64,000 nucleotides of DNA. Source: Streptomyces sclerotialus. GTDB lineage: Bacteria; Actinomycetota; Actinomycetes; Streptomycetales; Streptomycetaceae. The DNA lies in assembly GCF_040907265.1 (NCBI RefSeq), contig NZ_JBFOHP010000002.1, forward strand, positions 8,122,001-8,186,000. Direction: 5' to 3'. Below are positions 1 through 64,000 of the stretch, one piece after another. Position numbers and translations under genes: made by a program. Position 1 is the first letter of the stretch. Every line of letters begins with the position of its first letter. A model generated the notes under the pieces. The model was given only the letters and a program-made list of their open reading frames with translations. It was not told the origin of the DNA and did no database searches.

Positions 1-139
1 AGTTCAGGCGCGCGTACGTCAGCGAGTCACCCTTCGGCGGTCCCTCGGCGAGCGCGGTACGGTCACCGTGTCGTGAGACGATTCGCTCGAACAGCGTGGG
101 CAGCGATTCGAGCGGTTCCAGCGCTTCATCTGCGGACAT
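1..139 (-). CDS. AMP-binding / NRPS adenylation protein, N-terminal fragment (runs off the left edge)
   Basis: Only the first 46 codons are present; the rest lies to the left of the window. The translation begins MSADEALEPL and contains LPTLFERIVSRHGDRTALAE followed by SLTYARLN. That is the usual opening of amino-acid adenylation domains and other AMP-dependent synthetases (LFE, then D-x-A-L, then LTY-x-x-LN). The ATG at 137-139 has a GGAGG Shine-Dalgarno about 9 nt upstream. The substrate cannot be read because the specificity core is missing. The StrR-type regulator on the same strand suggests a specialised-metabolism cluster extending leftwards. It could equally be a stand-alone acyl-CoA ligase. 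Confidence 0.7.
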   Translation of the reverse strand, partial: MSADEALEPLESLPTLFERIVSRHGDRTALAEGPPKGDSLTYARLN

Positions 140-718
140 GCAAGACGCCCTCCATTGACCCGTACGAGGAACGGCGAGCGTGGTCCCCCGTTGGTGTAAG
201 AAGCGGAAAAAGTGCCCGTGCCTCGGCGGAGGCGCCCTGGCAAGCGGGATGGTTTCCGAACAGAAATCATCATGGTGTGGCCCCAAAAGAGCTGTCAAGC
301 AAACGAATCTGAACAGCGGGCGACGCTCATCTCCGCTGCGGTACGCGGCGTCGAAGGCCCGGGTGCGCGCTGGGGAAGGCGGCGCGCGGAGCAAGGGAAC
401 GCCACGTGAACCGCGTCATTTCGCCTGGTAGCAGGGTGTGCGGAGATGCCGTGGGTGCGGAGGACGCCACCTCGCGCCGAGGCGCGCCCGGTGTTCCGGG
501 CGACGAGAGGCCGGCCGCCGGGTGACCGCACGCGGGCCGGTGCGTTTCCTCCACCTCGCGCGGCAAAGGCGCGACGGCAGGACAGGAATGGGCGGCCGAG
601 AACCGGTCGGGGTGCGCAGTACGCCAAAAAGCGCCCGCCGCGCCGACGCCCCGTTTCCGCCGCGTGGGCAGGCAGGAACTCAAGGCGTCGGCGCGGCGGT
701 ACTGTCGGCCGCGGCGGG
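140..718. other. gene-free interval between adenylation gene and StrR-type regulator
   Basis: No reading frame here has convincing codon usage or a recognisable product. The part nearest the left gene (about 180-320) is less GC-rich than its surroundings and should hold that gene's promoter. The part nearest the regulator holds a strong inverted repeat, listed separately as a terminator. I see no StrR-type operator in this interval. Confidence 0.6.
635..699 (-). terminator. long inverted repeat downstream of the StrR-type regulator
   Basis: The arms at 635-650 and 684-699 are perfect 16-bp reverse complements (ccgccgcgccgacgcc / ggcgtcggcgcggcgg), separated by 33 nt. The structure sits 20 nt past the stop of the minus-strand regulator gene, so a role as transcription terminator is likely. 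There is no U-run, as is common in Streptomyces. Confidence 0.55.
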
Positions 719-1807
719 TCAATCCGCCACGTCGCCGCGGGCCTCCACCTGCGTGGCGAATTCGCTCCAGACGGCCGCGCACGCGCGGGCGGCCTCGGCA
801 ATGGCCTCCGCGCAATGGGTGGGTACGCTGGCCGCCGCCCGGTCCAGTTCCGTGGCGCCGGAGCAATTGGTGTCAAGAAGCCGCAACAGCACGCGCCCCA
901 CCTCGCTGTGGCGCAGCGACGGGTCCCTGCGCAGCTTCTCCAGGGTCGAGATGGGGATTGCGGGAGGCCGTCCCGGACCGGCCGGCCGCGTGGACCGTAC
1001 GACCTCCGTGCGTTCGCACGTTCCCGCCGGGAGCTCCTCCCGGTTCGGTACCGCGGTGGAAAGGGGTGAGCGATGGGTGACGAGCGGCGAAGCGGGGCTC
1101 ACCGGACGCGGCGCGGCCTCCGCGGGGCGTCCTCGTCGCCGCTCAGGCACCGGATCCTGATTGCTGTCGAGGCGTCTGCGCACGTCGCGTGCGGTACCCA
1201 GGGAGACGCCCGCTTCGCGGGATATCTGGCGCAGGGAGGCGCCGGGATGAGCGGCGATCACTCGGGCGGCGCGTCTTCTGCCTTCGGCCGGATCGACCGG
1301 ACGCACTCGGCCGTCCCGGCCGACACGGGCGTTCGACTGGGGAACGTCCCCAGTTGAACGGTGGCGGATGCGGGCGACCGTCTTCGTCGCCAGTCCGGTG
1401 GCCGCCGCGATGGACCGGTCCGACCACTGCGGATGCGTGGTGAGGATGCGGGTCGCCGCGGCCGTGCGGTCGCCGCGGGACAACGGCAGGCCGTGTCGGG
1501 CGTTGAGCCGGACAGCGAGCACGAACGCGTCGTGCTCCGTGCCCTCGAAGAAGCGGACAGCGATGACCGTGTCACCGCGTAGGGCGGTGGCTCTGAGCCG
1601 GTGCATGCCGTCGATGACCCGCATCGTCTGCCGATGGACGACGACGGGAGGGAACGGATCCGGTGATTCGGCGAGGAGCAGTATGCGTTCCCTGTCCTCA
1701 CCTCCGAGTCTGGGGGAATCGCCAGGTAGTAATTGGGCGATGGGAATGTTTTCCGTGTCGGGGCTGACCGTTATGCAATCCGTTTGACTCAAGGCTTCGC
1801 CCATCAT
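719..1807 (-). CDS. ParB-domain pathway-specific regulator, StrR/NovG type
   Basis: This is a 362-residue transcription factor of the StrR/NovG/Tei15* group, which activates antibiotic clusters. The N-terminal half is a ParB/Srx-like domain with the VIDGMHRLRA signature (about residues 64-73). A first helix-turn-helix lies around 128-148 (WSDRSIAAATGLATKTVAR). A second lies around 188-212 (LRQISREAGVSLGTARDVRR), followed by a basic, Pro-rich stretch and a Leu-rich C-terminus. I chose the ATG at 1805-1807 because GGGAGG lies just upstream; the ATG directly after it (1804) has even better spacing. The frame is open 119 codons further upstream, but that part has no homology and starts before the Shine-Dalgarno. 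A consensus StrR operator lies inside the gene (1331-1359), suggesting autoregulation. Confidence 0.85.
   Translation of the reverse strand: MMGEALSQTDCITVSPDTENIPIAQLLPGDSPRLGGEDRERILLLAESPDPFPPVVVHRQTMRVIDGMHRLRATALRGDTVIAVRFFEGTEHDAFVLAVRLNARHGLPLSRGDRTAAATRILTTHPQWSDRSIAAATGLATKTVARIRHRSTGDVPQSNARVGRDGRVRPVDPAEGRRRAARVIAAHPGASLRQISREAGVSLGTARDVRRRLDSNQDPVPERRRGRPAEAAPRPVSPASPLVTHRSPLSTAVPNREELPAGTCERTEVVRSTRPAGPGRPPAIPISTLEKLRRDPSLRHSEVGRVLLRLLDTNCSGATELDRAAASVPTHCAEAIAEAARACAAVWSEFATQVEARGDVAD
1331..1359. promoter_or_regulatory. StrR/NovG-type operator inside the regulator gene
   Basis: The half-sites GTTCGACTG (1331-1339) and CAGTTGAAC (1351-1359) are separated by exactly 11 bp. This matches the published StrR/NovG consensus GTTCRACTG-N11-CRGTYGAAC at every defined position. 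The dyad extends inward by three more G/C pairs on each side. It lies about 450 bp downstream of the start codon of a StrR-family gene. Binding by the encoded protein is inferred. Confidence 0.75.
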
Positions 1808-2327
1808 AAAGCCTCCCTTGTCCGGATCGAAGAAATCTCCGGAGGTATTCCGTTGTGCAGCGGGGGGTGGCGCTCGACAGTCGGGGAAGAACTTCGGGAA
1901 GAATGCCGGCGGTCGGAACCGCGGATACTGTACAACCCGGTCACAGCATCCGGAAGGATACCTAACAGTTGGAGCCCTCCCCGCGGTTGTCGCGGGAAAA
2001 GGAAGCGCGAGCAGGGCGACGACGACCGCGGGGCCCACCCGGTGCTGCCCCTGGAGCCTGCGTACACGCTCTCGCCGCCCTCCCGACTCCTCACGGTTCC
2101 CGAAGGCATGACGCGGCCTCCGGCCTCCCCAACGCCCCTGCTCCGCGGTCGAGTTCCCGCACAAGGTCAGTGACCTGCCGGGGCACCGAAGGATTGCACT
2201 GAAGCGAACACGCGGTCACGGCGCATTATTCGGCAGGCAACGGGACACCCGACGACGAAAGGTTCGTGCCTCTGTTCGCTCATGGCCGTCACCGGTATCC
2301 CGCCCGGTGTCCGGTCCGGGCACGGAC
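1808..2327. other. gene-free upstream region of the StrR-type regulator
   Basis: No gene is supported here. The stretch around 1900-1975 is less GC-rich than the rest and should contain the regulator's promoter (minus strand), but I cannot assign -35/-10 boxes with confidence. From 2328 it passes into the periodic repeat array. Confidence 0.5.
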
Positions 2328-2592
2328 GACCGTTCGTGCCGATTATGGTGACCGTTCCGGCTGGGGCGGAGGACTGTTCGGCCCGGTACGGGAAACTGTT
2401 CGGTCCGGAACGGAAGGCCATTCCGACCGGGCGTGGCGACCTTTCCAGCTGAGGTGGGGCCCATTCCGGCCGGGACCGTTCCGGTTGGGGGTGACTGTTC
2501 GGTCCAGGGCCGTGACCGTTCCGACCCGGGGGAGGTGACCGTTCCGGCCGTCTTTGGGGACCGTTCGGGGCGGAAAAGGTGACCGTTCCGGC
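2328..2592. repeat. 13-copy degenerate array of GACCGTTCC with ~22 bp period
   Basis: A motif GACCGTTCCGG (variants GACTGTTCGG, CCATTCCGG and similar) begins at 2328, 2350, 2372, 2394, 2416, 2438, 2459, 2474, 2493, 2514, 2537, 2559 and 2581. Eight of the twelve intervals are exactly 22 bp; the rest are 15-23 bp. Only the first 9-11 bases of each unit are conserved. The period is not a multiple of three, so it is not a protein repeat. Two helical turns per unit would put all sites on one face of the DNA. Confidence 0.8.
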
Positions 2593-2680
2593 CGCGCGGC
2601 GAGGCACCGTACTCCGACCGGCCCGGCGGATGCCGACGGCCTTCGGCCCCGGCGGCGGCCACTCGCAGGGGCTCAAGGGC

Positions 2681-2791
2681 GGTGTTCGCCACGAACTGTG
2701 CCAGGCGCGTTCGGACGCGCCCACCCTGCTCATCCACGGCCGCGACGACCGCGTCGCCCCGGCCTCTTCGTGGCGCGACGTCATGAGTTGA
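2681..2791 (+). pseudogene. alpha/beta hydrolase, C-terminal fragment
   Basis: The translation reads ...ARSDAPTLLIHGRDDRVAP..., the strand carrying the acidic catalytic residue (G-R-D-D) of alpha/beta hydrolases. There is no nucleophile elbow or catalytic His. The fragment starts abruptly next to the 22-bp array and ends at a TGA inside the following transposase fragment. It is a relic, not a working gene. Confidence 0.5.
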
Positions 2792-2965
2792 CTGATCAGG
2801 CGTGGGTAATGGCCGAGCCGTTGCCGGCTCCGTCTCGGATGGGTCGGTCGGCGCGGACCGCAGGCAGGTGAGGAACGGGACCCCGTGGAAGCTGTCCACC
2901 TGAACTGCCTGGCGGGACCTGCCCAGGTACAGATGCCCCCATCAGGGTGGTTCCGGCTGGATCCC
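2779..2965 (+). pseudogene. IS5-family-like transposase remnant
   Basis: One frame gives RHELTDQAWVMAEPLPAP, like the N-terminus of IS5-type transposases (LTD-x-x-W-x-x-x-x-PLLP). After a TGA, a shifted frame gives NGTPWKLST, then another TGA, then TAWRDLPRY. This resembles the family's (V)NG-(I/T)-(L/P)-WKLSTGTAWRDLPERYG block. At least one frameshift, an in-frame stop and loss of the catalytic C-terminus show a dead element. I could not identify its terminal inverted repeats. Confidence 0.55.
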
Positions 2966-3013
2966 GTGGTAGTGGGTCGCCTGACGTCAGGCGACGGCGC
3001 ATTGTGACTCACG

Positions 3014-3112
3014 ATGCTGCGGATGCCCGCCGAACCGATGCTCGGACAGCCCGTCGGCACCTTCGCCCTGCCGACGAACTGGGCGGCGGAGCCGAAGTGG
3101 GACGGGGAAGCC
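3014..3112 (+). pseudogene. ATP-dependent DNA ligase, N-terminal fragment
   Basis: The translation MLRMPAEPMLGQPVG, then ALPTNWAAEPKWDG, matches the start of LigC/LigD-type ATP-dependent DNA ligases up to and including the adenylated Lys in the E-x-KWDG motif. Homology stops right after KWDG, where the sequence joins, head-on, the narG remnant of the opposite strand. The join marks a rearrangement breakpoint. Confidence 0.6.
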
Positions 3113-3796
3113 GAGGCGCGCCGATCAGCGCGTGGAACCGCGCCCCGACGGCGTGCGAGGCCATCGACATCGCCGGAAGGGGGAGAAGCCCGCGATCCGG
3201 TCGGGCCCGTACTCGCGCAGCGTGTGCACATGGGCCGCCGCCGCGATCTCCCACGCCTCGTCCCAGCCGATCCGTACCAGGCCGCCCTTGCCGCGCGCCG
3301 CCTGGTACCGGCGCCGCTTGTCCGGATCGCCGGTGATCTCCGTCCAGGCGGCCACCGGGTCGCCGCCCAGCCGCTGCTTCGCCTCCCGGAACATCTCCAC
3401 CAGCACACCGCGGGCATGCGGACAGCGCACGCGGGTCGGCGAGTACGTGTACCAGGAGAACGACGCGCCGCGCGGACAGCCGCGCGGCTCGTAGTCCGGC
3501 CGGTCCGGGCCCGCCGAAGGGTAGTCGGTCGCCTGCGTCTCCCAGGTGATCAGCCCGTCCTTGACGTACACCTGTCACGAACACGACCCGGTGCAGTTCA
3601 CTCCGTGCGTGCAGCGCACCACCTTGTCGTGCGCCCAACGCTCGCGGTACGGCCGGTCGTTGCCATGCTGGTCGGTGCGGAAGGCCGCCCGGCCGTCCGA
3701 GGTCGCCGGCAGCCGCCGCAACAACGTCCCGGCCGCCGGCAACCGTTCGGCCGCATCCGAGACGGCCCGCTCCGCCTTGGCCCTGCCACGCCTCAC
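3113..3796 (-). pseudogene. narG: respiratory nitrate reductase alpha subunit (narG) remnant
   Basis: On the minus strand the N-terminal part of NarG is clear: ...[21 protein letters not shown], stop, QVYVKDGLITWET..., PRGCPRGASFSWYTYSPTR, GKGGLVRIGWDEAWE, HVHTLREYGPDRIAGFSP. The Trp that normally follows NCTGSCS is replaced by TGA (3572-3574). A one-base deletion near 3178-3183 then shifts the frame, after which MSMASHAVGARFHALIGAP is recovered. The gene is cut off there, losing most of the molybdopterin domains. Nonsense mutation, frameshift and truncation together make it non-functional. No narH/J/I is nearby. Confidence 0.85.
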
Positions 3797-3922
3797 GCCA
3801 TGGACTCCCCTCGGAGATCGACCTGACCACGGCCGCTCCGGTCATTGCTCCGGGGGACTGCCACTGATACGGGACAGGTCGGCCGGAAGAGGCTGCCGAG
3901 GCCGGGGCGATGACACAGGCTC

Positions 3923-4618
3923 TCAGCCGTGGAACGTCGTGGTCGCCTCCAGCGTGGCCCGCCCGGTCGTGAGGCGGTTGACCGCAGCGGTCGCTTCGGC
4001 GTAGCCGAAGGAGACCCCCACCAGTAGCTTTCCTCCGGTGACACCGAGTTCACCGCGTACCGTGTCGGCATAGAAGCTCAGCAGTCCCTGCGGGCAGCTG
4101 TCCACGCCGTACGCGGTCATCGCCAGCAGCAGTGTCTGCATGTAGGCGCCGACATCCGCGGCCAGCCGGGCCCCGGCATTGTCGGGGGCGAACAGGAACG
4201 CGACGTGCGGTGCCCCGTAGAACCGCAGGCTCTCGGCATCGTAGGCCGCACGGGCCGCACGGTCGTCGCGGCCGATGCCCAGCGCCCCGTAGAGCTCGGC
4301 GCCGAACGCGGCCCGTCGGTCCTGGTGCACCTCCGCGTACATGTCCTCGCTGTACGCGTAGTCGACCGACGTGCGCCCCTCGGCGTGTGCCGCCTCCAGC
4401 GCGTCCGCCAGCCGGTCACGCACCGCCCCGCTCACCACCTCGACCTGCCACGGCTGCGCGTTGGAATTGGACGGTGCCGCGCCGGCCAGCGAGAAGACCG
4501 CACGCATCGTCTCCTCGGGGACGGCCTCGGGCCGGAACGCACGCGTCGCTCGACGGCCACGGATCAGCTTCTCCGCATGGCCACTCAGCTCAGTGGGGTG
4601 GGACGGGCACAGGCTCAT
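3923..4618 (-). CDS. nitroreductase-family FMN oxidoreductase
   Basis: This 231-residue protein has the nitroreductase signature near the N-terminus (RRATRAFRPEAVPEE, then AAPSNSNAQPW, which contacts FMN and the dimer partner). It also has the C-terminal GVSFGYAE segment. Members reduce nitroaromatics, quinones or enones with NAD(P)H. It is transcribed divergently from a TetR regulator. The 105-bp gap holds two matching palindromes, one 26 bp upstream of this start, so repression by that TetR protein, released by a small ligand, is likely. The physiological substrate cannot be told from sequence. Confidence 0.88.
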   Translation of the reverse strand: MSLCPSHPTELSGHAEKLIRGRRATRAFRPEAVPEETMRAVFSLAGAAPSNSNAQPWQVEVVSGAVRDRLADALEAAHAEGRTSVDYAYSEDMYAEVHQDRRAAFGAELYGALGIGRDDRAARAAYDAESLRFYGAPHVAFLFAPDNAGARLAADVGAYMQTLLLAMTAYGVDSCPQGLLSFYADTVRGELGVTGGKLLVGVSFGYAEATAAVNRLTTGRATLEATTTFHG

Positions 4619-4643
4619 GGATCACTCCTCGACGACAGCACGT

Positions 4644-4667
4644 CAAGTAAACGAGAGCGTTTACTTG
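4644..4667. promoter_or_regulatory. TetR-type operator 1
   Basis: CAAGTAAACG (4644-4653) and CGTTTACTTG (4658-4667) form a perfect 10-bp inverted repeat with a 4-bp spacer. It sits in the divergent nitroreductase/TetR promoter region and is shared almost exactly with operator 2. Confidence 0.8.
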
Positions 4668-4696
4668 AGTCCCGACCCTAACGTCCGGCCCGCCGG

Positions 4697-4718
4697 AAGT
4701 AAACGCCCGCGTATACTT
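4697..4718. promoter_or_regulatory. TetR-type operator 2
   Basis: AAGTAAACG (4697-4705) and CGTATACTT (4710-4718) repeat the operator 1 sequence with the same 4-bp spacer and one mismatch. The site ends 5 bp before the tetR start codon, where bound repressor would block its own gene. Confidence 0.78.
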
Positions 4719-4723
4719 GCCCT

Positions 4724-5326
4724 GTGAGTGCGACGACTACGGAGACCGAACGACGAGGGCGCGGCGGACGCGGCGGACGCGAACGCATCCTGGCGGCGGC
4801 CGCCCAGCTGTTCGCGCAGCAGGGCATCAACGCCACCGGCATGGAGCAGGTCGCGGAGGCGGCGCCGGTGTCCAAACGCACCCTCTACGCCCATTTCCGG
4901 ACCAAGAGCGACCTGGTCATCGCCCACTTGCGGGAGCTGTCCGCCGCCGGACGGACACTGGAGGGCGTACTCACCCGCGACGACCTGCCCCCGCGGGAGC
5001 GCCTGCTCCGGCTGTTCGACCATCCGGCGCCGGAGGCGAGTCCCGTACGCGGGTGCCCGTTCGTCGACGCCGCGGCGGAATTCCCCGACCCGGACAGTGC
5101 GATCCACTCGTACGCGCGCGAGCAGAAACTGCTGATGGTGCACCTCGTCACCGCGCTGGTGACGGAACTGGGCGCCGCCGACCCCACCGCACTCGCCGAG
5201 CAACTGGTCACCCTCGCGGACGGAGCGGCCAGCCGCGCGATGGTGCTCGGTGAGGCGGACTACGGCCGGCACGCACGGGCAGCCGCGGAGATCCTCCTCG
5301 CACACGCTCTGCCGAAGTCGAGCTGA
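4724..5326 (+). CDS. TetR-family transcriptional regulator
   Basis: A 200-residue protein starting at GTG 4724. After a Gly/Arg-rich tail, the N-terminal helix-turn-helix is canonical (RERILAAAAQLFAQQGINAT, then MEQVAEAAPVSKRTLYAHFRTKSDL). The rest is the helical ligand-binding domain, with VRGCPF and FPDPDSAIH segments seen in regulators of small oxidoreductase genes. It probably represses itself and the divergent nitroreductase through the two palindromes in the intergenic gap. A strong hairpin follows the gene. Confidence 0.9.
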   Translation: MSATTTETERRGRGGRGGRERILAAAAQLFAQQGINATGMEQVAEAAPVSKRTLYAHFRTKSDLVIAHLRELSAAGRTLEGVLTRDDLPPRERLLRLFDHPAPEASPVRGCPFVDAAAEFPDPDSAIHSYAREQKLLMVHLVTALVTELGAADPTALAEQLVTLADGAASRAMVLGEADYGRHARAAAEILLAHALPKSS

Positions 5327-5353
5327 CAGCCCCGAGGAGCGGAAGGAACGACG

Positions 5354-5389
5354 ACGCCGGGGTGCCGAAACCGCTCGGCACCCCGGCGT
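5354..5389 (+). terminator. hairpin terminator after the TetR gene
   Basis: The arms 5354-5368 (acgccggggtgccga) and 5375-5389 (tcggcaccccggcgt) are perfectly complementary over 15 bp with a 6-nt loop. They lie 28 nt past the tetR stop. The converging pseudogene from the right could share it. Confidence 0.8.
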
Positions 5390-5479
5390 GACCTCGAGGG
5401 CGAGGAGAGCGGAGGGACTAGTTCAAAGAGGAATGAGAAGGAAGTCCTTCCATGGCCTCGCCAGACACAACGTCAACGG

Positions 5480-6815
5480 TCAGCCGGGGATCAGAGCACG
5501 CGGATGCTCCGGGGTGACCGTCACGGAGTCCGGGTGCAGCCCGTCCGGGCGCTGCATGCCGATGTACGTGACGGGGCCGTCCGGCACCGTCACACCGTCC
5601 CACAGCGTGGTGGCCGTGGCGCGCTCGGCCAGCAGACCGGTGAGGCGGCGGACCGTGCGGTACTCGCGCTCGACGATGCCACGCAGCAGCGTGGCGACCG
5701 ACACCCGGTTCTCCTCGACCCGGTTGGCGTGCGGATCGCCCCGCAGGTACAGAGGGAGCCACCTGGCACGCCAACGGCCGTCGCTCCCGCGCAGGAAAGC
5801 CAATGGCAGTGCGACCCTGCCCGGCCCGCGCAACTCCGACTTCATCCGCACGGTGCGCGGCCTCGAAAGGACGGCCCCGCTACGCGGCATCGCGCAGCAT
5901 GAAACCGAAGAACGACTCCTCGACCGCCTCGAAGCCCTCGCCCGCGTAGATGTTGACCTGCGGCACGATGAAGGTGCCGCGCACGGTGTCCAGCCGCGGG
6001 TCGATGAACTCCGAGGCGCCGTCGGGCGCCTCCGTGACGTCGCCGGAGTGCTCGCCGCCGACCTCCGTCAGGGCGGTGTACGACAGCCGGCAGACGGCCG
6101 CGTGATCGGCGTCGAGCAGCACCGCCGACAGGTCGTAGTCGGTGCGGCAGCTCCGCTGCTTCCAGTGGACGAAGAAGCGCAGCAGTTCACCGTCGACGGG
6201 GGAGAGGGAACCACGGGGCAGTACGCCGAACCCGCCGGTCGTCGCCCGGCCGCTCAGCGGGAGCGCGACATCGAGGATGCCGGGGTCGATGAGCAGGTGC
6301 CCCGGCTCCGGGAGGCGGCGCCGCGTCTCGGCGTCCAGGACGTCGATGCGGCGCTTCCGCTCCGCGAACTCCTCGTGCGCGGCCGGCATCTCGGCGTACG
6401 TGTGCGGATACGTGCCGTACGAGGGCAGGGTCAGCAGGTCGGCCACACCGGTACGGAGCTGCGCGAGGGTGCCCTCACGCGAGGCGTCGTCGGCGAGCGC
6501 CTCGGCGATGCACCGCGTCCAGAAGTCGAACGTGTCCGGCACGTCGGCCGGGAAGCCGAGGAAGTAGACGTTGTGCTCAACGTGGTCGCCGACGGTCTCG
6601 CGGACGCTGTCCAGCGTGCGTACGGCGGTGTCGGCGACGGCCGCCTCGGAGAGCCCCGACAGCCGCTCCAGCAGATCCGCCGAGAGCTGGAAGCCCACGG
6701 ACATCAGCGCGGCGTCGAACCGCAGCGCCGCGACATCACCTTGCCCGGCTGGCCCGCAAGGGGCGGGCAGGCGGTGCGTGTGCCGGATGACCAGGGATTC
6801 GAGAGGGTGCACCAT
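5480..6815 (-). pseudogene. TerD-like stress protein gene broken by a stop and a frameshift
   Basis: Two overlapping minus-strand frames make up one ancestral gene. The first (6815-5880) begins MVHPLESLVI and contains the TerD-type stretch RTDYDLSAVLLDADH, GASEFIDP, FIVPQVNIYAGEGFE, ESFFGFMLRD. It ends in TAG at 5880-5882. Past that stop the same frame reads RGRPFE. One base later a second frame takes over with PRTVRMKSELRGPGR and runs to LIPG at 5480. The order matches the C-terminal part of Streptomyces proteins related to the MXAN_6230/SCO0854 group. A C-to-T change in a Gln codon plus a one-base insertion explain the lesion. No RING-type Cys cluster is seen. Confidence 0.7.
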
Positions 6816-6895
6816 CTCGGCATGATCGCGAACGACGCGCGGCACCGCATGCGAGTGTCCGCACGCGGCGGCCGGTCGCGGTTTGTCACAGGCGC

Positions 6896-7711
6896 TCAGT
6901 GCAGGGTGGACACCCGCGTACGAAGGAAGTCCAGCAGGACGGTGTTGAAACGCTCGGGCTGCTCGGCCCCGGGCAGGTGCCCGGCGCCCTCGATGACACT
7001 GAGCGTGGCGTGCGGAACGAGACGGCCGATGGCCTCCGCCTCGGCGACCGGAGTGTAGACGTCGTCCGCGCCGACCACGATCAGTGTGGGAACCACGACG
7101 GCGGCGAGGGTCTCCCGATAGTCGGGCCGCTCCGCCCGCCCACGCAGTGCGGCCGCGGCGCCCCGGGGATCGGTGGCACGCATCATGCCGAGCACGCGTG
7201 CGGCCACGTCGGGGAGGGCGGCGACGTTGTACGAGGCGAGCATCTTGTCGATGACCTCGCCCGCGTAACCGTCCATGCCCTCGGCGAGCAGCCGGTCGGC
7301 GAGGCTGTTGCGGAACTCCTTGCCCTCGGCCGTCTCGGCGGAGTACGAGGTGTCGGACAGGAGGAGCGCGCGTACCCGTCGCGGGTAGCGGCGGTGGAAC
7401 TCCATGGTGATCTGGCCTCCCATGGACACGCCGCCGATGACCACGCGCTCGATGCCGAGATGGTCCAGGAGGCCGGCGATGTCGTCCGCGAAGCAGGAGA
7501 GGAGCACCTTGCCGGGCGTGACACTGCTGTCCCCGTAACCGCGCAGATCGGGGGTGATCACCCGGTACCCGGCCGCCGCGAGCGCCTCGGCCTGCGGGGT
7601 CCACAGCGTGCGGTTGAACGGATGCCCGTGGACCAGTACGAACGGCATGCCGTCCGCCGGGCCCAAGTCGTCGTAGGAAAGCGTGGCGTCGTTCACCGTC
7701 ACGCGGTTCAT
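6896..7711 (-). CDS. alpha/beta hydrolase
   Basis: This 271-residue alpha/beta hydrolase has the oxyanion motif VLVHGHPF (about 26-33), nucleophile elbow GVSMGG (Ser about 96), acid loop GADDVYTPV and catalytic His in GAGHLPGAEQP. It resembles 3-oxoadipate enol-lactonases and related C-C or ester hydrolases. I start it at ATG 7711 because AGGGGG lies 6 nt upstream and the 23 residues of the longer frame are not conserved-looking. It is divergent from the alcohol dehydrogenase at 7943. The palindrome TTGATCAA between them may be a shared operator. Confidence 0.85.
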   Translation of the reverse strand: MNRVTVNDATLSYDDLGPADGMPFVLVHGHPFNRTLWTPQAEALAAAGYRVITPDLRGYGDSSVTPGKVLLSCFADDIAGLLDHLGIERVVIGGVSMGGQITMEFHRRYPRRVRALLLSDTSYSAETAEGKEFRNSLADRLLAEGMDGYAGEVIDKMLASYNVAALPDVAARVLGMMRATDPRGAAAALRGRAERPDYRETLAAVVVPTLIVVGADDVYTPVAEAEAIGRLVPHATLSVIEGAGHLPGAEQPERFNTVLLDFLRTRVSTLH

Positions 7712-7769
7712 CGGGCCCCCTGGTGTCGCGTTCGTCGGCACTGTGGCGGCAACATACGGCTCCCGTGAT

Positions 7770-7783
7770 CGTTTGATCAAGCG
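7770..7783. promoter_or_regulatory. short palindrome in the divergent hydrolase/dehydrogenase promoter
   Basis: CGTTTGATCAAGCG has a perfect TTGATCAA core (7773-7780) with one mismatch in the flanks. It lies 59 bp upstream of the hydrolase start in a 231-bp divergent gap. A regulatory role is a guess. Confidence 0.3.
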
Positions 7784-7942
7784 GATAACCGGCTCGCGTG
7801 GAGCGGCGGAACCACATCAACGGCCGCTGGTCAGCTCATGATCCGAATACGCTGGTGGCAGTGCCGGCCGATTCCTCCCCGAACACGCCCCGTCCCCACT
7901 CCCTCCACACCCCCACACCCGGCCCACGACCGAAGGAAGCAC

Positions 7943-9028
7943 GTGCGTATACAGGCAGCAGTAGTGGAGACCCAAGGCGGTCCTTTCACCGTCCGCGATC
8001 TCGACCTCGAAGGCCCCCGCCCGGAGGAGATCCTGGTCAGGATCACTGCCGCGGGCATCTGTCACACCGACCTGAGCATGCGGCAGATATGGCCCGAGCA
8101 GCGCTTGCCCATGGTCTTCGGGCACGAAGGCACCGGGGTCGTCGAGGCCGTGGGCGAAGCGGTGACCGCCGTGCGGCCCGGTGACACGGTATGTCTCAGC
8201 TACCGCAGCTGCGGTGCCTGCCCGCAGTGCGACGCAGGCGCCCCGGCCTACTGCCTGAGCGCGGGCGCCCTGAACGCCGCTGGCACCCGGGCCGATGGCA
8301 GCACCCCACTCGCCGGCCAGGGCGGCCCGGTCTTCGGCAGCTTCTTCGGACAGTCGAGCTTCGCGACCTACGTACTCACCGACGAGAGCAACACCGTCAA
8401 GGTCCCCGCCGACCTGCCGCCCGCCGTGGCGGCACCCCTCGGGTGCAGTGTGCAGACCGGTGTCGGTACCGTCACCAATGTCCTCCGGCCCGAGGCCGGC
8501 ACGTCACTCGTCGTCTTCGGTGCCGGAAGCGTCGGCTTGAGCGCCGTCATGGCCGCCGTCGCCGCGGGCTGCCATGTGACCGTCGTCGAACCGCTCGCCG
8601 CACGGCGCGCCCTGGCGGAGGAGCTGGGCGCCACGGCATCCGTCGACCCCGCTGCGAGCGAAGACGTGGCGGCGGCCGTGCGCGCGGCCAACGACGGGGA
8701 CCCGGACCACGCCATCGACACCACCGGACGACCGTCCGTCATCTCCCACGCCATCGCCTCCTTGCGCCGACGGGGCGAGCTGGCCCTGGTCGGCATCGGC
8801 ACCGCCGACTTCCCCACCCTCCCCGTGATGACGAAGGGGCTGCGCCTGCACGGCGTGACCGAGGGCGACGCCGACCCCGCCACGGCCGTCCCGCAACTGG
8901 CCGCCCTGTATCAGGAAGGCAAGCTCCCGATCGACCGGCTCATCACGCGGTTCCCCTTCGCCGACATCGAGAAAGCCGCGCGGGCGGCCGCCACCGGCCA
9001 GGTCATCAAGCCGGTCCTGATCTTCTAG
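7943..9028 (+). CDS. zinc-dependent alcohol dehydrogenase (MDR, aryl-alcohol type)
   Basis: This 361-residue medium-chain dehydrogenase has the catalytic-zinc segment ICHTDLSMR, then FGHEGTGVVEAVG. The structural-zinc Cys cluster is intact (CGACPQCDAGAPAYC, spacing C-x2-C-x2-C-x7-C). The Rossmann motif is VVFGAGSVGLSAV. The sequence is closest in style to NAD-dependent aryl/benzyl-alcohol dehydrogenases. The GTG at 7943 is preferred because GAAGGAAG lies just upstream; the frame upstream is Pro-rich and non-conserved. It is divergent from the hydrolase at 7711. Confidence 0.88.
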   Translation: MRIQAAVVETQGGPFTVRDLDLEGPRPEEILVRITAAGICHTDLSMRQIWPEQRLPMVFGHEGTGVVEAVGEAVTAVRPGDTVCLSYRSCGACPQCDAGAPAYCLSAGALNAAGTRADGSTPLAGQGGPVFGSFFGQSSFATYVLTDESNTVKVPADLPPAVAAPLGCSVQTGVGTVTNVLRPEAGTSLVVFGAGSVGLSAVMAAVAAGCHVTVVEPLAARRALAEELGATASVDPAASEDVAAAVRAANDGDPDHAIDTTGRPSVISHAIASLRRRGELALVGIGTADFPTLPVMTKGLRLHGVTEGDADPATAVPQLAALYQEGKLPIDRLITRFPFADIEKAARAAATGQVIKPVLIF

Positions 9029-9110
9029 ACGACCTCGTCAGGACCTCGTCAGGAGCTCGTCAGCACGACCAGTTGCTGGGCGCTCGGGGCATCGCGGCAC
9101 AGCAAGGGGA

Positions 9111-10321
9111 TCACGGCTGACGGAAGGGGATGCTGCGCCACGGGCTTTCGGGGTGGGTGGTGAGGATTTCGTGGGGACTGAGCGCTGAGGCGTACATGTG
9201 GCCGAAGGACTCCTCGTCGAAGCGGAGGGCGCGGCCGAGGATGTAGCCGGCGGAGAAGCCCTCCCAGGAGGAGTACACGGCGCGGGACAGCTCGCCCGCA
9301 CGGATCACCGCCTGTTCGGTCTCCTCCTGTCCGGCGTAGCGCGCCCCCAGGCCCCAGCGGGCGAAGTTGACCGCGCGCCCGTAGTCGTAGGCGAGCGCCG
9401 AGGTGACGACGCTGCCGGGACCGTCGGGCGTGAGCAGGCCGTCGGCCCGGAAACGGCCCTCGTAGCGGAGGATCCGGCCGACGGCGTCCCGTACTTCGGC
9501 GGCGTCCCGTTCGTCGCCGCCCCTGTCCCGCACTTCGGCGACGGCCAGTCCGCGCCACTCCTCCGGGTCCACCGGACGGCCGGGCCGGTGTGCGAGGAGC
9601 GCGTTGCGGACCCGCAGCGCGAACTCCGGGTGCGGCGGGCTGTTCTCACCGCGCAGCAGGTACGTGAGCTGCTCCTGCCAGCCGTCCCGGTCCGTGACGC
9701 CCCAGGAGTCCCGTAGGCACTCGACGTCCCAGGTGTAGTCGTCGTAGACCTCGCCGACCTCGTTCCACAGCACCTGGTTGTGCACGGCGAGATGGCCGCC
9801 GCAGGCGAGGCCGTGCGCCAGGGGCCGGCCAGCGGACCGGTGTGCTTGGTGAACAGTTCGTCGTCGTCATGGCCGCGGCCCTCGGCGCGGCGCATCAGGC
9901 GGCGCCACTCGCGGAACTTCTCGGCGTGGTACGGGATGTGCAGGGAACAGGGGCTGCCCGGGTTCACGAACACCCCGGCGAACGCACCGTCCGCGGTCTC
10001 CGTCGCCGAGATGGGGAACGGCATTTTGCAGACGACGAGGTCGTCCTCCCTCGGCAGCATTCCGCGGGTGTAGAGCGGTACGGACTGCCCGCCGGCCGGG
10101 TCGCCGAGGAGCAGCGTCGCGGCGTCATCGCCCAACTGGTCGTACTCCTCCTTGAAGAGCACGGTGAACAGTTCCTCCGTCATCAGCACCTTGAGGTATG
10201 TCCACCAGTCGCCGCGCGACTTGGCCGCCAGCAGTGCGTGTTCGACCGAGGTGGGAGGCACCCAACGGTCCGCTTCTTCCGTGCGAGGGTCCCCCGTGGG
10301 CCCGGCGTGCGTCATGGCCAT
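9111..10321 (-). pseudogene. SseB/DUF1266 domain protein with a frameshift
   Basis: The N-terminal frame (10321 leftwards) encodes an SseB-like domain (VEHALLAAKSRGDWWTYLKV, then LFTVLFKEEYDQL). The C-terminal frame (to 9111) encodes a DUF1266 domain (YGRAVNFARWGLGARYAGQE, YSSWEGFSAGYILGRALRF). The two are joined only if one base is added in the GGGG run at 9821-9824: frame 1 reads TGPLAGPW while frame 2 reads PLAHGLACGGHLAVHNQV. A one-base loss in a homopolymer may be a real mutation or a sequencing slip. If corrected, the gene gives about 400 residues. No function is established for DUF1266 proteins. Confidence 0.72.
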
Positions 10322-10535
10322 GCGACAGCACGTTAACGCACGGGGTGGCCGCCTTGATCACCGGCATTGCCGGAGTGGTTCCCCGGCTCCGTACGGCCGG
10401 TACCGCGTTACCTCACGATCAGGAGGACCAGCACCGTCAGCAGGATCAGCAGAAAGAGAGCCGATACGGAGACGGCGATGCCCCGGGGCCGGGAGCTAGG
10501 GATGCCGGACGGGCCGATGACCGTGCCAGCGGGGA

Positions 10536-11207
10536 TCAGGCCGAGGCGGCCGGGCCGTGTGCGGCGGGCGCGTCGTAGACCAGCGTGTACCGCCAGAACA
10601 GGCGACGGCGAATCCGGGCGCCGGGCAGCTCCTGCGCGGCCGCGGCCCGGATGTCGCTCAGGGTCTCTTGCGGTTCGGCGGCCGGCGCCGTCATGTGCAG
10701 GGGTGGCGCAGCGGCGCGGGCGGGGTGCTTGACCAGCCCCATGACGGGATTCGCGAGGGCGGCCGGCAGGGCGGCGAGCCGGTCTGCCGGCCCGTTCTCC
10801 CGGTAGCAGCCGACGATCACGAGGCGCCCGCACGGGACGAGACAGCCCCGCAGCTCCCGCAGGGTGGGCACGAGCGGCAGGTGGTGCAGGACCGCGACCA
10901 GGGTGACCGCGTCCCAGCGCCGCTGAGGCGGGCGTGCCGTGAATCCGGCTTCGACGATGGTGACGGCAGGATCGTCCGCGAAGCGTTCCGCCGCGGCGCG
11001 GGCCATCCGGGGGTCGGGTTCGAGCCCGGTGACGGTGCCGACGCGACGGCGGAGCAACGCGGCGAGATTCCCCGCGCCGCACCCGACGTCGAGGACGTGG
11101 CGGGCCCCGGACGCGGTCACCTGCGCGGCGACCCAGGGGCCGTAGTGGTCGTTGTGGCTCCATGGGTGCCGCTGGTTGAAGTGGTGGAGGTGGGACAGCA
11201 ACGCCAT
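10536..11207 (-). CDS. class I SAM-dependent methyltransferase
   Basis: This 223-residue protein opens MALLSHLHHFNQRHPWSHND and has a clear SAM-binding motif I (VLDVGCGAGN, about 38-47). The acidic residue follows in GLEPDPRMA, and then VAVLHHLPLVPTL and GRLVIVGCYRE. The N-terminal HFN-x-R-HPWSHNDHY block is typical of small actinobacterial methyltransferases of unknown substrate. A longer frame starts at 11288, but its extra residues overlap a repetitive upstream region. It stands alone between two damaged genes. Confidence 0.8.
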   Translation of the reverse strand: MALLSHLHHFNQRHPWSHNDHYGPWVAAQVTASGARHVLDVGCGAGNLAALLRRRVGTVTGLEPDPRMARAAAERFADDPAVTIVEAGFTARPPQRRWDAVTLVAVLHHLPLVPTLRELRGCLVPCGRLVIVGCYRENGPADRLAALPAALANPVMGLVKHPARAAAPPLHMTAPAAEPQETLSDIRAAAAQELPGARIRRRLFWRYTLVYDAPAAHGPAASA

Positions 11208-11317
11208 GGCACCACGGTAGTCGTGCGCAACGACGTCGTACGTCCAGTGGTACGTCTGGCCGGCCCCGGCACATGCATGCATGGCCACCAGGCCCGCGTC
11301 TCAGTGCCGAGCCCTGG

Positions 11318-11373
11318 CGGTCGGACGGTCGGACGGTCGGACGGCCGGACGGTCGGGCGGTCGGGCGGCCGGC
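11318..11373. repeat. 8-bp tandem repeat (cggtcgga), 7 copies
   Basis: Seven head-to-tail copies of cggtcgga and its variants cggccgga, cggtcggg and cggccggc run without a break. They end exactly at the 3' end of the aldehyde dehydrogenase remnant. A simple-sequence tract prone to slippage. Confidence 0.85.
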
Positions 11374-11374
11374 G

Positions 11375-11655
11375 TCAGCGGCCGTGGTGGTGCCTCACGT
11401 GCTTGGTGCGGGAGTAGTCCTCCAGGGCGTACGGCGACAGGTCACGGCCGTAGCCGGCACCCTTGAAGCCGCCCCAGGGGACCTCGTCGGCCAGTGTGAG
11501 GTGCGAGTTGACCCAGACGGTGCCGAAGTCCAGACGGGCGGCGACGCGGTGGCTGCGGCGCGCGTTCTCGGTCCGGACGGAGGCGGCGAGGCCGAACGGG
11601 ACGTCGTTGGCGCGGCGGGCGCACTGCCTCGTCCTCGTCGGTGAACTGTGACGTC
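11375..11655 (-). pseudogene. aldehyde dehydrogenase, C-terminal remnant
   Basis: The last ~80 codons of an ALDH are readable on the minus strand: RANDVPFGLAASVRTENARR, RLDFGTVWVNSHLTLADEVP, WGGFKGAGYGRDLSPYALED, YSRTKHVRHHHGR, stop at 11375. This is the C-terminus of betaine or gamma-aminobutyraldehyde dehydrogenase-like enzymes. Upstream, QFTDEDEAVR is in another frame, about four bases out. Before that, homology stops at a 16-bp duplication. The catalytic Cys and Glu regions are absent. Confidence 0.75.
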
Positions 11656-11667
11656 GGTGAACTGTGA
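11636..11667. repeat. 16-bp perfect tandem duplication
   Basis: The unit cgtcggtgaactgtga occurs twice without a gap (11636-11651 and 11652-11667). It sits where the aldehyde dehydrogenase remnant ends, just downstream of the FAD oxidoreductase stop. It looks like a small insertion or repair scar. Confidence 0.85.
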
Positions 11668-11683
11668 CACAGACTCTGAGGGC

Positions 11684-13171
11684 TCAGCCGGTGTCCTCGG
11701 AGGGCCGGTGCAGTGGTGGGTCCGCCGGTGCGGGAGGGGCCGGACGCAGGAGCACCGCACGGGCGACCCTGGGCGCGAACAGCGCGGTGAACGGGGACGA
11801 GAGGTCGAGCACCGAGCGGAAGGCGGCCGCGGCCACGGGCTCGGTGGCGTAATGCCTCTGCACTCGGCCGAGGTACCAGTTGCCGGGGCGCTGAGCCAGC
11901 GGCGTCCTGGTCATGGCCCTGTCTCCGACCGCTCCCGGCATCGACTTGTCCGCCCCGGCCGAGATGTCCCACGCCTGCCGCGAGGCGTTCAGCAGTGCGC
12001 GCTGGACGCGCAGCGTCGTCGGCGTGCGGCGGGGGTCCGCCAGGGCATCGCGCAGGGCCACGGCGGTCAGGGCGGCGACGGCCATGCCCTGGCCGTAGAT
12101 CGGGTTGAAGGTGCACAGCGCATCGCCGACGGCGAGGAAACCGGCCGGGCGACGGCCCGGCCGGTCGTAGCGGCGTCGGACGTTGGCGGTCTTGCGGAAA
12201 CCGTGAACGGGGGAGAGCGGTTCGGAATGCGTCAGCCAGTCATGGATGAAGGGGTGCGGGAGACGCGATGCGGCGTACCGGAGGAACCCCTCCCCGTCAG
12301 TGGGCGGTTCGTCACCGCGCAGCCCGAAGAGAATGGCCAGGTGGCGGCCGTCCTCCACCGGCAGGATGCCGCCGCCGTTGGGGTGCGCCGGACTGGGGAA
12401 CACGTAATAGGCCAACGCGTCGGTGCTCCGTCCGCCCTCCCGGCCCGCGACGCCGTCACGCGTGAGCTCACCACGGGTGTCGCGGTAGAGGCGGGAGGCG
12501 TACGCGAGCCCGGTGTCCAGCCGCTCCTCCGCGGCAGGCTCAGCGCCGATCCCGGTCAGCCAGCGGTCGGCGTGCGAGCCGCGCCCGGAGGCGTCCACCA
12601 CCAGGTCAGCGTCGAGCACCCGCCGAGCGCCGTTGCCGCGCTCGCGCAGTACGACACCGTGGACCCGCGCGGCATCTCCCGTCAGACCGACGACGTCCGT
12701 GCCGTCGAGCACGCGGAGCGCGGCGTCGGCGAACACCCGCTCCCGCACCAACTGCTCCAGCTGGGCACGCGAGCCGGTGAAGATGGTCTGCATGGCAGGC
12801 AGTCGCGCGAACCAGCGTTCCTGCCACTGCACCATGTCGGCGGGCAGCCCCACGCGAGGCGAGCCCGCGGCCCGCAGCTGGCCGGAGAACCCGGGCAGCA
12901 GGCTGTCCAGCGCCTGCTGGCCGCTTTCGAGGAGGATGTGGGGGTGCCGGCCCTGCGGCACGCCGGGGCGGTGGTCCGGCGCCTGCGCCGGCAAGCGGTC
13001 GCGCTCGACGAGGGTGACTTCCGCCGCGTGACGCGTGAGGACGTGGGCGGACAACAGGCCCGCCAGGCCACCCCCGATCACCACCGCATGACGCGAACGT
13101 CCCCCCGCCCCCGAAGACGCGCTCGACCGTGGCCGCTTCGCCGCTGCCACCGCGTCCCTGCCGTCCGCCAT
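11684..13171 (-). CDS. FAD-dependent oxidoreductase / monooxygenase-like
   Basis: This 495-residue flavoprotein has an N-terminal dinucleotide-binding motif VVIGGGLAGLLSAHV (about 29-43) followed by VTLVERD. The second FAD motif GDALCTFNPIYGQGM lies at about 365. The overall layout resembles the PHBH/squalene-epoxidase-like FAD_binding_3 fold. A non-conserved Arg/Ala-rich tail precedes the Rossmann fold. It is divergent from the AfsR-type regulator 455 bp away. The substrate is unknown; links to a cluster are only positional. Confidence 0.82.
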   Translation of the reverse strand: MADGRDAVAAAKRPRSSASSGAGGRSRHAVVIGGGLAGLLSAHVLTRHAAEVTLVERDRLPAQAPDHRPGVPQGRHPHILLESGQQALDSLLPGFSGQLRAAGSPRVGLPADMVQWQERWFARLPAMQTIFTGSRAQLEQLVRERVFADAALRVLDGTDVVGLTGDAARVHGVVLRERGNGARRVLDADLVVDASGRGSHADRWLTGIGAEPAAEERLDTGLAYASRLYRDTRGELTRDGVAGREGGRSTDALAYYVFPSPAHPNGGGILPVEDGRHLAILFGLRGDEPPTDGEGFLRYAASRLPHPFIHDWLTHSEPLSPVHGFRKTANVRRRYDRPGRRPAGFLAVGDALCTFNPIYGQGMAVAALTAVALRDALADPRRTPTTLRVQRALLNASRQAWDISAGADKSMPGAVGDRAMTRTPLAQRPGNWYLGRVQRHYATEPVAAAAFRSVLDLSSPFTALFAPRVARAVLLRPAPPAPADPPLHRPSEDTG

Positions 13172-13626
13172 GCGTCCGCCCCTCTGCTCGTTCGGCCACG
13201 CGCTCGACTCTCCGGCGGGCCTGGTGAGCCGCCGGTGACCTTCCCGAGTAGCTTGCGCCCAGACATCGCCAACTGACCACTATGGCCGACACTTGTTGGT
13301 CGGTACGGACGAAACAGCCGAATGCGTCCTTAAACCTGTCGACAGCCAGCCGCTGAACGGTGAAGCTGGCCGAAGAGGCGACAGAAAACCGGTTGAATTG
13401 GCCACCATATCTCTCGCTTGCCGTCCCGGAAGGCTCGCGGGGCCGGTCGGGCCGGCCGCTGCGAAGCTCATGCACGCATTCCACCGTGCGTGCGGACGCG
13501 CAGAATCCACCGCAGCGGACGATGGGCGAAGCATGATGGGCGTAGCAGGGGCTTCGGCCCGGCGAGGCGCAGCGGATTCGGCCGACGCGTTTCTGATCAG
13601 GGTCGTCTCGCGTCCAGGGGGCGGGA
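13172..13626. other. divergent intergenic region between FAD oxidoreductase and AfsR-type gene
   Basis: A 455-bp interval without a supportable gene. It contains a 10-bp palindrome CTGTCGACAG (13336-13345) and several near-dyads (for example CCGACAC and TTGGTCGG near 13285-13303). It must hold promoters for both flanking genes. Reading frames through it have poor codon usage. Confidence 0.5.
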
Positions 13627-16506
13627 ATGAGCGAGCTGACAGAGCCGGACACACTGCGATTCGAGGTGCTCGGCCCGCTGCGCGTGCGGCGGGGCGGGAC
13701 CGAACTGAGACTTGGCCAGATGCAGCAGCGGGTGGTCCTCGCGGTGTTGCTGCTGAACGCGAACCGACCGTTGGATTACGGCCAACTGATGGATGCGGTC
13801 TGGGGTTCCGATCCGCCGGCGCACGCAGTGAACCTACTGCAGCGGCACGCATCCGGACTACGGCGAGTGCTCGAACCCGACCGCCCGCCTCGCGAGCCGT
13901 CCCGCCTTCTCGCCTGGACCGATGCCGGCTACCAGCTGTCCGTGCCGGCCGGCCGACTGGATCTGCACCAGTTCGAACAACAGGTCACGCATGCACATGC
14001 CGCCGCCACCGCAGGCGACGTGCCGGCGGCAGCCGAAGCACTCCACGGAGCGCTGCGACTGTGGCAGGGGCGCGTGTGCGAAGGACTCGTCAGCCCGCTG
14101 CTCGACACCGAGCGTCAGCGACTGGACGAGCGGCACCTCAGTGTGCTGGAGGAACGCATCGAACTGGACCTGACGCTCGGCAGCAACCACGACCTGATCG
14201 GTGAATTACGGCAGCTCGTCGCCGACCACCCACTGCGGGAAAAACCGCACGGCCTGCTCATGCTGGCGCTCTACCGGTCCGGAAGCCGGGCGGACGCCCT
14301 GAGCGTCTTCCGGCAGGCACGCCGCATGCTGAGGGACGAACTCGGCATCGAACCCAGCAATTATCTGCAAGGCCTGCACGAGCAGGTGCTGACGGCCGAC
14401 CCGGCCCTGGACGCCCCGCAACCGCAGCCCGCGCCGGCCGTCGAAGCCGAACCGGAACCACACGCCGCGGAAACGGTGCACGCGCCGGTCGTACCGGCCC
14501 AGTTACCGCACCGCACCGTGGACTTCATCGGCCGTACCGACGTACTGGCGCGCCTGAACTCCCTCTTGCCGGAGGAAGGAGCCGACACCGCGGGCGCAGT
14601 GGTCATCACCGCCATCGGAGGGGCCGCCGGAGTCGGCAAGACCGCCCTGGCCAACTATTGGGCCCATGAGATCCGCGACCGGTTCCCTGACGGGCAGCTG
14701 TACGTGAATCTGCGGGGCTTCGACCCGACCGGTACGCCCATGAAACCGGCTGAGGCGGTCCGGGGATTCCTGGACGCACTGGCCGTACCCCCGAAGCGCC
14801 TGCCGATCGACACCGACGGGCAGGCGGCGCTCTACCGCAGTCTGCTGGCGGGGCGGCGGATGCTGATCGTTCTTGAGAACGCTCACGACGCCGAACAGGT
14901 ACGTCCCCTGCTCCCCGGCTCCTCGTCCTGCTTCGTCGTGGTGACGAGCCGGAACCAGCTCACCAGTCTGGTGGCCACGGACGGCGCCCGCCCGGTGACC
15001 ATCGATCTGCTGTCCTCGGCGGAAGCGCGCGACATGCTAGCCCACCGCATCGGCCGGCAGCAGGTCGCCGCGGAGCCGGAAGCGGTGAACGACATCATCA
15101 CGTTCACCGCGCGATTACCGCTCGCCCTGGCCATCGTCGCCTCGCGTGCCGCCATGCATCCTCAGTTTCCGCTCGCCGCGCTGGCCAAGGAGCTCAAGGC
15201 CGTCGAAGGCCGGCTGGACTCCCTCGACGGCGGGGACGACGTCACCAACATCCGGGCCGTGTTCTCGTGGTCGTACGAGAAGCTCACCGCACCGGCAGCC
15301 CGGCTCTTCCGGTTGCTCGGGCTGCACCCGGGTCCGGACATCGCGCCCTTGCCGGCCGCCCACTTGGCCGGTGTACCGGTCAGGAAGGTACGGCCGCTGC
15401 TGGCCGAACTGGCCGGCGCCCAGCTGATCACGGAGCGGACGCTGGGCCGGTTCACCCTGCACGATCTGCTGCGCGCCTACGCCGCGGACCTCACCCGCAC
15501 CCACGACGCGGAAGACGACAGGAGGGCGGCGCTCCGCCGCGTCTTCGACTACTACCTGCACACCGCTTACAAGGGAAGCTGGCTGCTCGACCCGCACCGG
15601 GAGGATTACCTGAAGCTGTCCGCGCGGGGCACCGTCACCACGGAGCGGTTCGCGGACCATCACGAGGCGCTGGACTGGTTCGTGACCGAGCATCCCGTCC
15701 TCCTCGCGGTGCTCCGTCAGGCCGAGAGCAGCGGCTTCGACACCCACGTCTGGCAGCTGGCCTGGGCTCTGATGCCGTTCTTCGACCGACTGGGACACTG
15801 GCACGACGCAGCCATGGTGCAGGAAACGGCGCTGGTGGCCGCCGGCCGCGAGGTGAGCGTGGAGGGGCAGGCGATCGCGCACGGAAGCCTTGTGATGGCC
15901 CATGCGCGGCTCCTCCGGCACGACGAAGCACGTGACCACGCCCGGCAGGCCGTCGAGTTGTTCCGGGAACTCGGCGACTACACGGGCCAGGCGTACGCCT
16001 ACCGAAGCCTCGCCCTGCTCCTCGACCGGCAGGCGAGCTACCGCGACGGGCTCATTCATGCGCAGCGGTCCCTCGAGTTGTTCCAGGCCGCGGGCTACCG
16101 CACCGGCGAGGCCAAGGCGCTCAATGCGGTCGGCTGGTTCCACGCCCACCTGGGGGACCGCGAGCAGGCTCTGACGTACTGCCGGCGCGCGCTGGACCTG
16201 CAGAAGGTGATCGGTGACCGGCTCGGCCGGGCCGAGACCTGGGACAGCCTCGGCTACATTCACCATCACCTCGGGCACTCACAAGAGGGAATCGTGTGCT
16301 ATCAGCACGCTCTCGACCTCTACCGTGAATTGGGTGACCGGTACAACGAGGCCGACACCCTGTCCGCACTGGGCGATGCCCACAGCGAGGTCGGAGACGC
16401 CGCATCGGCCCGCGCCGCGTGGCAGCGCGCTCTGGTGATCCTGGAGGAACTCGGTCATCCGGAGGGCGCCCAGGTGCGCACCAAGCTGGATGAACTCGGC
16501 GGATAA
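13627..16506 (+). CDS. AfsR/DnrI-type SARP regulator with NB-ARC and TPR domains
   Basis: This 959-residue regulator has the AfsR layout. An OmpR-type winged-helix DNA-binding domain comes first (LRFEVLGPLRVRRGG, then QLMDAVWGSDPP). The BTAD helical domain runs to about 255, with the signature RDELGIEPSNYLQGLHEQVL. An Ala/Pro linker leads to a STAND ATPase module with P-loop GAAGVGKTAL (about 332-341). TPR repeats fill the last ~300 residues (RAETWDSLGYIHHHLGHSQE and similar). SARPs bind direct heptamer repeats at 11-bp spacing; such arrays occur in both polyketide promoters of this window. It has at least three TTA codons (14206, 14503, 15115), implying dependence on the bldA tRNA. The start is ATG 13627, preceded by GGGGGCGGGA. 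Confidence 0.9.
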   Translation: MSELTEPDTLRFEVLGPLRVRRGGTELRLGQMQQRVVLAVLLLNANRPLDYGQLMDAVWGSDPPAHAVNLLQRHASGLRRVLEPDRPPREPSRLLAWTDAGYQLSVPAGRLDLHQFEQQVTHAHAAATAGDVPAAAEALHGALRLWQGRVCEGLVSPLLDTERQRLDERHLSVLEERIELDLTLGSNHDLIGELRQLVADHPLREKPHGLLMLALYRSGSRADALSVFRQARRMLRDELGIEPSNYLQGLHEQVLTADPALDAPQPQPAPAVEAEPEPHAAETVHAPVVPAQLPHRTVDFIGRTDVLARLNSLLPEEGADTAGAVVITAIGGAAGVGKTALANYWAHEIRDRFPDGQLYVNLRGFDPTGTPMKPAEAVRGFLDALAVPPKRLPIDTDGQAALYRSLLAGRRMLIVLENAHDAEQVRPLLPGSSSCFVVVTSRNQLTSLVATDGARPVTIDLLSSAEARDMLAHRIGRQQVAAEPEAVNDIITFTARLPLALAIVASRAAMHPQFPLAALAKELKAVEGRLDSLDGGDDVTNIRAVFSWSYEKLTAPAARLFRLLGLHPGPDIAPLPAAHLAGVPVRKVRPLLAELAGAQLITERTLGRFTLHDLLRAYAADLTRTHDAEDDRRAALRRVFDYYLHTAYKGSWLLDPHREDYLKLSARGTVTTERFADHHEALDWFVTEHPVLLAVLRQAESSGFDTHVWQLAWALMPFFDRLGHWHDAAMVQETALVAAGREVSVEGQAIAHGSLVMAHARLLRHDEARDHARQAVELFRELGDYTGQAYAYRSLALLLDRQASYRDGLIHAQRSLELFQAAGYRTGEAKALNAVGWFHAHLGDREQALTYCRRALDLQKVIGDRLGRAETWDSLGYIHHHLGHSQEGIVCYQHALDLYRELGDRYNEADTLSALGDAHSEVGDAASARAAWQRALVILEELGHPEGAQVRTKLDELGG

Positions 16507-16671
16507 TCGATAATCATCCGGCGCAAAAAATTCCGTACTATTCCCGGTACGTTGAGTTGGCGCGTCCGAAGCCGTAGAGAAATTCCCTTCTTGACGCGTG
16601 GAGGGGTCCCCGGCAGAATAGCTGGCGCTGATAGTGCCTACCTGTGACAGGTCGTTCATCGGGAGGTCATC

Positions 16672-16995
16672 ATGTCAGAAGGTTCAGTGAGCCGTGCGGA
16701 CATAGAATTAATCGCCAATGAATTGGAGGCGATATCGGCCGGCCTTCCCGCTGAGAAGCAAATGCTGCTCGCCGACGTCCTCGATCTTGCCGCGGAAGCG
16801 GCGGACGTCCGGGAGGAAGGCAGCTTCACCGCGGGTGCCGAAGCGGAAGCGACGAACGCCGTCGACGAGTCCGGCGAGGCCTTCGATCCGGCTTCGCGAG
16901 GGCGGAAGAAAAAGCCGAGGCGTCACAGCAAGATCGGTGATCCTATCCGGATGCGGGCGGCAGGCAAGAACGAGCCCACCGACCGGACGCCTTGA
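16672..16995 (+). CDS. candidate RiPP precursor peptide (107 residues)
   Basis: A small protein with no family I recognise, ending 4 nt before a RiPP-type radical SAM gene. The acidic, helical N-terminal half (ADIELIANELEAISAGLPAE, MLLADVLDLAAEAADVREEG) could be a leader. The C-terminal ~33 residues are strikingly basic and Cys-free (SRGRKKKPRRHSKIGDPIRM, then GKNEPTDRTP), a possible core. Codon 13 is TTA (16708-16710), and several AT-rich codons stand out from neighbours. GGGAGG lies just before the ATG. Precursor status rests on position and shape; it may instead be a partner subunit of the radical SAM enzyme. Confidence 0.7.
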   Translation: MSEGSVSRADIELIANELEAISAGLPAEKQMLLADVLDLAAEAADVREEGSFTAGAEAEATNAVDESGEAFDPASRGRKKKPRRHSKIGDPIRMRAAGKNEPTDRTP

Positions 16996-16999
16996 CGGA

Positions 17000-18916
17000 A
17001 TGCTCGACCCGCACAGGGCCGGCCGCACCGGCGGCAGCGAAGGGGTACAGCGTTCGCCTTGGCCTGCCGTCCTCGTCTCCATGCCCTTCATGGACATCCA
17101 CTGTCCGTCGATCCAACTCGGCCTGCTCAAGGCGATAGGCGACGCACACGGTTTCCCCGTACACACCTTCCACGCCAACCTCGATTTTGCCGCGCGCATC
17201 GGTGTGGACCGTTACCGTGCCCTCGCCGGGCATCGCGGCTGCATGATCGGTGAATGGCTCTTCTCCCGCGCCGCTTTCGGCGATGCGGCCCCGGACCCGG
17301 ATGCCCAGCTGCTCGATGAGTTCGGTCCCGAACTCGCCGCCCTGAGTGGTGAAGCGGAGAAGGACTGGCGAGAGCAGCTGCTGCGGACGCGAGACCGGGA
17401 CGTGCCGGACTATCTCGACTCGCTCGTCGATGCCTTCCCCTGGGGCGAGATGCGCCTCGTGGGATTCACCTCGACGTTCCAGCAGAACACGGCCTCCTTC
17501 GCGCTGGCACGACGGCTGAAGAGCCGGTATCCGGAGTTGTTCATCCTGTTCGGCGGGGCGAACTTCGACGGGGAGATGGGACCGGAACTCGTACGGACCG
17601 CAGGCTGTGTCGACGCCGCCGTCATCGGGGAAGGCGACATCGCGTTCCCCCAGCTGATGGATACTCTCGCCGCCGGCGGCGACCTCGGCACCGTCCCCGG
17701 TCTGGCCTACCGGAAGGAGGGCGGCGGCGATGTCGTCGTCGTGCCGCCGCTGCCCCCGACGCACCGGCTCGATGACCTGCCGGTGCCGGACTACGACGAG
17801 TACTTCCGCCACGCCGAGGAGACGGGCCTGCTTCGTCGCTCCGCCCGCCGAAGCGTACGCATACCCGTCGAGACGGCCAGAGGCTGCTGGTGGGGCGCAA
17901 AACATCACTGCACGTTCTGCGGGCTGAACGCGACGAGCATGCGGTTCAGAGCGAAATCCCCGGAACGGGTACTCGACGAATTCGCTCAGTTGGCGCGTCG
18001 CCATCACAGCTTCTGCTTCGACGCCGTGGACAACATCCTGGACATGAATTACCTGAGAACGGTCTTTCCTGCCCTCGTCGACAGCGGAGCGAGCTACGAC
18101 CTCTTCTACGAGGTGAAGGCCAATCTGAACCGGTCTCAGCTCAAGTTGCTGGCGGATGCCGGTGTGACCCTCATCCAGCCCGGACTGGAGTCATTGAGCT
18201 CGCACGTGCTGCGGCTCATGCACAAGGGAGTCAGCGCCGCGCAGAACATCAACCTGCTGCGCTGGGCACAGCACTACGGAATCGAAGTGACCTGGAATCT
18301 CCTCTGGGGGTTCCCCGGCGAAACACGCAAGGACTACGAGGACCAAGCGGCGCTCATACCCCGCCTGTTGCACCTTCAGCCGCCATCAGGGGCCGGCCGG
18401 ATCTGGCTGGAGCGCTTCAGCCCGCTCTACGAAGAGCGGGACGAGCTCCTGTCCCATTACCAGCCGGAGAAGAGCTACCGGTACGTCTATCCTCCGGACG
18501 CCGACCTCCACCGGATCGCCTACTTCTTCGACTACGAGCTGGCCGACGCCCTGCCGGACGCCGACTATGCCGCAGTCCGGCAGGAAGTCGATGCTTGGAA
18601 CGCGGCCTGGCAGGGCGAACGGCCGCCCGTACTGACGTACTGGTCGGCACCGCACTTCGTCCAGATCTATGACGGCAGGCATGAAGGGCACGAGGGGACG
18701 TACACCTTCGAAGGCACGATGGCCGACCTCTACCTGGCCTGCAGCCGCCGGCCCGTCACCGCGGCGGGCGCGCAGCGCGCCCTCGGCATCAACCGTTCCG
18801 CCGCAGTCGTCCAGATGATGCTGCGCGACCTTCAGGAAATGGGGCTGGTGTTCCTCGACGGGAAAACGGCCGTGGCACTTGCCTTACCCGCCTCGCCACG
18901 GCGATCCGTACCCTGA
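17000..18916 (+). CDS. RiPP maturation radical SAM C-methyltransferase (B12-binding, class B)
   Basis: A 638-residue enzyme with an N-terminal cobalamin-binding-like domain (AVLVSMPFMDIHCPSIQLGL, GFTSTFQQNTASFALA, LFGGANFDGEMG, VIGEGDIAFPQL). A radical SAM barrel follows. The cluster motif is GCWWGAKHHCTFCGLN: Cys at about 296, 304 and 307, spacing C-x7-C-x2-C. This wide spacing with the GCWWG signature marks the RiPP maturation radical SAM protein 1 family (TIGR03975). These enzymes methylate unactivated carbons of ribosomal peptides using B12 and SAM. The start ATG 17000 follows the small peptide gene by 4 nt, so the two are probably co-translated; codon 629 is TTA. The C-terminal winged-helix-like tail may bind the leader. 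Confidence 0.88.
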   Translation: MLDPHRAGRTGGSEGVQRSPWPAVLVSMPFMDIHCPSIQLGLLKAIGDAHGFPVHTFHANLDFAARIGVDRYRALAGHRGCMIGEWLFSRAAFGDAAPDPDAQLLDEFGPELAALSGEAEKDWREQLLRTRDRDVPDYLDSLVDAFPWGEMRLVGFTSTFQQNTASFALARRLKSRYPELFILFGGANFDGEMGPELVRTAGCVDAAVIGEGDIAFPQLMDTLAAGGDLGTVPGLAYRKEGGGDVVVVPPLPPTHRLDDLPVPDYDEYFRHAEETGLLRRSARRSVRIPVETARGCWWGAKHHCTFCGLNATSMRFRAKSPERVLDEFAQLARRHHSFCFDAVDNILDMNYLRTVFPALVDSGASYDLFYEVKANLNRSQLKLLADAGVTLIQPGLESLSSHVLRLMHKGVSAAQNINLLRWAQHYGIEVTWNLLWGFPGETRKDYEDQAALIPRLLHLQPPSGAGRIWLERFSPLYEERDELLSHYQPEKSYRYVYPPDADLHRIAYFFDYELADALPDADYAAVRQEVDAWNAAWQGERPPVLTYWSAPHFVQIYDGRHEGHEGTYTFEGTMADLYLACSRRPVTAAGAQRALGINRSAAVVQMMLRDLQEMGLVFLDGKTAVALALPASPRRSVP

Positions 18917-18922
18917 ATACTC

Positions 18923-19225
18923 TCACTCGCCGTTGCGTTCTTCGGCATCGGAACTGTGCTCCTCGGCATCGGACGAGAAGGGGCCGAAGGGCTCGATCCT
19001 GGGATTGGCGTACGGGCCGTGGAAGCCGGGCATCCCCCTGATCCGCTCCGCGGCCTCCTCGGTGACCAGCAGGGCGTAGAGCTGCTGGGACGGGTCGACG
19101 GACACCAGCCCGTATTGCCGGTCGACCTCGGCGTCGGCGAGTCCGAAGCGCTGCTGGGCACCATGGAGCGTCGTGTGCGGCGGGAGTGCCACAGTGACGA
19201 GAACGGTAGGGCTTCCCGGAGTCAT
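18923..19225 (-). CDS. small protein paired with the subtilase
   Basis: This 100-residue protein directly follows the subtilase gene (7-bp gap, same strand). Its body (SPTVLVTVALPPHTTLHGAQ, VDPSQQLYALLVTEEAAERI) looks like a compact alpha/beta fold. The layout recalls, without clear identity, protease propeptide/inhibitor domains in which a beta strand is followed by an E-A-A-x-x-I helix. The tail is acidic and repeats SSDAEEH/SSDAEER. It converges with the radical SAM gene, leaving 6 bp. Function unknown; a chaperone or inhibitor of the protease is a reasonable guess. Confidence 0.6.
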   Translation of the reverse strand: MTPGSPTVLVTVALPPHTTLHGAQQRFGLADAEVDRQYGLVSVDPSQQLYALLVTEEAAERIRGMPGFHGPYANPRIEPFGPFSSDAEEHSSDAEERNGE

Positions 19226-19232
19226 GGGCCTC

Positions 19233-20600
19233 CTACGAACGCTCGTTGCTCAGGCTGCGGCGGCGCAGTGCCTCCGTGACGGCGGTGGTGTTGATGATGC
19301 CGTAGCCGCATTCGTAGTCGAAGCCCGCAACGCCCAGATCGTCGGCCGTGCGGCGCAGCAGCGTGCGCATCCGGGAGGGCGGGATCTTCTTGGCCGACCA
19401 CTGGGTGCGCACGGCCGCGATGATGCCCGCGGCCACCGGGCAGGCCGCCGAGGTCCCCGAGTCGGGACTGGTGGCGCCGAATGCCTGCGAGCCCGCGAAG
19501 TGGGTGTACGTGGCGACGTCGGGCTTGCGCGGGGTGAGCCGGCCGGGGCCTTGGGAGGAGTAGCCGACCCGTGCCTTCCGGGTGTCCACGCCCGCTACGG
19601 ACAGTACGGCGGGGTGCGAGTTGGCGCCGCCGATGGGGCGGTCGGCGTACTTGCAGCGCGGGTCGGGGCAGTCGCGTCCGCAGTTGCCCGCGGCGAACAG
19701 GATGTCGGCGCCGGCCTGCTCCAGGGCGGCCACCGCGAGGTTGAACGGGTGGGCGGGGTTGTCGGAGTAGTTGCCCGGGTGACCCGGTGGGAAGTCCCAG
19801 CTCGGGTCGTAGGAGCCCCAGCTGTTGCTGACGACCAGCATGCGCTGTTCGGGCGGCATCTCCTCCAGCAGCGTCCGCAGGTGCGCGTAGGCCGCGATCG
19901 CGTCGGAGAGCAGGCCTTCCATGGCGGTGGCGCCCCGGCGCCGGGGGAAGAGCACCGGAATGTCGAGCAGGTCGACGTGCGGCGCGACCACCAGCGAGTC
20001 GAATGCACACATGGTGCCGTGGTCCACGGCGAACCGGCCGAAGTCTCCGTCGAGCCCGGCCGGCTTCCAGCTGTGCTCGGCGTCGACGGTCACGGGGGAG
20101 CCCAGCACCTCGCCCACCTGCGCGACGTTGATGCCGCTGTCGACGATGGCAAGGGGGACGTCCCGGCCGTCCAGGCCTTCCTTCCTGAGGGGCTCGGCGA
20201 CGGCGTGCTGTACGTCCTGCCAGTTGCCGACCGGGGGAGTCCCACCACATGTCGGCATCGTTGCGATGACGGGGTCGGAGGACAGGCCGACGATGTCCGG
20301 CCGGGCCGTCGCGAGCATGGCGACGCGACTGGTGGTGTCGTAGTCCTGGATCTCGCCACGCACCAGGACACTCGCGTCTTCCGGAGCCATGGAGAACACG
20401 AGTGGCTGGTCCAGTGACAGGGGATCACCACCAGGCGTGGCGGGCTTCGGCCGGGCGATCGGCACCGGCACGAAGGCCGGATCCACGGCGAAACCGGGAA
20501 CCGACCCCGCCACGTCAACGGCCGGCGGAGTGGTGACCGCGGGGTCGACGACGGCTTGCATGACATCCAGCTCGGGCCGCATCTGAACAATTACTCGCAT
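19233..20600 (-). CDS. subtilisin-like S8 serine peptidase
   Basis: This 455-residue protein has the full S8 triad: Asp in PLAIVDSGIN (about 154), His in AVDHGTMC (about 194), Ser in SGTSAACPVAAG (about 384). The oxyanion Asn lies in FAAGNCG (about 306). A ~140-residue N-terminal region without a signal peptide precedes the catalytic domain, so it probably works in the cytoplasm, as RiPP-linked subtilases do. Cys-rich insertions (CGRDCPDPRCKY) are unusual. The ATG at 20600 is chosen for the AGGGGGA upstream. It converges on the radical SAM gene and could remove a leader peptide. Confidence 0.85.
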   Translation of the reverse strand: MRVIVQMRPELDVMQAVVDPAVTTPPAVDVAGSVPGFAVDPAFVPVPIARPKPATPGGDPLSLDQPLVFSMAPEDASVLVRGEIQDYDTTSRVAMLATARPDIVGLSSDPVIATMPTCGGTPPVGNWQDVQHAVAEPLRKEGLDGRDVPLAIVDSGINVAQVGEVLGSPVTVDAEHSWKPAGLDGDFGRFAVDHGTMCAFDSLVVAPHVDLLDIPVLFPRRRGATAMEGLLSDAIAAYAHLRTLLEEMPPEQRMLVVSNSWGSYDPSWDFPPGHPGNYSDNPAHPFNLAVAALEQAGADILFAAGNCGRDCPDPRCKYADRPIGGANSHPAVLSVAGVDTRKARVGYSSQGPGRLTPRKPDVATYTHFAGSQAFGATSPDSGTSAACPVAAGIIAAVRTQWSAKKIPPSRMRTLLRRTADDLGVAGFDYECGYGIINTTAVTEALRRRSLSNERS

Positions 20601-20996
20601 AAGTCCCCCTGGGCGAGAAGAGAATCCGGCACGAAGAAAAGGCAGCGGCGGTGGCACAGCTTGAAAGGCGACAAGTTGAAAGGCAACGAGTTGAAAGGCA
20701 ACGAGTTGAGAGCAACACGTTGAGGGACGCACGCGGATTCAGCCTCGGAGAACTCATGTTATGGGTGCCCGCCTGACCGGTCCATACGGTCGCAGGCGTA
20801 GCGCCCGGCGCGCCTCCTGCGCCGATGGCGGCGCAGCGCTCGTACGTACGGGAACCGGACGCCACACGCTCATGTGCCGCCGCTCTTCCGGCGTATCTGC
20901 TGCCTCTGGCTTGATTCCGTGGTTATCCGCCGAGGGGCGGGCCAGTAGCGTTTTCCTGCCTCCCGTCATGAGGTCGCTTCAGCAAGGGAGAATGCC
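20601..20996. other. divergent promoter region of the subtilase and lectin-metzincin genes
   Basis: A 396-bp gap without a supportable gene. The part near the subtilase holds a 15-bp tandem repeat (listed separately). The part near 20900-20950 should carry the plus-strand promoter. A GGGAG Shine-Dalgarno precedes the ATG at 20997. Confidence 0.5.
20660..20719. repeat. 15-bp tandem repeat upstream of the subtilase gene
   Basis: Four consecutive 15-bp units: cttgaaaggcgacaa, gttgaaaggcaacga (twice, identical), gttgagagcaacacg. They begin 60 bp upstream of the subtilase start and so lie in its leader or promoter. On the minus strand each unit carries CAACTCGTTGCC-type sequence. Confidence 0.85.
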
Positions 20997-22301
20997 ATGA
21001 CATGGCTGGGCTGGGAGAGCCTCGAAGGGAAACTGACAAGCGGCCCGGGAGTGTCGTCCTGGGGCCCTGAGCGGCTCGACGTCTTCGCGCGGGGGACGGA
21101 CGCGGCGCTGTGGCACAAATGCTTCGACAGCGACTGGTCGGACTGGGAAAGCCTGGGTGGCGTCCTGACGTCGGCGCCCGCGGTGGTTTCCTGGGGACGC
21201 GACCGTATCGACGTTTTCGCCCGGGGCGCCGACCTCGCGTTGTGGCACAAGTGGTTCGACAACGAATGGTCCGGCTGGGAGAGCCTCGGTGGCGTCCTTA
21301 CCTCCGGCCCTGCCGTGGCGAGCAGGAAGAGCGGACGGCTGGACGTATTTGTGCGGGGCACGGATTCGGCGATATGGCACAAGTCGTACGGAGACGGTTG
21401 GTCGGGGTGGGAGAGTCTGGGCGGGGTGCTGACGAGTGCGCCTGCCGCGGCGAGTTGGTCGTCCGGGCGGCTGGACGTTTTCGCGCGGGGTGCTGATTCG
21501 GCGCTGTGGCACAAGTCGTTCGAGGACGGTTGGTCGGGGTGGGAGAGTCTGGGCGGGGTGCTGACGAGTGCGCCTGCCGCGGCGAGTTGGTCGTCCGGGC
21601 GGCTGGACGTTTTCGCGCGGGGTGCTGATTCGGCGCTGTGGCACAAGTCGTTCAAGAACGGCTGGTCCGAATGGGAAAGCCGCAAAGGTCTCCTCGCGAG
21701 CGCTCCCGCGGCCGTCTGCTGGGGGGCGAACCGCATCGACGTGTGCGCCACGGGCATCGACAGCACGGTGTGGCACAAGTGGTGGCAGCCGCTGCCCACG
21801 GTGCGGCTGCACGCCAAGGTCCTCACCGCGCCGGACGTCTCCGTCGCCGACGCCGTCGCGCGGGCGCGGGAAGTGTTCGCGACCGTGGGGATCGCGGTGC
21901 AACTGGTGACGACGGAGAACCTCACCCTGCCGGAGCTGGACGACATCGACATCGGGAAGTGCCGGGAGGCGGAGGTCACGGCCGAGCAGAAGAAGCTGTT
22001 CGCCCACCGCGCCGACGCGAGCAGCAAAGACATGGTGGTCTACTTCGTACGTTCCACGAAACCACCGTTCAACGGCTGCGCGGCGCATCCCGCCAATCGT
22101 CCCAGTGCCGTGGTCGTCCAGAAGGCGACACCATGGACGCTCGCCCATGAGATCGGCCATCTGCTGGGCCTCTACCACGTCAGTAACAAGAATCGCCTCA
22201 TGATGGGCAAAGGGACGATAGACATCACCAACCCGCCTCCCGACCTCGTCGCCGACGAGGTCAAGATAATGCTGGACAGCCCGTTCATTCAGTACGTCTG
22301 A
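20997..22301 (+). CDS. PLL-type lectin propeller fused to a metzincin protease domain
   Basis: A 434-residue two-part protein. Residues ~1-265 hold six ~44-residue repeats of the form [17 protein letters not shown]...[16 protein letters not shown]. This is the beta-propeller repeat of the PLL family (sugar-binding lectins of Photorhabdus). Residues ~270-434 hold the zinc signature [11 protein letters not shown] (His384, Glu385, His388, His394) with a Met-turn-like NRLMMG just after, the mark of metzincin peptidases. No signal peptide is visible, so export, if any, is unconventional. Blades 4 and 5 are almost identical in DNA. GGGAGA precedes the ATG. The next gene starts 10 bp after the stop. 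Confidence 0.85.
21393..21656 (+). repeat. 132-bp near-perfect duplication encoding two propeller blades
   Basis: The 132 bp at 21393-21524 recur directly at 21525-21656, differing only in the last codon (GAG/AAG). The other blades are clearly diverged. A very recent duplication or gene conversion within the propeller is implied. Confidence 0.9.
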
Positions 22302-22310
22302 GAGGCTGCG

Positions 22311-22901
22311 ATGAGCGTTTCCATGGAGGACGTGCGCAAGATCCTCAGCTCCGAGGAGCCGGACTACGAGGCCGCCGCACGGCTCGGCGGCAACAGCCTT
22401 CCCCATCTGCGAGCACTGATCGACGGCGATGACCTGATGCTCGCCTCGAAGGCGGCGTACGCGGCCGGTCTGCTGGAGGGCGACGCGGGGCAGGACGCCA
22501 TCGTGGCCGCCACCCGGAGCGGTGATCCGGCGGTTCGGGTGGCGGCAGCGAGCGCCGCGGTGAACCTGCCTGCCGGGTCCGCCGTCACCGTCCTCACCGG
22601 CCTGCTCGAGGACCCTGACCCCGGCGTCCGGAAAACGGCCCTGTCAGCAGCCCCCGAGGAAGAACGAGCGGCGCTGACCGGCCGGGTACGGGAAAGGCCG
22701 CAGAGCCCGCCGGTACCGCCCGCCGACACGGGGCCGGACGAAGGGCAGAGCACCACACCGATGCCCGGGGAACAGGCCGGCAGCGGCCTCATGCCCGGCG
22801 AGGGCGTGGCGAAGGGGCTGATGCCCGGTGAGGAGCCCGGCCGCGGCACACAGAGCAGCGACCAGCCTCCGCAGCCGGGGAAGATGCCGGGCGAGGCCTG
22901 A
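22311..22901 (+). CDS. HEAT-repeat-like protein with MPGE decapeptide tail
   Basis: This 196-residue protein starts 10 bp after the lectin-metzincin gene, so the two are probably one operon. Residues ~10-125 form HEAT-like helical pairs (DLMLASKAAYAAGLL, DPAVRVAAASAAVNL, DPDPGVRKTALSAA). The tail is Pro/Gly-rich and carries MPGE at 151, 161, 171 and 192, the first three in a ten-residue period. Such short conserved repeats outside a folded domain may be docking or processing sites. I do not recognise a family for the tail. The stop lies in a 34-bp duplication. Confidence 0.72.
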   Translation: MSVSMEDVRKILSSEEPDYEAAARLGGNSLPHLRALIDGDDLMLASKAAYAAGLLEGDAGQDAIVAATRSGDPAVRVAAASAAVNLPAGSAVTVLTGLLEDPDPGVRKTALSAAPEEERAALTGRVRERPQSPPVPPADTGPDEGQSTTPMPGEQAGSGLMPGEGVAKGLMPGEEPGRGTQSSDQPPQPGKMPGEA

Positions 22902-22963
22902 GCCGGTCCTGCTGCCGGCGGGCGGCTACGCCTGAACCGGTGCTGCTGCCGGCGGACGGCTAC
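22896..22963. repeat. 34-bp tandem duplication between converging genes
   Basis: Two adjacent 34-bp units (22896-22929 and 22930-22963), each starting gcctga and ending ggctac, differ at three positions. The first contains the stop of the HEAT-like gene. The second contains the stop of the converging minus-strand gene. Confidence 0.85.
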
Positions 22964-23178
22964 GCCTGAGCCGCGATCACCGCCGCCGCCATCTTCCCGA
23001 TCTCACGGATTCTGCTCAGGGCCTCGTCCAAGGTCTCGATCCGGGCTGCCGCGGCTTTCACTTCCGCCGACCGGTGCCCGGGCACCCCGTGCCGGGACAT
23101 CGTTTCGCCCGCGTCGACGATGAGTTCGTAGGCGCGCAGTACCGCCTGGCGCTCAGCGGAGGTCCTGCCCTCGGTCAT
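22960..23178 (-). CDS. small helical protein of unknown function (72 residues)
   Basis: The sequence (MTEGRTSAERQAVLRAYELI, then ARIETLDEALSRIREIGKMA) predicts mostly alpha helix, with heptad-like spacing in the second half. GGAGG lies just upstream of the ATG. It overlaps the stop of the upstream 61-residue gene by 4 bp (ATGA), so both are translated from one message. No family recognised. Confidence 0.65.
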   Translation of the reverse strand: MTEGRTSAERQAVLRAYELIVDAGETMSRHGVPGHRSAEVKAAAARIETLDEALSRIREIGKMAAAVIAAQA

Positions 23179-23360
23179 GCCGCCACCTCCGACCGGGGGA
23201 CGATCATGAACTTGTCGCCGCGTGCGCTGTACACGACCTGCACGTCCTCGCCTGCCGCGTTCCGGCCTGCCGCCTCGGAGTCCAACCTCGGCAACGACCG
23301 GGGATCGCCCGCGGGCAGCCACCGACGCTCGGTGTCCCGCTGCTGACCGATGACACGCAT
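23175..23360 (-). CDS. small protein of unknown function (61 residues)
   Basis: Starts MRVIGQQRDTERRWLPAGDP and ends with a short beta-rich piece (VQVVYSARGDKFMIVPRSEV). AGAGGAAG precedes the ATG by 7 nt. It overlaps the following gene by 4 bp. The pair lies between the HEAT-like gene and the divergent lipase. Function not recognised. Confidence 0.62.
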   Translation of the reverse strand: MRVIGQQRDTERRWLPAGDPRSLPRLDSEAAGRNAAGEDVQVVYSARGDKFMIVPRSEVAA

Positions 23361-23541
23361 GGCACTTCCTCTCTGGCTCATCGGCGCTCGCCGGTGGCTC
23401 GTGCTCGCTGCGAAAGCTTGCGGATTCCACGGTGCCGTTCCGGGTTGCAGTACTCGCTGCACCGTTCGCTGCAGCGGCGACTGCAGCGAACGGTGCAACA
23501 CGCGGGAGCAGGATGAAGGCGCCGCAGCCGCAGTGCGGTGA
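23350..23541 (+). CDS. possible Cys-periodic small peptide upstream of the lipase (63 codons)
   Basis: A short frame whose stop overlaps the alternative GTG start of the lipase (GTGA, 23538-23541). After a hydrophobic start (PLWLIGARRWLVLAAKACGF) it has Cys at every fourth residue (GCSTRCTVRCSGDCSERCNT), produced by the 12-bp repeat. It overlaps the divergent gene's start by 11 bp, and its own Shine-Dalgarno is weak. The TGCA repeats also give Cys codons on the other strand. Treat as a candidate only. Confidence 0.3.
   Translation: MTRMALPLWLIGARRWLVLAAKACGFHGAVPGCSTRCTVRCSGDCSERCNTREQDEGAAAAVR
23445..23504. repeat. 12-bp repeat (CTGCAnCGnnCG type), 5 units, with long dyad
   Basis: Five 12-bp units in register: ttgcagtactcg, ctgcaccgttcg, ctgcagcggcga, ctgcagcgaacg, gtgcaacacgcg. 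Within them, 23458-23474 and 23481-23497 are a perfect 17-bp inverted repeat with a 6-nt centre. The array lies in the gap between the minus-strand small genes and the lipase. A related 3-unit array occurs at 24421. Confidence 0.85.
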
Positions 23542-23579
23542 CCGGCGACATGTTGGCACCAGAGCACGGGGACAGCAGT

Positions 23580-24383
23580 ATGAAAGCAACGGGGCTTTTG
23601 CAGCAGAGCGTGCGTGCCGTGGTATCGATGCCCGCCGAGGCGGCGGTGCTGGCACTGGCGTCGGCCTTCCAGACCACACTGAAAGCCGCACCGTGGCGGC
23701 GCCGGAACAACCGGCCCTCGGACCGGCCGGAGGACGGTGACCTCGCATGGCCGCCCGAGGACAGCCGGCAGACACCGATCGTGCTCGTTCCGGGGTACCT
23801 CTCCACCACAGCGTGCTGGGAGAGCCTGCTGGTACGCCTGCGGCAACGCGGTTATCACAACATCACCGTCGTGCAGTACAACTCGCTGAGGATGGGGGTC
23901 CCGGAAATCGCCGAGACGGTCGCGGAGGAAGCGTCCGCAGCCGCCCGGCGCAGCGGAACGCGTGGGGTGCATCTCATCGGTTACAGCCTCGGCGGGCTGG
24001 CGATACGCTACGCGTTGCAGTTCCTCGGTCCGGACGCCGATGCGTTGAGCGCCATCACCATCGCGACACCGCACCACGGTGCTCCGCTCGCGTATGCCGG
24101 TCTCGGCCCGGCCGCCAAGCAGATGCGCCTCAAGTCCGCACTCCTGGACGAGCTGCCTCCCATCGATTCCGGTGGCCGCGTCCGCTGGCTGCTCATCGGG
24201 GGGAAAGCCGATCTCGTGGTACCGATCTCCAGTGCGACGGCCGGTGGGCACGTCGCTTCCGCCAGCATTCCGGTCAGTGGGCACCTGAACATCATCGACA
24301 CTCCGCTGCTGGCGGATACGGTCATCAGCCACTTGGCGTCCTGCCGAACCGGGCGGAAGAGTCCGCGGGTGCTGGCTTCGTGA
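23580..24383 (+). CDS. lipase / triacylglycerol-hydrolase-like alpha/beta hydrolase
   Basis: A 267-residue alpha/beta hydrolase of the actinobacterial lipase A/esterase type. It has the oxyanion motif PIVLVPGYLSTTACWESL, nucleophile elbow LIGYSLGGLAIRY, TPHHGAPLAYAG typical of lipase A, the acid in GGKADLVVP, and His in SGHLNIIDTP. No signal sequence is evident, so it may act inside the cell. I use ATG 23580 (GGGGA 7 nt upstream); GTG 23538 is the alternative and would overlap an upstream small frame as GTGA. A further small frame overlaps its stop in the same way. Confidence 0.82.
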   Translation: MKATGLLQQSVRAVVSMPAEAAVLALASAFQTTLKAAPWRRRNNRPSDRPEDGDLAWPPEDSRQTPIVLVPGYLSTTACWESLLVRLRQRGYHNITVVQYNSLRMGVPEIAETVAEEASAAARRSGTRGVHLIGYSLGGLAIRYALQFLGPDADALSAITIATPHHGAPLAYAGLGPAAKQMRLKSALLDELPPIDSGGRVRWLLIGGKADLVVPISSATAGGHVASASIPVSGHLNIIDTPLLADTVISHLASCRTGRKSPRVLAS

Positions 24384-24526
24384 CGCGAGTCCGATGTCGT
24401 GCCGGGCCGCTCAGCGGCCGCTGTAACGATCACTGCAACGGGTTCTGCAACGCCGGAACGCACGATGGGGCAAGGACGTCGCAGCGCCGGGCCGCCGGTG
24501 GCCCGGACCGCGTTCGCACCGCGTAA
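24380..24526 (+). CDS. possible Cys-periodic small peptide after the lipase (48 codons)
   Basis: The GTG overlaps the lipase stop (GTGA, 24380-24383). The predicted peptide contains SGRCNDHCNGFCNAGTHDG: three Cys at four-residue spacing from the second 12-bp repeat. It ends 16 bp before the next gene. It resembles the candidate upstream of the lipase in architecture. No Shine-Dalgarno is obvious; it would rely on coupling. Candidate only. Confidence 0.32.
   Translation: MTRVRCRAGPLSGRCNDHCNGFCNAGTHDGARTSQRRAAGGPDRVRTA
24421..24456. repeat. 12-bp direct repeat (CTGyAACn), 3 units
   Basis: Units ctgtaacgatca, ctgcaacgggtt and ctgcaacgccgg follow head to tail. Spacing and the CTGCA core match the five-unit array at 23445. 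Both arrays lie about 75-120 bp upstream of a start codon preceded by GCACC...GCAGTA, so the two leader regions look related. Confidence 0.8.
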
Positions 24527-24542
24527 GAGGGCGAGCAGTACC

Positions 24543-24806
24543 ATGATGACCGACTCATACGACCTCCTTTCGGCCGCCAGGGCGGAGGCGCTCTTCAGCA
24601 GCGCGTTGGCAGTGGATTCCCAGCCGACCAAGGACGAGGTGGAGACAGCCATACGGCAGGCGGTCCGTCAGCACCACGGCACCCGTGGTTGTGCCGTCGT
24701 GCTCGCCGGCGCCTACGGGGAGTACCCGGAGACGGCTGTGCCCCGGATGCGATGGGCCCTGCGGCAGGTACGGGCCGCCTATCCGCGGGCCCGCCGGTAC
24801 CGGTAG
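24543..24806 (+). CDS. small actinobacterial protein of unknown function (87 residues)
   Basis: The sequence MMTDSYDLLSAARAEALFSS is followed by KDEVETAIRQAVRQHHGTRG, CAVVLAGAYGEYPETAVPRM and RWALRQVRAAYP. It resembles small helical proteins common in Streptomyces, often found beside regulators, with no assigned role. Two ATG codons lie side by side. The Shine-Dalgarno is weak (GAGGGCGAG), so coupling to upstream frames is possible. A response regulator gene follows 23 bp later. Confidence 0.65.
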   Translation: MMTDSYDLLSAARAEALFSSALAVDSQPTKDEVETAIRQAVRQHHGTRGCAVVLAGAYGEYPETAVPRMRWALRQVRAAYPRARRYR

Positions 24807-24829
24807 ATCAAGGATGAGGGGGACATCCG

Positions 24830-25555
24830 ATGCCGAGTTCAGTACACCAGATCGACCACGAAGCACCGCACCCGTCCGACCAGGCGACCGCCGCCGGGCG
24901 ATGGCGGGTGCTCGTCGCGGAGAACCGCAAACAAGACGCGGAGCACCTGGTCACAGGGCTCCAACGACACGGACACGAGGTCAGCACCGTCGGTACGGGG
25001 GCGGAGACCCTGCGGGTCTACGACGAGGCCGATCTGCTGCTGCTCGACCTCGAACTCCCTGACCTGGACGGCCTGGAGGTCTGCCGCATCATCCGTACGC
25101 AGCACGACATCCCCGTGATAGCCGTCACGGCACGGGGGAGCGGCCTGGACCGCGTTCTCGGCCTTCGGGCAGGCGCGGACGACTACCTGGTCAAGCCGTA
25201 CGACTTCCTGGAACTGATGGCGCGCATCGATGCCGTCATGCGACGTGCGCGCCCGCGGCCGCCCAGTACCCGGGTCATCCACCACGGACCGTTGCGCATC
25301 GACGCGGACGCGCGCCAGGTGACCCTGCACGGCGTGGCCGTCGAGCTCACGTGCAAGGAGTTCGAACTGCTCCACGTCCTTGCCAGCCACCCCCACACCG
25401 TTGTGTCGCGGAAGCAGCTCATGCAGGCGGTGTGGCACGGCTCGTGGTCCCGCCGGACCTTGGACACCCATGTGAGCAGCCTGCGCAGCAAGCTCGGCGG
25501 CAGTGACTGGATCACCACTGTGCGAGGCGTGGGCTTCCGCCTGCGCCTCGCGTGA
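24830..25555 (+). CDS. orphan OmpR-type response regulator
   Basis: A 241-residue protein. The receiver has the phospho-acceptor Asp in LLLLDLELPDLDG (Asp73), Thr in AVTAR (100) and Lys in VKPYD (122). At the first strand, where a pair of acidic residues normally binds magnesium (VEDD), it reads VAENRKQ, so one acidic residue is missing. The C-terminal winged helix is canonical (LTCKEFELLHVLASHPHTVV, TLDTHVSSLRSKLG, TTVRGVGFRL). No kinase gene is adjacent. It may work with a distant kinase or partly without phosphorylation. ATG 24830 follows GAGGGGG. Confidence 0.85.
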   Translation: MPSSVHQIDHEAPHPSDQATAAGRWRVLVAENRKQDAEHLVTGLQRHGHEVSTVGTGAETLRVYDEADLLLLDLELPDLDGLEVCRIIRTQHDIPVIAVTARGSGLDRVLGLRAGADDYLVKPYDFLELMARIDAVMRRARPRPPSTRVIHHGPLRIDADARQVTLHGVAVELTCKEFELLHVLASHPHTVVSRKQLMQAVWHGSWSRRTLDTHVSSLRSKLGGSDWITTVRGVGFRLRLA

Positions 25556-25621
25556 CGGCACGGTGCCCAGAGGGCGCCGGAGAGGAACTCGTAGGTGCGC
25601 ATCGCTCAGGAGGGAGCCATC

Positions 25622-27394
25622 GTGCGCAAGGTGCTCATCGCCAACCGTGGCGAAATCGCTGTCCGCGTCGCCCGTGCATGCCAGGACGCCGGGATCGGGA
25701 GCGTAGCCGTCTACGCCGACCCGGACCGGGACGCTCTGCACGTCCGCGCGGCGGATGAGGCATACGCCCTGGGCGGTGACACTCCTGCCACCAGCTACCT
25801 GGACATCGCCAAGGTCCTGCAGGCCGCGGCCGATTCCGGCGCGGACGCCGTCCACCCCGGCTACGGCTTCCTCTCCGAGAACGCCGAGTTCGCCCAGGCG
25901 GTGCTGGACGCGGGACTGATCTGGATCGGCCCGCCGCCGCAGGCCATCCGCGACCTGGGCGACAAGGTCGCCGCCCGGCACATCGCCCAGCGCGCCGGCG
26001 CCCCGCTGGTGGCCGGCACCAAGGACCCGGTCTCCGGCGCCGAGGAGGTCGTGGCCTTCGCCGAGGAACACGGCCTGCCCATCGCCATCAAGGCCGCCTT
26101 CGGCGGCGGCGGCCGCGGCCTGAAGGTCGCCCGCACCCTGGAGGAGGTCCCCGAGCTGTACGACTCCGCCGTCCGCGAGGCGGTGGCCGCCTTCGGCCGC
26201 GGGGAGTGCTTCGTGGAGCGCTACCTGGACCGCCCGCGGCATGTGGAGACCCAGTGCCTGGCCGACAAGCACGGCAACGTGGTCGTGGTCTCCACCCGCG
26301 ACTGCTCCCTGCAGCGCCGCCACCAGAAGCTGGTGGAGGAGGCCCCCGCGCCGTTCCTGACCGCCGAGCAGAACGCCGAGCTCTACCGCGCCTCCAAGGC
26401 GATCCTGAAGGAGGCCGGCTACGAGGGCGCCGGCACCTGTGAGTTCCTGGTCGGCCAGGACGGCACCATCTCCTTCCTGGAGGTCAACACCCGCCTGCAG
26501 GTCGAGCACCCGGTCACCGAGGAGGTCACCGGGCTGGACCTGGTGCGGGAGATGTTCCGCATCGCCGACGGCGAGGAACTGGGCTACGACGACCCGCCGG
26601 TGCGCGGCCACTCCTTCGAATTCCGCATCAACGGCGAGGACCCGGGCCGCAACTTCCTGCCCGCCCCCGGCACGGTGACGAAGTTCGAGGCCCCGGCCGG
26701 CCCGGGCGTCCGCCTGGACGCCGGCGTGGAGTCCGGCAGCGTGATCGGCCCGGCCTGGGACTCCCTGCTGGCCAAGCTCATCGTCACCGGCGCCACCCGG
26801 CAGCAGGCGCTGCAGCGTGCCGCCCGCGCGCTGAACGAGTTCACCGTCGAGGGCATGGCCACCGCCCTCCCCTTCCACCGCACGGTGGTCAAGGACCCGG
26901 CCTTCGCGCCGGAGCTGACCGGCTCCACCGACCCGTTCCAGGTCCACACCCGCTGGATCGAGACCGAGTTCGTCAACGACATCAAGCCGTTCGCGGCGCC
27001 GGGCGCGGACGAGGCCGAGGAAGAGAGCGGCCGCGAGACCGTCGTCGTCGAGGTCGGCGGCAAGCGCCTGGAGGTCTCCCTGCCCTCCTCGCTCGGCATG
27101 TCGCTGGCCCGTACCGGCCTCGCCGCCGGCGCCAAGCCCAAGCGCAAGGCCGCCAAGAAGTCCGGCTCCGCCGCCTCCGGCGACACCCTCGCCTCCCCCA
27201 TGCAGGGCACCATCGTCAAGGTCGCGGTGGAGGAGGGCCAGGAGGTCAAGGAGGGCGACCTGGTCGTCGTCCTGGAGGCCATGAAGATGGAGCAGCCGCT
27301 GAACGCGCACCGCTCCGGCACCGTCAAGGGGCTGACCGCCGAGGTCGGCGCCTCCCTCACCTCCGGCGCCGTGATCTGCGAGATCAAGAAATGA
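25622..27394 (+). CDS. accA: acyl-CoA carboxylase alpha subunit (biotin carboxylase + biotin carrier)
   Basis: A 590-residue fusion. The biotin carboxylase domain has the N-terminal [21 protein letters not shown]-grasp loop [13 protein letters not shown] and [18 protein letters not shown]. An Ala/Lys linker ([13 protein letters not shown]) leads to the biotinyl domain with EAMKMEQP (biotinylated Lys about 555). It carboxylates biotin for transfer to acetyl- or propionyl-CoA by the beta subunit. A second, cluster-linked set with accB/accE at 38.5-40.4 kb suggests a dedicated malonyl-CoA supply for the type II PKS. The GTG at 25622 is preferred because AGGAGGGA lies directly upstream. Confidence 0.93.
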
Positions 27395-27427
27395 CCCGGC
27401 CGGCGCGGGGCCGGCCGAGGCATCACC

Positions 27428-28504
27428 TCACGGATTCTGCGTCGAGTAGCGGAACTCCGGGCCGTACGTGGCCTTGGCGTTGCCGGGCAGCGGCAGCTGC
27501 ATCAGGACGCGTGCCAGGGCACGCATGCTGCTCATGGACGCGATGGCGCGCAGCACCAGACTGTTCCGTTCCCTGTCGTTCTGCTCGCGCCAGGCGGCCT
27601 CCAACGAGCGCAGCAGCACGCCGTAGTGCGCGTTGAACGCCTCGACCATGAGCTTGACGGCTCCGGTGGGAGCGTTCTTCCGGTCCGTCGCCCAGCCGCC
27701 CTTCGGCACCTTGGCCATGGGATACACCGAGGGCATGGGAATCTCCTCGCCGCGGAATTCCCACTTCTCCCCGACGTTGATCAGCCGTCGGCCTTGGTGG
27801 ATCTCGAGGAACACGTAGTAGTGCGCCAGTTCCCCTTTCTTTCCGGGGAACGGGTTCTCGGGTGAGGCGGTCGTGCCTTCGCCCTGCTGCATGATGGCTT
27901 CGATGGCGCGGTCCGCCTGTTCCCAGCCGCGGATGGGCTCCACGGAATTCTCCAGGCCACGGGCGGACATGTCGTAGTCGATCTGCGGCCCGGGCTCCCG
28001 GAACAGGTCCTTGTTCGCGCGCAGGACGTCCCGGATCCTGCTGTAGAAAGCGCCGATCGACGTGTAGGTCTCCATGGCGGCTGCCTCGGCGAGCGGCCGG
28101 TCGGGCTTCTCGATCTCCGAGAACATCCGCAGTGCCGGCTTGTCGAGCCCGCTGAGCTGGACGGTCAGCTCGGGCCGTACGCCACCGGGTAACGCACCGG
28201 GGTACTCCGGTACGGACTTCGGGTCCGCCAGTACGGGCTGCTCTCCGAGAGCGCTGAGGATGTTGCCGACCCGTCCGAGGTGGGTCATCTCGTCGAAGAG
28301 GATTTCCCGGATCGCGCTGAAGACATTCCTGTCCTTCGCCGGGTCCTTGATCGACCACAGTCCGCAGGCATAGGGAGGAATAGTGGCCAGTTCCACCATG
28401 ATTGCTGCCTGCAGTGCCTTCTTCAGCCAGCGTTCGTCGCAGTCCTGCTCACTGACCTGCATCAGCTCGACGATCGCATTGCTCCGGTATTCGACCACTG
28501 TCAT
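27428..28504 (-). CDS. VioB/RebD-type ferritin-like domain protein
   Basis: A 358-residue protein matching the ferritin-like domain found in VioB iminophenyl-pyruvate dimer synthases: LQAAIMVELATIPPYACGLW, EILFDEMTHLGRVGNILSAL, HYYVFLEIHQGR. The E...E-x-x-H...E-x-x-H pattern could bind a di-metal centre. In violacein-type pathways VioB couples indole-pyruvate imines, but lone domains of this type occur in other clusters with unknown roles. It follows the polyketide operon on the same strand. ATG 28504 is preceded by AAGGAG. An oxidative coupling or tailoring role is inferred from context. Confidence 0.8.
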   Translation of the reverse strand: MTVVEYRSNAIVELMQVSEQDCDERWLKKALQAAIMVELATIPPYACGLWSIKDPAKDRNVFSAIREILFDEMTHLGRVGNILSALGEQPVLADPKSVPEYPGALPGGVRPELTVQLSGLDKPALRMFSEIEKPDRPLAEAAAMETYTSIGAFYSRIRDVLRANKDLFREPGPQIDYDMSARGLENSVEPIRGWEQADRAIEAIMQQGEGTTASPENPFPGKKGELAHYYVFLEIHQGRRLINVGEKWEFRGEEIPMPSVYPMAKVPKGGWATDRKNAPTGAVKLMVEAFNAHYGVLLRSLEAAWREQNDRERNSLVLRAIASMSSMRALARVLMQLPLPGNAKATYGPEFRYSTQNP

Positions 28505-28615
28505 GGCATGCTCCTTCCTCTCGCCCGCACGCCGACGGTGCCGCAAACCACCGTCGGCTGTCGACGGACCGGTATGAAGTGGCGCGGAAATGCCGTCCGG
28601 CGCCGGGCGGGGGAG

Positions 28616-29428
28616 TCAGGGACCCGGCCGGTGGTGCCTCTGGTCCTGCAGTACACCGTCGACGTAGACGTCCACGCCGTGGAACGAGACGAGGCCGGCG
28701 ACCTTCTGGCTCTCGGGCAGCGGTGACCGGTACGACCAGGCGCGGTCGGTACGGAGCTGGTCACCGACGCGGATCGACCAGTACTCGGCGGTGCCTTTGT
28801 AGGGGCAGCGGGTGACGGTGTCGGTGGGTTCGAGGAGGTCCATCCGGATGTCGGGCTTCGGCAGGTAGTACCGGGTCGGCAGCCCGGTCTCGAACAGCAG
28901 CCTGGCGTGGGTGGACTCGGCAACGACGCTGCCGTCGACCTCGACGCGCAGGTGGCGTGAGCTGGCCAGCACGTCGATCCGGGTGTAGGGGTCCCGGGCA
29001 TGGACGAAGACCTCTTCGTCCTCCTCGAACCATGCGCCCATGGCGTCCCACTCGAAGCGGACGTGGTCGCGCAGCTGCTCGTCCGAGGCGCTCCCGTAGA
29101 GCCGTGCGGCGCCCGGTGCCCGGGCCGGGCCGGCATGGACGGTGCAGACCTGGGCGTCGCCACGGCCGGAGGAGTGTGTACTGTCCCCGTCCGGGCTCAG
29201 TGAGTCCTGGGCGACATCGGCGAGGGGGAAGTAGTAGGTGGGGTAGTGGGGGTTCTCCCACACCAGCAGCGGGTGGATGCTGTCGGCCACCGGATGGCCG
29301 CGGAGGTACACGCGCACCCGTTTCCCACTGGGTTCGACCCGTGTCCGTTCTGTGTCGGTCGGCATGTATGCGGTTCCGTCCTGTATGCGGTTCTCAGAAG
29401 CGGGTGCGAAGAGGCCGTACGCCGTCAC
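28616..29428 (-). CDS. tandem DUF427 domain protein
   Basis: Two DUF427 units in a row: RVYLRGHPVADSIHPLLVWE, then NPHYPTYYFPLADV, and later RVEVDGSVVAESTHARLLFE, GLPTRYYLPKPDI, CPYKGTAEYW. The fold is a small beta barrel of unknown function found widely in bacteria. I use the GTG at 29428, which overlaps the hydrolase stop (GTGA) with GAGG upstream; ATG 29365 (MPTDTERTRVEPSG) is a good alternative that fits the usual domain start. It is the last gene of the run that starts at the cyclase (38282). Confidence 0.75.
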   Translation of the reverse strand: MTAYGLFAPASENRIQDGTAYMPTDTERTRVEPSGKRVRVYLRGHPVADSIHPLLVWENPHYPTYYFPLADVAQDSLSPDGDSTHSSGRGDAQVCTVHAGPARAPGAARLYGSASDEQLRDHVRFEWDAMGAWFEEDEEVFVHARDPYTRIDVLASSRHLRVEVDGSVVAESTHARLLFETGLPTRYYLPKPDIRMDLLEPTDTVTRCPYKGTAEYWSIRVGDQLRTDRAWSYRSPLPESQKVAGLVSFHGVDVYVDGVLQDQRHHRPGP

Positions 29429-30297
29429 GCGGCCTCGGTGCGGCGCATCAGGCATTCCTCTGCGAACCCGAGGCACCGCAGGTGGTAGGAGCGGGCCGCG
29501 AAACCGAGACTGATGTTGTGGCCCGCGCCCCACTGCCGCTCGGTGCGGACGTGCGGTGCGGCGCTGAACCGTGACCGCAGGTCGGCAAGGGTGTCTTCGT
29601 CGTGGCACCACCACGGCTCGTGTTCGGCGAAGGTGAAACGGACGGGAACCCGGACGCGGGCCGTGACAGCGCGGAACACGTCGGGCCAGTGGGCGAGGTC
29701 CGCCCGTTCCCGCGCCGGGGTGGTGACGAGGGTGCCGTGCCCGGCCGTGAAGGTGTTCGGTGGGTACAAACGTAGCGGTCCCCAGCTCCGCCTCCAACCC
29801 TCGCGGGCGCCCGCCGCGTCGAGGGCTCCGGGTGCGTACCGACTGCCGCACCCGGAGATGTCGATGCCGAGCAGTCCGGGCTCCGGGTGCTCAGCGGCCA
29901 TGAGCAGCGCCGGCTTCCCGCCGAAGGAATGGGCGAGGAGGAAGTGGCCCTCGCCCGCCGGGAACCGCCGGCGGAAATCCCGGAGCGCTGCCGCCAGGGT
30001 GGCCGCCTGCTCGTGCAGCGACCGCCCTTCGGGACAGTGGGGCGCGGTCCGGCCGTAGCCGGGCCGGTCCACGGCGAGGACCGCGAAGCCGAGGCGCGCT
30101 CCCAGAGTCAGCAGGGAGAGCTCCGGGAGCGCCTGGCCGTCGAAGTAACCGGAGGTCATGCCGGCACCGTGCAGGGCGACGACGGTCGCGCGCGGCGCGC
30201 CGGGCGGCCGGCTCAGCATCGCGGACAGCCGGATTCCACCGGCGTCCAGGCTGATCCGGCGTACTCCCCGGGACGGCCCGGGCGCGGTGGCTCTCAC
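29425..30297 (-). CDS. alpha/beta hydrolase in the polyketide operon
   Basis: A 290-residue hydrolase with oxyanion region VVALHGAGMTSGYFDG, nucleophile elbow LLAHSFGGKPAL, and His in QWGAGHNIS near the C-terminus. The GTG at 30297 overlaps the stop of the upstream monooxygenase (GTGA), so it is co-translated. It resembles serine-aminopeptidase-like esterases. In an aromatic polyketide cluster such enzymes can open lactones formed by Baeyer-Villiger oxidation or release acyl groups. The actual step is unknown. Confidence 0.82.
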   Translation of the reverse strand: MRATAPGPSRGVRRISLDAGGIRLSAMLSRPPGAPRATVVALHGAGMTSGYFDGQALPELSLLTLGARLGFAVLAVDRPGYGRTAPHCPEGRSLHEQAATLAAALRDFRRRFPAGEGHFLLAHSFGGKPALLMAAEHPEPGLLGIDISGCGSRYAPGALDAAGAREGWRRSWGPLRLYPPNTFTAGHGTLVTTPARERADLAHWPDVFRAVTARVRVPVRFTFAEHEPWWCHDEDTLADLRSRFSAAPHVRTERQWGAGHNISLGFAARSYHLRCLGFAEECLMRRTEAA

Positions 30298-31784
30298 GGC
30301 TGCGGCACCGTTCCAACGGTGGCCGGTGCGCCGAACCAGCGGCGCAGTGAGCCGGTCAGCGCCCCGATGGTGTCCGTGCCGTCGTCGGCCCATGCGATGT
30401 AGCCGTCGGGCCGGACCAGGACGGCTGTGGCATCGGCGAACGCCTCACCGCCCTCGGGAACGGCGACCGTGACGTTCACGCGGTCCCGCCAGCCGTCGGC
30501 GGCCGCGCGCAGCTCCGGGTCGTCGGTGAGGTCGAGCAGCACGCCGTGCGCCGTGTGCAGCAGTTCGGTGGTGGTGACAGTGCCGCCAGGGGTCCGGAGC
30601 CTGCGGGGAGGCAGCCGCCTGCCGGACAGTGCGTGGTGCCGGGAGCCGACGTCGTAGCGGATGTCCAGGCCGCTCACGGCACCGGACAGATGCCGTTTCA
30701 CCTCGTCGTGGGCCAGCAGCTCGGTGAACAGTTCGCGCAGCGGCTCGCTCTCCGCTCCGCCCAGGAACACGATGCCCTGCGCACGCGTGTTCATCAGGAG
30801 CCGCTTCCCGACCGGGTGCCGTTCGCTGTGGTAGCTGTCCAGCAGTCCGTCCGGCGCTCCGCCCCGTACGACGGCGGCGAGCTTCCAGCCGAGGTTGACG
30901 GCGTCCTGCACCCCGACGCTCAGGCCCTGGCCGCCCGCGGGAAGGTGGACGTGCGCGGCGTCCCCCGCGAGCAGGACGCGCCCGCGCCGGTACGCGGTGA
31001 CCTGGCGGGTGGTGTCGGTGAACGAACTGACCCACAGCGTGTCACCGCCCGCGAGGGATTCACCCGTGATCCGGTACCACGCGTCGGCGACATGGCCGAA
31101 GCCCGGCGACTCGTCGTGGGTGGTGGCCGGAGTGCCGTGCTCGCAGACGATGATGCGGTCCACCCCTTCCTCCAGGGGCGCCGCCATCACCATGCCGTTG
31201 GGCAGGCGCTCGCCGAGCGGCCGGGGGCGCAGGGCACATCCGGTGACATCGGCGAGGTACATGGCACGCGTCGCGGGCGTGCCCGGGAAGTCGAAGCCGG
31301 CCGCCTTCCGTACGGTGCTGTGGCCGCCGTCGCATCCCACCAGGTAGGCGGCGCGCAACGACCGTTCGCCGCCGGGCGTACGCACGGAGACCCGTATGCC
31401 GTCGGCCTCCTCGGCCAGCTCCCGCAGTTCCCAGCCGCGGCGGAGCTCCGCGCCCAGCTCGGTCGCCCACTTCTCCAGCACCGCCTCCGTTCTGGACTGC
31501 GGAATTCCGCGGGCGCCGAAGTGCGAGTCCGCCAGCACGCTGTAGTCGAACCGGATCCCGCCGAAATGGCCGAGCGGGCTCGTCTCCAGCCCCTCGAAGC
31601 GGGCCAGGAGGCCGCGTTGGTCGAAGACCTCCATGGCGCGGGCCGTGAAACCCAGCCCGCGCGACTGACCGGTGGGCTCGATCAGCCGCTCGATCACGAT
31701 CACGCGGGCTCCACCCAGGCGCAGTTCGCCGGCGAGCATGAGCCCGGTGGGCCCGGCACCGACGACGATCACATCCGTGTCCAC
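30294..31784 (-). CDS. FAD-dependent aromatic polyketide hydroxylase (oxygenase 2)
   Basis: This 496-residue PHBH-fold monooxygenase has motifs VIVVGAGPTGLMLAGELRLG, CDGGHSTVRK (DG motif) and RVLLAGDAAHVHLPAGGQGL. A thioredoxin-like C-terminal domain ends ALTGSLRRWFGAP. Its relatives PgaE, CabE, UrdE and JadH hydroxylate angucyclinones, or in JadF/GilOI-type enzymes trigger ring opening. GTG 31784 overlaps the end of oxygenase 1 by 16 bp and has GAGGAG upstream. Together the two oxygenases likely set the oxidation pattern of the aglycone. Confidence 0.88.
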   Translation of the reverse strand: MDTDVIVVGAGPTGLMLAGELRLGGARVIVIERLIEPTGQSRGLGFTARAMEVFDQRGLLARFEGLETSPLGHFGGIRFDYSVLADSHFGARGIPQSRTEAVLEKWATELGAELRRGWELRELAEEADGIRVSVRTPGGERSLRAAYLVGCDGGHSTVRKAAGFDFPGTPATRAMYLADVTGCALRPRPLGERLPNGMVMAAPLEEGVDRIIVCEHGTPATTHDESPGFGHVADAWYRITGESLAGGDTLWVSSFTDTTRQVTAYRRGRVLLAGDAAHVHLPAGGQGLSVGVQDAVNLGWKLAAVVRGGAPDGLLDSYHSERHPVGKRLLMNTRAQGIVFLGGAESEPLRELFTELLAHDEVKRHLSGAVSGLDIRYDVGSRHHALSGRRLPPRRLRTPGGTVTTTELLHTAHGVLLDLTDDPELRAAADGWRDRVNVTVAVPEGGEAFADATAVLVRPDGYIAWADDGTDTIGALTGSLRRWFGAPATVGTVPQP

Positions 31785-33298
31785 GAGACCTCTCCTCGGG
31801 TCTGGTTCTCGGCGGCCCGGCCCGGCGGGCCGAACCAGCGTCGCAGGGCGGTGGCGAGGCTGACGTCATGGTCCGAGCCGCTCCACGCCACATGGCCGTC
31901 CGGCCGGACCAGCACCGCACCCCGCCCGGCCAGCGGGGCGTCCGCCACCGGACGGGCCGGTACCGTCATGACGCGGTCGGCCCACCGGCCGGCGATCTCG
32001 TACAGCGGCGCCGTCAGGTCCCCCGTGAAACCGATGAGCAGGCCCCGGCCGGTACGGAGCAGCGTTGTCGTGGTGGTGGTCCCGTTCGGCGCGGTCAGGA
32101 CCGTGTCCGGCAGCCGGGCACCGAGCAGGGGGTCGTCACCGGCACCGACCGGGTAGCGGATGTCGAGGCCACTGATCAGGCCCGCCAGGCGGGTGCGGCT
32201 GCGCTCGACGGACACCATCTCGCTCATCAGCGTGCGGAGCGGTGCCACGTTCGCGCCGCCGAGCAGCAGCAGGGACTGCGCCCTGACGTTCGCCAGCACC
32301 CGCGCGCCGACCGCGTGGCGTTCGTCGTGGTACGTGTCGAGCAGGCCGACCGGTGCCCGGTGGTTCACGTGCAGTGCCAGTTTCCAGCCGAGGTTGACGG
32401 CGTCCTGGAGGCCGAGGTTCAGTGCCTGGCCGCCCACCGGCATCTGCTGGTGGGCCGCGTCTCCGGCGAACAGCACCCGCCCGTGGCGGTAAGCGGTCAC
32501 CTGACGGTTGGCGTCACCGAAGGCGTTCACCCAGATCGCCTTGCCGTGGCTGATGTCCTCCCCGGTGACCCGGTGCCACACGTCACACACTTCCGCGAAA
32601 TCCGGTGCGTGGGTGCGGGGTGCCCGCCCACGGCCGAACTCGTGCACCATGATCCGGGTGACGCCTTCGGCGTTGCGCGCGGCGATGGCCAGCCCGTGCG
32701 GCAGGCGCTCGAACCGCCGGTCGGGTACGTCCAGGCCGGTCACGTCCGCGCGCAGCAGCTCACGGGCGGTGCTCCGGCCGGGGAACCCGACGCCGGTACG
32801 CGTACGCACCGTGCTGTCCTCACCGTCGCACGCGACGAGGTAGGCGCCGCGGACCCGGGCGGTGCCCTGCGGAGTGTCCGCGGTGACCTGGACGCTGTCG
32901 CCGTCGTCGGTCAGCTCCCGCACCTCCCACCGGCGCCGGATGTCGGCGCCGAGGGTCAGCGCCCAGTTCTGCAGCAGCCGTTCGGTCCGGTACTGCGGCA
33001 CCTTCCACTGCCCGGGGTACGTACTGGGCAGTGTCAGGTCCATCGGAATGCCGCCGTAGTGCCCCCGGCGTTCGTTCGGCGGTGTGCCGAGCGCCGTCAG
33101 CAGTCCACGGCTGTCGAAGATCTCCATGGTGCGCGCGTGCAGGGTGGAGGCGCGCGACTCCTCGGTGATGCGGGGGCGCCGCTCCAGTACGGTCACGTCG
33201 GCGCCCCCGAGGCGCAGCTCGCCGGCGAGCATGAGCCCCACGGGCCCGGCTCCGACGACGATCACTTGAGTGTCCAGGCGTTCCGTCGTCTTCGTCAT
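31769..33298 (-). CDS. FAD-dependent aromatic polyketide hydroxylase (oxygenase 1)
   Basis: A 509-residue homologue of the neighbouring oxygenase: VIVVGAGPVGLMLAGELRLG, CDGEDSTVRTRTG, RVLFAGDAAHQQMPVGGQAL, ending with a C-terminal domain with ALRRWFGPPG. Position directly after the aromatase/cyclase matches UrdE, LanE and PgaE, which catalyse C-12 (and further) hydroxylation in angucycline pathways. The ATG at 33298 lies 2 bp after the cyclase stop. Which of the two oxygenases acts first cannot be told. Confidence 0.88.
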   Translation of the reverse strand: MTKTTERLDTQVIVVGAGPVGLMLAGELRLGGADVTVLERRPRITEESRASTLHARTMEIFDSRGLLTALGTPPNERRGHYGGIPMDLTLPSTYPGQWKVPQYRTERLLQNWALTLGADIRRRWEVRELTDDGDSVQVTADTPQGTARVRGAYLVACDGEDSTVRTRTGVGFPGRSTARELLRADVTGLDVPDRRFERLPHGLAIAARNAEGVTRIMVHEFGRGRAPRTHAPDFAEVCDVWHRVTGEDISHGKAIWVNAFGDANRQVTAYRHGRVLFAGDAAHQQMPVGGQALNLGLQDAVNLGWKLALHVNHRAPVGLLDTYHDERHAVGARVLANVRAQSLLLLGGANVAPLRTLMSEMVSVERSRTRLAGLISGLDIRYPVGAGDDPLLGARLPDTVLTAPNGTTTTTTLLRTGRGLLIGFTGDLTAPLYEIAGRWADRVMTVPARPVADAPLAGRGAVLVRPDGHVAWSGSDHDVSLATALRRWFGPPGRAAENQTRGEVSWTRM

Positions 33299-33300
33299 CG

Positions 33301-34245
33301 TCAGCGCCGGCTCTCGGCGTACTCCTTGGCGTGCCCGAGAGTCGCCCGGCTGTTGGTGCTCAGCGCGTTGCGGACGTAGTCCCGGGCGTCGTCGACGGTG
33401 GCCCCGGCTCCCAGGACCCGCTCGATGTTGTCCGCGTTGAGCATCACGGTGTGCTGGGACGACGTCGTGACACCGTCCGGGGTCTCCCGTATCTCCCAGC
33501 AGCCGGTGTGCAGCGTCATCAGGGCGGGCAGCGTCACCTGCTTGTAGACGATCCTGTGGTACGGGAAGGTCACGCGGTACGAGGTGGTGGTGTGGGTGGA
33601 GCCGTCCTTCGCCCGGGTCTCCATCTCGAGGAGCTGGAGGCCGGGCACGTCCTCCTTCAGGTGCACCTTCGCCACGTGCGGCAGCCGCTCGGACCACAGG
33701 TGCGCCTCGTTGAGGAAGTCGTAGACGTCCTTCCCCGAGCCGTTGATCCGCAGGGTGTCCTCGAAGGAGAAGGTCAGGGCTTCGGCGTTGTGCACGAACT
33801 CGACGTTGCTCTTCAACGCCGCGAGTTCGGAGCGGGAGTTGCGGTCCACGGCCTCGTCGATCCAGGCCAGACCTTGCGGGTCGTCGTCCGTCGCACGGTA
33901 GAAGTGCAGCAGCCGCACCCGCGACTCGCCGTCCGACACCGGCTCGATCACCCACATGCCGCCCATCGAAGCGACCGGCGGTGCGGAGACCTCCTGGCGG
34001 AAGGTGATGCGGAAGTGCTCGGGGTCCAGGGTCCGGCGGGACGTCCAGTTCTTGGCCTCGCCGTTGGCGGTGGCCCAGATACGGATGCGTTCCTGCCGGT
34101 CGCCCTTGGCGAGGTGGTCGACGTAGAGGGTCGGCGGGAAGATCCGCGGCCAGTTCTCCACCTCGGACAGCAGACGGTAGACGGCCGCCGCCGGGGCCGA
34201 GATGTGAATGTCGTGCTCGACCTCACGCTGCGTGGACTCGGACAT
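33301..34245 (-). CDS. didomain aromatase/cyclase (SRPBCC)
   Basis: A 314-residue protein of two START-like (SRPBCC) domains: one begins EVEHDIHISAPAAAVYRLLS, the second about residue 157 (ALTFSFEDTLRINGSGKDVY). It belongs to the didomain ARO/CYC class (ActVII, LanL, UrdL), which aromatises the first ring of C9-reduced polyketides, consistent with the adjacent C9 ketoreductase. Starts with ATG 34245, 42 bp after the ketoreductase stop, and is followed after 2 bp by oxygenase 1. Confidence 0.92.
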   Translation of the reverse strand: MSESTQREVEHDIHISAPAAAVYRLLSEVENWPRIFPPTLYVDHLAKGDRQERIRIWATANGEAKNWTSRRTLDPEHFRITFRQEVSAPPVASMGGMWVIEPVSDGESRVRLLHFYRATDDDPQGLAWIDEAVDRNSRSELAALKSNVEFVHNAEALTFSFEDTLRINGSGKDVYDFLNEAHLWSERLPHVAKVHLKEDVPGLQLLEMETRAKDGSTHTTTSYRVTFPYHRIVYKQVTLPALMTLHTGCWEIRETPDGVTTSSQHTVMLNADNIERVLGAGATVDDARDYVRNALSTNSRATLGHAKEYAESRR

Positions 34246-34287
34246 GTGAATCTCCTGGGTCGGATCGGTCGTCGGATCGGTCGAATG

Positions 34288-35076
34288 TCAGAAGTTGCCG
34301 AGACCACCGCAGACGTTCAGCGCCTGGGCGGTGATGGAGGCGGCGGTGTCGGACACCAGATAGCCGACGAGCCCCGCGACCTCTTCGGGAGTGGAATAAC
34401 GGCCGAGGGGGATCTTCGCCTGGAACTTCTCCAGAATGGCTTCCTCGGTCGCGCCGTACGCGTCCGCGTAACCCCGCCGGACACGCTGCGCCATCGGCGT
34501 CTCGACGTACCCCGGGCACACGGCGTTCACGGTGATCCCGCTCGGCGCCAGCTCATTGCCCAGCGCCTTGGTGAAGCCGACGACACCGTGCTTCGACGCC
34601 GAGTACGGTGCACCGAGGACAACGCCCTGCTTACCTGCCGTGGAAGCGATGTTGACGATGCGGCCGCGGTCCTTGGTCCGCATACCCCCGGTGTTCAGCA
34701 CCGCTCGCGTCACCCGGAAGACGCTGTTGAGGTTGGTGTCGATGACGTCGTTCCACAGCTCCCCGGTGATGTCGGCCGTGACGCCGCCGCCACTGCGGCC
34801 GGCGTTGTTGACCAGTACGTCGATGGTGCCGAACCGTTCGACCGCGGCCTTCACGAAGTCGTCGACCCTGTCGTCGGACCTGACGTCCACGGTGGTGCCG
34901 TCGACGTCGAGCCCCTCCTCCTCCCGTAACTGCTTCACGGTCGCGGCCACGCCTTCCGCGCTGCGCGCCCCGATGAACACCTGATGGTGCCGGCCGGCCA
35001 GGAGCCTGGCGACGGCGAGGCCGATACCGCTGGTGGCGCCGGTGACGAGTGCGACCTGCTGGTTCTGCTGCGACAT
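34288..35076 (-). CDS. C9 polyketide ketoreductase (ActIII type)
   Basis: A 262-residue short-chain dehydrogenase with cofactor motif GATSGIG (12-18), NNAG (90-93), catalytic Ser145, Tyr158 and Lys162 in SAPYSASK-type context. GRSGGG after NNAG mirrors the ActIII loop that directs C9 reduction. It reduces the C9 carbonyl of the nascent poly-beta-ketone bound to the ACP. Codon 50 is TTA (34927-34929), a rare codon read only by the bldA tRNA, so its translation may depend on developmental stage. It lies between the ACP and the aromatase/cyclase. Confidence 0.93.
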   Translation of the reverse strand: MSQQNQQVALVTGATSGIGLAVARLLAGRHHQVFIGARSAEGVAATVKQLREEEGLDVDGTTVDVRSDDRVDDFVKAAVERFGTIDVLVNNAGRSGGGVTADITGELWNDVIDTNLNSVFRVTRAVLNTGGMRTKDRGRIVNIASTAGKQGVVLGAPYSASKHGVVGFTKALGNELAPSGITVNAVCPGYVETPMAQRVRRGYADAYGATEEAILEKFQAKIPLGRYSTPEEVAGLVGYLVSDTAASITAQALNVCGGLGNF

Positions 35077-35129
35077 GGTGGTCCTTTCCGATGAGCGAGG
35101 AACAGGAGCGGTATACGTACTGAGGCGGC

Positions 35130-35387
35130 TCAGGCCGTTGCGGTCAGCCGGCTGTTGACGGCCTCGATCAACATGCGCGGTGTGTCCATGTCGGTCACCG
35201 GAGTGTCGTCGAGTGAGATGTGGTACTCGCGCTCGATCCGGCTGCTCACTTCCAGCAGCGCGAGCGAGTCGTAGCCGAGTTCCTCGAAGAGCACGTCGAG
35301 GCTGGCGGACAGTTCGATGCCTTCGTCGCCGGCCGCGGCCAGCAGGATGGCTTCGAGGTCGCCGATGGTGAACTGTGTGGTGGCCAC
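35130..35387 (-). CDS. acyl carrier protein
   Basis: An 85-residue type II PKS ACP. The phosphopantetheine site is Ser41 in ELGYDSLALLEV, flanked by the usual acidic helices (TIGDLEAILLAAAGDEG, ISLDDTPVTDMDTPRML). It carries the growing chain for the KSalpha/KSbeta pair encoded just upstream. The gap to KSbeta is 68 bp. Confidence 0.94.
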   Translation of the reverse strand: MATTQFTIGDLEAILLAAAGDEGIELSASLDVLFEELGYDSLALLEVSSRIEREYHISLDDTPVTDMDTPRMLIEAVNSRLTATA

Positions 35388-35455
35388 GTAGGGCGCCTTT
35401 CTCGTACTGGACCGGGACGGGTCCGCCGGGACCGGCGGCGTCCGGTCATGTGAGG

Positions 35456-36688
35456 TCAGGTACGGCCGTTCCGGCTGTCGAGGTCACGCAGGACCATGGC
35501 GGAGTTGAAGCCGCCGTAGCCGCGGGCCAGGACCAGCGCGGTGCGGACCGCGGCGGCACGGGGCCGGTCGACGACCAGGTCGAGGCGGTACTCGGCCGCG
35601 GGCCGGACGTTGACGGTCGGTGGTATCAGCCCGTCCGACATGGCGAGGAAAGCGGCCGCCATGTCGAGCGGCGCGGCGCCGGAGCAGAGCCGGCCGGTCA
35701 TGGTCTTGGGCGCGGTGACCGGGACTCCGTACGGGCCGAACACACTGGTGATCGCCTCGGCCTCGACGCGGTCGAGTTCGCGCACCCCGGCGGCGTCCGC
35801 GAACACCACATCGACCTCCTCGGGCCGGATCCGTGCGTCGGCCAGGGCCAGGCCGATCGCCTTGCGCAGCCCCGGCTCCCGGCCGCTGTCCGGCCGCGGG
35901 TCGAACGTGGCGCCGTATCCGGCGATCGCGCCGTAGATGTCCGCCCCACGGTCGCGTGCCGCTTCAAGGCGTTCCACGATGAGGATGGCCCCGCCCTCAC
36001 CGGCGACGTGCCCCGCCGCCGTGGCGGCGAAGGGACGGTACGCGGTGGCGGGGTCGTCGCTCGTACTGAGCCGGCCGCAGGTGTACTGGGCCACCCAGCC
36101 CCACGGGCAGATCGAGGCGTCGACGGAGCCGCTGACGATGAGGTCGGTGCCCTTGCGGATCTGCCGACGGGCCTGCGCGACGGCGTCCAGACCGCCTGCC
36201 TGGTCGCTGACGAGGACGCCGCTGGGCCCCTTCATGCCGTTGCGTATGGAGATCTGGCCGCTGTTCACCGCGTAGAACCACGCGAAGGACTGGTAGGCGC
36301 TGACGTACTGGCTGCCCCGGCTCCACAGGTTCTGCAGCTCACCCTGGCCGAACTCGAAGCCGCCGGCGGAACTCGCGGTGATGACGCCCATGTCGAAGGC
36401 GGGCAGATCTTTCGGCCGGATGCCCGCGTCGGCGAGTGCCCAGTCCGTGGCCACCAGAGCCAGCCTGGTCATCCGGTCCGTCTGGGGCAGCAGCTTGCCC
36501 GGCAGGTACGACTCCGCCGTGAACCCGGGGACCTCCCCGGCGAGCTTCGCCGGGTACCGGTCCGGATCGAAGCGTGTCACCCGGCCGATGCCGCTCTTCC
36601 CCGCCCGGGTGGCGGACCAGTAGTCCGACGTGCCCAGCCCGTTGGGGGCGGCGGTGCCCAGCCCCGTCACGACCGCTACGGCGCTCAC
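35456..36688 (-). CDS. ketosynthase beta / chain length factor
   Basis: A 410-residue KS-fold protein in which the catalytic Cys is replaced by Gln ([13 protein letters not shown], Gln163), the hallmark of KSbeta. With KSalpha it forms the heterodimer whose tunnel sets chain length and decarboxylates malonyl-ACP. In the gate segment [16 protein letters not shown], Gly and Leu stand where actinorhodin CLF has Thr112 and Phe116; small residues here fit decaketide (C20) systems. The GTG start overlaps the KSalpha stop (GTGA). Confidence 0.93.
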
Positions 36689-37956
36689 TTCGTCCTCCTG
36701 TCCGGCCGGGTCAGCACCATGGCGCTCTGGAACCCACCGAAACCACTGCCGACGGTCAGTACCGCATCGGTGGCGTGCGGCCGCGCGGTGACCGGCACGT
36801 AGTCCAGATCGCACTCCGGGTCGGGCGTGTGCAGGTTCGCCGTGGGCGGTACGACGTTGTTCTCCATGGCCAGCACCGATGCCGCGATCTCGATGGAACC
36901 GATCGCTCCGAGGGAGTGACCGACCATCGACTTGATGGAGCTCACCGGCGTGGCGTAGGCGTGCTCGCCCAGGCTCTTCTTGAAGGCCGCGGTCTCGTGG
37001 CGGTCATTCTGCTTGGTGCCCGAGCCGTGCGCGTTGATGTAGTCGATGTCCTCGCCGTCGAGCCGGGCTTCGTCGAGGGCGAGACGGATCGCCTCGGCCA
37101 TCTCGACCCCGTCCGGACGCAGCCCCGTCATGTGGTACGCGTTGCTGCGCGTGGCGTAGCCCGCGATCTCGGCGTAGATGTGCGCACCGCGCCGCACGGC
37201 GCTCTCCAGCTCCTCCAGGACGAAGACGGCGGCCCCTTCGCCCAGGACGAATCCGTTGCGGGTGCCGTCGAACGGCCGCGAGGCGGTACCGGGATCGTCG
37301 TTGCGCGGGGTGGTCGCCTTGATGGCGTCGAAGCAGGCCATGGTGATCGGGGAGATCGGGGCGTCGGAGGAGCCCGCGACCATGAGGTCCGCACTCCCCT
37401 CGCGGAGGAGTTCCACCGCGTAGCCGACCGAGTCGATCCCGGACGTGCAGCCGGTGGACACCACGGTGCTCGGCCCCTCAGCGCCGACGGTCCTCGCCAC
37501 TTCTGCCGCGAAGGAACTGGGGACCATGTAGTGGTACAGATGCGGAACGGCGTACTCATGGTCGACCAGATGCCGCCGGCCGCCATCGCTGACCACCCGG
37601 TACTCCTCGTCGAGTCCCATGGTGGCGCCGACCGCCGTCCCGATGCTGACACCGATGCGGTACGGGTCGAAGGCATCGAGATCGGCTCCGCTGTCGAGCA
37701 CTGCACTGCGCGCCGTGATCACGGCGAACTGAGCGGCCCGGTCCATCCGCCGGATCTCCTGCGGTGACAGGCCGTACGCCTCGGGGTCGAAGTCGATCTC
37801 CGCAGCCACCTGGGACCGAAAGGGGGAGGGATCGAAGAAGGTGATCCGCCGGGTCGCCGTACGTCCCTCGCTGAGCAGATGCCAGAAGGCCTTCGCACCG
37901 GCCCCGCCGGGAGCGAGGACCTCCAGCCCGGTGATGACGACTCGCCGGCCGGTCAT
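36685..37956 (-). CDS. ketosynthase alpha (minimal type II PKS)
   Basis: A 423-residue condensing enzyme with active-site Cys170 in [11 protein letters not shown], His310 in [12 protein letters not shown] and His347 in [11 protein letters not shown], all intact. It performs the repeated decarboxylative condensations of malonyl-ACP. I use ATG 37956, which overlaps the cyclase stop as ATGA; the longer frame to 38013 has no homology. Order with neighbours: cyclase, KSalpha, KSbeta, ACP, KR, ARO/CYC, as in urd and lan clusters. Confidence 0.95.
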
Positions 37957-38282
37957 TCGGCGGCCTCCCAGTGGTAGAAGCGGGTGGCCATCGCATCGGC
38001 CGGTGAGCGCCACGTCGCAGGGTCGTACGCCTCGATGTACGGCTTGAGGTCGTCGCTGATCCGCACGAAGCGGGGGTCGGCCTTGGCCCGTTCGATCAGC
38101 TCGCCGCCGTTGTCGCCGTCGAAGTCCTGCAGATGGAAGTAGAGACCCCGGTACGAGAAGAGCTGGCGCCGGCGGGTGCCCATCCGGTGCGGCATTTCGG
38201 TCGCATCGAATCCGGTGAACAGTTCGGCGACGGCAGGACCGGCGTCGGCGTTCATCCTGGCAACGATCAATGTGCTGTGCAT
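37953..38282 (-). CDS. TcmI-type polyketide cyclase (angucycline ring cyclase type)
   Basis: A 109-residue ferredoxin-like cyclase of the TcmI/JadI/UrdF/LanF family: [60 protein letters not shown]. These close the later rings of the polyketide. Placement ahead of KSalpha matches angucycline clusters. ATG 38282 has AGAGGA upstream. It heads an operon of ten genes (38282 to 28616). A SARP-type repeat array lies 186-218 bp upstream. Confidence 0.92.
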
Positions 38283-38467
38283 AAATCCTCTTCTCCGGGA
38301 TTTCCCGAATTGACCGTACGACGGGGGCGCCGATACGCGGGCTCGGTATTCCCGGCGATGCGTCGGCGGAGTTTCCATCATCTGCGGCTCACCGGACACG
38401 GACAAGGCGAGGAATTTCAGGTTTGGGACACGTTGTGCAAGCTACGGCTCGGTTCCTTTGCCGTGCA

Positions 38468-38500
38468 TTTCAGCTGAGTGTCAGGCCACTGTTAAACGCG
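38468..38500. promoter_or_regulatory. SARP-type 11-bp direct repeats upstream of the polyketide operon
   Basis: Three heptamers on the plus strand begin 11 bp apart: TTTCAGC (38468), TGTCAGG (38479), TGTTAAA (38490). The 11-bp spacing is the signature of SARP operators. The same core is seen at 40508-40547. The distance to the cyclase start is ~186 bp, so a leader or a promoter inside that gap is expected. Confidence 0.6.
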
Positions 38501-38537
38501 CAGCTCCGGAGGGTGCGAAGGCCCGTTGAACGCGGGC

Positions 38538-38783
38538 CTATCGCCAGCTGCGTGCGCCGGTGAAACCGTGCGCACGCCAACGGGCCGCACCGGCGGACCC
38601 GGCGGACTCGGACGATCCGGAGGTCCCGGCGGACCCGAACAGTGCCCCCTGGGCGCTGTCTCGCGCCCGTACGCGAGCCAGCAGAACTACGGCCAGGGCG
38701 GCCAGCTCATGGTCATCCGCGCTGCCCCGCTCGATGCGGAACAGGGCGCAGAGGGCGGCCTCTTCTGTCGTCCCCCCGCTCAC
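38538..38783 (-). CDS. accE: acyl-CoA carboxylase epsilon subunit
   Basis: An 81-residue protein with the short epsilon-subunit pattern FRIERGSADDHELAALAVVL (basic start, then E-x-x-A-L-x-x-V helix) and a low-complexity Gly/Ser/Ala tail. Epsilon subunits stabilise and stimulate actinobacterial ACC/PCC complexes. Its GTG overlaps the accB stop (GTGA). It is followed by the SARP-type array and then the polyketide operon. Confidence 0.75.
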   Translation of the reverse strand: MSGGTTEEAALCALFRIERGSADDHELAALAVVLLARVRARDSAQGALFGSAGTSGSSESAGSAGAARWRAHGFTGARSWR

Positions 38784-40363
38784 TGCGGCGGATTCCCGTG
38801 CTTGCGCGCCGGCAGCTCGGCGTGTTTCTCCCGCAGCATGGCGAGGGCCCGGACGAGGGTGTCGCGGGTGTCCGCCGGGGCGATGACGTCATCCACCAAG
38901 CCGCGTTCGGCGGCGTAGTAAGGATGCATCAACTCCGCCTTGTACTCCTCGACCAGGCGGGCGCGGGTGGCTTCCGGGTCGGCGGATTCCGCCACCTGCT
39001 TGCGGAAAATCACGTTCGCCGCGCCTTCGGCACCCATCACGGCGATCTCGTTGGTCGGCCAGGCGTAGGTGAGGTCGGCGCCGACGGACTGCGAGTCCAT
39101 GACGATGTACGCACCGCCGTACGCCTTGCGGAGGATGACCGAGATACGCGGCACGGTGGCGTTGCAATAGGCGTAGAGCAGCTTGGCGCCGCGCCGGATG
39201 ATTCCGCCGTGCTCCTGGTCGACGCCGGGGAGGAAACCGGGCACGTCCAGCAGCGTGACGAGCGGAATGTTGAAAGCGTCACACATCTGAATGAAACGCG
39301 CGGCCTTTTCCGAAGCGTTGATGTCGAGGACGCCCGCGAGGGACTGGGGCTGGTTGGCGACGATGCCGACGGTCTCGCCGTCGAGCCGGGCGAGCGAGCA
39401 CAGGATGTTGGTCGCCCAGCGTTCGTGCACCTCAAGGTGCTCACCGTCGTCGACGATCTCCTCGATGACCTTGCGCATGTCGTACGGGCGGCTGCCGTCG
39501 GCCGGGACGATGTCCGCGAGCTGCGCGCACTTCCGGCCCGGCGGATATTCGGCCGGCGCCACAGGAGGATTCTCCCGGTTGTTCTGCGGCAGCAGGGAGA
39601 GGAGGTAACGCACCTCTTCGAGGCATTGTTCCTCTTCGTTGTACGCGAAGTGGCATACCCCCGACGTCTCGGAGTGCACATCGGCGCCGCCCAGACCGTT
39701 ATGGCTGATCTTCTCGCCGGTCACGGCCTGGACGACGTCCGGGCCCGTGATGAACATCTGCGCGGTCTCGCGGACCATGAAGACGAAGTCGGTCAGTGCG
39801 GGGGAGTAGGCGGCGCCACCGGCGCACGGGCCGAGCATGACGCTGATCTGCGGGATGACGCCGGAAGCACGTGTGTTGCGCTGGAAGATCCCGCCGTAGC
39901 CGGCCAGGGCCGTGACACCCTCCTGGATGCGAGCGCCGGCACCGTCGTTGAGGGAGACCAGGGGCGCGCCCGCGGCGAGAGCCCGGTCCATGATTTTGTG
40001 AATCTTCTGGGCGTGTGCCTCGCCGAGCGCGCCACCGAAAATACGGAAGTCGTGCGCGTACACGAACACCGTCCGGCCGTGCACCGTGCCCCATCCGGTG
40101 ATGACGCCGTCCGTGTGCGGCCTCTTCCGTTCGAGTCCGAAGCCGGTCGCCCGGTGCCGTCGAAGCGGCTCCACCTCGTTGAACGACCCTTCGTCGAGGA
40201 GGAGGTCTATCCGCTCCCGGGCGGTCAGTTTTCCCTTCGCGCGCTGCCGCTCCGTGGCGACCGGATCGCCCTCGCGGATGGTGCGACGTAATTCCTCAAG
40301 TTCCCGCGTCGACGAACGCGGATCCTCAGGACGCGTCGTACGGGAGTGGCCTGGGGTATGCAT
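38780..40363 (-). CDS. accB: acyl-CoA carboxylase beta subunit (carboxyltransferase)
   Basis: A 527-residue carboxyltransferase of the AccB/PccB type, with KLTARERIDLLLDEGSFNEV, NDGAGARIQEGV, LGPCAGGAAYSPALTDFVFM, PGFLPGVDQEHGGIIRRGAK and RKAYGGAYIVM. It moves the carboxyl group from biotin (AccA, 25.6 kb) to acetyl- or propionyl-CoA. In this setting it should feed malonyl-CoA to the PKS. Codon 25 is TTA (40289-40291). Divergent from the lipocalin-like gene at 40600; the shared gap has a four-unit SARP-type array. Confidence 0.93.
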   Translation of the reverse strand: MHTPGHSRTTRPEDPRSSTRELEELRRTIREGDPVATERQRAKGKLTARERIDLLLDEGSFNEVEPLRRHRATGFGLERKRPHTDGVITGWGTVHGRTVFVYAHDFRIFGGALGEAHAQKIHKIMDRALAAGAPLVSLNDGAGARIQEGVTALAGYGGIFQRNTRASGVIPQISVMLGPCAGGAAYSPALTDFVFMVRETAQMFITGPDVVQAVTGEKISHNGLGGADVHSETSGVCHFAYNEEEQCLEEVRYLLSLLPQNNRENPPVAPAEYPPGRKCAQLADIVPADGSRPYDMRKVIEEIVDDGEHLEVHERWATNILCSLARLDGETVGIVANQPQSLAGVLDINASEKAARFIQMCDAFNIPLVTLLDVPGFLPGVDQEHGGIIRRGAKLLYAYCNATVPRISVILRKAYGGAYIVMDSQSVGADLTYAWPTNEIAVMGAEGAANVIFRKQVAESADPEATRARLVEEYKAELMHPYYAAERGLVDDVIAPADTRDTLVRALAMLREKHAELPARKHGNPPQ

Positions 40364-40507
40364 GATGATTTCCTTTCACGTCACGCGACCGGTGCCGACG
40401 GCGGTGACGGGAGCGTTGATGAGAATTCACCCTGCCCGGGAAAACCGACATCAGCAACGCCGAACACCCCACGCCTCCGTCAGTTTCCGCAAGAGAGATC
40501 GCCGTTT

Positions 40508-40551
40508 TCTCAGGCGACTGTCAGAGAAATGTCAGAAGTCGGTCAACTGCG
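40508..40551. promoter_or_regulatory. SARP-type array, four 11-bp repeats, in the divergent accB promoter
   Basis: Heptamers on the plus strand at exact 11-bp steps: TCTCAGG (40508), TGTCAGA (40519), TGTCAGA (40530), GGTCAAC (40541). A further TGTCAGG lies at 40564, one base out of phase. A TAGCTT box (40587-40592) follows, 7 nt before the ATG at 40600. The layout matches SARP-activated promoters, where repeats sit close upstream of a -10 box. Confidence 0.72.
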
Positions 40552-40599
40552 CGCTCCAGGGGATGTCAGGGCAGCGGGCGCGCGGTTAGCTTCATTGCC

Positions 40600-40974
40600 A
40601 TGGGAATGCCAGCAAGTGAAGAAGCAACGGTTGTCCCGGACGGCGTGTGGGCGGCCACCGTAACCTTCGCGGGCAGGACGGTCGAGACCCAGCTCGTTTT
40701 CGAGACGGCTGGAGCGATGCGGCTGTCCACCCCCGTGAGTACCGGTCAGGGCACCTGGACGCGGACCGGTGAGGCGCGCTTCAGCTACCGGGCGCGCGAA
40801 GTCTTCAGCGCCGAGAGCGGCCTGACCGGCTGGGTGGACATCGAACAGGACGCGGTGCAACGGAAGGCGTCCTTCACCAGCTCCGGTGTGTCCCGCCTCT
40901 TCGACGCGGCGGGCGACCAGGTGGCGTCCATGGCCGCTGAGGTGTCGGCCAGGCGGGAGGGCGAGCAGGCGTGA
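40600..40974 (+). CDS. lipocalin-like small beta protein of the cluster
   Basis: This 124-residue, beta-rich protein (VVPDGVWAATVTFAGRTVET, STGQGTWTRTGEARFSYRAR, GYVDI-like GWVDIEQDA) resembles avidin/lipocalin-like single-domain proteins found in polyketide and other actinobacterial clusters. No catalytic motif is evident; binding of an intermediate is possible. There is no Shine-Dalgarno, and the putative -10 box ends 7 nt before the ATG, so the mRNA may be leaderless. Its stop overlaps the next start (GTGA). Confidence 0.7.
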   Translation: MGMPASEEATVVPDGVWAATVTFAGRTVETQLVFETAGAMRLSTPVSTGQGTWTRTGEARFSYRAREVFSAESGLTGWVDIEQDAVQRKASFTSSGVSRLFDAAGDQVASMAAEVSARREGEQA

Positions 40975-42095
40975 CCAAAGTCGGCTATGAAGACGCGATG
41001 AACGATGCGCTGGAGCGCATGGACGACCTCGGGTACGAACGCGGAGCCCAGGGCGACCTGGCCAACCACGGCCCGATGGGAGCCGAGGCGCTGGCCACCC
41101 TCGGACACGCGGACGAGGTGGCGGCCTGGGTCGAGAGCTACCGCGTCGCCATGCCGCACCATGAGCCCCCTGCGCCCCGGTTCGCCCTCGACGCCCATGA
41201 CGAGGCCTCCTGGCGACCGGCGTTGGGTGCCTTCGGCAGGGCGGGGGACTGGGAACAGCTCTTCCTCCGCGAACTGGACGACGCTCCGTGGCGTACCGTG
41301 CTCGCCCGCTGGTGGCCGAGGCTGCTGCCGGGGCTGCTCGCCGGCCTGACGCATGGCGCCATCCGCACGGCACACGCCGTCCGCAGTCTCGCTGCCGTAC
41401 CGGAGCCCACCCACCTGCAACTGGCCGAACTGGCACGGGGGCTGGCCTACTGGGCCGCCCGGTTCACCCAGTTGCCGGGACGGCCGCACCTACGTGGTGA
41501 GCTCGACATCGCCGGCGCGGTCGCCGCGCTGCCGCGGTTCCGCGGTGAGGTCGCGGTGACCCCGCCGGTGGCGAAGGAACGCTTGCAGCGGCTCGACACC
41601 CTGCCCGGCTACTCCGAGGGCCTGGGACTCGTGGCACCGGACCATGTGCAGTGGCTGCTCAGCGAGATGACCACGGAGTTCGCCGGTGTCTACCTGGCCC
41701 ATGACGAGATCTTCCCCGTACCGCTGATCCACGCCGTCACCGCGCCCGCGGCCGTCCGTCTCGTCCTCCCGCATCTGCCGCTCGAACAGCACGAGCCGTC
41801 CGTCGCGGCGCTGTGGCAGGTGCACACCGCCCTTCTGCTGGCCTTCACCAGGGACCGCAGGGGAGAGGACGACGCCGTACGAAGGGCGACGGAGACCGAG
41901 GCGCCGCCCTTCGACGACCTGACCGCACGCGCGGTGGCACACGGCGACGAACACGTCATCAAGTTCACCGAGGCCTGCCTGCGCGAGCACGCACTGCGCC
42001 CGGACCCCCGCTTCCCGGCAGCGGCCCTCGCCGCACAGCAACGGATCGGCCCACAGCAACGCATCGACGCGCAACGGCTTTTCGACGCCGGATGA
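40971..42095 (+). CDS. questin oxidase-like protein (DUF4243 family)
   Basis: A 374-residue protein with the family blocks ANHGPMGAEALATLGHADEV, RVAMPHHEPPAPRF, LLAGLTHGAIRTAHAVRSL and, near the end, VAHGDEHVIKFTEACLREH. The founding enzyme GedK (questin oxidase) performs Baeyer-Villiger-type ring cleavage of an anthraquinone using NADPH without an obvious flavin site. In an angucycline-type cluster this suggests oxidative opening of a quinone ring. The conserved His residues are present. GTG 40971 overlaps the previous stop (GTGA), and a strong hairpin follows. Confidence 0.85.
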   Translation: MTKVGYEDAMNDALERMDDLGYERGAQGDLANHGPMGAEALATLGHADEVAAWVESYRVAMPHHEPPAPRFALDAHDEASWRPALGAFGRAGDWEQLFLRELDDAPWRTVLARWWPRLLPGLLAGLTHGAIRTAHAVRSLAAVPEPTHLQLAELARGLAYWAARFTQLPGRPHLRGELDIAGAVAALPRFRGEVAVTPPVAKERLQRLDTLPGYSEGLGLVAPDHVQWLLSEMTTEFAGVYLAHDEIFPVPLIHAVTAPAAVRLVLPHLPLEQHEPSVAALWQVHTALLLAFTRDRRGEDDAVRRATETEAPPFDDLTARAVAHGDEHVIKFTEACLREHALRPDPRFPAAALAAQQRIGPQQRIDAQRLFDAG

Positions 42096-42098
42096 GGG

Positions 42099-42143
42099 GG
42101 ACCGGGCCGTGTTCGGACGTACGGTCCTCCGCCGGCCCGGTCC
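42099..42143. terminator. hairpin between converging genes
   Basis: GGACCGGGCC (42099-42108) and GGCCCGGTCC (42134-42143) are perfect complements, extended by one further pair, with a ~23-nt loop. It lies right after the questin-oxidase-like stop and before the converging flavin protein gene, so it can serve both directions. Confidence 0.7.
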
Positions 42144-42172
42144 TACGGTCCTACGCCTGACCCGGTCCGGTC

Positions 42173-42598
42173 CTACACCTGGCCCAGGTCGGAGCTGACC
42201 CAGTGGTGGGGGCGCATGCGGATGATCACGTGGGGCCCCAGCTCCCGCTCCGCGTAGTCGACGAAGGCCTCGGCCTTGTCCTTGGGGAGGTACCGGGCAG
42301 CCAGCCTGAGGTGCTCCTCACGGGTGCCCGGCTGCACCGCGGCGACCGGACCTTCGACGGAGACGTACCGGACGGTGGGCGCCACCCGGTCCACCATCAT
42401 GCTGAAGCGGCCGGCGGCGCCGATCAGCTGCGCTTTGCGCGAGTCCCGTCCCGTGAGGATCCAGAGCTCACCACCTGGCTCGTAGTGGTACCAGATCGGG
42501 ACGGTGAGCGGTGCGCGTCCCTCCTCGGCCGCTACCGACAGAGCACCGACGTGCGGCTCGGCCAGGAACTGCTCGCGTTCTTCACGGGTCAATGCCAC
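42173..42598 (-). CDS. pyridoxamine 5'-phosphate oxidase-family flavin-binding protein
   Basis: A 141-residue split-barrel protein (FLAEPHVGALSVAAEEGRAP, TVPIWYHYEPGGELWILTGR, SRKAQLIGAAGRFSMMVDR, VRYVSVEGPVA). The family uses FMN, heme or F420 in reductions or detoxification. It follows the exporter gene on the same strand after a 72-bp gap. That gap holds a TGTACGTACA palindrome (42650-42659) and a short direct repeat (atgcaggac), possibly its own operator. Confidence 0.82.
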   Translation of the reverse strand: MALTREEREQFLAEPHVGALSVAAEEGRAPLTVPIWYHYEPGGELWILTGRDSRKAQLIGAAGRFSMMVDRVAPTVRYVSVEGPVAAVQPGTREEHLRLAARYLPKDKAEAFVDYAERELGPHVIIRMRPHHWVSSDLGQV

Positions 42599-42670
42599 GG
42601 GGCCTCCTCGGACGGTTCTTACGATGCATGCAGGACATGCAGGACCTCTTGTACGTACATACAGGATCCC

Positions 42671-43936
42671 TCACATCGGCTCCCCCCGGTGGCGGCACGC
42701 CGCATCGTTTCCGGCCGGACGCCCGGGCCCGGGGGCGGCCGGCTCGCCGTGTCCTTGCCACGGCCGGGCGAGGATGATCAGCACTGCCGCGGAGAGCAGC
42801 ACGAAGCCGAGTACGACGACGGCCGTCGACATGGCGGTGGTAGGACCCAGGACGCCGGGCAGCGGTGCGGCCGCGGCACCGAGCGCGAATTGGGCGCCGC
42901 CGAGCAGGCCGGAAGCGGCTCCGGGGGCATCCCTGCCGACCGCGAGTACGAGGGTGGTCGACGCAGGCAGCAGGATGCCGAATCCGGTCGTCAGGCCGAA
43001 CAGGCAGGCCCAGGTGGTGGGGAGCGTGCTGATGCCGAGGACGAGCAGAGTCACCAGTGTGAGCACTGAGGCGACGGTCACGATGACGCCGATGACGAGC
43101 AGCGAGTTGAGACGTACCCGCGCGGCCAGCCGTCCGAAGACCGCGCCGGCCGCTACGGTGCCGACGGCGTTCGTGGCGAAGACGAGGCCGTAGCCGGCGG
43201 GGGACAGGCCGTAGACGTTCCGGAAGACGAAGGGCGAGCCGGTGATGTAGGCGAACAGGGCGGCCAGTCCACAGCCCAGGACGAGCAGATAGCCGATCAG
43301 TTCGCGCCGCCGCAGCAGTCCGCCCGTCGCGGCGAGTACGGCCCGCAGGCCACCGGTCCGGCGCCGCTCGGCAGGCAGCGATTCGGGGACCCACGCCCTG
43401 ACCGCGGTCGTCAACAACAGCCCGGTCACGGCCAGTGCCACGAACACCAGCCGCCACGAGCCGATACCGAGCAGGAGCCCTCCGGTCACCGGCGCCAGAA
43501 CCGGGGCGGTCATCGCGATCACGCTCAGCGTCGTCAGTTGGCGGGCCGCGTGGCTGCCGCTGAAGCGGTCGCTGATGACGGCCCGTCCGATGACGAGCCC
43601 CGCGCTGCCGGCGATCCCTTGCAGCAGTCGGGCGACGTCGAACACGACGATGGACGGGGCGAGCGCACAGAGCAAGGACAACACGGTGAACGTGCCGGAA
43701 CCGGCCAGGAGCAGGCGCCTTCGCCCTGCCGCGTCGCTGACCGGGCCGAGCACGACCTGACCGACGGCGAGCCCGACGAGGCAGGCGGTCAGGGAAAGCT
43801 GGACAGCCGTTCCCGTGGTGCCGAACGAGGTGACGATCTCGGGAAAGCCAGGGATGTACATGTCGGTGGCGAACGGCGATACCGCCGAAAGCCCACCGAG
43901 GACGACCACGAGTCGCCCCGTTCCGGTGCGGGTCAT
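42671..43936 (-). CDS. Bcr/CflA-type MFS drug exporter
   Basis: A 421-residue transporter with about 12 membrane segments. The Bcr/CflA signature is visible: SPFATDMYIPGFPEIVTSFG near the N-terminus, motif A as LGPVSDAAGRRRLLLAG, and the antiporter motif region APVLAPVTGGLLL. It probably exports a drug-like compound by proton antiport. Just right of the polyketide genes, it could be the self-resistance pump, though a strand change and terminator separate them. The C-terminal tail is polar and short. Confidence 0.88.
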   Translation of the reverse strand: MTRTGTGRLVVVLGGLSAVSPFATDMYIPGFPEIVTSFGTTGTAVQLSLTACLVGLAVGQVVLGPVSDAAGRRRLLLAGSGTFTVLSLLCALAPSIVVFDVARLLQGIAGSAGLVIGRAVISDRFSGSHAARQLTTLSVIAMTAPVLAPVTGGLLLGIGSWRLVFVALAVTGLLLTTAVRAWVPESLPAERRRTGGLRAVLAATGGLLRRRELIGYLLVLGCGLAALFAYITGSPFVFRNVYGLSPAGYGLVFATNAVGTVAAGAVFGRLAARVRLNSLLVIGVIVTVASVLTLVTLLVLGISTLPTTWACLFGLTTGFGILLPASTTLVLAVGRDAPGAASGLLGGAQFALGAAAAPLPGVLGPTTAMSTAVVVLGFVLLSAAVLIILARPWQGHGEPAAPGPGRPAGNDAACRHRGEPM

Positions 43937-44097
43937 CGGTCTCCGTCTGAGCGTGCCTGTAACTCGTCACATCGTGGGCGACCGGGCCGCGTTGTGGTGT
44001 GGAGGGACGGGCCCGGGAATGTGGAGCGCGGTGCTCTCGCCGACGGGCGGTGGATGACAGACACCAAGTGTCAGGCCGCGGGGCGGCGGGCGTCACG

Positions 44098-45153
44098 TCA
44101 GGAGTGCGCCCGCCGGAACCGGGCGGGGGTGATGCCCCGGTCGCGCCGGAACGCGTAGCCGAAGTTGCTGGGCGAGGCGTAGCCGACCTCGTGCCCGATC
44201 CGGGCCACCGGCCAGTCCGTCTCGACGAGCAACGCGGCAGCCCGGTCCAAGCAGCGACGCCGGTGGTGATCCATCACCGACGTCCCGTAGAGGGCACGGA
44301 ACCCGGTGGCGAGCCGCCGGACCGACATCGACGACGCACGGGCCAGATCGGCCAGCGTCGGCGGCGCGTGGCGTTCCTGCCAGAGCAGCTCGGGGACCCG
44401 GCGCAACGCGGCCACCTCGTGGTCCTCCAGAGCAGGGCCCCGGTCAGCAGGGCCCCGGTCAGCAGGGCCCCGGCCCTCTGCGGCCGGGGCGCTGACCGCG
44501 AGTCCGTCGACCAGTGCGGCCAGCGCTGCCACGAGCCGCGATTCCAGGAACAGCGGGCGCCCCGGGGACGATCGCCGGTGCAGGAAAATCTCCGCCAGCG
44601 GGCCGGCCACCGGACGCAACGCGGCGGACCGGCCCAGATACTGCTCGCGGGCGACGCCATCCGGTCGGTTGCCGGGGAGAGCGTCCACACCGAGACCGCC
44701 GAGGTAGGACTCCAGCCTGGCCCAGGTCCCGCTGATTGACACCGCTCGGTACCGCTCGCCGTCGCCGTGTGTGACGACGCCTTCGGTGGCGCACCGGGGG
44801 CTCAGCGACACCGAGCGGGCGTGCAGCTCGCCGTCGCCGGAACGGGCCTCGCTGATGTGCATGCGCCCGTCCACGCAGTGCTCCAGTTCGAAGTGGTCGC
44901 TCGGAAAGGCGTACCCGACCTGGTGCCCACCGGCCCCGGCGAACGCGACGTCGTAACGGACGATGTGGAACCCGCTCCGCAAGGACGTCACCTCGATCGT
45001 GCCGTCACCGACCTCCGGCCGGAGCCGATACCGGACGGTGCCGCCGCTGTCGCTGCTCTCGTCGGCCTGCGCGATCGACGCGTAGTACGCAGCGCATGAC
45101 GCGTCCCACGCGGCCGAACCGACCGCGCCGACGAGTTGGTGAATCCGGGTCAC
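44098..45153 (-). CDS. AraC-family transcriptional regulator
   Basis: This 351-residue protein has an N-terminal AraC_binding_2-like sensor region (RYRLRPEVGDGTIEVTSLRS, HIVRYDVAFAGAG). The C-terminal double helix-turn-helix comprises LADLARASSMSVRRLATGFR and ARIGHEVGYASPSNFGYAFR, ending ITPARFRRAHS. A short linker repeat (GPADRGPADRGP) comes from a tandem 15-bp duplication at ~44450. It lies 161 bp beyond the exporter start on the same strand, so it may control that exporter. Confidence 0.88.
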   Translation of the reverse strand: MTRIHQLVGAVGSAAWDASCAAYYASIAQADESSDSGGTVRYRLRPEVGDGTIEVTSLRSGFHIVRYDVAFAGAGGHQVGYAFPSDHFELEHCVDGRMHISEARSGDGELHARSVSLSPRCATEGVVTHGDGERYRAVSISGTWARLESYLGGLGVDALPGNRPDGVAREQYLGRSAALRPVAGPLAEIFLHRRSSPGRPLFLESRLVAALAALVDGLAVSAPAAEGRGPADRGPADRGPALEDHEVAALRRVPELLWQERHAPPTLADLARASSMSVRRLATGFRALYGTSVMDHHRRRCLDRAAALLVETDWPVARIGHEVGYASPSNFGYAFRRDRGITPARFRRAHS

Positions 45154-45463
45154 GAGGTGACAGGTTAGCCGTATTCAGCCCCTTGCTCCGTGCCTCGGCG
45201 CCTGGGGCGGAATGACGGATTTCTGACTGACGTGGCGTCCGGCAGACAGGAAGGATCACGTCTGGCAGGGGCCGCCGGGCCGTCATGCACCGGGCCCCGC
45301 CGTTCTCCGTCCGTAACTGTTCTTCGAGCACCAGCGTTCATCATCAAGCACCAGCGCTCGTCATCGAGCACCAGCGTTGTCCGAGCACCAGCGTTCGTCA
45401 TTGAGCACCAAGGTTCGTCATCGACCACCGACAATTTTCGTCCACCGACCCAGGGAGCATCTG
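45154..45463. other. gene-free leader region upstream of the NlpC-like gene
   Basis: The 310-bp gap contains five copies of a 20-bp direct repeat (listed separately) close upstream of the secreted-protein gene. The remaining ~170 bp hold nothing I can assign. They must include the AraC gene's promoter on the minus strand. Confidence 0.5.
45325..45421. repeat. 20-bp direct repeat, 5 copies
   Basis: Units of the form cgagcaccagcgttcgtcat start at 45325, 45345, 45365 (17 bp, shortened), 45382 and 45402, with a degenerate start of a sixth at 45422. The array ends 43 bp before the TTG start codon of the secreted protein, in its leader or promoter. It could be a protein-binding array or a slippage product. 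Confidence 0.85.
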
Positions 45464-45988
45464 TTGATCACCCGACGTTCGGCCGCGCTCGTCGCGCTGG
45501 CCGTGGCTGCCGCCACGCTCGCCGCACCCAGCGCGCACGCCGCCGACGCCCCCGACACGTCCCTGCCTACTGCGGCGCCCACCATCACCCGCGCCGAAGT
45601 GCTGGCCCGTACGAAGTTCTGGTTCGATCGCCAGGTGCCCTACAGCCAGAAGCGCACCTACCCCGACCCGCAGGGCAGGCAGTACCGCACCGACTCCAGC
45701 GGCTACGCCTCGATGGCTCTGAAGCTGCCCACGCCCGGTTTCAACACCCAGGGTCTGGCCTCCCCGGCTGTCACCGAGAAGATCACCAAGGACCAGCTCC
45801 AGATCGGCGACCTGCTCCTCAACAAGAGCAAGCACGTCGTGATCTTCGCGGGGTGGGCAAACCCGGCCAAGACCAGGTACTGGACGTACGAGCAGACCCC
45901 GCCGCGCGTCAAGAACCGCACCGTTCCCTACCCCTACTTCGCGGGCAACGGGAAGTTCGAGCCCTACCGCTACAAGTACATCAAGTAG
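45464..45988 (+). CDS. secreted NlpC/P60-like protein with Ser at the catalytic Cys position
   Basis: A 174-residue protein starting at TTG 45464 (GGGAG 7 nt upstream). A Sec signal peptide is clear (TRRSAALVALAVAAATLAAP, then SAHA|AD). The mature part follows the actinobacterial NlpC/P60 pattern: FWFDRQVPYSQ, YRTDSSGYASMALKL, ITKDQLQIGDLLL, KHVVIFAGWAN, YWTYEQ, PYPYF, YRYKYIK. In active enzymes the block reads D-C-S-G-Y; here it reads D-S-S-G-Y, so the nucleophile is lost or changed to Ser, while the His block (KHVVIFAGW) remains. It may bind peptidoglycan without cutting it. Confidence 0.8.
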   Translation: MITRRSAALVALAVAAATLAAPSAHAADAPDTSLPTAAPTITRAEVLARTKFWFDRQVPYSQKRTYPDPQGRQYRTDSSGYASMALKLPTPGFNTQGLASPAVTEKITKDQLQIGDLLLNKSKHVVIFAGWANPAKTRYWTYEQTPPRVKNRTVPYPYFAGNGKFEPYRYKYIK

Positions 45989-46409
45989 CAGCCGCGACGA
46001 GCGGAACGCCGACTGCGGGGGCGACCTCTCGGCGCTCTTCACCTGACTGCTGACTACGGGAACCAACGCGATCGTGGTCGCCGGATCGGGCACGGACACG
46101 TGTCATCCGGCGACCACGAAGCCGCGAATCAGCCTGTCTCCCTTTGTCCGCCAGCCCTCCATGCGCCGCCTTACCGCGGCGCCCTGTCACTGTGTTCGCC
46201 TTGTCGCTGTGTTCGGTTCATTGACACCGGGTGAAGCGAACGGGTGCCGTGACGGCAGCCACAGGGTGTTCTGCACGCCACCCCGGACACGTAAGGGCAG
46301 GCATGAGCGTCAAGAGCGGCACCGTGACCACCGTCCGGGTACCGATTCCGGCCGAGGAGCTGGGCCCCGTGGCCGTCCACGACGCGATGAGTACGTACGT
46401 CAGCGCGGC
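45989..46409. other. intergenic region between converging genes, with a possible gene fragment
   Basis: This 421-bp gap has no complete gene. A short plus-strand frame from ATG 46304 (MSVKSGTVTTVRVPIPAEEL, then GPVAVHD) resembles the very start of phosphotriesterase-like proteins and then runs into the antisense of the next gene. It may be a gene relic, but the match is too short to claim. Confidence 0.4.
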
Positions 46410-47513
46410 TCAGGCTGCGTCGAGCTCCTTCAGCAGCTCGAAGGTGAGCGCGTCGACCGGGCGTGCTTCGGTCGCACTCTCCTGGCTGAAGGTGTTCACC
46501 ATCATCACCACCGCCGTTCCGCTTTCCCGGCTGAACGCGGCGCAGCTGCTGAATCCGCCGGTGCCGCCGTTGTGCCAGGTCATGGTGCGGCCCGTGGGCA
46601 GTGGGGCGAGGTGCCAGCCGAGCCCGATCCGCAGTCCGCTGCCGGAGTCGGTGAAGCGGGGGCGCTGGGTCAATTCGATCGCGGCCTGCAACGGCGAGTG
46701 CTTCGGGCGCAGTTGTGCCCCCAGAAACCTCAGCATGTCGTCGGCGGTGCTGTACATCGAGGTGCCGGCGGCGCTGAGCACGTGGTCGTGCCAGTCGGGC
46801 GCGGGCTCCCCGGCGAGATGACCGACGGCCTTACGCGCCGCCATGTCCGGCCGCAGCTTCGTCGTGGTGTCCGTCAGCCGGAGCGGCGACGCCACGTCCC
46901 GCCGCAGCATCGAGTCGACGTCGTCGAACGCCAGCGCCTGGCCGAGCAGCCCGAAACCCAGGTTCGAGTACGCGTACACGCTGCCCGGCTCGGTGCTCAG
47001 TTGGGTCTCGCGCAGACCGGCAGCCAGGTCGTCCAGCGTGTAGTGAGCGTAGGGGTCCTGCGGATCCGCGCCCTTGAGAAGGTTCGGCGGCAGCGAGGGC
47101 AGGCCGGAGGTGTGGGTCGCCAGATCGCCCAGTGTGATCCGCCGGGGACCCTTGCGCGGGATGCGGAACCGGGCAGGCAGGACGAGCGGCGCATCGAGGC
47201 GGGCCGTACCCGCGCATACGGCATGCGCGAGGGCGGTGGCGGTGAGCGTCTTGCTGATGGACCCGAGCTGGAACACCGTCCTGCTGTCCGGCGCCGGGCC
47301 GTCCGCGCTCCTCTTTCCGGCGCCCGCGACGTACCTGCGCCCGCCCTGTATCACTCCGCAGACCACGCCCGGACTGCCGGCGGCCAGCGCCCGGGCCAGG
47401 TAATGCCGCACCCGGCTGGGCAGACCGCCGCGCGCGGCGGCGGGTGTGGGCAGCAGCGGCAGGCCCGCTGCCGCTGCCGCTGTCGCTGTGATGAGAAAGG
47501 CCCGTCGGTTCAT
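46410..47513 (-). CDS. secreted beta-lactamase-fold serine hydrolase
   Basis: This 367-residue protein has a twin-Arg start (MNRRAFLITATAAAAAGLPL) typical of Tat export. The serine beta-lactamase/DD-peptidase motifs are present: S-x-x-K in FQLGSISKTLTA, Y-x-N in YAYSNLGFGLLG, and the third motif HNGGTGGFSS near the C-terminus. These class C-like hydrolases include esterases, D-aminopeptidases and DD-carboxypeptidases. True beta-lactam resistance cannot be deduced. An isolated gene with an upstream 16-bp palindrome. Confidence 0.88.
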   Translation of the reverse strand: MNRRAFLITATAAAAAGLPLLPTPAAARGGLPSRVRHYLARALAAGSPGVVCGVIQGGRRYVAGAGKRSADGPAPDSRTVFQLGSISKTLTATALAHAVCAGTARLDAPLVLPARFRIPRKGPRRITLGDLATHTSGLPSLPPNLLKGADPQDPYAHYTLDDLAAGLRETQLSTEPGSVYAYSNLGFGLLGQALAFDDVDSMLRRDVASPLRLTDTTTKLRPDMAARKAVGHLAGEPAPDWHDHVLSAAGTSMYSTADDMLRFLGAQLRPKHSPLQAAIELTQRPRFTDSGSGLRIGLGWHLAPLPTGRTMTWHNGGTGGFSSCAAFSRESGTAVVMMVNTFSQESATEARPVDALTFELLKELDAA

Positions 47514-47602
47514 GAGCGGTGGTTCCCCCGTCGTAGTGTCGGCCGAGTCCCTCCGGTCCCGGACTTCTCGAAGGAGCTCGCCAGCCAGGCCTCTGACATT
47601 AC

Positions 47603-47618
47603 GTTATTACGTAATAAC
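47603..47618. promoter_or_regulatory. perfect 16-bp AT-rich palindrome (GTTATTACGTAATAAC)
   Basis: The dyad stands out in very GC-rich surroundings. It lies 90 bp upstream of the beta-lactamase-fold gene and 69 bp past the end of the DUF4232 gene. Likely operator of a TetR/MarR/GntR-type repressor encoded elsewhere. Confidence 0.5.
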
Positions 47619-47686
47619 AGAGCAAGGGGGTGGCGGCGGCACCGCTTCCGCCCGGTCCGACCCGCCCGCTGATGCCTGCCCCGCGC

Positions 47687-48415
47687 TCACTCCTCCGGCG
47701 CGTTGACCGGGCCGACGAAGGTTCCCGGGCGGGTGGCGGCCGACTGGTCCAGCAGCGCGCCGCCGTACGGCCAGTCCAGCACGATGTTCCGGCGCTCGTT
47801 CGGCGGGGTGATGACCACCTGGTCCGGTGCGAACTTCCGGTCGTCGTCGCGGGTCGACGCCAGGAAGGTGATGTCGACGACGGCCTTCCCGCCGGCGTCG
47901 AGCCGGACCGGCTTCGGCTTGCCGTTGGTACGCCGCAGGTCCCAGGTTTCGCCGTGGGCGGTCCGGAGTTGGACGCCGGGGAAGCCGGCCATGGTGCAGT
48001 CGCTGGTGCCGGTGTTCGTGAGCACCACCCGGGCGGTCTGCTGCCCGTCGTACTCCATGTCCGGGCCGCCCTCGAAGTTCGACCACGCGGCCTTGAGGTG
48101 GTCGCTGGTGCAGTGGCTCGCCGACGTCGACGAAGAGTTGTCGGAGGTGCTGCCCGTCTTGGTGTCGACGGCCTTGCTGGAGCCGCCCGTGGATCCGCCG
48201 GTTCCTTCCGTGGACCCGCCGGAGCCACTGGAGGAACCACCGGAGCCGCCGGAGGAACCGCCCGAGTCGCTGGTCGAGGCGGCCGGAGACGAGCCTCCCT
48301 TGGCGTCGGTGCCGGTCCCGCCGCCTCCGCAGGCGGTGAGCGAGAACGCGGCAGCGGCGACCAGTGAGGCGGCGGCAACGGTGCGAGTGCGACGGAGAGC
48401 GGTCTTGCGCGACAT
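47687..48415 (-). CDS. DUF4232 lipoprotein
   Basis: This 242-residue protein has a lipobox signal (LVAAAAFSLTACGGGG). A long Gly/Ser/Thr linker with GSGG and EGTGG repeats follows. The C-terminal DUF4232 domain (CTSDHLKAAWSNFEGG, RVVLTNTGTSDCTMAGFPGV, VVDITFLASTRDDDRKFAPD, VITPPNERRN) is a beta sandwich with a paired Cys, common in actinobacterial surface lipoproteins. Function unknown. ATG 48415 has GGAGG close by. Confidence 0.85.
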   Translation of the reverse strand: MSRKTALRRTRTVAAASLVAAAAFSLTACGGGGTGTDAKGGSSPAASTSDSGGSSGGSGGSSSGSGGSTEGTGGSTGGSSKAVDTKTGSTSDNSSSTSASHCTSDHLKAAWSNFEGGPDMEYDGQQTARVVLTNTGTSDCTMAGFPGVQLRTAHGETWDLRRTNGKPKPVRLDAGGKAVVDITFLASTRDDDRKFAPDQVVITPPNERRNIVLDWPYGGALLDQSAATRPGTFVGPVNAPEE

Positions 48416-48505
48416 TCATTCCTCCAAGGGCGGGTGGTTGACGTGTGTGAGACAACTCTGTCCGCCGCCGCTGATGATCGACTAACTCGTGACTAACGCG
48501 TCGCT

Positions 48506-48561
48506 GGCGTGCGGCGTGCGGCGTGCGGCGTGCGGCGTGCAGGGACCCTGATTGATCAGGG
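48506..48561. repeat. 7-bp tandem repeat (ggcgtgc x5) with adjacent hairpin
   Basis: Five exact copies of ggcgtgc (48506-48540) are followed by CCCTGAT-TG-ATCAGGG (48546-48561), a 7-bp dyad. The dyad sits 8 bp past the LysE stop and may act as that gene's terminator. Confidence 0.7.
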
Positions 48562-48569
48562 AGCCGCGC

Positions 48570-49244
48570 TCAGCTCGCGATCGCGGTGCGGATACCCAGG
48601 GCGATCAGTACGGCTCCCGCCAGACGGCACATCCCCCGGCGGAACCGAGGAGTGCCGATCGTTGGGCGCGCGGCGGCGACCACAGACGTCCAGAACAGCA
48701 ACCACACCAGGACGACGACCACGTGCGCGACCGCAAGCGTCGCGATCTGCGGTGCGACGGGACGGCCGGCCGTGAGGAACTGCGGTACCAGGGTGAGATG
48801 GACCGAAGCCGCCTTGGGGTTGAGGACGTTGGACCACAGCCCCTGGCTGAAGCCCCCGAGCTGCGTCCAGGGCAGGCGCCATCGTCCCCGTACCGTCCGT
48901 TCAGCGCTTTTACCAACGTCTCGGTCAGCGTCTCGGTCAGCGCCTCGGTCAGCGTCTCGACGCGTCGAGCGCCACGTGGTCACGCCCAGCCAGATGAGAT
49001 AGATGCCGCCCAGGAGCTTCACTACCGTCAACGCCTGAGCCGACGACATGACCACGGCTGACAAGCCGATCGCGGCGAACGCCGCGTGTACCAGGAGCCC
49101 GCACGCCGAGCCGAATGCGGCGCGTACACCGTCGGACCGCGACCCAGCGATCACCTGCTGCGTGACGAGGGTGAAACTGGTGCCGGGAATCAACGTGAGG
49201 GGTGTGACTGCGGCGACGAAGCCGAGTACCTGGTGCCACTGCAC
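48570..49244 (-). CDS. LysE/RhtB-family amino-acid exporter
   Basis: This 224-residue membrane protein has the LysE/RhtB layout: N-terminal FVAAVTPLTLIPGTSFTLVT (GP-like first helix), TVVKLLGGIYLIWLGVTTWR, a polar loop, then SNVLNPKAASVHLTLVPQFL and three further helices. The polar loop contains a 12-bp tandem repeat giving DADRGADRDADRD, an expansion not needed for the fold. It likely exports amino acids or related metabolites. Confidence 0.85.
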   Translation of the reverse strand: MQWHQVLGFVAAVTPLTLIPGTSFTLVTQQVIAGSRSDGVRAAFGSACGLLVHAAFAAIGLSAVVMSSAQALTVVKLLGGIYLIWLGVTTWRSTRRDADRGADRDADRDVGKSAERTVRGRWRLPWTQLGGFSQGLWSNVLNPKAASVHLTLVPQFLTAGRPVAPQIATLAVAHVVVVLVWLLFWTSVVAAARPTIGTPRFRRGMCRLAGAVLIALGIRTAIAS

Positions 49245-49329
49245 ACCACGAGCCTATGCAGTGCGGCCCGCCACGTCACCCGTTCTCCGTCGATGACCAC
49301 TCAGCAGAACACCAGGGGAGGAGTCACAC

Positions 49330-50526
49330 ATGGGCGCACACACGCAGGACACGGCCAAGAGGCTGCGAATGATCACCGACGAGCTGTCGGACCGCTTCTA
49401 CGAGCGGGCCGACGTGATACGGACGCTGGTGGTGACCCTCCTGGCAGGGCAGCACTCGCTGGTGCTCGGCCCGCCCGGTACGGCGAAGTCCGAGATGGCC
49501 CGGGAGCTCACGGGCCGGATCGAGGGGGCGGCCTACTGGGAGATCCTGCTGTCGAAGTTCACCGCGCCGACGAGGATGTTCGGCCCCGTCGACGTCGCCG
49601 CGCTGGCCCGGGGTGAGTACCGGCAGGTCTACGACGGCCGTGCCACGACCGCGCACGTCGCGTTCATCGACGAGATCTTCAAGTGCTCCACGGCGGCACT
49701 GAACGAGACGCTGGGTTACCTCAACGAGCGGATCTACCACCCCGAGAGCGGCGGTGAGCCGATCCGCTGCCCCCTGATCGGAGCCATCACGGCGAGCAAC
49801 GAACTGCCCAGCGGGGAGGATTCGGCCGCGATCTACGACCGGCTGCTGGTCCGGATCGAGGTCGGCTACCTGGAAGATCCGTCGAACTTCGCCGCGCTCG
49901 TCCGCTCCGCCGTCAGCCGCCCCGCGCCACCGGCACGGACCACCGTCGAGCTGGCCGCGTTGCAGTACGCCGTGACGGACGCCGTCCCGGCCGTGGACGT
50001 CCCCGACGCGATCGTGGATGCGGTGTGTACGCTGCGGGCCGCCCTGCGGCGCAAGGAACTCGTCGCCTCCGACCGCCGCTGGAGACAGGCGGTGGGCCTG
50101 CTCCAGGCGTCCGCGTACCTCGACGGCCGTCCGGCGGTCGCCGAGTCCGACCTGTCGGTGCTGACCCACGTCCTGTGGAATTCCCCCGCCGAACGCCCCA
50201 CCGTCGAACGCGAGGTGCTGCAACTGGTCAATCCCGACGCCAAGGAGGCGCTCGACCTGGCCGACGCCATCGAGGAGCTGGAGGCCCAGCTCGACGCCAT
50301 GGCGGGGCAGTCCCGCGAGGCGCTGAGCGAGTGGGTCATCAAGAATGCCCACAGTAAGCTCGCCAAGGCCGGGCAGCGGCTGGAGAAACTGCGCGCGGAG
50401 GCAGCGGGCGCCGGCCGCTCCACCGCCGCCATCGACCGCGTCACCGGCCGCCACCGCGCCGTCCGTGCCCGCGTGCTCACCGAGGCCCTCGGCGTGGACG
50501 CGAGCACGGTGCAGGCCCAGCTCTGA
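49330..50526 (+). CDS. MoxR-family AAA+ ATPase (RavA-like)
   Basis: A 398-residue ATPase with Walker A GPPGTAKS (47-54), Walker B VAFIDEIFK (about 110-118), sensor 1 in ITASNELPSGED and an Arg-rich lid region. The spacing matches MoxR/RavA proteins, which work with VWA-domain partners to remodel complexes. The C-terminal 130 residues are helical and specific to this type (EALDLADAIEELEAQLDAMA). The partner VWA gene follows 19 bp later. TIR-WD40 and SLATT-like genes come next, so this is likely part of a conflict system. Confidence 0.88.
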   Translation: MGAHTQDTAKRLRMITDELSDRFYERADVIRTLVVTLLAGQHSLVLGPPGTAKSEMARELTGRIEGAAYWEILLSKFTAPTRMFGPVDVAALARGEYRQVYDGRATTAHVAFIDEIFKCSTAALNETLGYLNERIYHPESGGEPIRCPLIGAITASNELPSGEDSAAIYDRLLVRIEVGYLEDPSNFAALVRSAVSRPAPPARTTVELAALQYAVTDAVPAVDVPDAIVDAVCTLRAALRRKELVASDRRWRQAVGLLQASAYLDGRPAVAESDLSVLTHVLWNSPAERPTVEREVLQLVNPDAKEALDLADAIEELEAQLDAMAGQSREALSEWVIKNAHSKLAKAGQRLEKLRAEAAGAGRSTAAIDRVTGRHRAVRARVLTEALGVDASTVQAQL

Positions 50527-50545
50527 ACACCGGGGGAGCATGACC

Positions 50546-52213
50546 ATGACCATGCGTAAGACACCGAGCGGGCTCGACGAGCCGGCGGGCCGGGCAGGGA
50601 AGTGGCTGGGGCCGGCCGCCGGCGCGCCCGAGCGGCACGCCTCGGCCGTGGTCGCGGACCGGTTCGACCAGCTCACGTGGCGCGACACCTACGAGCAGTC
50701 GGCCGGGCTGCGCGAGCTGGCCGAGGAGCTGAACGCTCGGTACGCCTGCGCCACCGACCTTCTGACCGATGTGTTCCTGGCCGCCTACAAGGCCGCCCCA
50801 CGGTTGCGCGGGCGCGCCGAGATGGACCCCGCCCGGCTGGTCAGCCACGAGATCGTCACCGCGCTGGTGGAGTCACCGGAATTCGCCGAACTGCACCGGG
50901 AGACAGCCGGCGACCCTTACGCCGCCGCCATGGCCGTACTCGCCCAGGCCCCCGCGCTGCGTCGGATGCTGGAACGCTTCCGAGACGCCCAGGAACGGGC
51001 CGAGCAGGCGAAGAAGGCTCAGCAGGCCGCCGACCGCGCGGCGACCGTCGTAGGCGAGGCGCTCCAGCTGACCGCCGACGCGGCCGACGCGGCCGACGCG
51101 TCCGACGCATCCGACAAGGACGGCACCGCGCCGCCCCCGGCCGACGAGAACGGCACCGCCGCCGAGCGCGCCGAGGCCGCAGCGCAGCAGGCCGCTCAGG
51201 GTGCCGCGCAGGCCCTCGCGGCGTTGGCCCCCGGTATCCGTGCCACCGCGCGGAACGCGGTGGCGAAGGCCGCCGGGACCGTGCGGGAAGAGGCCGCGCT
51301 GATGCGCGCATGGGGCGTTGGTTCCGGCGAGCTGGAGCGGATGCCGTTCGACCGGCGCGCCCGGCTCGCGGAACGGCTGCGGACCGGCCGACTCGCTCAG
51401 TGGGCCGAGCTGATCGGCCGTTTCCGGCAGATGGCCAGTGGTGAGCGCGCCCGTAAGGTGGAGAACGCCGCCGGCGAGCTGGTCGGGGTCACGCTCGGCG
51501 ATGACCTCTCCCGCGTGATCCCCTCCGAGCTGGCCAACCTCGGCCTGCCCGAGACGCGTGCGGTGTTCGCCGCGCGCTACGCCGCCGGAGAGCTGATGCT
51601 CTACGACAGTCAGGGGGAGCAGACCACCGGTCAGGGCGCCATCATCGCGTGCGTCGACACCTCGCATTCCATGTACGAGGCAGGTCCCGGCGGAGTCACC
51701 CGGGAAGCGTGGGCCAAGGCGTGTGCCCTGGCACTGCTGGATCAGGCCCGCCACGCGCGGCGCGACTTCATCGGCATCCTCTTCTCCGCCGCCGACAAGA
51801 TCCAGATCCACCGCTTCCCGGCCGACCCGGCCCATCCGCCCCACCCGGCCGACGGACCTGCCGGCATCGCCCGGACCCTCGACTTCGCGGAGGCCTTCCT
51901 CGGCGGCGGCACCAGCTACCAGAGGCCCCTGACAGCCGCCGCGGATCTGCTGGAGGAGGAGTACGACAACGCCGCCCGCACGCGCGGCGACATCGTGATG
52001 CTCACCGACGACGAATGCGACGTCACCGAGGAATGGATGCGCGGCTGGAACGACGCCAAGCACCGGCTGGGCTTCCGCGTCTTCGGCGTGGCCATCGGAG
52101 CCCCGAGGGCCGCCGAAGCCGGCTCGGTCCTGGAGGCCCTGTGCGACAACCTCCGCTCCATCGAGGACTTCACCGATGTCCACGCCGCCGCCGACCTCTT
52201 CCGCGTGATCTGA
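50546..52213 (+). CDS. VWA-domain protein (ViaA-like partner of MoxR)
   Basis: A 555-residue protein. The N-terminal ~370 residues are helical with an Ala-rich middle (ADAADAADASDASD, a small tandem repeat). The C-terminal von Willebrand A domain has the MIDAS start IIACVDTSHSMYE (D-x-S-x-S), then GGGTSYQRPL (Thr) and VMLTDDECDVTEEW (Asp). This is the RavA/ViaA arrangement. Three in-frame ATGs (50540, 50546, 50552) are close; the second has the best distance to GGGGGAG. A terminator follows at 52244. Confidence 0.85.
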   Translation: MTMRKTPSGLDEPAGRAGKWLGPAAGAPERHASAVVADRFDQLTWRDTYEQSAGLRELAEELNARYACATDLLTDVFLAAYKAAPRLRGRAEMDPARLVSHEIVTALVESPEFAELHRETAGDPYAAAMAVLAQAPALRRMLERFRDAQERAEQAKKAQQAADRAATVVGEALQLTADAADAADASDASDKDGTAPPPADENGTAAERAEAAAQQAAQGAAQALAALAPGIRATARNAVAKAAGTVREEAALMRAWGVGSGELERMPFDRRARLAERLRTGRLAQWAELIGRFRQMASGERARKVENAAGELVGVTLGDDLSRVIPSELANLGLPETRAVFAARYAAGELMLYDSQGEQTTGQGAIIACVDTSHSMYEAGPGGVTREAWAKACALALLDQARHARRDFIGILFSAADKIQIHRFPADPAHPPHPADGPAGIARTLDFAEAFLGGGTSYQRPLTAAADLLEEEYDNAARTRGDIVMLTDDECDVTEEWMRGWNDAKHRLGFRVFGVAIGAPRAAEAGSVLEALCDNLRSIEDFTDVHAAADLFRVI

Positions 52214-52243
52214 CCCGGCCTCTGCCCTCCACCGCAACTCCGC

Positions 52244-52267
52244 AGGCGGGCTTTTTCGGGCCCGCCT
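52244..52267 (+). terminator. rho-independent-like hairpin after the VWA gene
   Basis: AGGCGGGC (52244-52251) and GCCCGCCT (52260-52267) pair perfectly around a T-rich loop. It lies 31 nt past the VWA stop. It may separate the MoxR-VWA unit from the TIR-WD40 unit. Confidence 0.6.
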
Positions 52268-52365
52268 CCTCAGGCCGGCCTCTTCCCCCTCCAGCCCCGC
52301 TCTGCCAATCTGTCGGCAGCACCTGACTGATCGGTGGACACAGCAGCTTCCGGGAGTCCGGCACC

Positions 52366-55300
52366 GTGGTGAAGGCACCTCGTTTCCTGGTCCCACGCCG
52401 ATTACCCAGCGACGGACTTCCTGTCTCCGGCGAGGGACGTCCCGTGGTCGCCGAGGGACGCCGTGGCGCCGACGACGGACGCCGTGGCGCCGACGACCGG
52501 CTTCCTGCCGTGCCGGGGGAGGCCGACGGCCGGTACGCGTACGACGCCTTCATCTCGTACAGCAGGGCCGCCGACGGTGAACTGGCCCGCGGTATCCAGC
52601 ACGGTCTGCACGCGTTCGCCAAGCCGTGGTACCGGCTGCGTGCCCTGCGGGTGTTCCGGGACGAGGGCAGCCTGGCCGCGAGCTCCCAGCTGTGGACCTC
52701 CCTCCAGGAAGCGATGGACGATTCGCGCTTCTTCATCCTCCTGGCCTGCGAACAGTCGGCCCGGGCGCCCTGGGTCGAGCAGGAGGTCGAGTACTGGTGC
52801 ACCCACCGGGGCGTCGACAACCTCGTCATCGTCCTCACCGACCCGCCGCCCGACGGCAGCCGTCAGCCGCCCGGTATGGCCTGGGACGCTGCCCAGGGCG
52901 ATTTCGACTGGCGGCGCACGACAGCGCTGCCGAGATGTCTGTCGGGCCGCTTCCGGGAGGAGCCCAACGCGGTACTCCTGGGGTGGGCCCGTACCAGGCC
53001 GGAACTGTCGCTGCGGGACCCGGAGTTCCGCAGCGCTGTAGCTGCCCTGGCGGCCCCGCTGCACGGTGTCGCCAAGGACAGGCTGATCGGCGAGGACGTA
53101 CGCCAGCACCGCAGGACGCGGCGCCACGTGCTGCTGACGACCGCCGTCCTGGCCGCACTCGCCGTGATCGCCGCACTCGCCGCCGTGACCGCTGTGCAGC
53201 AGCGGAACACGGCGCGGAACCAGACAGCGCTCGCCGAAGTCCGCCAGTACGCGGCGCAGTCCAGCAACGCCACCGACCCCTACACGGCACTCGCCTACGC
53301 CATCGCGGCCGAACAGCGCATCACCCCGCCCCTCGCCGAGGCTCGTGCCGCGTTCACGGCAGCCGTACGGGACCTCGGCTCGTGGCGGGCGCGACTGGTC
53401 GGCGAAGTTCCCGTGAGGTCCGTCTTCGAACCCGCGCTGCGGTGGTCCCCGGACGGTAGGCGGCTGTGGCTGGCCGACGAGACCGGGGGAGTGGCCCACT
53501 GGAACGTGCGGGAGGGCAGGAGCGTCGTCACGTACCGGGAACCCTCCGAGCTCAGGATCGACCGGATGACTCCCCTGTCCGTCCAGTGGAGCGGGAACGG
53601 CCGGTCACTGCTGCTGACCCATAAAGGGTCCGTGGAGGGCCCGCCCGCCTACGCCGTACGCGACAACGTCTCCGGCGAAGTCACCGCGGGCCCGCACGTG
53701 CTGCCGGAGGAGTCCCCGCAGCACACGGTCTCCGACATGCAGCTCTCACCCCGGGGAGACACGCTTGCCGTGGCCTCGCAACGGGAGGGCATCAGCCTGT
53801 GGAACGTCAGGACCGGCCGACTGCTCCAGAAGGGGCTGCGCCCCCCGTCGCGCTCCGAGGAGAGGATCCACGATCTGACCTGGTCGCCCGACGGCCGGTT
53901 CCTGTACTCCCGTACCTGGGAGTCTTTCGAGATACGGGACGTCCGGCGGGGCAGGCTCCTGTGGTCCGAGCGGGCGGGGCGCGACCTCTTGGCGCCGTCC
54001 TGGTCGCCGGACAGCCGCCGGATCGCCATCGGCACCAGGGACGGGCGTATCACGTGGCGGGACGGGCGGACGGGCGAGGTCCTGGCATCGTCGTCCGAGC
54101 GGCTCGGCGACGGCGTCAAGGAGATCAGCTGGTCGCCCGACGGCACCCGGGTGGCCGCGGCCGACTTCGCCGGGACCGTCCGGCTGTGGGATGCGGGCAC
54201 GGGTGAAGCAGTCGGTGAGGCGCTCGGCCGGGACAGCAACCGCCTGCTCACCGGTGGGCTCGCCTGGTCTCCCGACGGCCGGTCCCTGGCGGGCGTGTTC
54301 GTCAGCGACGCTTCGGACGGCCGGAACGGACCGGCCAGGTCAGTGGTGCGGCTATGGGAGGTCGCGCCCCCGTCGCCCGACCAGGCCCGGCTGTCCGGGC
54401 CCACCGAGGCCATCCGCTCCGTGGCCTGGTCACCGGACGGCCGCCATATCGCCGGCGGCAGCGGTGACGGCACCGTGTGGGTCTGGGATCCCCGTACGGG
54501 CAGACCCGTCCTCGACAGCCCGGAACGGCCGCGGCGGCCGGGGGACGACGTCATGGCCGTCGTATGGGATCCGAAAGGCCGCCAGCTGCTGAGGGTCGGT
54601 CAGGACGGGCTGCTGCCACGTTCGGTGTCCGAGGCGCGCCGCGGCGTACGCGCCGACGGCCGCGGTGCGACCACCGACGGGCACTGGTGGGGCAGCGGAG
54701 GCGCGCTCGCCGCCGCCTGGTCCCCGGACGGTACGCGCGTCGCTTCGGGAACGCGCCGCGGCACGGTCCGGATCTGGGACGCCGCCACCGGAAAACCGAC
54801 GCGCCGACAACCGCGGGACGCCACCGCGAGCAGCGAGACACAGACAGGCAGCGAGACACAGACAAGCAGCGAGGCACAGACAAGCAGCGAGACACAGGCG
54901 AGCAGCGGCACGCAGTCGAGCAGCGAGACACGAACGAGCGGCGGCGCGCAGTCGAGCGGCGGCGCGCAGTCGAGCGGCGGGGAACAGGCGAACGGTGAGG
55001 CGGAGGACACTGAGCAGACGGTACGTTCCGTGGCGTGGTCCCACGACAGCCGACACGTGGCCGCCGTACTGCCGGACGGCTCGCTGCACCTCTGGGACGC
55101 GGCGAGCGGACAGCCCTGGGGCGCCGCCCCGAAGGCCTCCCGGCATCTGGCACGCAGCATGGCCTGGTCGCCGGACGGCAAGCTGATCGCCGTCGGCGGG
55201 GTGGACGGCACCATCCGTCTGTGGAACGGCGAGACCGGTACTCCACTGCCGGGCGTCCGCACGTCCGGTGACGCCTCCGTCGAGGCGCTCGCCTGGTCCC

Positions 55301-55665
55301 CGGACTCCACGCGGCTGGCCGCGGGCGACGGCGCAGGGACGATCCGCTGGTGGGAACCGCGCCGCAACGTACCACCGCAGCTGCGGGAGAAGGCGCACGA
55401 CGGGACTGTCACGTCGCTGAGCTGGTCCCCGGACGGCACCCGGCTGGTCAGCGGCGGCGCGGACGGGGAGGTACGGCTCTGGCAGGGAAGCACCGAACGG
55501 GACCTGTGCCGACTGGTCGACGCGGCACTGCACCGCACCCGGAGCACCCCTGCCCTGACCGGCGCCACCGGTGTCGCCGTCCGAACCTGCGCCGACCCGT
55601 CACGCATCCGCGACCATCCGGTCCTACCGATCCAGCCGCACACGATCGAGGTGAGCAGACCATGA
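52366..55665 (+). CDS. TIR-transmembrane-WD40 repeat protein
   Basis: A 1099-residue protein. After a Pro/Arg linker with a GRRGADD repeat, residues ~57-200 form a TIR domain (YAYDAFISYSRAADGELARG, VFRDEGSLAASSQLW, WVEQEVEYW; Glu140 fits the NAD-cleaving Glu). One membrane helix lies at ~254-276 (VLLTTAVLAALAVIAALAAV). Residues ~330-1050 are WD40-like blades (SVAWSPDGRHIAGGSGDGTV, then WVWDPRTG, and similar), interrupted by a Ser/Gln/Thr-rich tract. Similar TIR-WD40 proteins act in bacterial signalling or immunity, with the propeller sensing a target. GTG 52366 has GGGAG upstream. Its stop overlaps the next gene (ATGA). Confidence 0.88.
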   Translation: MVKAPRFLVPRRLPSDGLPVSGEGRPVVAEGRRGADDGRRGADDRLPAVPGEADGRYAYDAFISYSRAADGELARGIQHGLHAFAKPWYRLRALRVFRDEGSLAASSQLWTSLQEAMDDSRFFILLACEQSARAPWVEQEVEYWCTHRGVDNLVIVLTDPPPDGSRQPPGMAWDAAQGDFDWRRTTALPRCLSGRFREEPNAVLLGWARTRPELSLRDPEFRSAVAALAAPLHGVAKDRLIGEDVRQHRRTRRHVLLTTAVLAALAVIAALAAVTAVQQRNTARNQTALAEVRQYAAQSSNATDPYTALAYAIAAEQRITPPLAEARAAFTAAVRDLGSWRARLVGEVPVRSVFEPALRWSPDGRRLWLADETGGVAHWNVREGRSVVTYREPSELRIDRMTPLSVQWSGNGRSLLLTHKGSVEGPPAYAVRDNVSGEVTAGPHVLPEESPQHTVSDMQLSPRGDTLAVASQREGISLWNVRTGRLLQKGLRPPSRSEERIHDLTWSPDGRFLYSRTWESFEIRDVRRGRLLWSERAGRDLLAPSWSPDSRRIAIGTRDGRITWRDGRTGEVLASSSERLGDGVKEISWSPDGTRVAAADFAGTVRLWDAGTGEAVGEALGRDSNRLLTGGLAWSPDGRSLAGVFVSDASDGRNGPARSVVRLWEVAPPSPDQARLSGPTEAIRSVAWSPDGRHIAGGSGDGTVWVWDPRTGRPVLDSPERPRRPGDDVMAVVWDPKGRQLLRVGQDGLLPRSVSEARRGVRADGRGATTDGHWWGSGGALAAAWSPDGTRVASGTRRGTVRIWDAATGKPTRRQPRDATASSETQTGSETQTSSEAQTSSETQASSGTQSSSETRTSGGAQSSGGAQSSGGEQANGEAEDTEQTVRSVAWSHDSRHVAAVLPDGSLHLWDAASGQPWGAAPKASRHLARSMAWSPDGKLIAVGGVDGTIRLWNGETGTPLPGVRTSGDASVEALAWSPDSTRLAAGDGAGTIRWWEPRRNVPPQLREKAHDGTVTSLSWSPDGTRLVSGGADGEVRLWQGSTERDLCRLVDAALHRTRSTPALTGATGVAVRTCADPSRIRDHPVLPIQPHTIEVSRP
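54829..54990 (+). repeat. short tandem repeats in the WD40 gene (SSETQ tract)
   Basis: Multiples of 15-18 bp such as agcagcgagacacag and agcggcggcgcgcag repeat about nine times, encoding SSETQT, SSEAQT, SSGGAQ. The tract keeps frame and inserts a flexible loop between two propeller blades. Confidence 0.75.
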
Positions 55666-56297
55666 CGCGCTACGCCCCCAGTGCCCGGCGGCCCCCGGGC
55701 CGTTCACTCCCGTTGTGCCTCTCCGTACTTCTCCCGCTCCTCGCAAGCCTGCTCATCGCCGGATGCGGCAGCTCCGAGGAGAGCGACGCCTCGAAGGCCG
55801 GCAACCGCTCCGGCCAGAGCTCCGCGACGGCCCCGGGCAAGGAAACCTCACCGGACGAGCCCGGTACGCCGGAGGGAACACCACTGGCGGACACGGACTG
55901 GGCCGCCGCCATCGACGACATCGACTGCACCGGCGCGGGCAACGAAGGGATCGAGATCCTCAACACCTGGTTCGCCGATGTCCGCGGTACGGGAGTGCCC
56001 GACGCCTTCGTCTCGTTCACCTGCCGCCACCAAGCGTCCACGTTCCCGCAGCAGTTGGAGGTGTACGACGGCTCTTCGTCCCCGGAAGCGCCCGAGCGTA
56101 TCGCGGTACTCCTCAGCGCCGAGGAGAAGGCGAACGGCCCTGGACCGAGGGTGGGCGACATCTCCTTCTCCGGCAGGTCCGTCACCCTGAGCCTTGCCGC
56201 CTACACCCCTGACGACGCCTTCTGCTGCCCCTCCTTGCGGCTGGAGCGCACCTTCACCTGGAACGGCGAAAAGTTCGAACGAGAGGCGAAGCCGTAA
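55662..56297 (+). CDS. lipoprotein of the TIR-WD40 locus
   Basis: This 211-residue protein has a lipobox signal (VLLPLLASLLIAGCGSS, lipidated Cys about 35), then a polar linker and a compact domain with paired Cys (DDIDCTGAGNEGIEILNTWF, FVSFTCRHQASTFPQ, DDAFCCPSLRLERTFTW). It resembles secreted actinobacterial LppP/LprE-like proteins. Its ATG overlaps the TIR-WD40 stop, so the two are co-translated. It could be the outside sensor or a partner of that membrane protein. Confidence 0.75.
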   Translation: MTRYAPSARRPPGRSLPLCLSVLLPLLASLLIAGCGSSEESDASKAGNRSGQSSATAPGKETSPDEPGTPEGTPLADTDWAAAIDDIDCTGAGNEGIEILNTWFADVRGTGVPDAFVSFTCRHQASTFPQQLEVYDGSSSPEAPERIAVLLSAEEKANGPGPRVGDISFSGRSVTLSLAAYTPDDAFCCPSLRLERTFTWNGEKFEREAKP

Positions 56298-56436
56298 GAC
56301 GCGCCTCGACCCGCTACTGGAAGAGTTCGCGGGACAGGGACACCCAGACACGGACACCCAGCAGGTGCACCGTCTGCGATCATGTGGCTTCGGCGGCCGA
56401 GCGGGTGGACCGGTGAATCCACCGAACGGGGGAGCA

Positions 56437-57312
56437 ATGCCTGAGTACCAGGACTTTCCAGCGCTCTTCAGAGCAGCAGACGCCAACTCCCTCAAAGGGC
56501 AACGGCGTTACCTGCGTGCGACCAAGTGCCAGCTGGGGGCGCTGGTCGCCGCGGCCGCGCTGGGCGTGTTCAGCTGGCAGGTCAACGGAGCTGACCTCGC
56601 CGCCGCCGCGTCAGTGGTGGCCTTCTGCGCGGCCGTCGTCACCGAGGTGTACCTGCTCAAGGAACGCCCGGACCGCATCTGGTACGAGGGGCGCGCGGTC
56701 GCCGAGTCGGCGAAGACGCTCACCTGGCGCTACATGGTCGGCGGTAGTCCGATGGGCACCGAGGAGACCCCGACCGAAACCGCTGCCGAGCTGCTGCTGA
56801 CCCGGTTCACGGAGATCGAGGCCGACGTCGAGGCCGCCTGGCTCGTCCCCGTCGAGGGCACCCCTGAGCAGGTCACCACGGAGATGACGCGGGTGCGACA
56901 ACTGTCCCTGGACGAACGCCGGGCGATCTACCTGCGGGAGCGTATCGAGAACCAGCGTGAGTGGTACGGCACCAAGTCGCGGTGGAACGAGCGCAGAAGC
57001 ACCACCTGGGCGCTCACCCTCACGGTGCTCGAACTGCTCGGGGTCTGCGCAGGTGTCGCGAAGGTGACGGGCGTCATCGACGTGGACCTCCTCGGCGTGT
57101 GCGCGGCCGTCGCCGCGGGCGGCACCGCGTGGGTGCAGACCAAGCAGCACAAGACCCTCGCCGTCGCGTACGCCGTCGCCCGGCACGAGCTGGCGACGAT
57201 CGCCTTCCGCGCCCAACGGCCGGTCACCGAGGCGGAATGGGCGACCTTCGTGGCGAACGCCGAGGACGCCGTCTCGCGCGAACACACCCTGTGGCGCGCT
57301 TCCCACATGTGA
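56437..57312 (+). CDS. DUF4231 (SLATT-like) membrane protein
   Basis: This 291-residue protein has two pairs of membrane helices: LGALVAAAALGVFSWQV and AAAASVVAFCAAVVTEVYLL, then WALTLTVLELLGVCAGVAKV and VDLLGVCAAVAAGGTAWVQT. A charged helical region lies between the pairs. Its order matches DUF4231 proteins, related to SLATT effectors that associate with nucleotide-signalling and TIR/SLOG conflict systems. ATG 56437 is preceded by GGGGGAG. With the TIR-WD40 gene upstream, a pore-forming effector role is a fair inference. Confidence 0.78.
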   Translation: MPEYQDFPALFRAADANSLKGQRRYLRATKCQLGALVAAAALGVFSWQVNGADLAAAASVVAFCAAVVTEVYLLKERPDRIWYEGRAVAESAKTLTWRYMVGGSPMGTEETPTETAAELLLTRFTEIEADVEAAWLVPVEGTPEQVTTEMTRVRQLSLDERRAIYLRERIENQREWYGTKSRWNERRSTTWALTLTVLELLGVCAGVAKVTGVIDVDLLGVCAAVAAGGTAWVQTKQHKTLAVAYAVARHELATIAFRAQRPVTEAEWATFVANAEDAVSREHTLWRASHM

Positions 57313-57413
57313 GGGCCCACATGTGAGGGCCCATATGTGAGGGCCCATATGAGAGGCGCGCCTCCCGCATGCGAGGGCCCATATGTGAGGGCGCGCTTCC
57401 CGCATGCGAGGCG
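57305..57413. repeat. 14-bp repeat array at the end of the DUF4231 gene
   Basis: The unit acatgtgagggccc starts at 57305 (holding the stop codon TGA), is repeated exactly at 57319 and with one change at 57333. Two longer, diverged units with inserted cgcgc-type pieces follow, to 57413. Adjacent GGGCCC and CATATG palindromes are produced. Confidence 0.8.
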
Positions 57414-57503
57414 GCACGACGCCGTCGACGCACGCGACGGCCCCGTACGGTACGTCGAACCGGCTCCGGCCTCATGCTGCTGGAAACGTGGGCGCTACCG
57501 CGG

Positions 57504-58238
57504 TCACTGCGCGCTTGCGGCGGGACGGACGACGATCTCGTTGACATCGACCTGCGGAGGCTGGGAAACGGCGTACGCAATGGCCTCCGCGATGGCAGCG
57601 GCAGGCAGCGCTACGGCGCGGTAGGTCTTCATGGCCTCACCGGCCACAGGGTCGGAGATGCCGTCGGCGAGCTCGGACTCGGTCACCCCCGGGGAGACGA
57701 GGGTGACCCGGATGTCCCCGGCGGACTCCTGGCGCAGCCCTTCGGAGATCGCGCGGACGGCGAACTTGGTGGCGCAGTAGACAGCGGCGGTGGGCGACAC
57801 CTCGTACGCGCCGACGGAGGCGATGTTCACGAAGTGCCCGCCGCCCTGAGCGCGCATCGAGGGCAGAGCGGCCGCGATACCGTTCAGAACACCCCGCACG
57901 TTCACGTCGATCATCCGGTTCCACTCGTCGACCCTCAGCGCTTCCAGCGGCGAGAGCGGCATCACTCCGGCGTTGTTGACCACCACGTCCACCCGGCCGT
58001 AGCGCTCGCGGGCAGCGGACACGAAGTCCCGTACATCAGCGGCATCCGTGACATCCAGCCGCCGGAACGCCGCAGTGCCGTCCGCCGTGGTGATCTCCTT
58101 GACCAGCGCCTCAAGACGCTCCGCGCGCCGCGCTCCGAGAAACAGCCGGTGTCCATCGGCGGCAAGGCGACGAGCGGTCGCCTCTCCGATACCACTGCTT
58201 GCTCCGGTTACTGCCACGACCTTGGCTGCGTGTGTCAT
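57504..58238 (-). CDS. short-chain dehydrogenase/reductase
   Basis: A 244-residue SDR with cofactor motif GASSGIG, NNAGV, Ser in NIASVGAY and Tyr-x-x-x-Lys in AVYCATKFAVRA. The sequence looks like the YdfG/NADP-dependent 3-hydroxy acid dehydrogenase-like group. ATG 58238 follows an AAGGA-like Shine-Dalgarno; the longer frame to 58355 lacks it. Transcribed toward the DUF4231 gene and unrelated to it in function. Confidence 0.88.
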   Translation of the reverse strand: MTHAAKVVAVTGASSGIGEATARRLAADGHRLFLGARRAERLEALVKEITTADGTAAFRRLDVTDAADVRDFVSAARERYGRVDVVVNNAGVMPLSPLEALRVDEWNRMIDVNVRGVLNGIAAALPSMRAQGGGHFVNIASVGAYEVSPTAAVYCATKFAVRAISEGLRQESAGDIRVTLVSPGVTESELADGISDPVAGEAMKTYRAVALPAAAIAEAIAYAVSQPPQVDVNEIVVRPAASAQ

Positions 58239-58495
58239 GCCTGCTTTTCCTTCCAGGAGAGCGCTGGTACAGCTCCGATGGAGCCCGGCAGAGCTTCGAG
58301 TCTGAGCAGGTCGAAGACCGCCGACCAGGACGTGTGCTGCCTGGGTGCGCCACACCCGGGCAGTACATCGGCCGAGCCCGATAGCGGGGCGACCAGCGCA
58401 TGTGGTTCTCGTGCGCGGGACGGGAATCAGGTCGCTTCCCGCCGCGTTGAGCCAGCAGCTACATTCACGCCTGCTTCGTACAGGAGACTCTTCCC

Positions 58496-59194
58496 ATGCC
58501 AGAGGTAGCCATCGACGCCGTGGTGTTCGACGTGCTCGGCACGCTCGTCGACGAACCGGCCGGGATCCGCGCCGGCATTCGTGAACTCGCCCCCTCGCTC
58601 GACGATCCCAGGATCGAGCAACTTCTGGCGCTGTGGCAGCAGCACATCGACCGCGAGCAGCGCCGCATCCTCGACGGCGCCCGGCCCTTTCTCCCCAGCG
58701 ACGGACTTGACCTGGAAGCCGCCCGGCTTGTCGCTGAGGCCGTCGGCATCGACGACCCGGCCGCCGTGACGGCGCTGGCTTCGTCGGGTCGCCGGCTCGC
58801 GCCGTGGCCCGACACCGTGGCCGGGCTCGCCCGGCTCGCCGGACGCTTCCCGCTGATCGGACTGTCCAACGCGAGCCGGACGGCGCTGCTGGGGATCAAC
58901 GCCCACGCCGGACTGCGCTGGCACCAGGCCCTGTCCGCCGAAGACGTCCGAACGTACAAGCCGGACCCAGCTGTCTACCAGCTGGCCGTGACCGTCTCGG
59001 GACGACCGCCGGAGCGGCTGCTGATGGTCGCCGCCCACGCCTGGGACCTGCGCGCGGCGCAGCACCTCGGCCTGCGCACCGCCTACGTCGCTCGCCCGGT
59101 CGGCGACCCGCCCACCCCCTCGGACCGGTTCGACCTGTACGCAGACCACCTGGCCGACCTGGCCGACCAGGCCGAACAACTCGTCAACGCCTAG
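58496..59194 (+). CDS. HAD-type haloacid dehalogenase-like hydrolase
   Basis: A 232-residue HAD hydrolase of the type II haloacid dehalogenase style. Motif I is VVFDVLGTLVD (the first Asp is the nucleophile). Motif II is GLSNAS, motif III is in TYKPDPAVYQLA, and motif IV is around VAAHAWDLRAA. These motifs match L-2-haloacid dehalogenase relatives, though many act on phosphates. Divergent from the SDR gene. Confidence 0.87.
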   Translation: MPEVAIDAVVFDVLGTLVDEPAGIRAGIRELAPSLDDPRIEQLLALWQQHIDREQRRILDGARPFLPSDGLDLEAARLVAEAVGIDDPAAVTALASSGRRLAPWPDTVAGLARLAGRFPLIGLSNASRTALLGINAHAGLRWHQALSAEDVRTYKPDPAVYQLAVTVSGRPPERLLMVAAHAWDLRAAQHLGLRTAYVARPVGDPPTPSDRFDLYADHLADLADQAEQLVNA

Positions 59195-59326
59195 GCTCCC
59201 GCCCATCGCATATTCGGTGTACGAGGGAGCTCCGCCCGCCCATAGGGCCGGTACGTGGTGGCGGCCGCACCGCTGCGTGACGTAAACAAGCTGACCTGGC
59301 CGCCGTCCGTGGTCCACACTGGCGGA

Positions 59327-59755
59327 ATGACCAACGATGAGCCCGTCCTGCGCACCGGCGATGCCGACAAGGAATTGGAAGATCTGCTGGATGAGCGGCT
59401 GACCGAGTTCAACAGCGCTGTCACGGGGGTGGTCGAGGAGACGGAGTTCAGTGTCCGGGTCACGGCTGCAGACGGCGAGACCATCGGCGGCCTTACCGGC
59501 AGCACTTGGGGAGACCTGGGGAGCATCGAATTGCTGTGGGTCCATGAGGACCACCGGCACGCAGGTTGGGGCGCCCGTCTGCTTCAGGCGGCGGAGGACG
59601 AGGCCCGTCGGCGCGGCTGCGCGCGGATGACCGTATCCTCGTATTCCTTCCAGGCGCCAGATTTCTACGCCCGGCAGGGTTATCGCGAGACCGGCCGTCT
59701 TCCGGGCATTCCGGGCGGGCACGAGGACGTGTACTTCCTCAAGGAGCTGTCGTGA
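59327..59755 (+). CDS. GNAT-family acetyltransferase
   Basis: This 142-residue N-acetyltransferase has the acetyl-CoA loop ELLWVHEDHRHAGWGARLLQ and C-terminal VSSYSFQAPDFYARQGY and GGHEDVYFLKEL. ATG 59327 has GGCGGA upstream and fits the usual domain start; the longer frame begins 24 codons earlier. Substrate unknown. Confidence 0.87.
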   Translation: MTNDEPVLRTGDADKELEDLLDERLTEFNSAVTGVVEETEFSVRVTAADGETIGGLTGSTWGDLGSIELLWVHEDHRHAGWGARLLQAAEDEARRRGCARMTVSSYSFQAPDFYARQGYRETGRLPGIPGGHEDVYFLKELS

Positions 59756-59791
59756 AGGGCGTTGCCGTGCCGTCCGACTCCGGCCGGCGTA

Positions 59792-60172
59792 CTACCGCCG
59801 GTCGGCGGGCAGGGCGCAGGCCGGAGTACCTCCTGGGAGCCGATGACGGTTGTGCGCGATGAGCTGATAGAGGGCACGAGCGAGCCAGCGCATCGGTGGG
59901 AAGGTGAGCGTCGCTCCCAGCACAGCCCACCCTTTTCCCGCGCTCATCAGCAGTTTGGCGACGGCCTGCGCGCCACCGTGCACCTCGTTGGTGGGTGTCA
60001 CCCACAGCACCTCGTGCTCAGCCCGCCGACGTGGCACACCGAAGGAGGCCAAGGGAGCCCGCTGCCACGGAATCGATGCGCAACGGGGGCGAAGATGCCG
60101 CTCGATGAATCTCACCGAGGAGGTGCAGAAACTACAGTCCCCATCAAAAACCAGCACAGGCCGAGTTCGCAT
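59792..60172 (-). CDS. DCC-type thiol-disulfide oxidoreductase-like protein (DUF393)
   Basis: This 126-residue protein has the DCC signature FDGDCSFCTSSVRFI near its start (the D-x-x-C-x-x-C motif), then VTPTNEVHGGAQAVAKLLMS and MRWLARALYQLIAHNRHRLP. Family members are thioredoxin-like without confirmed substrates. The ATG at 60172 is the start; upstream codons lack homology. Confidence 0.85.
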   Translation of the reverse strand: MRTRPVLVFDGDCSFCTSSVRFIERHLRPRCASIPWQRAPLASFGVPRRRAEHEVLWVTPTNEVHGGAQAVAKLLMSAGKGWAVLGATLTFPPMRWLARALYQLIAHNRHRLPGGTPACALPADRR

Positions 60173-60495
60173 GATTCCATCATGCCGTCTGCGGGCAGCC
60201 CCGCCGGCAGACGCGCGTGAGCCATCAGGGGCGACGGAAGGTGAAGCGGCGGCCGTCCGTCCGTGCCTGCGTGAGTCCGTGCGCGCCCGTAAGCCCGTAA
60301 GCCCGTGAGTCCTTATGGCCGTATGCCCGTATTTCGTTTTCCGTGAGCGTCGTGCGTGATACGGGCCGCCACAGGGCGAGAAACGAGGTGCGCCCGGCCG
60401 GCGCGTATCGTATGCGCGCCACAAGGTGTTCTGCCACGCACGTGGATCGGCGATGTTCACTCCCTGGTTCGTTCCTGGCCACATCGAACGGCCTC
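60173..60495. other. gene-free region with short direct repeats
   Basis: This 323-bp gap between the DUF393 gene start and the glycosyltransferase stop has no supported gene. Around 60250-60330 it contains clustered short repeats (cccgtaag, ccgtccgt, gtgagtcc). Confidence 0.45.
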
Positions 60496-61600
60496 TCACT
60501 TTCGGCCGAGCAGCGTCGACAGTTGGGTGTACGTATGGTCCCAGCTCCATTGGCGCTGTACCCAGGCGCGGCCCTTCGCGCCCATTTCACGGGCGGTTTC
60601 CGGGTCCTGGAGCAGCTGGGTCAGGCGCTGTGCGACCGCATCGACGTCGCGGCCGTTGACGACGTAACCGGTCTCGCCGTCCTGTACGGCCTCGGGCGCG
60701 CCGCCCGAGTCGCCCGCGAGCACCGGCAGACCGGCGGCGGCTGCCTCCAGGAACACGATGCCGAGCCCTTCGACCTCGAGGCCGAAGCGGCGGGTGCGGC
60801 ACGGCATGGCGAACACGTCCGCACTCGCGTAGGTGGCGGGCATCTCGGCGTGTGCGCGGCCGCCTTCGATGAGTACGGCGTCGGCGACGCCCTCCACGGC
60901 GGCCAGCTCGCGAAGCCCTTCGGCGTACGGGCCGTCGCCTACCAGGCGCAGGACGGCGCCGGGTATCGCTCGCCGGACCTGCGGCAATGCGCGGATCAGG
61001 GTGTCCTGGCCCTTGCGCGGCACCAGGCGGGCCGCGCAGAGAATGACCGGGCGTCGGGGAGCAATGCCGGTTTCCGGGGGCTCGTGTCCGCCGGAGACGG
61101 GGTGGAATGCCGACGCGTCCACGCCGGGTGCCAGGCGCGCCATCCGGTCCGCGACGCGTGGGCCGAGCGCGGCGGCGATGGGACCGCGGGTGGCGGGGCC
61201 GAGGTAGGTGACGGTGTCGACCGTGTCCGCTATGCGGCGCAGCGCCGTTCGCGCCCCTGGTGCGCGCGCCCACCACACTTCGTGTCCGTGTGTCGTGGCG
61301 ACGATCCGCCGTACGTCCGTCTCGCGGCGCAGCCGACCGGCCAGCAACCCGAGCGGGGCCGCGGCCCCGAACCACACACTGTCGCAGTCGAACTTCCTTG
61401 CCAGGGCCACCGCTCTGCGCGCCACGCGAGGCGTCGGCAGCAGCGTGCGCGACCGGTCGCGGGCGACGGGGAACGCCTGCCGGGCGTCGAAGGCGGCGCT
61501 GCCGGGTGCGTCGGAGGCGTAGACGAGCACCTCGCCGGGCGGGAACCGGGCGGCCATGGCGTGCACGAAGGTTTCGATGCCGCCCTGCCGGGGCGGGAAG

Positions 61601-61629
<29 letters not shown>
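60496..61629 (-). CDS. GT4-family glycosyltransferase, mannosyltransferase type
   Basis: A 377-residue GT-B enzyme. The N-terminal TLIVTNDFPPRQGGIETFVH is typical of actinobacterial PimB/PimC-like mannosyltransferases. The donor site includes LVPRKGQDTLIRALPQV, GPYAEGLRELA and the E-x7-E motif in RFGLEVEGLGIVFLEAAAAG. It probably transfers mannose to a lipid or polyprenyl acceptor at the membrane. It starts inside the end of the next gene (29-bp overlap), so the two form an operon. Confidence 0.88.
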
Positions 61630-62854
<1,225 letters not shown>

Positions 62855-62996
62855 GACCAGGACGTTAGGGATCGGAGGGGGTCCGGCGCGTCGGAGCAGG
62901 CTCCGCTCTCTGCGGTCAACCCGTGGTACTACACGGTGTCGTTGGATCATCCTCGACGACGACGCGGCCTCGGGCGGCCGGCCCGAGGATGGAGGC

Positions 62997-64000
62997 ATGA
63001 GGCTCTCCCCGCGCGCATGGTTCGCCTCCCCGTTCTTCCCGTGGGTCACGGGCGGGGTGCTGACCGTCCTCGCCGTCCCCGAGATCCGGCGCATGGACGC
63101 CATGTCACCGGTCATCCTGGCCGCCACCTTCGCGGCCACCGTCCCGTTGATATGGCGCCGCTCGCACCCGGCCGTCGCGTACGTGTCCGTGGCCGGCTCC
63201 TTCGCGAGCTGGCTGACCTGGGGCCAGCTGTGGGTGACCGCGTGCGTGGCCGGTTCCCTGGGCTTCTTCACACTCGCCAGGCACCGGGTGACCGCCCCGT
63301 TCGTCCTCGCTGCGTGCGGAGCGGCCGGTGCGTTCCTGGTCAACTGGCTGCGCATACTGCGCGGCTACTACGGGCAGTACGGGCCGGAAGCCCTCACCGC
63401 GACGCACTTCGTCGACGGCTTCATGATCGCGGTGGCCATCGTTGCCACGGTCAGCCTCGGCGACGCGCTGCGCAGCCGGGAGGAGACCCGTAAGGTACGC
63501 GACACCGCACAGGCCCGGCTGATCGCCGAGGAACGCCGCCGGGCGGTGGCCGAGGAACGTGCCGTCATCGCCCGCGAACTGCACGACGTGGTCGCCCACT
63601 CCGTCTCGGTGATCGCGCTGCAGGCGGAGAGCGCCACCTACACCACGCCTGACCTCTCCCCGCAGGCGCGCGACGGCTTCCAGCAGATCGCCGCCTCGGC
63701 CCGTTCCTCGCTGACCGAGCTGCGACAACTGCTGGGCGTCCTGCGCTCGGGCACCGCCGTGTACGGTGCCGCGCAACCGCAGCTGCCTGGCGGCGCGGAC
63801 CTGGCCAGCGGTACGGCCCTGGCCAGCGGCGCGCAAGTTCCCGGCGGTGCGAAGCTGGGCGGTGCCGCGGAACTCCCCGGTGGCGTAGGGCTAAGCGGCG
63901 GTGTGGAGCCGGCCGGTGGTGCGTCCCTGGCCGGTGGCGCGAGGCTGGGCGGTGGCGCGGAACTCGCCGGCGGCGTGGAGCGAGGCGGTGGCGTGGAGCC
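62997..64000 (+). CDS. NarL-type sensor histidine kinase, truncated by the window edge
   Basis: The visible 334 residues hold about five membrane helices (WFASPFFPWVTGGVLTVLAV to MIAVAIVATVSLGDAL). A linker helix and the HisKA_3 dimerisation domain with phospho-acceptor His196 in ARELHDVVAHSVSVIALQAE follow. After RSSLTELRQLLGVLRSG comes a Gly-rich hexapeptide repeat that runs to the edge; the ATPase domain would follow. ATG 62997 has GGATGG upstream. Its response regulator is probably just beyond the window. Confidence 0.85.
   Translation, partial: MRLSPRAWFASPFFPWVTGGVLTVLAVPEIRRMDAMSPVILAATFAATVPLIWRRSHPAVAYVSVAGSFASWLTWGQLWVTACVAGSLGFFTLARHRVTAPFVLAACGAAGAFLVNWLRILRGYYGQYGPEALTATHFVDGFMIAVAIVATVSLGDALRSREETRKVRDTAQARLIAEERRRAVAEERAVIARELHDVVAHSVSVIALQAESATYTTPDLSPQARDGFQQIAASARSSLTELRQLLGVLRSGTAVYGAAQPQLPGGADLASGTALASGAQVPGGAKLGGAAELPGGVGLSGGVEPAGGASLAGGARLGGGAELAGGVERGGGVE
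63789..64000 (+). repeat. 18-bp in-frame tandem repeat in the histidine kinase gene
   Basis: Twelve consecutive 18-bp units begin at 63789 and stay exactly in register to the window end. They encode hexapeptides such as GGADLA, SGTALA, GGAKLG, GGASLA, GGARLG and GGAELA. Third-position variation shows that it is not a recent expansion. Confidence 0.88.

Follow-up and report, generated by a model that had tools for sequence, protein, structure and literature searches.

Genome comparisons point to a mobile TIR receptor, lipoprotein and SLATT cassette beside an unrelated MoxR-VWA pair in Streptomyces sclerotialus

In most of the bacterial TIR immune systems known so far, sensing takes place inside the cell. 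SLATT proteins were reportedly predicted by Burroughs et al. in 2015 in nucleotide-signal conflict systems. The excerpts available of Iyer et al. 2022 (PMC9503650) predict TIR-SLATT neighbourhoods in firmicute phages and in other nucleotide-signal conflict systems, with SLATT as a membrane effector regulated by ADP-ribose derivatives. In Thoeris, as outlined in part of PMC11204291, the TIR protein ThsB is coupled to a separate effector, ThsA, of which a TM-macro membrane form is included. MoxR-vWA-beta-propeller ternary systems, after which bpMoxR is named, carry a GxxxTAKS variant of the P-loop according to sections of Kaur et al. 2020 (PMC7159879). Finally, animal Toll-like receptors have a TIR domain inside, a repeat sensor outside and a single span, as summarized in a portion of PMC7075850.

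We analysed a 64,000-nucleotide stretch of S. sclerotialus DNA, hereafter the window, whose plus strand carries five consecutive genes, MoxR through SLATT, at 49330-57312. The first-pass annotation had listed these five genes, all of which were found at their positions, and had read them as one conflict system, but linkage searches show two separate units. The features are the following:

49330-50526, plus strand: MoxR-clade AAA+ ATPase, RavA-like, a neighbour outside the cassette (Pfam, NCBIfam, PDB, Walker A)
50540-52213, plus strand: VWA co-chaperone, ViaA-like, partner of the MoxR ATPase and outside the cassette (VWA_2, ViaA model, MoxR adjacency)
52245-52266, plus strand: hairpin GGCGGGC...GCCCGCC, possible terminator between the two units (read from the sequence)
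about 52272-57314, plus strand: three-gene cassette (delimited by DNA homology with S. violens and S. niger)
52366-55665, plus strand: TIR-TM-WD40 receptor-like protein, GTG start
54827-54980, plus strand: 18/36-bp tandem repeat inside the TIR-WD40 gene
55662-56297, plus strand: lipoprotein with signal segment and lipobox (sequence, weak LppP/LprE match)
56437-57312, plus strand: tandem SLATT_3 + SLATT_1 protein (DUF4231), predicted membrane effector (Pfam, hydrophobic segments, model)

The MoxR and VWA genes are separated by 13 nt, and the start of the lipoprotein gene lies within the stop of the TIR gene in an ATGA overlap, in agreement with the co-translation proposed earlier. Since the VWA-TIR spacing is 152 nt and the lipoprotein gene ends 139 nt before SLATT, coupling is clear from the sequence only for MoxR-VWA and TIR-lipoprotein, and the 139-nt gap leaves room for a separate SLATT promoter. 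The 152-nt spacing contains the hairpin, with a 7 bp stem, which was missed by the terminator scan and sits just beyond the DNA common to the window, S. violens and S. niger.

The AAA+ ATPase and VWA pair was recognized correctly in the first-pass annotation. The ATPase matched Pfam bpMoxR (151.5 bits) and AAA_5, as well as RavA in the PDB (3nbx, E 2e-46), and its Walker A motif is GPPGTAKS at residue 47. The VWA protein contains a MIDAS-type DTSHS motif and a VWA_2 domain (32.6 bits, residues 369-491 of 557) with no further Pfam domain, and it had no match in the PDB at E 0.01. Like RavA-ViaA, the pair consists of adjacent ATPase and VWA genes with similarity to RavA and, weakly, to ViaA, but it scores far under the NCBIfam equivalog cut-offs (179.2 bits against 681 for RavA, 52.8 against 500 for ViaA). 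The five genes could form one conflict system in which MoxR-VWA sets the threshold of the TIR-propeller/SLATT module, as in the ternary systems: they are adjacent on a single strand, and the ATPase is of the bpMoxR type, has the GxxxTAKS variant and lies beside a VWA gene. However, membership in the ternary systems was rejected because the VWA protein has only VWA_2 and no propeller, and no third component carrying TPR and a propeller was found to be linked, the TIR-propeller gene being absent from all 16 other VWA loci.

Linkage speaks further against a five-gene system, which we consider extremely unlikely. Neighbourhood conservation had been put forward earlier as the check; searched in both directions, the MoxR-VWA and TIR/SLATT genes do not travel together, the outcome that the first-pass annotation had named as refuting. 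No VWA gene was detected in 85 TIR loci (82 non-duplicate; 10 of the 71 named loci are shorter than 10 kb), and conversely neither a receptor-type TIR domain nor SLATT was detected in the 16 other VWA loci, taken with 20 kb, 15 of which have an intact MoxR-VWA pair. None of the eight other genomes having the TIR-SLATT pair links it to MoxR-VWA, and the only one that contains both MoxR and VWA has them on other contigs of a draft assembly. Ten further Streptomyces genomes encode the TIR protein; four of them contain VWA sequence (in two, fragments only), the nearest being about 145 kb away. In S. violens the TIR cassette is present but the 6.3-kb block with MoxR-VWA is missing, and a search of that genome gave no MoxR or VWA match. 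MoxR-VWA adjoining TIR/SLATT genes was thus found in the window only. Elsewhere, MoxR directly adjoins VWA in 15/16 loci, the remaining one being a VWA fragment, and no other neighbour family recurs in more than four of 17 VWA loci (crude gene calls). The linkage counts are based on six-frame profile and tblastn searches, independent of gene calls; the relatives' gene calls are crude (GC-frame), and neighbour lists may miss genes. Left out of the counts were a distant ATPase in locus L132 (E 1e-8), a VWA-like piece of 43 residues from S. sp. A012304 (genome G635, E 5e-9), weak MoxR matches (24-33% identity) in genomes G064, G066, G118 and G136, and one local match to the whole TIR-WD40 protein in each of the VWA loci L137 and L148, in which the TIR domain was unmatched. 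On these results MoxR-VWA is rejected as a system member by linkage in both directions: of the earlier interpretation, the TIR-TM-propeller, lipoprotein and SLATT unit is supported and the MoxR-VWA membership is not. The locus is two unrelated units side by side, a three-gene cassette and a common stand-alone RavA/ViaA-like protein-remodelling (chaperone) pair, whose removal keeps a false five-gene system out of catalogues.

The cassette measures 5.0 kb and has sharp edges. By blastn, pieces of it are 77-91% identical to S. violens and S. niger while the flanks differ, so that the three-gene block occurs in three chromosomal settings. As judged from these alignments, the TIR receptor, lipoprotein and SLATT genes are a real, mobile three-gene cassette. 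No description of this set was found in the literature, covered mostly at listing level and outside subscription journals, nor in the available portions of PMC12220804, PMC9122126, PMC9218822, PMC13174449, PMC9503650, PMC11204291, PMC7075850 and PMC7159879.

The TIR-WD40 protein is, as first annotated, a membrane TIR-propeller protein: a TIR domain at about 59-205 (TIR_2, 34 bits) is followed by a single TM helix at 255-273 and by one or more WD40-type propellers at about 346-1045, which matched many WD40-type models (best 25 of 41 Pfam matches listed). One hydrophobic segment was detected after the TIR domain in 83/88 proteins of the family and none in the other five, and K/R residues are more numerous on the TIR side of the segment in 73 of the 83. 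A single-span receptor with the TIR domain inside is therefore predicted, and this positive-inside count, a topology prediction only, suggests a cytoplasmic TIR domain and a propeller that is probably outside the cell. Toll-like receptors also are single-span proteins with TIR inside and a repeat sensor outside; in contrast, here the TIR domain is N-terminal instead of C-terminal, the sensor is a WD40 propeller instead of LRRs, and the partner is a membrane protein. The resemblance would be one of layout only. The first propeller part, predicted outside, evolves faster than the slow TIR domain in 10/10 comparison pairs, a pattern that a surface sensor without immune function, or relaxed constraint, could produce as well.

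Glu140, singled out earlier for mutation, is the E of the WVxxE motif and is kept in 92/92 aligned TIR domains, as is D99. The predicted model has the TIR fold, and its top structural matches are NADase TIRs, those of SPARTA and SARM1, with plant and animal adaptor TIRs scoring only slightly below. By motif and fold, the domain is a predicted NADase. The TIR domain could also be a scaffold only, binding SLATT or another partner directly and making no use of NAD+, but the invariant Glu and D99 and the ranking of the structural matches make this unlikely. A second TIR-TM-WD40 gene was not found in the window's own genome, whose single other TIR match (C2:103474) is unmatched by the receptor TIR profile, and the TIR search of phage records gave no match at E 1e-5.

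The lipoprotein has a hydrophobic signal segment (16-34) and the lipobox LIAGC with Cys35, and it matched Pfam Lipoprotein_21 (LppP/LprE) at 19.1 bits, under the cut-off of 25. Its family adjoins TIR in 2/82 loci besides the window. Among 392 Streptomyces genomes, full-length matches were obtained only in the window and in G086; weaker ones (E 3e-11 to 1e-3) in 93 other genomes reflect signal segments or related lipoproteins, and neither TIR nor SLATT was seen in the flanks (about 1.5 kb at most on each side) of the 18 that were fetched. Homology with the lipoprotein of a second TIR lineage found no support, as the profiles align only the signal segment and cross-matches are marginal (E 0.002 and up).

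The four-helix SLATT-like protein of the earlier description was confirmed: the 291-aa protein matched SLATT_3 (158 bits), SLATT_1 (128 bits) and DUF4231, and has four hydrophobic segments and a mostly helical predicted model. The SLATT_3 and SLATT_1 matches indicate a tandem of two SLATT domains. No convincing solved structure was found by sequence, and a PDB fold search with the model returned nothing at E <= 0.001. SLATT adjoins 6/82 TIR-TM-WD40 loci, an unnamed 1-2TM partner family (P0012 type) occurs in 19/82, and 57/82 have neither. This low count, together with the 139 nt that precede SLATT in the window, would fit a TIR-lipoprotein gene pair with SLATT as a frequent passenger. We hold this very unlikely, since every SLATT match in a TIR locus is found no more than 750 nt from the TIR ORF, the pairing shows three gene orders with at least four changes on the tree in separate TIR lineages, and SLATT stands beside unrelated TIR genes on plasmids in 3/3 regions examined. 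Genome comparison therefore shows a TIR-SLATT adjacency that is recurrent and conserved. Moreover, six of seven genomes with a SLATT of 43% identity or more have TIR adjacency, the same-clade SLATT of G118 having no TIR-TM-WD40 next to it; among 30 fetched SLATT loci with at most 41% identity, none has a TIR-TM-WD40 within 1.5 kb.

With a TIR domain bearing the catalytic Glu, a SLATT membrane protein and conserved adjacency, the locus has the features of a TIR-SLATT conflict module. As in the published neighbourhoods, a TIR gene lies beside a SLATT gene; unlike in these, which have 2TM SLATT, the TIR protein is a TM-propeller receptor, SLATT is a tandem and a lipoprotein is co-encoded. The locus also follows the two-component logic of Thoeris, a TIR signal producer with a separate, possibly membrane, effector, but the effector here is SLATT. 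The window TIR scored 14.1 bits against ThsB_TIR (cut-off 21.2, E 0.062) and is not ThsB-type; Pfam gave no SIR2-SLOG or TM-macro match for the lipoprotein, SLATT or the TIR N-terminal part (best 25 of 41 for TIR-WD40), and no Thoeris model of PADLOC-DB matched the locus.

Outside sensing, TIR signal and membrane effector, in this order, is the best-supported model that the sequences suggest. A surface cue (phage, toxin or envelope damage) would be sensed by the propeller and the lipoprotein, which likely sits with it on the outer face; TIR domains would assemble and cleave NAD+ to give an ADP-ribose-type signal; this would open the SLATT protein, which may then disturb the membrane so that the cell is stopped or killed. 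Signal transfer, a pore and a defence role are what we infer for the cassette. We regard as evenly balanced the whole reading of a stand-alone MoxR-VWA pair beside a mobile cassette with an outside-sensing TIR receptor, an NAD signal, a SLATT effector and a conflict role. If true, it would give a bacterial outside-sensing TIR receptor, laid out like animal Toll-like receptors, with a membrane effector; as known bacterial TIR systems mostly sense inside, an outside-in receptor would introduce a new principle of sensing. The cassette is small and self-contained with one obvious catalytic residue, and can therefore be moved into laboratory Streptomyces and tested directly.

A predicted outside sensor and a co-translated surface lipoprotein would also suit a non-immune receptor for envelope stress or cell-cell recognition, whose propeller and lipoprotein respond to signals from the cell wall, antibiotics or kin and whose TIR-SLATT part tunes development or how permeable the membrane is; no obvious defence-island context was seen in the 64-kb window. 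Nevertheless, the catalytic Glu kept throughout the TIR domains, the literature prediction of SLATT as a conflict effector and a distribution that is patchy and mobile, coupled with a fast-evolving sensor, which seems more typical of conflict genes, make this somewhat unlikely. Returning to the conflict reading, we tentatively propose, as a possibility somewhat stronger than the non-immune one, that TIR-TM-propeller proteins are widespread outside-sensing Toll-like bacterial receptors. They would have a fast-evolving propeller on the outside, joined in two or more lineages by a surface lipoprotein, and a conserved inner TIR NADase that signals to exchangeable small membrane effectors of the tandem SLATT or P0012 type, and the window would hold a compact, mobile three-gene version.

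The PADLOC-DB search of the locus gave no useful match: MoxR weakly matched mads_8 (E 0.007), and propeller residues 877-1044 cross-matched HEAT-ARM_XIII (E 3e-18). The tandem repeat at 54827-54980 encodes a Ser/Thr/Gln-rich insert between propeller blades for which S. violens and S. niger show mostly gaps.

The first-pass annotation placed five consecutive genes on the plus strand here, as we confirmed; its reading of them as a single system was contradicted by the linkage comparisons described below. The layout was as follows:

49330-50526, plus strand, MoxR gene
50540-52213, plus strand, VWA gene
52245-52266, hairpin inside the 152-nt gap between the VWA and TIR genes
52366-55665, plus strand, TIR–TM–WD40 gene
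55662-56297, plus strand, lipoprotein gene, its start overlapping the TIR stop (ATGA)
56437-57312, plus strand, tandem SLATT gene

The lipoprotein and SLATT genes are 139 nt apart. The window covers C2:8122001-8186000 of a genome of 8.28 Mb and two contigs. About 83 kb separates the cassette formed by the last three genes from the contig end, and the cassette's nearest relatives are in named Streptomyces.

We looked at both units in 150 Streptomyces genomes (the window's own and 149 others). True TIR homologues (E <= 2e-28) were found in 10 other genomes and VWA matches in 30, with VWA only as pieces in 12 of these; that of genome G099 has 27% identity and is possibly an unrelated sequence. 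The MoxR–VWA pair is scattered in Streptomyces, and the pieces look as if it is often lost. Four of the 10 TIR genomes carried VWA sequence, intact in G118 and G136 and fragmentary in G066 and G070, at a closest distance to TIR of about 145 kb.

It had been proposed that MoxR–VWA travels with the TIR and SLATT genes. Around the TIR genes of 85 loci (14 plus 71 named, 10 of the latter being loci of <10 kb with short flanks; 82 once three duplicates were dropped), VWA was found in none and MoxR in none, save one distant ATPase (L132, E 1e-8). In the other direction, MoxR was directly beside VWA in 15 of 16 VWA loci of about 20 kb each, the 16th holding a VWA fragment, and a receptor-type TIR domain and SLATT were both absent from all 16. 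MoxR and VWA occurred in only one of eight genomes that pair TIR with SLATT: G629 has them on contigs C47 and C28, with TIR–SLATT on C3 and neither gene in the 20 kb surrounding its TIR. Another of the eight, G635, had a 43-residue VWA-like piece. By crude gene calls, no family neighbouring the MoxR–VWA pair exceeded 4 of 17 loci.

The clearest single case for two separate units is the comparison with S. violens DNA. Window segments 45204-45990 and 52272-57314 align with it in pieces at 80-90% identity, and about 350 bp stands in place of 45991-52271, which contains a beta-lactamase-like gene, a minus-strand lipoprotein-like gene, LysE, MoxR and VWA. MoxR and VWA matches are both absent from the S. 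violens genome. A five-gene system including MoxR–VWA is contradicted by linkage in both directions together with this comparison. The remaining unit, a compact cassette of TIR receptor, lipoprotein and SLATT, is a new form of the predicted TIR–SLATT module. A small secreted-protein-like gene (45377-45988; weak NlpC/P60 match below the cut-off) flanks the cassette directly in S. violens and lies 6.3 kb from it in the window.

The three-gene cassette occurs in three settings: the window, S. violens and S. niger (L064 9815-14520), where its neighbours differ from those in the other two. Alignment of both ends indicated that homology begins about 80-95 nt 5' of the TIR start codon and stops no more than about 15 nt from the SLATT stop. 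No gene at these edges stood out as belonging to a mobile element. At this 3' edge, 14-bp and 35-bp tandem repeats run from the SLATT gene end (57302-57411). The window lipoprotein family is rare, with at least 11 proteins including its own at E <= 0.001 (5.8 billion searched; the 7991 candidates with most shared words scored); its seven organism-named members are from Streptomyces (6) and Streptantibioticus (1).

TIR and SLATT belong together, as judged from sequence. SLATT adjoined TIR in 6 of the 82 non-duplicate loci (L035, L063, L064, L069, L070, L072), never more than 750 nt away from the TIR ORF and in the orders TIR>lipoprotein>SLATT, divergent pair and SLATT>TIR. When mapped onto a tree of 92 TIR domains, the label for SLATT (seven rows including the window) required four changes forced by supported branches, which may be gains or losses; none of 500 label shuffles was as low, near-copies in the window clade aiding the clustering. 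The label of L096, an unlabelled row, is unsure because the locus ends about 900 nt upstream of the TIR ORF. When the search started from SLATT (297 genomes), the two new genomes of top identity (64% and 44%) both had TIR beside it. At >=43% identity to the window's SLATT, TIR was adjacent in six of seven genomes (own, G086, G077, G064, G629, G523); at <=41%, TIR lay within 1.5 kb in none of 30 fetched loci. The seventh genome of the >=43% group, G118, has its closest TIR–TM–WD40 about 17 kb from SLATT; in its SLATT region (L219:4559-9039) a 275-aa protein with no Pfam match precedes the tandem SLATT. We take the NPNVFYEL-type motif of this protein to be DrHyd/TIR-like, which would place SLATT with another predicted nucleotide enzyme. 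Next to these is a NACHT-pentapeptide protein that matches Mrr_cat weakly. On plasmids of Rhodococcus, Vibrio and Rhizobium, distant tandem SLATTs (29-37% identity) had a TIR gene as neighbour in 3 of 3 regions examined among 80 matching records; two of these TIRs are ThsB_TIR.

Other membrane-associated partners were also found. A second TIR–TM–WD40 lineage carries its own lipoprotein gene directly 5' of TIR, and P0012 is encoded 5' of TIR on an S. cynarae plasmid:

L037:12709-13434, second lipoprotein
L044:10886-11593, second lipoprotein
L045:10969-11676, second lipoprotein
L120:15749-16459, second lipoprotein
L122:7966-8670, second lipoprotein
L226:4327-4968, P0012, 213-aa membrane protein

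A profile built from five lipoproteins of this lineage gave eight strong matches in 392 genomes (seven almost complete, the G383 match split in two), all adjoining TIR and four of them (G246, G274, G284, G383) outside the profile's genomes; 18 further genomes gave weak partial matches only. The mature protein showed no detectable relationship to the window lipoprotein. P0012 has no Pfam match at E 0.01. Its relatives lie within 2.2 kb of TIR, in mixed orientation, in 19 of 82 loci (L037, L038, L039, L040, L045, L081, L094, L095, L098, L102, L104, L110, L114, L117, L120, L122, L124, L127, L131; TM part seemingly missing in L038, L045 and L081), in none of 17 control loci and not in the window. 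None of the 19 is among the six SLATT loci, and this family is possibly a main effector or partner of the receptor class. On an S. longwoodensis plasmid, a 2TM protein with a CyanoTRADDas_TM domain (L225:3988-4683) precedes the TIR–TM–WD40 gene. Since small membrane proteins recur beside TIR–TM–WD40, a membrane step downstream of TIR is supported, despite 57 of 82 loci having neither SLATT nor the P0012 family.

Most likely, a cue outside the cell would be sensed by the propeller and/or lipoprotein, leading to TIR clustering; the clustered TIR would make an NAD+-derived signal that opens SLATT, with growth arrest or death as the outcome. Such outside-in sensing is a testable idea raised by the cassette. 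TM-macro Thoeris offers a precedent in which the signal from a TIR acts on an effector in the membrane (PMC11204291). Phage defence is the role we favour, from family company and mobility only.

Evolutionary rates were compared between the window and S. violens or S. niger, respectively. dN/dS was 0.15 and 0.12 for TIR, 0.18 and 0.20 for SLATT_3, 0.15 and 0.07 for SLATT_1, and 0.22 and 0.34 for the mature lipoprotein. Propeller residues 346-600 reached 0.61 and 0.81 at similar dS, with later propeller parts at 0.25-0.34. Sliding-window maxima were 1.05 and 0.98 (residues 451-550), values near 1 being no demonstration of positive selection. Fast evolution is also seen in the N-terminal 58 residues (0.85-0.86) and in the signal and linker of the lipoprotein (0.59-0.70), so speed alone is no marker of the sensor. 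In 10 other TIR–TM–WD40 pairs, TIR gave 0.14-0.28 and the first propeller part 0.37-0.75, the propeller being higher in all 10. Within the window propeller, an 18/36-bp tandem repeat (54827-54980), mostly missing from its counterparts in S. violens and S. niger, adds a Ser/Thr/Gln-rich stretch.
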